Shown here one piece after another: positions 1 through 13,181 of a DNA stretch of 13,181 bases. Numbering within the stretch: position 1 is the first letter of the stretch; each line of letters begins with the position of its first letter. Origin of the DNA: Verrucomicrobiales bacterium (GTDB taxonomy: Bacteria; Verrucomicrobiota; Verrucomicrobiia; Verrucomicrobiales; DEV007); contig JALRFZ010000515.1 of NCBI GenBank assembly GCA_023253615.1, positions 1-13,181 on the forward strand. Reading direction: 5' to 3'. Made by a program: the position numbers and the translations under genes. Under the pieces are notes generated by a model that did not search any database, had not been told where the DNA came from, and was given only the letters and a program-made list of their open reading frames with translations.

Positions 1-196
1 GGACGTTCAGCCGATGGACCACGAGGATTTCCTCTTTCCGGTCACTCAGGGCGAGGGCCGCCGCCGCGTTGCGCTCCGCACGGAAGTCCCTGAGGTCTTC
101 AAAATCACACTGTTCCGCCGCCGGAATACCCGATCCTCCCAAGTTGAGCCGATCGTGGATTTCCTCATTGATTACCGATATCCCAGAGACCGTCAT
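1..196 (-). CDS. Partial CDS (5' end), unrecognised protein, runs off window
   Basis: An open frame starts with ATG at 196 and stays open to the window edge, giving 65 residues. It begins MTVSGISVINEEIHDRL and continues through a Glu/Arg/Ala-rich segment (…DFEDLRDFRAERNAAAALAL…) ending …EEILVVHRLNV at the edge. Codons mostly end in G or C and the product looks soluble and helical, with no signal peptide or membrane segment. The start lies 32 bases inside the preceding prepilin gene, so the two overlap in different frames. An ATGA-coupled start at 168 exists in another frame, but it stops after about 40 residues with a poor, Arg-rich composition, so I prefer the start at 196. Its position directly after a pilin gene suggests a further component of the same filament system. 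No function can be named from this fragment, and the exact start is uncertain because no clear ribosome binding site is seen. Confidence 0.55.
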   Translation of the reverse strand, partial: MTVSGISVINEEIHDRLNLGGSGIPAAEQCDFEDLRDFRAERNAAAALALSDRKEEILVVHRLNV

Positions 197-614
197 TCGG
201 AGAGGCCGAGGGATCGTAAACGGCATTGCCGTTGAGGAAGACCGGAGGCATGCTCGTGATCCGTATCGTGAGAGGTAAGCCTTCGAGCGAATCGACATCC
301 GGAAGGGCGTTTCCGTTGGGAAGATAGGGAACCAGGATGCCGGTCTCCAAGGTTTCCGGAGAACTTGTCGGGTGATCGGCGAGATAGAGCCGCTGGGCCG
401 CGTAGACGGATTGCAGCTCGATGCCCGCCGACTTCCCTTTGCGCCAGGCACTCAGACTTTGGTAGGAAACGATTCCGATGGTCGAGAGCGCGAGGAGGAT
501 GGCGAGAACAAGAGTCAGTTCAACGAGGGACAAGCCTTTCTTCCGCTTTCGGCAAAGGTTGCTGCGGGGTTCCCTGAGCCGGTGAGTGCTGGGGTCACAT
601 TCAAGGTTGTTCAT
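165..614 (-). CDS. Type IV prepilin-like / pseudopilin protein (candidate major subunit)
   Basis: The 149-residue protein has a classic prepilin N-terminus. A basic leader of about 27 residues ends in KRKKG and is followed by LSLVELTLVLAILLALSTIGIV. Cleavage by prepilin peptidase is expected between Gly27 and Leu28, and Glu is at mature position 5 (residue 32). The hydrophobic stretch 28-50 is the filament core helix. The remaining roughly 100 residues form a small globular head, the size expected for a GspG/PilE-type core subunit and smaller than the other pilin-like proteins here. The C-terminus (YDPSASPNDGLWDIGNQ) recalls, from memory, tails of uncharacterised verrucomicrobial prepilins. 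It follows the large tip-like gene after 133 bases, and the gap may hold its own promoter. The leader is longer than usual, but no internal start is obvious. Membership of the prepilin family is clear; the role as major subunit is inferred. Confidence 0.9.
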   Translation of the reverse strand: MNNLECDPSTHRLREPRSNLCRKRKKGLSLVELTLVLAILLALSTIGIVSYQSLSAWRKGKSAGIELQSVYAAQRLYLADHPTSSPETLETGILVPYLPNGNALPDVDSLEGLPLTIRITSMPPVFLNGNAVYDPSASPNDGLWDIGNQ

Positions 615-624
615 AATCGATATC

Positions 625-654
625 AGTGTATCCCTGGGCCCGCCCGAAAATCAA
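625..654 (-). promoter_or_regulatory. Weak candidate sigma70-type promoter before the 149-residue prepilin
   Basis: On the minus strand a TTGATT box (649-654) is separated by 18 bases from TACACT (625-630), each matching 4 of 6 consensus bases. The ATG at 614 lies only about 10 bases beyond the -10 box, so the transcript would have almost no leader. No convincing Shine-Dalgarno sequence sits at the normal distance from that ATG; the nearest purine run is about 17 bases away. The alternative is simple readthrough from the upstream tip-like gene. The call rests on pattern only. Confidence 0.25.
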
Positions 655-698
655 TCCAGATCCGATTGGAATTCCGTTTCCCGCCGAGGCCTCCGGGG

Positions 699-714
699 GC
701 GGAGGGCGCTCCGC
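699..714 (-). other. Short hairpin in the gap between the tip-like gene and the prepilin
   Basis: Perfect 6-base arms (GCGGAG and CTCCGC) flank a 4-base loop about 34 bases past the stop of the 659-residue gene. There is no T-run after it on the minus strand, so it is not a standard intrinsic terminator. It could stabilise the 3' end of the upstream message or dampen readthrough so that pilin is expressed separately. Such hairpins also arise by chance in GC-rich DNA. Confidence 0.25.
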
Positions 715-747
715 AGCATGGACGGGAACGCAGGTCCTTGGGGAAGT

Positions 748-2727
748 TCACGGATGAATTTCCTCGATCATCACGAGCCAGTGCAGAAAGTGAATCGGAG
801 GAATCGCTGCTGGAGAAGTCGCTGAAAAGAGTTCCGCCGAAGTGATGTCCGCCCCGATATCGTCGTCGTCCGCTCCCTTGAAATCGAGGGGCGAGCGGTT
901 CGAATCGGGGCTCTCACTCATCGTATTGATCCGCCCGGAGAGATGCACCGGCGTCGGGACGTTCAGCTGGTGCCCGAAACGCTTTTCGGGGGAAAAAATC
1001 GCGACCGGAGGAAAAAAAGGTTCTCCCTCGGGGAGTCCGCTTCCCGCCGGAGCGGCTGTCGGAACCTGGTTGAAACTCTCCAAGAGATAGACCCGGGTGG
1101 GAGTCACGAGTGCAAAGCCTTCCGCAAAGGCGGAAAAATCAGCGCATCGGCGAAAGGCAACAGCAAACTGGTCGGGTTGTGAGGGAATCGTCGGGACAAT
1201 CAGCCCCGGCGATGCCGCATCGACTTCGATGAGAAGGGAATGATTGACCTCGACATCCGCCGCATCTGCAAGGGTCTGGAGAAAGGAGGGAAACAGTTCC
1301 GGCTGAACGACAAGGGCATGACGCCCGTTTTCGAGAATCTCCGTTTCGAAAGGGATCAGAGGGTCTTCTCCGGCGATGGGGGGGAGCCAGTTTTCTCCGC
1401 GCTCGAGAAGATGAGTGCGGCGTTGGTTGGCGCGATCGAGGTACGAAAACTCGATCACCGTGGGCAGCTGGGACGATGGAGCGACTGCCGTGACGCGGGC
1501 AATCATGGCAGCCTGGTTCGCCCCGCGGGCATAATCGTCCCATCCGACGGGACTTGCCCGGTTGGCGGGGTTGGCGGCGGGGGAACGGTAGAGAAAGTCC
1601 GTCCCTGCCATAACATCGACGAAGAGCGAGCGTGCCTTTTCACTGCCGGATGTGGACGCCGCATAAAAATCCCCCTGCGTTTGCCGTTCGCGTGCCTCGC
1701 GAACCCCGAGATCGTCAAATCCCTCGGAGAGGAATTGCCCACCCACGGAAGCGGGTGCCGCGAGGGAGATGGAGCGCCGTGCCGCAAGCGAACCCGAGGC
1801 TGCGCTGAAGGGTCCGATCGCCTCGAGATCACCTCCGTAGACCGGTCCTTCCACATGGATCCCGCTCCAATTGGTCCCGTCGGCATGGCGCCCCAGGTGA
1901 AGCCTCCCAGACGCGGCAAGAGGGATCTGCGAGGGGACTTCGTAGATGGAAAGCACGTAATTCCTTTCAAGAACCTCGTCCCTTCCGGGGTTGATCCGCG
2001 TGCGAACCGTGAAAAGCCACCAATTCCTCTTCGCCACAAAGAGTGATCCAGGAGCACTGTATCCGAAGCGAATCTGCGGATAAGTGAGAAGGTTGTAACG
2101 GGAATGAACGGTCGATGAAAGCGAAAGTCCCTTCTCGTCAAGGGGGTGGTAGGTTTTGTCCGGGGAAATCAGAGGGATCGTGGCATCAGCGGCGACGAGT
2201 GCGGATGGGAGATTCAAGGTCGCCGGCAGATTTTCGGAGAGTCCCGTGCTCGTTATCAGATTCAAGTTGGCCAAATTGCCAGGAAGAATGAGGCCCTCTC
2301 CGGCGGGCGTTCCCACCGAGAAGTTGTCGTTGAATCCGCTGGATGCGGGGTTTGCCGAGGTCCCGGTAAGACCGAGGGAGGCGATCATCCCGGCCTCGAG
2401 AACCTCTCTGCTGTCGGACAGTTCGATCGCCTCCTCAAAGATGGACGCCCAGGTGAAGGAGGATCCGGAGGAAGGCCCGCCTCCCTCCCGCATCGCACCC
2501 ATGGCACGGTTGGGAATCAGATGAATCAGGGCCGCGAGGAACGCATCCTCCCGATGGGTATAATCCTGACGAAGCTGCGCCTTCGACTGCGTCGTCGCCG
2601 ATCTCAGGGAAACCAGAAAACTTCCCCCGAGGAGGGCAAGGAGAAAACCGGAGACCCCGACCACCATGAGAACGGTCGAGGCTCCCCGCTGCGAACCGTT
2701 TGTTTTGCCAGGACCAAAGCCGTTCAT
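748..2727 (-). CDS. Large pilin-like membrane-anchored protein, candidate GspK/PilX-type tip subunit
   Basis: The 659-residue protein starts with a short polar leader ending SQRG (residues 12-15), then a hydrophobic helix at about 16-40 (ASTVLMVVGVSGFLLALLGG). It continues into a very large exported region. The leader and helix resemble prepilins, but mature position 5 is Leu20 rather than Glu. Loss of Glu5 together with an oversized head is the hallmark of GspK, which caps the pseudopilus with GspI and GspJ. The genes directly upstream encode two ordinary prepilins, in an order matching GspI-J-K. The head is rich in Ser, Ala, Gly and Pro and ends with an acidic patch and LHWLVMIEEIHP; no catalytic motif was recognised. 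The ATG at 2727 lies 20 bases after the previous stop with only a weak ribosome binding site. It is about twice the usual GspK size, so an adhesin or surface-display role is possible. The verrucomicrobial four-gene prepilin cassettes (Verru_Chthon A-D) are a possible relative; I could not test this. Confidence 0.8.
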   Translation of the reverse strand: MNGFGPGKTNGSQRGASTVLMVVGVSGFLLALLGGSFLVSLRSATTQSKAQLRQDYTHREDAFLAALIHLIPNRAMGAMREGGGPSSGSSFTWASIFEEAIELSDSREVLEAGMIASLGLTGTSANPASSGFNDNFSVGTPAGEGLILPGNLANLNLITSTGLSENLPATLNLPSALVAADATIPLISPDKTYHPLDEKGLSLSSTVHSRYNLLTYPQIRFGYSAPGSLFVAKRNWWLFTVRTRINPGRDEVLERNYVLSIYEVPSQIPLAASGRLHLGRHADGTNWSGIHVEGPVYGGDLEAIGPFSAASGSLAARRSISLAAPASVGGQFLSEGFDDLGVREARERQTQGDFYAASTSGSEKARSLFVDVMAGTDFLYRSPAANPANRASPVGWDDYARGANQAAMIARVTAVAPSSQLPTVIEFSYLDRANQRRTHLLERGENWLPPIAGEDPLIPFETEILENGRHALVVQPELFPSFLQTLADAADVEVNHSLLIEVDAASPGLIVPTIPSQPDQFAVAFRRCADFSAFAEGFALVTPTRVYLLESFNQVPTAAPAGSGLPEGEPFFPPVAIFSPEKRFGHQLNVPTPVHLSGRINTMSESPDSNRSPLDFKGADDDDIGADITSAELFSATSPAAIPPIHFLHWLVMIEEIHP

Positions 2728-2747
2728 GATTTCGTGGAATCAGAGGG

Positions 2748-3275
2748 TCAATCCGGGTTGCCACTGTAGGTGATTTCGGAGCCGGTATCATCCTGAAGCG
2801 TGATCTCAAGAATACCGCTCGTGTTCGAGAATCGAACCGCCGAAGGGACGCGGCTTACGGTCCATGAAGGCTCGGCCGGAAAAGCGTTCAGAGGACTCTC
2901 CAGGTAGTATTGGAGACCTCCTTCCCCGTTGGGGCCCTGGCCCAGAAGAGCCCGGCGAATCCTTCCATCAGGTTGGAGAAAACGAAGCTGCAAAACCGTG
3001 CCGGATGAGTCAGGCGCTGGTTGCCCGGCGATCGCGGCAGAGAGGTCGGCATGAATGCGGTAGGAATCGGCACGGCTGATAATCGCGGAGAGAAGTGTAT
3101 TGATCTGCGACGCTTCATCGCGCAGAAACCGAAACTCGGCAATACGGCGGGAGAATTCGATTTGCTGCCCGATCAGTGCAAGCAATCCAATCGCGAGGCC
3201 CAGGGAAATCGATATGGCCATGGCCATTTCGATCAGACTGAAGGCGGCCAGCGGGGAATCTTTCCGAAATTTCAT
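2748..3275 (-). CDS. Prepilin-like protein, GspJ/PilW position, atypical A|F processing site
   Basis: The 175-residue protein begins with an 11-residue leader (MKFRKDSPLAA), then FSLIEMAMAISISLGLAIGLLALIG, a prepilin helix with Glu at mature position 5 (residue 16). The residue before the expected cleavage is Ala11, not the usual Gly. Ala at -1 is known to be tolerated by some prepilin peptidases, but it is uncommon. The head of about 140 residues contains a QLRFLQPDGRIRRALL segment and ends with a beta-rich …LEITLQDDTGSEITYSGNPD. The start overlaps the stop of the preceding prepilin in an ATGA (3272-3275), implying coupled translation. Gene order and medium head size fit a GspJ/PilW-type minor pilin; the family is clear and the subtype is inferred from position. 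Confidence 0.85.
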   Translation of the reverse strand: MKFRKDSPLAAFSLIEMAMAISISLGLAIGLLALIGQQIEFSRRIAEFRFLRDEASQINTLLSAIISRADSYRIHADLSAAIAGQPAPDSSGTVLQLRFLQPDGRIRRALLGQGPNGEGGLQYYLESPLNAFPAEPSWTVSRVPSAVRFSNTSGILEITLQDDTGSEITYSGNPD

Positions 3276-3760
3276 CGCACCCGAAGGATGGTTCGCGCCT
3301 TATGGTAATCACGGCCCGCGATGCGGTAAGAAACAACGGAGCGCGCCTTCCAGGCCTCGGTGCGGGCCGGATTCGTGAGGGCGGTGCCGGTGCCACCGGA
3401 TACACCAAGATTATTGGGATCCGGTTCGCGAAAACGGACGAGAGAGACTCGAATTTCACGACCGCCTGGGTAACGACCGACTACCACCTCTGTTTCGGAA
3501 GATTCGGGATAGGCCGGCCAGGGGGACTCCGCCGAAACAAGATCCTCGAAGGGCAGGCGGGAGGCAAGGGCCGTTTCGCGGGAGAGATAGGCATCCGTCA
3601 AAGACTGCATCGCCGCCCAGGATTGCATCGAGGAAATCTGAATGGAGAGTTTCAAAAGGATCACGGACAAGGCGGTCAGAAGCGCCGTGGTGAGCGTGAT
3701 CTCGACCAAAGTGAAGCCCCGCTGTCCCGGCCGGCGCCGCATCGATGCGTTGAGGGTCAT
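3272..3760 (-). CDS. Prepilin-like protein, GspI/PilV position
   Basis: Starting at the ATG at 3760 gives 162 residues. The leader MTLNASMRRRPGQRG is followed by FTLVEITLTTALLTALSVILL, with cleavage expected after Gly15 and Glu at mature position 5 (residue 20). The frame is open further upstream, but that would place 39 extra residues before the leader and overlap the preceding gene, so I reject it. A second ATG at 3742 (MRRRPGQRG) would give a shorter leader and is a real alternative. The head is rich in Arg and Glu (…EVVVGRYPGGREIRVSLVRF…) and ends KARTILRVR. The stop overlaps the next prepilin start by four bases, so the two minor pilins are probably made in fixed ratio. First place in an I-J-K-like order suggests a GspI/PilV role. 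Confidence 0.87.
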   Translation of the reverse strand: MTLNASMRRRPGQRGFTLVEITLTTALLTALSVILLKLSIQISSMQSWAAMQSLTDAYLSRETALASRLPFEDLVSAESPWPAYPESSETEVVVGRYPGGREIRVSLVRFREPDPNNLGVSGGTGTALTNPARTEAWKARSVVSYRIAGRDYHKARTILRVR

Positions 3761-3794
3761 CGGTCCGGAAGGCGCGGAAACGAATAAGCGGGGT

Positions 3795-4814
3795 TCAGTT
3801 GACCGTATTGAGGGTCCCGTTGACACGAATCGTTCGATCGACTTCAATGGTGAGATGTTGGAGTCTCTCCGTGCCAAAGGGTGTCACGGTAATCACCTCG
3901 AGGGTCCAGGACCCGTCCTCCCGGATGACCGAGTCAAGATCTTTTACCTGAAGGATTTCGTTCTGGGGGACGGAGCCGTCCACGAGGACCGAGGAACCCG
4001 GGACGATGATCCCGGTTGTACCGAGGACGGGAGGACCTTTGTAGGCCTGGAGATAGGTCCATGAATCGGGGTAGAGGTCCACGTATTCAATCGAGAGGAC
4101 GGGAAAGGCACCTTTGATGATCTGGCCATTGACAAGCCCTTCAAGTGAGTGCGTGGTCATGGGCCAAACCTGAAGTGTGACGGAGTCGAGAAGGGACTCC
4201 GGGGCCTGATAGTCCTCGAAAGAAAACACCGAAAACCGTTCCTCGCCTCGAACTTTGGTCCGGTCGGCTCCGGGAATGGCATTCACGGGATAAGCGAGGG
4301 AGTGGGTCCCGTTGTCCGTGAGGGTTCCCTCGGAAAGAAGATCCGCCAAGCTGCGGTCGATTTCCGTTCCGAAGGTCTGATCGGGATAATTCTGGACGTG
4401 CCTCAGGAGTTTTACGGAACGGGCTGCCGGAGGCGCCGCAGGATCGGAGGAGAGTCCAACCATGGTCACCTCGATGGAAAAGGGTCGGTCCGCCCTTGTA
4501 CGGGGTACGGTTTCATAGGGGTCTTCGGAAAGGATCCGGACATTGGCAACAGGGATGTAGGAATTGACGTAAGTGGAATCGAGAAGGTAGCTTTTGAGCG
4601 GGGCATTCCGGATCGACCAGAGCTCGAAGCGTGCGCCGTGGGGATTGATTTCCAAAGGAGACTGGATCTGCCCTGCCTTGGAAACGCTTACATCCCACTC
4701 GAGGTTGTCCGGCATCTGAATTTGGCGGATGAAGAAAACATAATCGTTTGAGCAAGCATCTCGGGTGGGACCGCACGTGCAGAAAAGCAGAAGGGCGATG
4801 AACGTTTTTTTCAT
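3795..4814 (-). CDS. Exported beta-rich protein of unknown function, third of a conserved trio
   Basis: The 339-residue protein has a short signal sequence (MKKTFIALLLFCTCG) and several Cys residues near it, but no good lipobox. The mature part looks beta-rich and periplasmic or surface-exposed. Notable segments are SEDPYETVPRTRADRPFSIEVTM and, at the C-terminus, WTLEVITVTPFGTERL before the final VDRTIRVNGTLNTVN. I recall similar wording in hypothetical proteins of Verrucomicrobiota found beside prepilin genes; this is memory, not a search. The gene starts nine bases after the stop of its neighbour and lies 34 bases before the first minor prepilin, so it belongs to the filament operon. No enzyme motif was seen. 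It could be a filament-associated protein, a chaperone or a secreted substrate. Confidence 0.8.
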   Translation of the reverse strand: MKKTFIALLLFCTCGPTRDACSNDYVFFIRQIQMPDNLEWDVSVSKAGQIQSPLEINPHGARFELWSIRNAPLKSYLLDSTYVNSYIPVANVRILSEDPYETVPRTRADRPFSIEVTMVGLSSDPAAPPAARSVKLLRHVQNYPDQTFGTEIDRSLADLLSEGTLTDNGTHSLAYPVNAIPGADRTKVRGEERFSVFSFEDYQAPESLLDSVTLQVWPMTTHSLEGLVNGQIIKGAFPVLSIEYVDLYPDSWTYLQAYKGPPVLGTTGIIVPGSSVLVDGSVPQNEILQVKDLDSVIREDGSWTLEVITVTPFGTERLQHLTIEVDRTIRVNGTLNTVN

Positions 4815-4823
4815 TTGATTGCT

Positions 4824-5516
4824 TCAAGGTTGAGGGACGACACGGATGCCAGCGGGGGAGGGAGTCTTCCGGAGGGGGGATTCACCGGCCCGCTCCGACG
4901 ATTCACCGGATTCGGCGGGGAAAGCAGCCGGCAGCACGGAGATCGGACCACCTTCATAAGTCGCGATGCTGACTTTTCCACTGGAGCGCAGGGCCTGCGT
5001 CTCTTCCGGAGAAAAAGGCATCTTGCCGAGGGCCCGCTCGCGGCTGACCGGTTCGGCGTGAATCCAAGACCGGTTCCTCTCGAGGAATTTCGCCCAGGGC
5101 AGCAATTCGCTCCCATCCCGGATGCCCACCCGACTCTTGAGCGCTTCCGGGAGGTGCAGAACGGCGCGTTTCGGCACCAAGGTCATCACCCCGGCATGAT
5201 TCAGAACGGTGGACTCAGCGATGAGATCACGACCGTGCGTTCCTTTGGAGGGATCCACGCCGGGATTCGCGGGCGGCGCCAATTTGCGAATCGGATCGTT
5301 CTGCCTCGAGTGGCGAAGGCGGTTGGTTAGCTCTTCGGCGGAGACCGGCTCGGTCATGGCCGGCTTCACCCGCTTTTCATCGGCAAGCTCCTGGGCAAAG
5401 GAGAGCGGCAAAACAACGGAAACGGCCAAAAAGAAGAACGAGAGACGCTCCGATGCGAGTAAAAGTTTCATTCCGATGGACTCTGCGGATTTTCCGGATT
5501 CGGCGGAGTCCGACAT
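4824..5516 (-). CDS. Exported protein of unknown function, second of a conserved trio
   Basis: The 230-residue protein is drawn from the ATG at 5516. A second ATG at 5471 (residue 16, MKLLLASERL) gives a more standard signal peptide, whose hydrophobic core FFFLAVSVVLPLSFA ends in a plausible signal peptidase I site (SFA|QE). Neither start has a strong ribosome binding site; an AAGG lies very close to the upstream ATG. The mature protein has a charged, helix-prone N-terminal part (PVSAEELTNRLRHSRQNDP) and then a compact region STVLNHAGVMTLVPKRAVLHLP…GPISVLPAAFP. The tail is Ser/Glu/Pro-rich and disordered. It sits 21 bases after the first trio gene. No known domain was recognised, though I recall similar verrucomicrobial hypotheticals. 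The function is unknown; co-transcription with pilin genes suggests an envelope role in assembly or anchoring. Confidence 0.78.
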   Translation of the reverse strand: MSDSAESGKSAESIGMKLLLASERLSFFFLAVSVVLPLSFAQELADEKRVKPAMTEPVSAEELTNRLRHSRQNDPIRKLAPPANPGVDPSKGTHGRDLIAESTVLNHAGVMTLVPKRAVLHLPEALKSRVGIRDGSELLPWAKFLERNRSWIHAEPVSRERALGKMPFSPEETQALRSSGKVSIATYEGGPISVLPAAFPAESGESSERAGESPLRKTPSPAGIRVVPQP

Positions 5517-5537
5517 GCCTTTTTCCCGGAGGGAGGT

Positions 5538-6467
5538 TCAACGCAGCCTGCGCCCCCTCGAACCGGAGGAAATCTCGTCGTCGATCGTGGGATCGGTGTC
5601 GCTTTGGTGAAGAGGGCTGGAACCGGGATTGCTTGAATCGACGCCATCCGCGTTGTTTCCGTGCCCGTTGTTGCCGTTTACCTTATCGTAAAAACTGACC
5701 AGCAGAGCCAGATCCTGAAGATCGTAGCCGCCGTCGTATGGGTTGGAATGGGTCAGTTCCATGAGATAAACCACATCCCGGGGGCCTATTTTGATACGGC
5801 CCTGGCTGTCGAGAATGGGGGAAAGAAACGCTTCGAGGGAAGGCTGCTGGTATAGTGGCGATGTCGTCGGCGGCGTGTCACCGTTGCGAAGCGCCCGGAT
5901 ATTGGGCGACCCGGCCGCGGAGTAGAAGCGTGTGCTCCAGGACGAATTGGAAACGGAATAACGGCCCGCCACGTCAAGCGTTTCCCCGGCTAGGAGACGT
6001 GTGGAGTAAACGATCTTGTTCGGAACGACCTCGGCGTTCGTTCCGTAGAAGATGCGCGAGAGACTCCCGCCGCTTTTGCTCACGCTCGCCTCGGTGGGAA
6101 CCCACTCCCAGCGGGCGATCCGCCCGCGGGAGTCGAGCCAGACGCGCTTCACGGAAGTGCCGAGGACCCGGATGTCGGCATACACCTCGCGCTGGGCCCG
6201 GATTGTGCCGCCATTCTGAATCGTGACGATGTCAGAGACAACCTCCGGAACCGTGACACTCCAGGTAAGCGTTGGGTGTGTCCCGGCCTGGACGACCGTG
6301 GGATAGGCGCTGAGCGTGCCAACGGGAATCACGGGCGACCGGCTCTGACCGTGACCGGACCAAGTGGCGAGTAGGACAACGGCAGAAGCGAGAAGTGATT
6401 TGATTGTCACCACATTTTTCCCAACCGAGGCAAGGGAGGCGAAACCGTTTTTCATGATTGCATGCAT
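5538..6467 (-). CDS. Exported protein of unknown function, first of a conserved trio and first gene of the filament operon
   Basis: I place the start at the ATG at 6467 (309 residues). AGGG lies nine bases upstream, and the promoter candidate would start transcription near 6527, which excludes the longer GTG start there. A signal sequence covers about residues 1-42 (MHAIMKNG…, hydrophobic SLLASAVVLLATW, then SGHGQS). The mature protein begins with a beta-rich stretch containing GTLSAYPTVVQAGTHPTLTW, which suggests an immunoglobulin-like fold. It has a middle part with RVWLDSRGRIARWEW, then GPRDVVYLMELTHSNP and DLQDLALLVSFYDKVN. The tail (NNGHGNNADGVDSSNPG, then acidic and Arg-rich) looks flexible and could bind calcium. 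From memory, the VVYLMEL and NNGHGNN regions recur in hypothetical proteins of Verrucomicrobiota. No enzymatic motif was found; an extracellular structural or matrix role is inferred. Confidence 0.8.
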   Translation of the reverse strand: MHAIMKNGFASLASVGKNVVTIKSLLASAVVLLATWSGHGQSRSPVIPVGTLSAYPTVVQAGTHPTLTWSVTVPEVVSDIVTIQNGGTIRAQREVYADIRVLGTSVKRVWLDSRGRIARWEWVPTEASVSKSGGSLSRIFYGTNAEVVPNKIVYSTRLLAGETLDVAGRYSVSNSSWSTRFYSAAGSPNIRALRNGDTPPTTSPLYQQPSLEAFLSPILDSQGRIKIGPRDVVYLMELTHSNPYDGGYDLQDLALLVSFYDKVNGNNGHGNNADGVDSSNPGSSPLHQSDTDPTIDDEISSGSRGRRLR

Positions 6468-6529
6468 TTTGTTGGACCCTTCAAGAGGGAAGTCGTCGGT
6501 GAGACTTTCCCCGACAATCTCCATCACCC

Positions 6530-6549
6530 GCGAAAGATATCATTTTCGC
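6530..6549. repeat. Inverted repeat over the promoter -10 region, possible operator
   Basis: Arms GCGAAA (6530-6535) and TTTCGC (6544-6549) flank an 8-base spacer that contains GATATC. The repeat covers the proposed -10 box and the area just downstream, where a repressor would block transcription. A 20-base repeat with 6-base arms can occur by chance, so this is only a candidate. Confidence 0.35.
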
Positions 6550-6562
6550 CGAAAAACGTCAC
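6534..6562 (-). promoter_or_regulatory. Candidate sigma70-type promoter of the filament operon
   Basis: On the minus strand, GTGACG (6557-6562) lies 17 bases before TATCTT (6534-6539); each matches 4 of 6 consensus bases, with a TGA just ahead of the -10 box. Transcription would begin near 6527 and give a leader of about 60 bases before the ATG at 6467. Its place right after a terminator and ahead of a new gene set supports it. The box matches alone are modest. Confidence 0.45.
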
Positions 6563-6563
6563 G

Positions 6564-6600
6564 AAAAAAAAACTCAGCCCCGCGGGGCCCCGGGCGGGTT
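6564..6600 (-). terminator. Rho-independent terminator ending the motor/ABC transporter operon
   Basis: Read on the minus strand, a very GC-rich self-complementary segment (palindrome GCCCCGCGGGGC at 6577-6588; outer arms CCCGC and GCGGG) is followed by TGAG and nine T residues (6572-6564). It lies about 95 bases past the stop of the 277-residue gene. Several alternative stems are possible, but all end just before the T-run. Confidence 0.8.
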
Positions 6601-6632
6601 GATCCTCTTTGAATTTCGCGATCTCTTGTCTC

Positions 6633-6652
6633 AAGCCCAATGAGATGGGCTT
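6633..6652 (-). other. Hairpin in the 3' untranslated region of the motor operon
   Basis: Perfect 7-base arms AAGCCCA and TGGGCTT flank a 6-base loop, between the stop at 6696 and the terminator. No T-run follows on either strand. It may protect the message from 3' exonucleases or add a pause before termination. The whole 228-base gap (6468-6695) holds this hairpin, the terminator, the promoter and the operator candidate; I see no gene in it. Confidence 0.4.
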
Positions 6653-6695
6653 TCCGCACGTGGCGCCCCGTTTCACCCAAGCCGGTCGGACGCTT

Positions 6696-7529
6696 TCAGT
6701 TCCCCGGGAGGGACCGGCCCTCGGTCGCGTGCGGCACGGCTTTTTCGCGCTTTTGCCATGCGGCGAGCAATCGCCCGAGAAAGGCACGGCGCTCATTGAT
6801 TTCATTCCGCCGCTCTTCGGAGAGAAGATCCCACCGTCCCGCCGCCCTGCTTTTGGCCCGGAGGGCGTCAAACCGGTTCAGGCAAGCGGCCGCATTCGAG
6901 ATCCGGGATTCGCCCTTTGCCGGAAGGGGGCGGACACGATTCGTCGCACTTGCGGAGTGACTGGCGGAGAGGTGGAGATTGATTGACGCGGCAGCGGCCG
7001 TAAGCCAGGGCTCGGGATCCTCGGTCTCCCCGGAGATCCAGTGGAGTGTGAATTCGGAGAGCTCATCGGCAAGTTGCGACCCTTCCACCTGACCGATCGC
7101 GTCCATCGAGGTAAGAAAAAGATACAGCGCCTCGTAGATGGTGTAACTTCCGGGATCGAGGAGAAAGGCGTTGACCAGCATTTGACGGAGATCCCGACGG
7201 ATCGCGGCCGCGTGGGTGCCGCCGGGGGGGCTGGGATTCGTCCGACGCGACTTCTCCTCCCGCGCCCACGCCAGCCATCCGTCTCCGGCGGAATGGATTC
7301 CGCCCTCGAGGCCGAGATGCCAGACCTTGTCGATGTCATCCTCGGCGAGACGTGAGAAAAGGGAGCCAAACGCCGAACCGCGAAGAGCGAAGGGGTTCGG
7401 GTTCAGGATGGCGTGACGTGGAGGCTCCTGCGCAACCGGCGAAGAAGGGAAGCCGATTCCGGAGAGACCAACGGCGGCAATACCCGCCGCGAGCGCCACG
7501 GCGGCGAGGATGGGCTCCATGGATTTCAT
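6696..7529 (-). CDS. Signal-anchored helical protein of unknown function, linked to the ABC transporter
   Basis: The 277-residue protein has an N-terminal hydrophobic segment at about 5-27 (ILAAVALAAGIAAVGLSGIGF) that is either a signal peptide or a membrane anchor. The rest appears largely helical. The segment NAFLLDPGSYTIYEALYLFLT followed later by DPEPWLTAAAASINLHL resembles TPR-like helical repeats, though I cannot confirm repeats. The C-terminal 80 residues are basic and likely coiled (RFDALRAKSRAAGRWDLL…INERRAFLGRLLAAW). The start at 7529 is preceded by AAGG at a good distance and lies four bases after the permease stop; a second ATG at 7520 is possible. It is the last gene before the terminator. 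By position it could be the third component of the transporter, as PilG is next to PilH and PilI in Myxococcus xanthus, but I see no sequence evidence that links it to PilG. Confidence 0.8.
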   Translation of the reverse strand: MKSMEPILAAVALAAGIAAVGLSGIGFPSSPVAQEPPRHAILNPNPFALRGSAFGSLFSRLAEDDIDKVWHLGLEGGIHSAGDGWLAWAREEKSRRTNPSPPGGTHAAAIRRDLRQMLVNAFLLDPGSYTIYEALYLFLTSMDAIGQVEGSQLADELSEFTLHWISGETEDPEPWLTAAAASINLHLSASHSASATNRVRPLPAKGESRISNAAACLNRFDALRAKSRAAGRWDLLSEERRNEINERRAFLGRLLAAWQKREKAVPHATEGRSLPGN

Positions 7530-7533
7530 GCGA

Positions 7534-8301
7534 CTACCTTCCGGGGCGAAAAAGAGTCAAAGCAATCAGGCTGATGATGATGCCCCAACCACCGAAATAG
7601 AGGAGAAATTGCCCGAAGACGCCCGCAGGAAGAGGTCCGAGCTTGAAGACGAGCCGGTCCGTCAAATCGGCGAGGTGGTACTGTGGCAGAAAGAGTTTCC
7701 CCAAGGTCGAGGCCATCCCGCCTCCGGAAAGAAACGGGGCGAACCTTTCTTGGATCACCATTCCGTAAATGAGCAAGGCGGCGACTGTGAGCCAGGAGAC
7801 GACCGGGTTCAGCCGTGTGCCAAGGCAAAAGGCGAGGAGGCAGAGTGGGGCCGTGATCATCAAATAAAGGGATCCGTATTGGAAATTGGTGACCGACCAG
7901 AGACGGGCCTCCGCCGGATCCGAAGGGGCGCAGAGAAAGAGGGAGACTAGGATGGTCTCGGTCAGCAGCAGGATTGAGGGACAAAGAAGGCCCGCGTTTA
8001 GTTGGAGAACCAGGGTGGCTTTCGGGAACCGGGCAGAGGAAGCGGGAAGCAGCAGTTCGAATATCCCCCCGCGCCGCCAGCGGTGACCGGTTGAGGAAGC
8101 CTCCACGAAAATCCAGATCACCGTTACCAGCCAGAGGAGGACCCATGAGGCCTGAGCCCGGGCCGGCTCGATGAGCGAAGGCTTGAGAGCGACGGGGGCC
8201 AGTTCCGGAAGAAATACCGCGAACAGGGGAAGGAGGAGGGCGAAGACGAGGATGACCTTCCGCGAAAAGAGAGAGGACAGGTAGAGTCGAAGACCATTCA
8301 T
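7534..8301 (-). CDS. ABC transporter permease (ABC-2-like), six membrane segments
   Basis: The 255-residue protein is strongly hydrophobic, with six likely membrane spans at roughly 16-38, 50-68, 96-124, 143-163, 166-184 and 228-251. A short cytoplasmic N-terminus (MNGLRLYLSSLFSRK) precedes the first span. A basic stretch TGHRWRRGGIFELLLPASS after span 2 resembles the coupling region by which ABC-2-type exporters contact their ATPase. Length and layout match ABC-2 permeases, which act as homodimers with the ATPase subunit to move polymers, lipids or proteins across the inner membrane. The start overlaps the ATPase stop in an ATGA (8298-8301), so the two subunits are translationally coupled. 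The substrate cannot be told from sequence; location in a filament operon suggests a role in filament assembly or a surface polymer. Confidence 0.85.
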   Translation of the reverse strand: MNGLRLYLSSLFSRKVILVFALLLPLFAVFLPELAPVALKPSLIEPARAQASWVLLWLVTVIWIFVEASSTGHRWRRGGIFELLLPASSARFPKATLVLQLNAGLLCPSILLLTETILVSLFLCAPSDPAEARLWSVTNFQYGSLYLMITAPLCLLAFCLGTRLNPVVSWLTVAALLIYGMVIQERFAPFLSGGGMASTLGKLFLPQYHLADLTDRLVFKLGPLPAGVFGQFLLYFGGWGIIISLIALTLFRPGR

Positions 8302-9023
8302 ACTTCAGAACGGGGAGCGAAAAGCGAGTGTCTCAGGCCCGACCAGTCGAGGATTCCATCCTCCGGCTTCACAAGTCCGACGGTGTTTTCCCGAATGACC
8401 AGTGCGGCGTCGGCCTCGAGCGTGGCATCGTCGGGGTGGTGCGAAACGATCCGGCAGACTCCCGTCCTGCGCTCGCGCCACCAGGATCGGACGATGTCCC
8501 GGGCCACGAAGTCCAGGCCTGAGAGAGGTTCGTCGAAAAGCAGGACGCAACCGCCCTTCCGGTGTGCCGCCGCCGCTTCCCCCAGAACGGCGACAATCTT
8601 CTGGCGGTTTCCACGCGACAGGGTGGCGTAATCGCGATCGAGCGGCAATTCCAATTCGCCGGCAAAGGAGAGAGAGGTCTTGAAAGCGTCCCGGTCGAGA
8701 AGCGCCCGCAGGATTTCACGGGGTTTCTGGCCGCCATCGAAGGTGAGATCGTCGCAAAAGTGGAGGAGTCCGCCGTCGATGCGCACGGCCTCTTCCAGAG
8801 GGGTGATGAGACCGCCAAGAGTCCGTAGGAGAGTGGTTTTGCCGGAACCGTTCCGGGCCAGAAGAAGATGGTGCCCGGGACCGAGAAATATCTCTGACTC
8901 GAAGGCAGCGACATGTACCTGTGGTCGCAGCCGCGGGCGATAGCCGATCACAAGCCCCTTCGGGAAGAAGACTCCGCCGCCGGACGGGGCGGTTGCACGG
9001 GTGCTGATCTCAGTTGAATGCAT
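8298..9023 (-). CDS. ABC transporter ATP-binding protein
   Basis: From the ATG at 9023 the protein has 241 residues, normal for a stand-alone ABC ATPase. Visible motifs are a P-loop ARNGSGKTT (56-64), the signature LSRGNRQK (135-142), Walker B VLLFDEP with the catalytic Glu at 165, a D-loop SGLD, and the H-loop His at about 195 (IVSHHPDD). The first Gly of the P-loop is Ala, and no clear Q-loop Gln is seen (LHFCDDLTF is at that place); otherwise it looks active. The frame is open further upstream to a GTG at 9182 that overlaps the previous stop by four bases. That would add 53 residues without ABC character, so I chose 9023, although its ribosome binding site is poor. It pairs with the permease encoded next. 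The signature and Walker B place it among exporter-type ATPases. Confidence 0.88.
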   Translation of the reverse strand: MHSTEISTRATAPSGGGVFFPKGLVIGYRPRLRPQVHVAAFESEIFLGPGHHLLLARNGSGKTTLLRTLGGLITPLEEAVRIDGGLLHFCDDLTFDGGQKPREILRALLDRDAFKTSLSFAGELELPLDRDYATLSRGNRQKIVAVLGEAAAAHRKGGCVLLFDEPLSGLDFVARDIVRSWWRERRTGVCRIVSHHPDDATLEADAALVIRENTVGLVKPEDGILDWSGLRHSLFAPRSEV

Positions 9024-9178
9024 CGTCGAGGAGGCTATCCCACCGGCTTTGTTCCTGCAAGGGTTCGCTTGAGAAGTAACGGCGGAAAGGTTCTGGAAAT
9101 CGGGATGATCTTCCCCGCCGTTCTCGCCTGATATCCTCTCTTTCGCGACGTCTGTCGGAGCCGGACCGGATACGCCGG

Positions 9179-9571
9179 TCACGGAGGAGGCCCGTCGCTC
9201 GTAAGCCATTGCCAGGCTTCGCCGGGCAAATCGGAAAAAACGAGAACGAGAAGGACAAGCCCGAAGGAGATCCAAAGGACGGTCATGGTAAAGGAACGGT
9301 TCGGATTCGAAAAGAGACGGGCCGCAATTCCAGCCCGGTCCGCGATCCGTGAAGTATAGGTAATGTTTTCAGCTTCGAGGGCGCCGGTGATTTGCCCGAT
9401 CGTCCGCTCGTCAAGCGCGGTGATCCGGTAGAGATACCTCCCCCCTTTCTCCGCGTCATTCTCCTCGAGATGAACGCCGCGGGGAAGCGCGCGGGGAAGA
9501 GTATTGCAGTAAAATCTGGTTTGGTGAACGAATCTCCGCTGGAGCCAGCGGTCAAAGGAGGTCTGTTGCAT
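9179..9571 (-). CDS. Small protein with a C-terminal membrane span, unknown function
   Basis: The 130-residue protein has a charged N-terminal domain (residues 1-90), one hydrophobic span at about 95-113 (TMTVLWISFGLVLLVLVF), and a 17-residue tail ending SDGPPP. There is no N-terminal signal, so it is probably tail-anchored or inserted with its soluble domain in the cytoplasm. The segment YLYRITALDERTIGQITGALEAENITYTSR has the alternating pattern of a small alpha/beta domain, but I do not recognise the family. It starts 35 bases after the platform protein gene and precedes the ABC ATPase, within the motor operon. A cytoplasmic domain tethered to the inner membrane beside PilB and PilC would suit an assembly adaptor; this is inference. 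The ribosome binding site is weak. Confidence 0.78.
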   Translation of the reverse strand: MQQTSFDRWLQRRFVHQTRFYCNTLPRALPRGVHLEENDAEKGGRYLYRITALDERTIGQITGALEAENITYTSRIADRAGIAARLFSNPNRSFTMTVLWISFGLVLLVLVFSDLPGEAWQWLTSDGPPP

Positions 9572-9606
9572 GGCATGATAGGTGGGGACCCTTCCCGGTG
9601 ACGGAT

Positions 9607-10776
9607 TCAGATGCCCTGTCCGCTCATCATCTTCGGGCCCATCAGGAAAATCGGAAGAAAAGAGCCGCCGAAAACCAGGGTGATGAGAAGGCCGGCCATG
9701 ACCAGAACGATGAAGTTCACAATCTGCGTGAAATCGCCGATCACCTGATCGACCTCCTCCTCATACATCGTGGTGAGAAGCAGCAACTGTTCGTCGAGGG
9801 ACGAGGAACGCTCTCCGATCGAGACGAGGTGCGCCACCTGCGGATCACAAGAGGTGAATTTCCGCAAGGCTTCCGAGAAAGGCAGTCCTGTCTCGATGTA
9901 GCGCCTTCCCGCGCTGCGAAGCTCTTCATACATCGGTGTCCCTTTGAGGGAACCAGCGGCGATATCGACGGACTTAGCCAGGTTGATCCCGTTTGAATAA
10001 AGCATCTCAAGTGAACCGATGAAAAGGAGTTGCCGCATTCCCATGACGAGCTTGCGAAGGAGGCGCCACCTTGCCATCAGGAAAAAAACCACCGTGCTGC
10101 GCACCCGCTCGATGAAAAGAAAAGAAAAAACAGAAGCGCAAAGGAGAAGAATCACCGGGATCCAGACTTTGCGGGTGGCGTGGCTGATTTGAAAAAGTAC
10201 CGCCGAGACAGGATCGGGCTCCTGACCGATATCGAGGATGATGTCTTCGATCTGGGGAATGACGCGGATTTGTGAAAAAACAAAAAGGAGCAGGAGAGCG
10301 AAAATAATGATCCCCGGAAGCAAGGTCGCCTTCCGCATCCGCGAACGGAATTCCGATTCCTTCTTCAAACGGTCGGCGATGGACTGAAAGGCTCGCGCAA
10401 GCTGCCCCGAATCCGCCCCGGCCCGGATCAGGGAGAGGATTTTTTCGTCGAAACGACCGGTTTTCTTGAAGGCGGCGTCGACAGGCATTCCATTCCCGAG
10501 GGATTCCCTGATCTCTGCCGTGAGTTTTGTGATCAGGAGGGATGGATGATTGGCACCGTAGTAAGAAAGGGCGTCCGCGGTATTGATGTTGGCCCTCAGC
10601 ATCGACGCAAGGCTGCGGCATAACTTGATGATCTCCTTGCCCGGAAGATTTTTCGAGAGACTGATTCCGAGAAATGGCCTCTTTTCCGCTGGTTTGGCCG
10701 GGGGATTGACCGGCTTCTCGAGGGCGGCTTCGAGGAGGTCGCGTGCGGAGGATCGCCTGGGTGGAGGGGCGCTCAT
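9607..10776 (-). CDS. Inner-membrane platform protein of the PilC/GspF family
   Basis: The 389-residue protein shows the two repeated T2SSF domains of the family. The first covers about 46-170 (FL-type LCRSLASMLRANINTADALSYY… then IRAGADSGQLARAF). The second covers about 250-375 (LLFIGSLEMLYSNGINLAKSV… then SIGERSSSLDEQL). Both carry the paired pattern of an N-terminal helix hairpin, a Gly-x-x motif and a Gly/Glu-Ser-Leu segment. Three membrane spans are likely at 153-171, 205-223 and 354-376. It sits in the inner membrane and couples the hexameric assembly ATPase to extraction and stacking of pilins. The N-terminal 35 residues are Pro- and Ala-rich and probably flexible. The start overlaps the ATPase stop in an ATGA (10773-10776). 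PilC and GspF cannot be separated on this sequence. Confidence 0.95.
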   Translation of the reverse strand: MSAPPPRRSSARDLLEAALEKPVNPPAKPAEKRPFLGISLSKNLPGKEIIKLCRSLASMLRANINTADALSYYGANHPSLLITKLTAEIRESLGNGMPVDAAFKKTGRFDEKILSLIRAGADSGQLARAFQSIADRLKKESEFRSRMRKATLLPGIIIFALLLLFVFSQIRVIPQIEDIILDIGQEPDPVSAVLFQISHATRKVWIPVILLLCASVFSFLFIERVRSTVVFFLMARWRLLRKLVMGMRQLLFIGSLEMLYSNGINLAKSVDIAAGSLKGTPMYEELRSAGRRYIETGLPFSEALRKFTSCDPQVAHLVSIGERSSSLDEQLLLLTTMYEEEVDQVIGDFTQIVNFIVLVMAGLLITLVFGGSFLPIFLMGPKMMSGQGI

Positions 10777-12461
10777 TCAGAGTTGGTGAGATCGATGGAT
10801 TTGCTCAGGGCCTCCAGATCGGTGCGGCCCTCGCGGAGCAGCGCAAGACCGCTGTCTCTCAGCGAAGGAAGCCGGCCGTCCCGCCGGACTTCGCGCTCCA
10901 TCTCGTAGGGACTCAGGGTTCCCTTGGAGAGTTCGTCCGACCAACGGGCCGTGATCGGGATGATCTCGAGGATGGCGGCGCGTCCGTGATACCCGCGCCC
11001 CTGGCACTCGTGACACCCCTCCGGGTTGCGCGCGTAAACGGGGACATCCCTCATGGAATCGTCCAGGTTGAACTTGCGGACATCCCGTTCCAGAAGCCGG
11101 GGCTTGAGCACCTTGCAGACCGGGCAGAGCAGTTTGATGAGACGCTGGGCGCACGCCGCTTTGAGGGTTTGTGCAATCTTCCAGCGTTCAATGCCAATCT
11201 GTTCGAAACGCTCGATGATTTGTGAAGCTCTCGGAGTGTGAATCGTGGTCAAAACCTTGTGACCGGTGATCGCCGCCTCGATTGCGAGCTCCGCCGAATC
11301 AAGATCCCTCACCTCGCCCATCAGAATGATATCGGGATCGCTCCGCATGAAGCTGGCGATCATCGCCTTGAATTCGTTCGGCCGGATATCGCAGTGGATC
11401 ACTCCCGGTATTTCATCTTCGACCGGATTTTCGAGTGTGAGAATATTGTCCTCGGGACGGTTCAACTCACGCAGCATTGCGTTCAGGGTCGTGGACTTTC
11501 CGGAACCGGTCGGTCCGGACATCACGATGATTCCGGAGGGAATCGCCATGACCCTCTCGAGCTCGAAAAGAGTTGCGGGATCGAACGCGAGCGAACCGAC
11601 GCCCAGTTTTGCCTCGAAATGGGCCTTGTCGAGGAGCCGCATGGTCACGTGATAACCGCGGTAGGTGCGGTGCCGTTCAAAGCGGATATCGATGGAACGA
11701 TTCAGGTAATTCACCCCGAACCGTCCGGAAATCCCCGGATTTTTCACCCGCTCTTCGGGCGCCAAGCCCATGAGATTGAGGAGAAAGGCATCGATCCGAT
11801 TCTTCAATTTCATCGGAATGGGATACCTCATCCCCATGTCTCCATCGATGCGGTAGCTGTAGGTGACCTCGCCGATCCCGCACTTCACATGGATGTCCGA
11901 GGCTCTCAGGCGGATGGCATCGGACAGGATCTTGGCGACAAGTCTCGCGAGCGGCTCTTCGTGTTCCGCGTTGATGTCGAAATAAAGTTTCTCTTCGGAC
12001 CTTTCATCGACCTCGATCGACTCGAGTTCGTTCCGTGAAGGCCCTTGCGTTCCGGAAACGGATTCGATCAAGGGAATCATCTCGGCGTATGGCACGAGAA
12101 CCCGGACGGGTTCAAGATCTTCGAAGCGCGAGGAAATGGCGTCCTCCCCCGTCGTATCCCAGGGATTGACGACGGCGAAGTAAAAACGGGACCGGTCTCT
12201 GGCGATCGGAACAAAGAGCCCGCGATTGAGGAGAGCCGGATCAAAGATTTCGAGAAGGACGGGATCGACGAAGTCCCGGATCCGCCTCAAAAAGGGAATG
12301 CCGCACTGGGAAGCGATGATTGAGAGGATCCTTGCCGAGGACGATGCCCGGATGGCGGCGTCATCTCCGGGAAAGTAACCCTCGGGGGCCAGGGCGATGA
12401 TTTCGTCAACAACCCGCCGGGTAAGCGTTTCGTTTACGGGAAATCCAAGGTCGAGGTTCAT
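10773..12461 (-). CDS. Filament assembly ATPase, PilB/GspE family
   Basis: Starting at the ATG at 12461 gives 562 residues; a TTG 27 bases upstream is less likely because this ATG forms an ATGA overlap with the preceding stop. Residues 50-135 resemble the MshEN/T2SSE N-terminal domain (CGIPFL… VNPWD). The ATPase core has Walker A GPTGSGKST (316-324), an Asp-box-like segment TLENPVEDE (342-350), Walker B DPDIILMGEVRD (376-387), and a His box TGHKVLTTIHT. A tetracysteine zinc site follows (CPVC at 446-449, CHEC at 483-486), typical of PilB/GspE and absent from PilT, so this is an assembly rather than retraction ATPase. The Asp box reads ENPVE instead of the usual EDPVE. The hexamer acts in the cytoplasm under the platform protein encoded next and powers filament growth. 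Confidence 0.96.
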   Translation of the reverse strand: MNLDLGFPVNETLTRRVVDEIIALAPEGYFPGDDAAIRASSSARILSIIASQCGIPFLRRIRDFVDPVLLEIFDPALLNRGLFVPIARDRSRFYFAVVNPWDTTGEDAISSRFEDLEPVRVLVPYAEMIPLIESVSGTQGPSRNELESIEVDERSEEKLYFDINAEHEEPLARLVAKILSDAIRLRASDIHVKCGIGEVTYSYRIDGDMGMRYPIPMKLKNRIDAFLLNLMGLAPEERVKNPGISGRFGVNYLNRSIDIRFERHRTYRGYHVTMRLLDKAHFEAKLGVGSLAFDPATLFELERVMAIPSGIIVMSGPTGSGKSTTLNAMLRELNRPEDNILTLENPVEDEIPGVIHCDIRPNEFKAMIASFMRSDPDIILMGEVRDLDSAELAIEAAITGHKVLTTIHTPRASQIIERFEQIGIERWKIAQTLKAACAQRLIKLLCPVCKVLKPRLLERDVRKFNLDDSMRDVPVYARNPEGCHECQGRGYHGRAAILEIIPITARWSDELSKGTLSPYEMEREVRRDGRLPSLRDSGLALLREGRTDLEALSKSIDLTNSE

Positions 12462-13051
12462 GCGGCGAAATGACGTTGACAGAGGCAATGCCAGCCTTCG
12501 AAGTCAGTCCGGACAGCGAAGACGACCGGAACGATGAGCCCTCGGCGACGGAAGATCCGGGGAATTTCGGACGCGAGTGCGTCAACGGTGAATGGATTGA
12601 TCGATGCAAGGGTCAAGAAACAACCGGACTCGGCTTGAAGAACGGGGACCCGGAGAAGCCGGCACAGCTCGGCGATGTCGCCCTCCTGCGTGTAAAATTC
12701 GATCGGAACGGCCATCCGGTCGGCAAAACCGAGGAAGGGAAAACGCAGTCCGGAAGCAACGGCAAACTGTTCGAGAACCCGCTCCCAAAGGTGTCGGGGA
12801 AGACCGCTGTCCGAGAGGGCGCGGGAAAGGAAATCCTCCGGCACCTCACAACCGGCCCCGCAAACCTCCTCCGAGAGGTAGTCCCTTAGGAGTGTCTCTC
12901 CGATGGCAAGCGCGGGACAATGGGCTTGGACGACGGCGAGGGTCCTTTGCGCCACCGTTTTTCGTATCGATTGTCCGAGATTCTTCGGATCGAGTTTGTC
13001 GCCGCCCTCTCCGGGATCGCCTTGAAACAATGCGATGGTTGCGCCGTCCAT
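12458..13051 (-). CDS. Protein with a free-standing MshEN-like (ATPase N-terminal type) domain
   Basis: The 197-residue soluble protein has no Walker motifs. Its C-terminal half (about 97-187) parallels the N-terminal domain of the ATPase encoded next. VASGLRFPFL matches IASQCGIPFL, and LRVPVLQAESGCFLTLASINPF matches LFVPIARDRSRFYFAVVNPW, followed in both by a helix and a hydrophobic strand. The N-terminal half (ALAIGETLLRDYLSEE…VPEDFLSRALSDSGLP…WERVLEQFAVASG) is helical, as is the stretch ahead of the MshEN domain in PilB/GspE. In some ATPases MshEN binds cyclic di-GMP; the binding residues are not clear enough here to claim that. The stop overlaps the ATPase start (ATGA), implying a stoichiometric partner. 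It may regulate the ATPase or be a duplicated domain; family assignment is by eye. Confidence 0.72.
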   Translation of the reverse strand: MDGATIALFQGDPGEGGDKLDPKNLGQSIRKTVAQRTLAVVQAHCPALAIGETLLRDYLSEEVCGAGCEVPEDFLSRALSDSGLPRHLWERVLEQFAVASGLRFPFLGFADRMAVPIEFYTQEGDIAELCRLLRVPVLQAESGCFLTLASINPFTVDALASEIPRIFRRRGLIVPVVFAVRTDFEGWHCLCQRHFAA

Positions 13052-13138
13052 GATGAATGTTGCGTCCCTCTCATTTCCGGAGACCGCCCGCTGCCCGGGG
13101 AACCACCGACCGGCCCGCGGATCCGTGCGGTAAACGTC

Positions 13139-13181
13139 TCAGCGGGAAGGTTTTTTCGAAGGGGGAGTGTAGAGTTGTCTC
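13139..13181 (-). CDS. Possible 3' end of an upstream gene
   Basis: A frame open from the window edge encodes RQLYTPPSKKPSR and then stops with TGA at 13139-13141. The Lys/Arg/Pro-rich ending looks like a natural C-terminus, but 13 residues are too few to identify a protein. The next 87 bases (13052-13138) remain open in the same frame up to the ATG at 13051 and show no clear promoter or terminator. Confidence 0.3.
   Translation of the reverse strand, partial: RQLYTPPSKKPSR

Follow-up and report, generated by a model that had tools for sequence, protein, structure and literature searches.

A likely type IV pilus of Verrucomicrobiales with a predicted giant cap pilin and three candidate exported partner proteins

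In the GspI-GspJ-GspK and PilV-PilW-PilX sets, a small, a medium and a large prepilin are encoded in that order and the last of them lacks Glu5; GspK has about 330 residues. The Verru_Chthon cassette is verrucomicrobial, bears prepilins and includes one very large member. An oversized pilin is also found in Thermus thermophilus, where ComZ carries a large beta-solenoid related to ice-binding proteins and its gene lies beside that of a GspI-like minor pilin (PMC6561018). Other reports describe an Amuc_1098-type pilus from Akkermansia and other Verrucomicrobia (PMC4960237), a Myxococcus xanthus ABC transporter, PilG/PilH/PilI, that is essential for pilin movement across the inner membrane (PMC3724824), and the use of PilT as a marker to distinguish type IV pili from type II secretion systems (PMC6060248).

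Here, we analyzed a stretch of 13,181 nucleotides (the window) that constitutes the entire contig C712 of a Verrucomicrobiales draft genome (G000; 5.0 Mb in 802 contigs, 84.7% complete). Nearly all of it is occupied by a single minus-strand series, a197-PilB-PilC-tm130-ABC ATPase-permease-x277-trio-m162-m175-k659-p149, with the trio consisting of t309, t230 and t339. Listed from the upstream end, the genes are:

12458..13051, minus strand: a197, a conserved protein encoded immediately before the PilB-like ATPase (open reading frame with homologues)
10773..12488, minus strand: PilB/GspE-type assembly ATPase, 571 residues (PF00437, E 9.4e-77, and MshEN, above cut-off)
9607..10776, minus strand: PilC/GspF-type inner-membrane platform protein (PF00482, E 4.2e-33, above cut-off; PilC model, E 8.7e-36, under cut-off)
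9179..9571, minus strand: tm130, a small conserved protein with a hydrophobic segment at its C terminus (profile A11)
8298..9275, minus strand: ABC transporter ATPase (PF00005, E 4.1e-7, above cut-off); longest open reading frame, the real start probably being more internal
7534..8301, minus strand: abcP255, an ABC permease-like membrane protein (profile A7)
6696..7529, minus strand: x277, third member of the ABC module, probably exported or anchored by an N-terminal hydrophobic segment
5538..6467, minus strand: t309, trio protein 1, 309 residues from an internal ATG of a longer open reading frame; core kept, tail variable and often ending in basic residues
4824..5516, minus strand: t230, trio protein 2, short (230 residues) and likely exported, with a conserved G..TLVPK.AVLH.PE core (alignment A8, 27 rows)
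3795..4814, minus strand: t339, trio protein 3, 339 residues, predicted tandem Ig/FnIII-like domains
3272..3760, minus strand: m162, I-like minor prepilin, 162 residues inside a 201-residue open reading frame (TIGR02532 above cut-off)
2748..3275, minus strand: m175, J-like minor prepilin, 175 residues (TIGR02532 weak, E 0.52; alignment A10)
748..2727, minus strand: k659, giant K-like pilin without Glu5, 659 residues, ComZ-like predicted fold
165..614, minus strand: p149, probable major pilin (PilA-like), 149 residues (TIGR02532 above cut-off)

A sequence-only reading had taken the seven genes from t309 to p149 as a filament operon. All seven open reading frames are present, consecutive and on the minus strand, and because their homologues keep the same order in many genomes, they represent genes rather than chance open reading frames. 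As an operon, they are merely the distal half of a longer series, which extends upstream to position 13051 with a pilus motor, a platform protein and an ABC transporter, so that the proposed unit had left out the ABC module. The best NCBIfam model for the assembly ATPase was PilB (TIGR02538, E 1.9e-89, under its cut-off), and the N terminus of p149 matched the Myxococcus-type PilA model (E 3.6e-5, far below that model's cut-off). For a197, tm130, abcP255 and x277, there was no significant match to a Pfam or NCBIfam family.

The upstream end of the window (12869-13181) overlaps a second contig of the same genome, C790 (also locus L125), which encodes a 741-residue secretin and a protein resembling GspM (28.8 bits, below the cut-off of the model). 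This overlap—313 bases at 95.2% identity—is imperfect, suggesting that two strains were binned together and making the join probable but short of proof. On a single contig of the close relative G026, a197 directly follows the secretin and the secretin's 220-residue neighbor, and a197 homologues immediately precede gspE in four loci (L038, L039, L119, L122). One long contig of another relative, G012, carries a divergent trio, m162-m175-k659, the ABC ATPase, the permease, x277 and a PilT-family ATPase (TIGR01420, E 1.1e-71, below the model's cut-off), and further along a 605-residue protein, a GspM-like protein of 189 residues, a 209-residue protein, a PilQ/GspD secretin, a197, PilB, PilC, tm130 and p149; with regard to a PilM-PilN-PilO-PilP alignment complex, the 605- and 209-residue proteins had no significant family match and the 189-residue one resembled GspM. 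In 19 of 65 loci, an ATPase of the PilT superfamily occupies the equivalent position, that of G012 being the one tested as PilT.

The window's system resembles a type IV pilus system. It combines a PilB-type ATPase, a PilC-type platform and class III prepilins (T2SSE and T2SSF Pfam models; TIGR02532 for p149 and m162), with the secretin on the overlapping contig and the PilT-family ATPase in the G012 locus. Markers of type II secretion, namely GspM-like and GspD/PilQ-like genes, are present as well, yet the G012 locus has the PilT-family ATPase. The type II secretion assignment made earlier is therefore too narrow, given this ATPase, a secretin that scores about equally against PilQ and GspD, and the ComZ match of k659 described below. 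PF05567, the PilY1-type tip family, matched in none of the 56 relatives but in no control genome either. Elsewhere in G000, contig C368 encodes an Amuc_1098-family secretin (979 bits, above cut-off) in a locus that also holds an Amuc_1101-like PilM gene (592 bits; cut-off 650), and contig C305 bears the Verru_Chthon cassette protein A (TIGR02600). The window's system is thus separate from both; the Amuc_1098-type pilus is likewise secretin-based but encoded at another locus. The Verru_Chthon protein A family had matches in 49 of the 56 relatives, three of which gave 10 or 11 (gene pieces counted).

The prepilins bear out the I-J-K order and the loss of Glu5 in the last large member that the sequence-only reading had noted. 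Both p149 (G|LSLVE) and m162 (G|FTLVE) have class-III-type N termini with Gly at −1 and Glu5, and by eye an acidic residue occupies +5 of m162 throughout alignment A9. In the window, m175 (A|FSLIE) retains Glu5 but has Ala instead of Gly at −1, as do five of 23 relatives (6 of 24 rows of A10 with the window, by eye). Glu5 is absent from k659 (RG|ASTVL), and by eye the +5 residue is other than Glu in all 22 rows of A2. A collinear small, medium and large prepilin, the last without Glu5, is the arrangement of the I-J-K and PilV-W-X tip sets; k659 is nonetheless far larger than GspK, and the PilT-family ATPase in the relative's locus differs from the GspI-J-K setting.

For k659, at least 55 relatives were counted. 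Its AlphaFold model (pLDDT 84) predicts a pilin-like helix of 68 residues (12-79) followed by a beta-rich head, whose best structural match (VIA) was ComZ, over residues 213-652 and with a modest score. A GspK-type pilin domain would correspond to helix 12-79 and the beta-rich body only, the likeness running via the ComZ match. Like ComZ of the Thermus competence pilus (ComZ-PilA2, PDB 6qvi), k659 is oversized, beta-rich and encoded beside an I-like minor pilin (m162). ComZ is the proposed tip DNA receptor of Thermus; k659 is likened to it by predicted fold, with no significant match among PDB sequences. Neither did Pfam or NCBIfam yield a match for k659, TIGR02600—and hence the Verru_Chthon cassette, whose genuine protein is on C305—being unmatched even at E up to 1. 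To our knowledge, the Thermus ComZ locus has no trio.

The three trio proteins had no Pfam or NCBIfam match, nor did t309 match any PDB sequence; their hydrophobic N termini make export likely. In a search of 5.8 billion proteins (E <= 0.001), we retrieved 1384 homologues of t339 and 616 of t309. Among the best 120 of each, those with a named organism belong to Verrucomicrobiota, bar one protein per list from a metagenome-assembled genome labelled Bacteroidia. The AlphaFold model of t339 (pLDDT 85.7) consists of predicted tandem Ig/FnIII-like domains, with many partial matches to Ig-like rods, including the biofilm protein RbmA and the adhesin SiiE; for a predicted fold such as this, the matches speak to architecture, not function. 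Alignment A3 revealed a conserved core and variable tail in t309. In the window, the end of t309 (5538-5640) comprises an NNGHGNN..DGVD..NPG..D.DP..DDE stretch with basic residues, and this region alone gave short matches in proteins of other Verrucomicrobiota.

We found t339 in 30 of the 56 relatives, in 34 distinct copies (one split across two contigs), and 26 of these copies, in 25 genomes, lie at most 1.5 kb from m162, m175 or k659, adjoining the prepilin genes. The possibility, raised at the outset, that trio homologues are mostly found away from prepilin genes was thus not borne out, although they do not always neighbor them: one remaining copy is cut by a contig end and seven are unlinked, two of these on short contigs (in L053, the sequence continues for 1,952 bases downstream; in L063, the contig breaks off on the t339 side). 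The same 30 relatives carry k659, as does G016, with merely a 60-residue piece at a contig end. Across a phylum sample of 337 genomes, the carriers of t339 and those of k659 were the identical 16, the matches in G000, G040, G044, G047 and G050 (for A3, in G000 only) being partly by construction because profiles A1, A2, A7 and A3 came from loci located via t339 and these genomes contributed rows. The abcP255 profile (A7) scored 206 bits or more in exactly those 16 genomes, with 12 others reaching no more than 38 bits. In 11 carriers of family f2, the permease is on a different contig from k659 or more than 25 kb away, and linkage therefore cannot account for its presence. Searches detected the trio protein t309 in 12 of these 16 carriers, with weak or partial matches in eight genomes outside the order. 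Best candidates scored per genome numbered up to six for t339, three for k659, eight for abcP255 and seven for t309. Rows were left out as near-identical, partial or for space (7 of 34 in A1, 3 of 24 in A2, 4 of 23 in A3, 1 of 21 in A7, 6 of 32 in A8, 3 of 25 in A9 and 2 of 25 in A10), record L040 is a row in A1, A2 and A3, and the homologues used were 81 of 120 listed for A4, 51 of 55 for A5 and 81 of 120 listed for A6.

Carriers are spread over four families (f1, f2, f4 and f6), three of which (f1, f2, f4) also contain non-carriers, and presence is patchy within a single genus; since the genomes are related, these counts are not independent. Profile search found neither t339 nor k659 in the 19 genus g4 genomes listed for the phylum sample. 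The lineage-specific filament that had been proposed is supported. Trio and tip are both present but unlinked in Sulfuriroseicoccus oceanibius (G039), G041, G280, G283 and apparently G045. The ABC ATPase adjoins abcP255 in 24 of 65 loci (L039 and L041 being one stretch), accompanied by x277 in 21 of the 24. As for tm130, it occurs in 27 of the 56 relatives: 22 of 23 t339 carriers within the genus, two of the seven carriers outside it, and G016, G018 and G032, where t339 was not found; in G018 and G032, profile search detected no k659 either. Either the pilus core can thus diverge from the tip set or occur in its absence, or the drafts are incomplete.

Because t339 and k659 share genomes and are mostly encoded side by side, the trio likely works with the pilus tip. 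Our preferred reading, to which we give about an even chance, is that the seven genes comprise four for pilin-like proteins, which belong to a likely type IV pilus of Verrucomicrobiales with k659 as the predicted cap, and three for likely exported and likely dedicated partners of this cap. In such a system, m162, m175 and k659 would assemble into an I-J-K-type initiation complex where the pilus begins at its base, as their order, size and Glu5 loss suggest. Behind it, p149 would be added by the PilB-type ATPase and the PilC-type platform and pushed through the secretin, the growing fiber carrying the beta-rich head of k659 outward. The exported trio, with t339 as a predicted Ig-like rod, may bind the head as it emerges in the periplasm and be carried outward with k659 as a surface-binding head, and PilT could then retract the fiber together with its ligand, for which DNA has a precedent in ComZ. 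By analogy with PilG/PilH/PilI in Myxococcus, the ABC module may help pilin delivery; both are ABC genes in a type IV pilus locus, a likeness of position only.

The idea of dedicated partners, put forward by the sequence-only reading, stands as likely in that trio and k659 co-occur even where unlinked, but extra unlinked copies make the shared neighborhood less than absolute. In the phylum sample, genomes hold up to five t339 copies, versus one or two of k659 (pieces of one gene counted once; best candidates up to six and three, respectively), and nine of 20 t339 copies in 18 selected phylum loci are far from prepilins. An unlinked trio copy of S. oceanibius (L074) is divergent from a neighboring 2,954-residue protein with cadherin, bacterial Ig and laminin-G domains (6987-9294 and 9984-18848). 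The dispersed copies and this neighbor suggest that the trio may have uses beyond this pilus. They also bear on an unlikely alternative, in which the trio serves in the periplasm as a chaperone or assembly set that stays in the cell and keeps the bulky k659 head folded and soluble until the tip is built: co-occurrence, adjacency, likely export and the very general Ig-like fold of t339 all fit, but several dispersed trio copies against one or two k659 are hard to square with a single client, as is a copy adjoining the cadherin/laminin-G protein. Dispersed paralogues would instead be expected of secreted substrates, and the GspM-like protein and a secretin matching GspD as well as PilQ would suit a filament that acts as a type II secretion pseudopilus and expels the trio as cargo; we regard this as improbable in light of the PilT-family ATPase of the G012 locus (with the superfamily member in 19 of 65 loci, G012's tested as PilT) and the use of PilT as a type IV pilus marker cited above. 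That trio and tip genes share ancestry and an operon but no link in function is highly improbable: relatedness makes the co-occurrence counts non-independent and extra trio copies exist elsewhere, but both genes are kept or missing together, even unlinked, patchily within one genus and across three families with carriers and non-carriers.

Returning to the reading of the trio as partners of the k659 cap, a bolder and rather unlikely extension is that one ComZ-like beta-solenoid tip takes any of several trio sets, the same retractable fiber being refitted with different surface-binding heads. In the open-access literature searched, we found no description of this gene set or of a trio-tip partnership; the novelty lies in the partner set, which joins a type IV pilus whose tip is ComZ-like, rather than in the kind of machine. 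If true, ComZ-type tips extend beyond Thermus, and many members of one order own a second pilus whose tip comes with a three-protein partner set and an ABC transporter. This would also provide function leads for the families of t339 (1384 homologues), t309 (616) and k659 (at least 55 relatives), whose window members are unmatched in Pfam and NCBIfam, and make it possible to test how so bulky a tip pilin is assembled, threaded through a secretin and used.

Two further features were seen at individual loci. Beside unlinked trio copies, L070 (8649-9434) and L073 (2511-3305) each contain an extra gene for a protein of ~260 residues with a hydrophobic N terminus and no Pfam match. Moreover, among loci L151, L162, L059 and L118, m162-m175-k659 is duplicated in tandem in G362 and G320, k659 alone is tandem-duplicated in G007, and G025 has a lone second k659.
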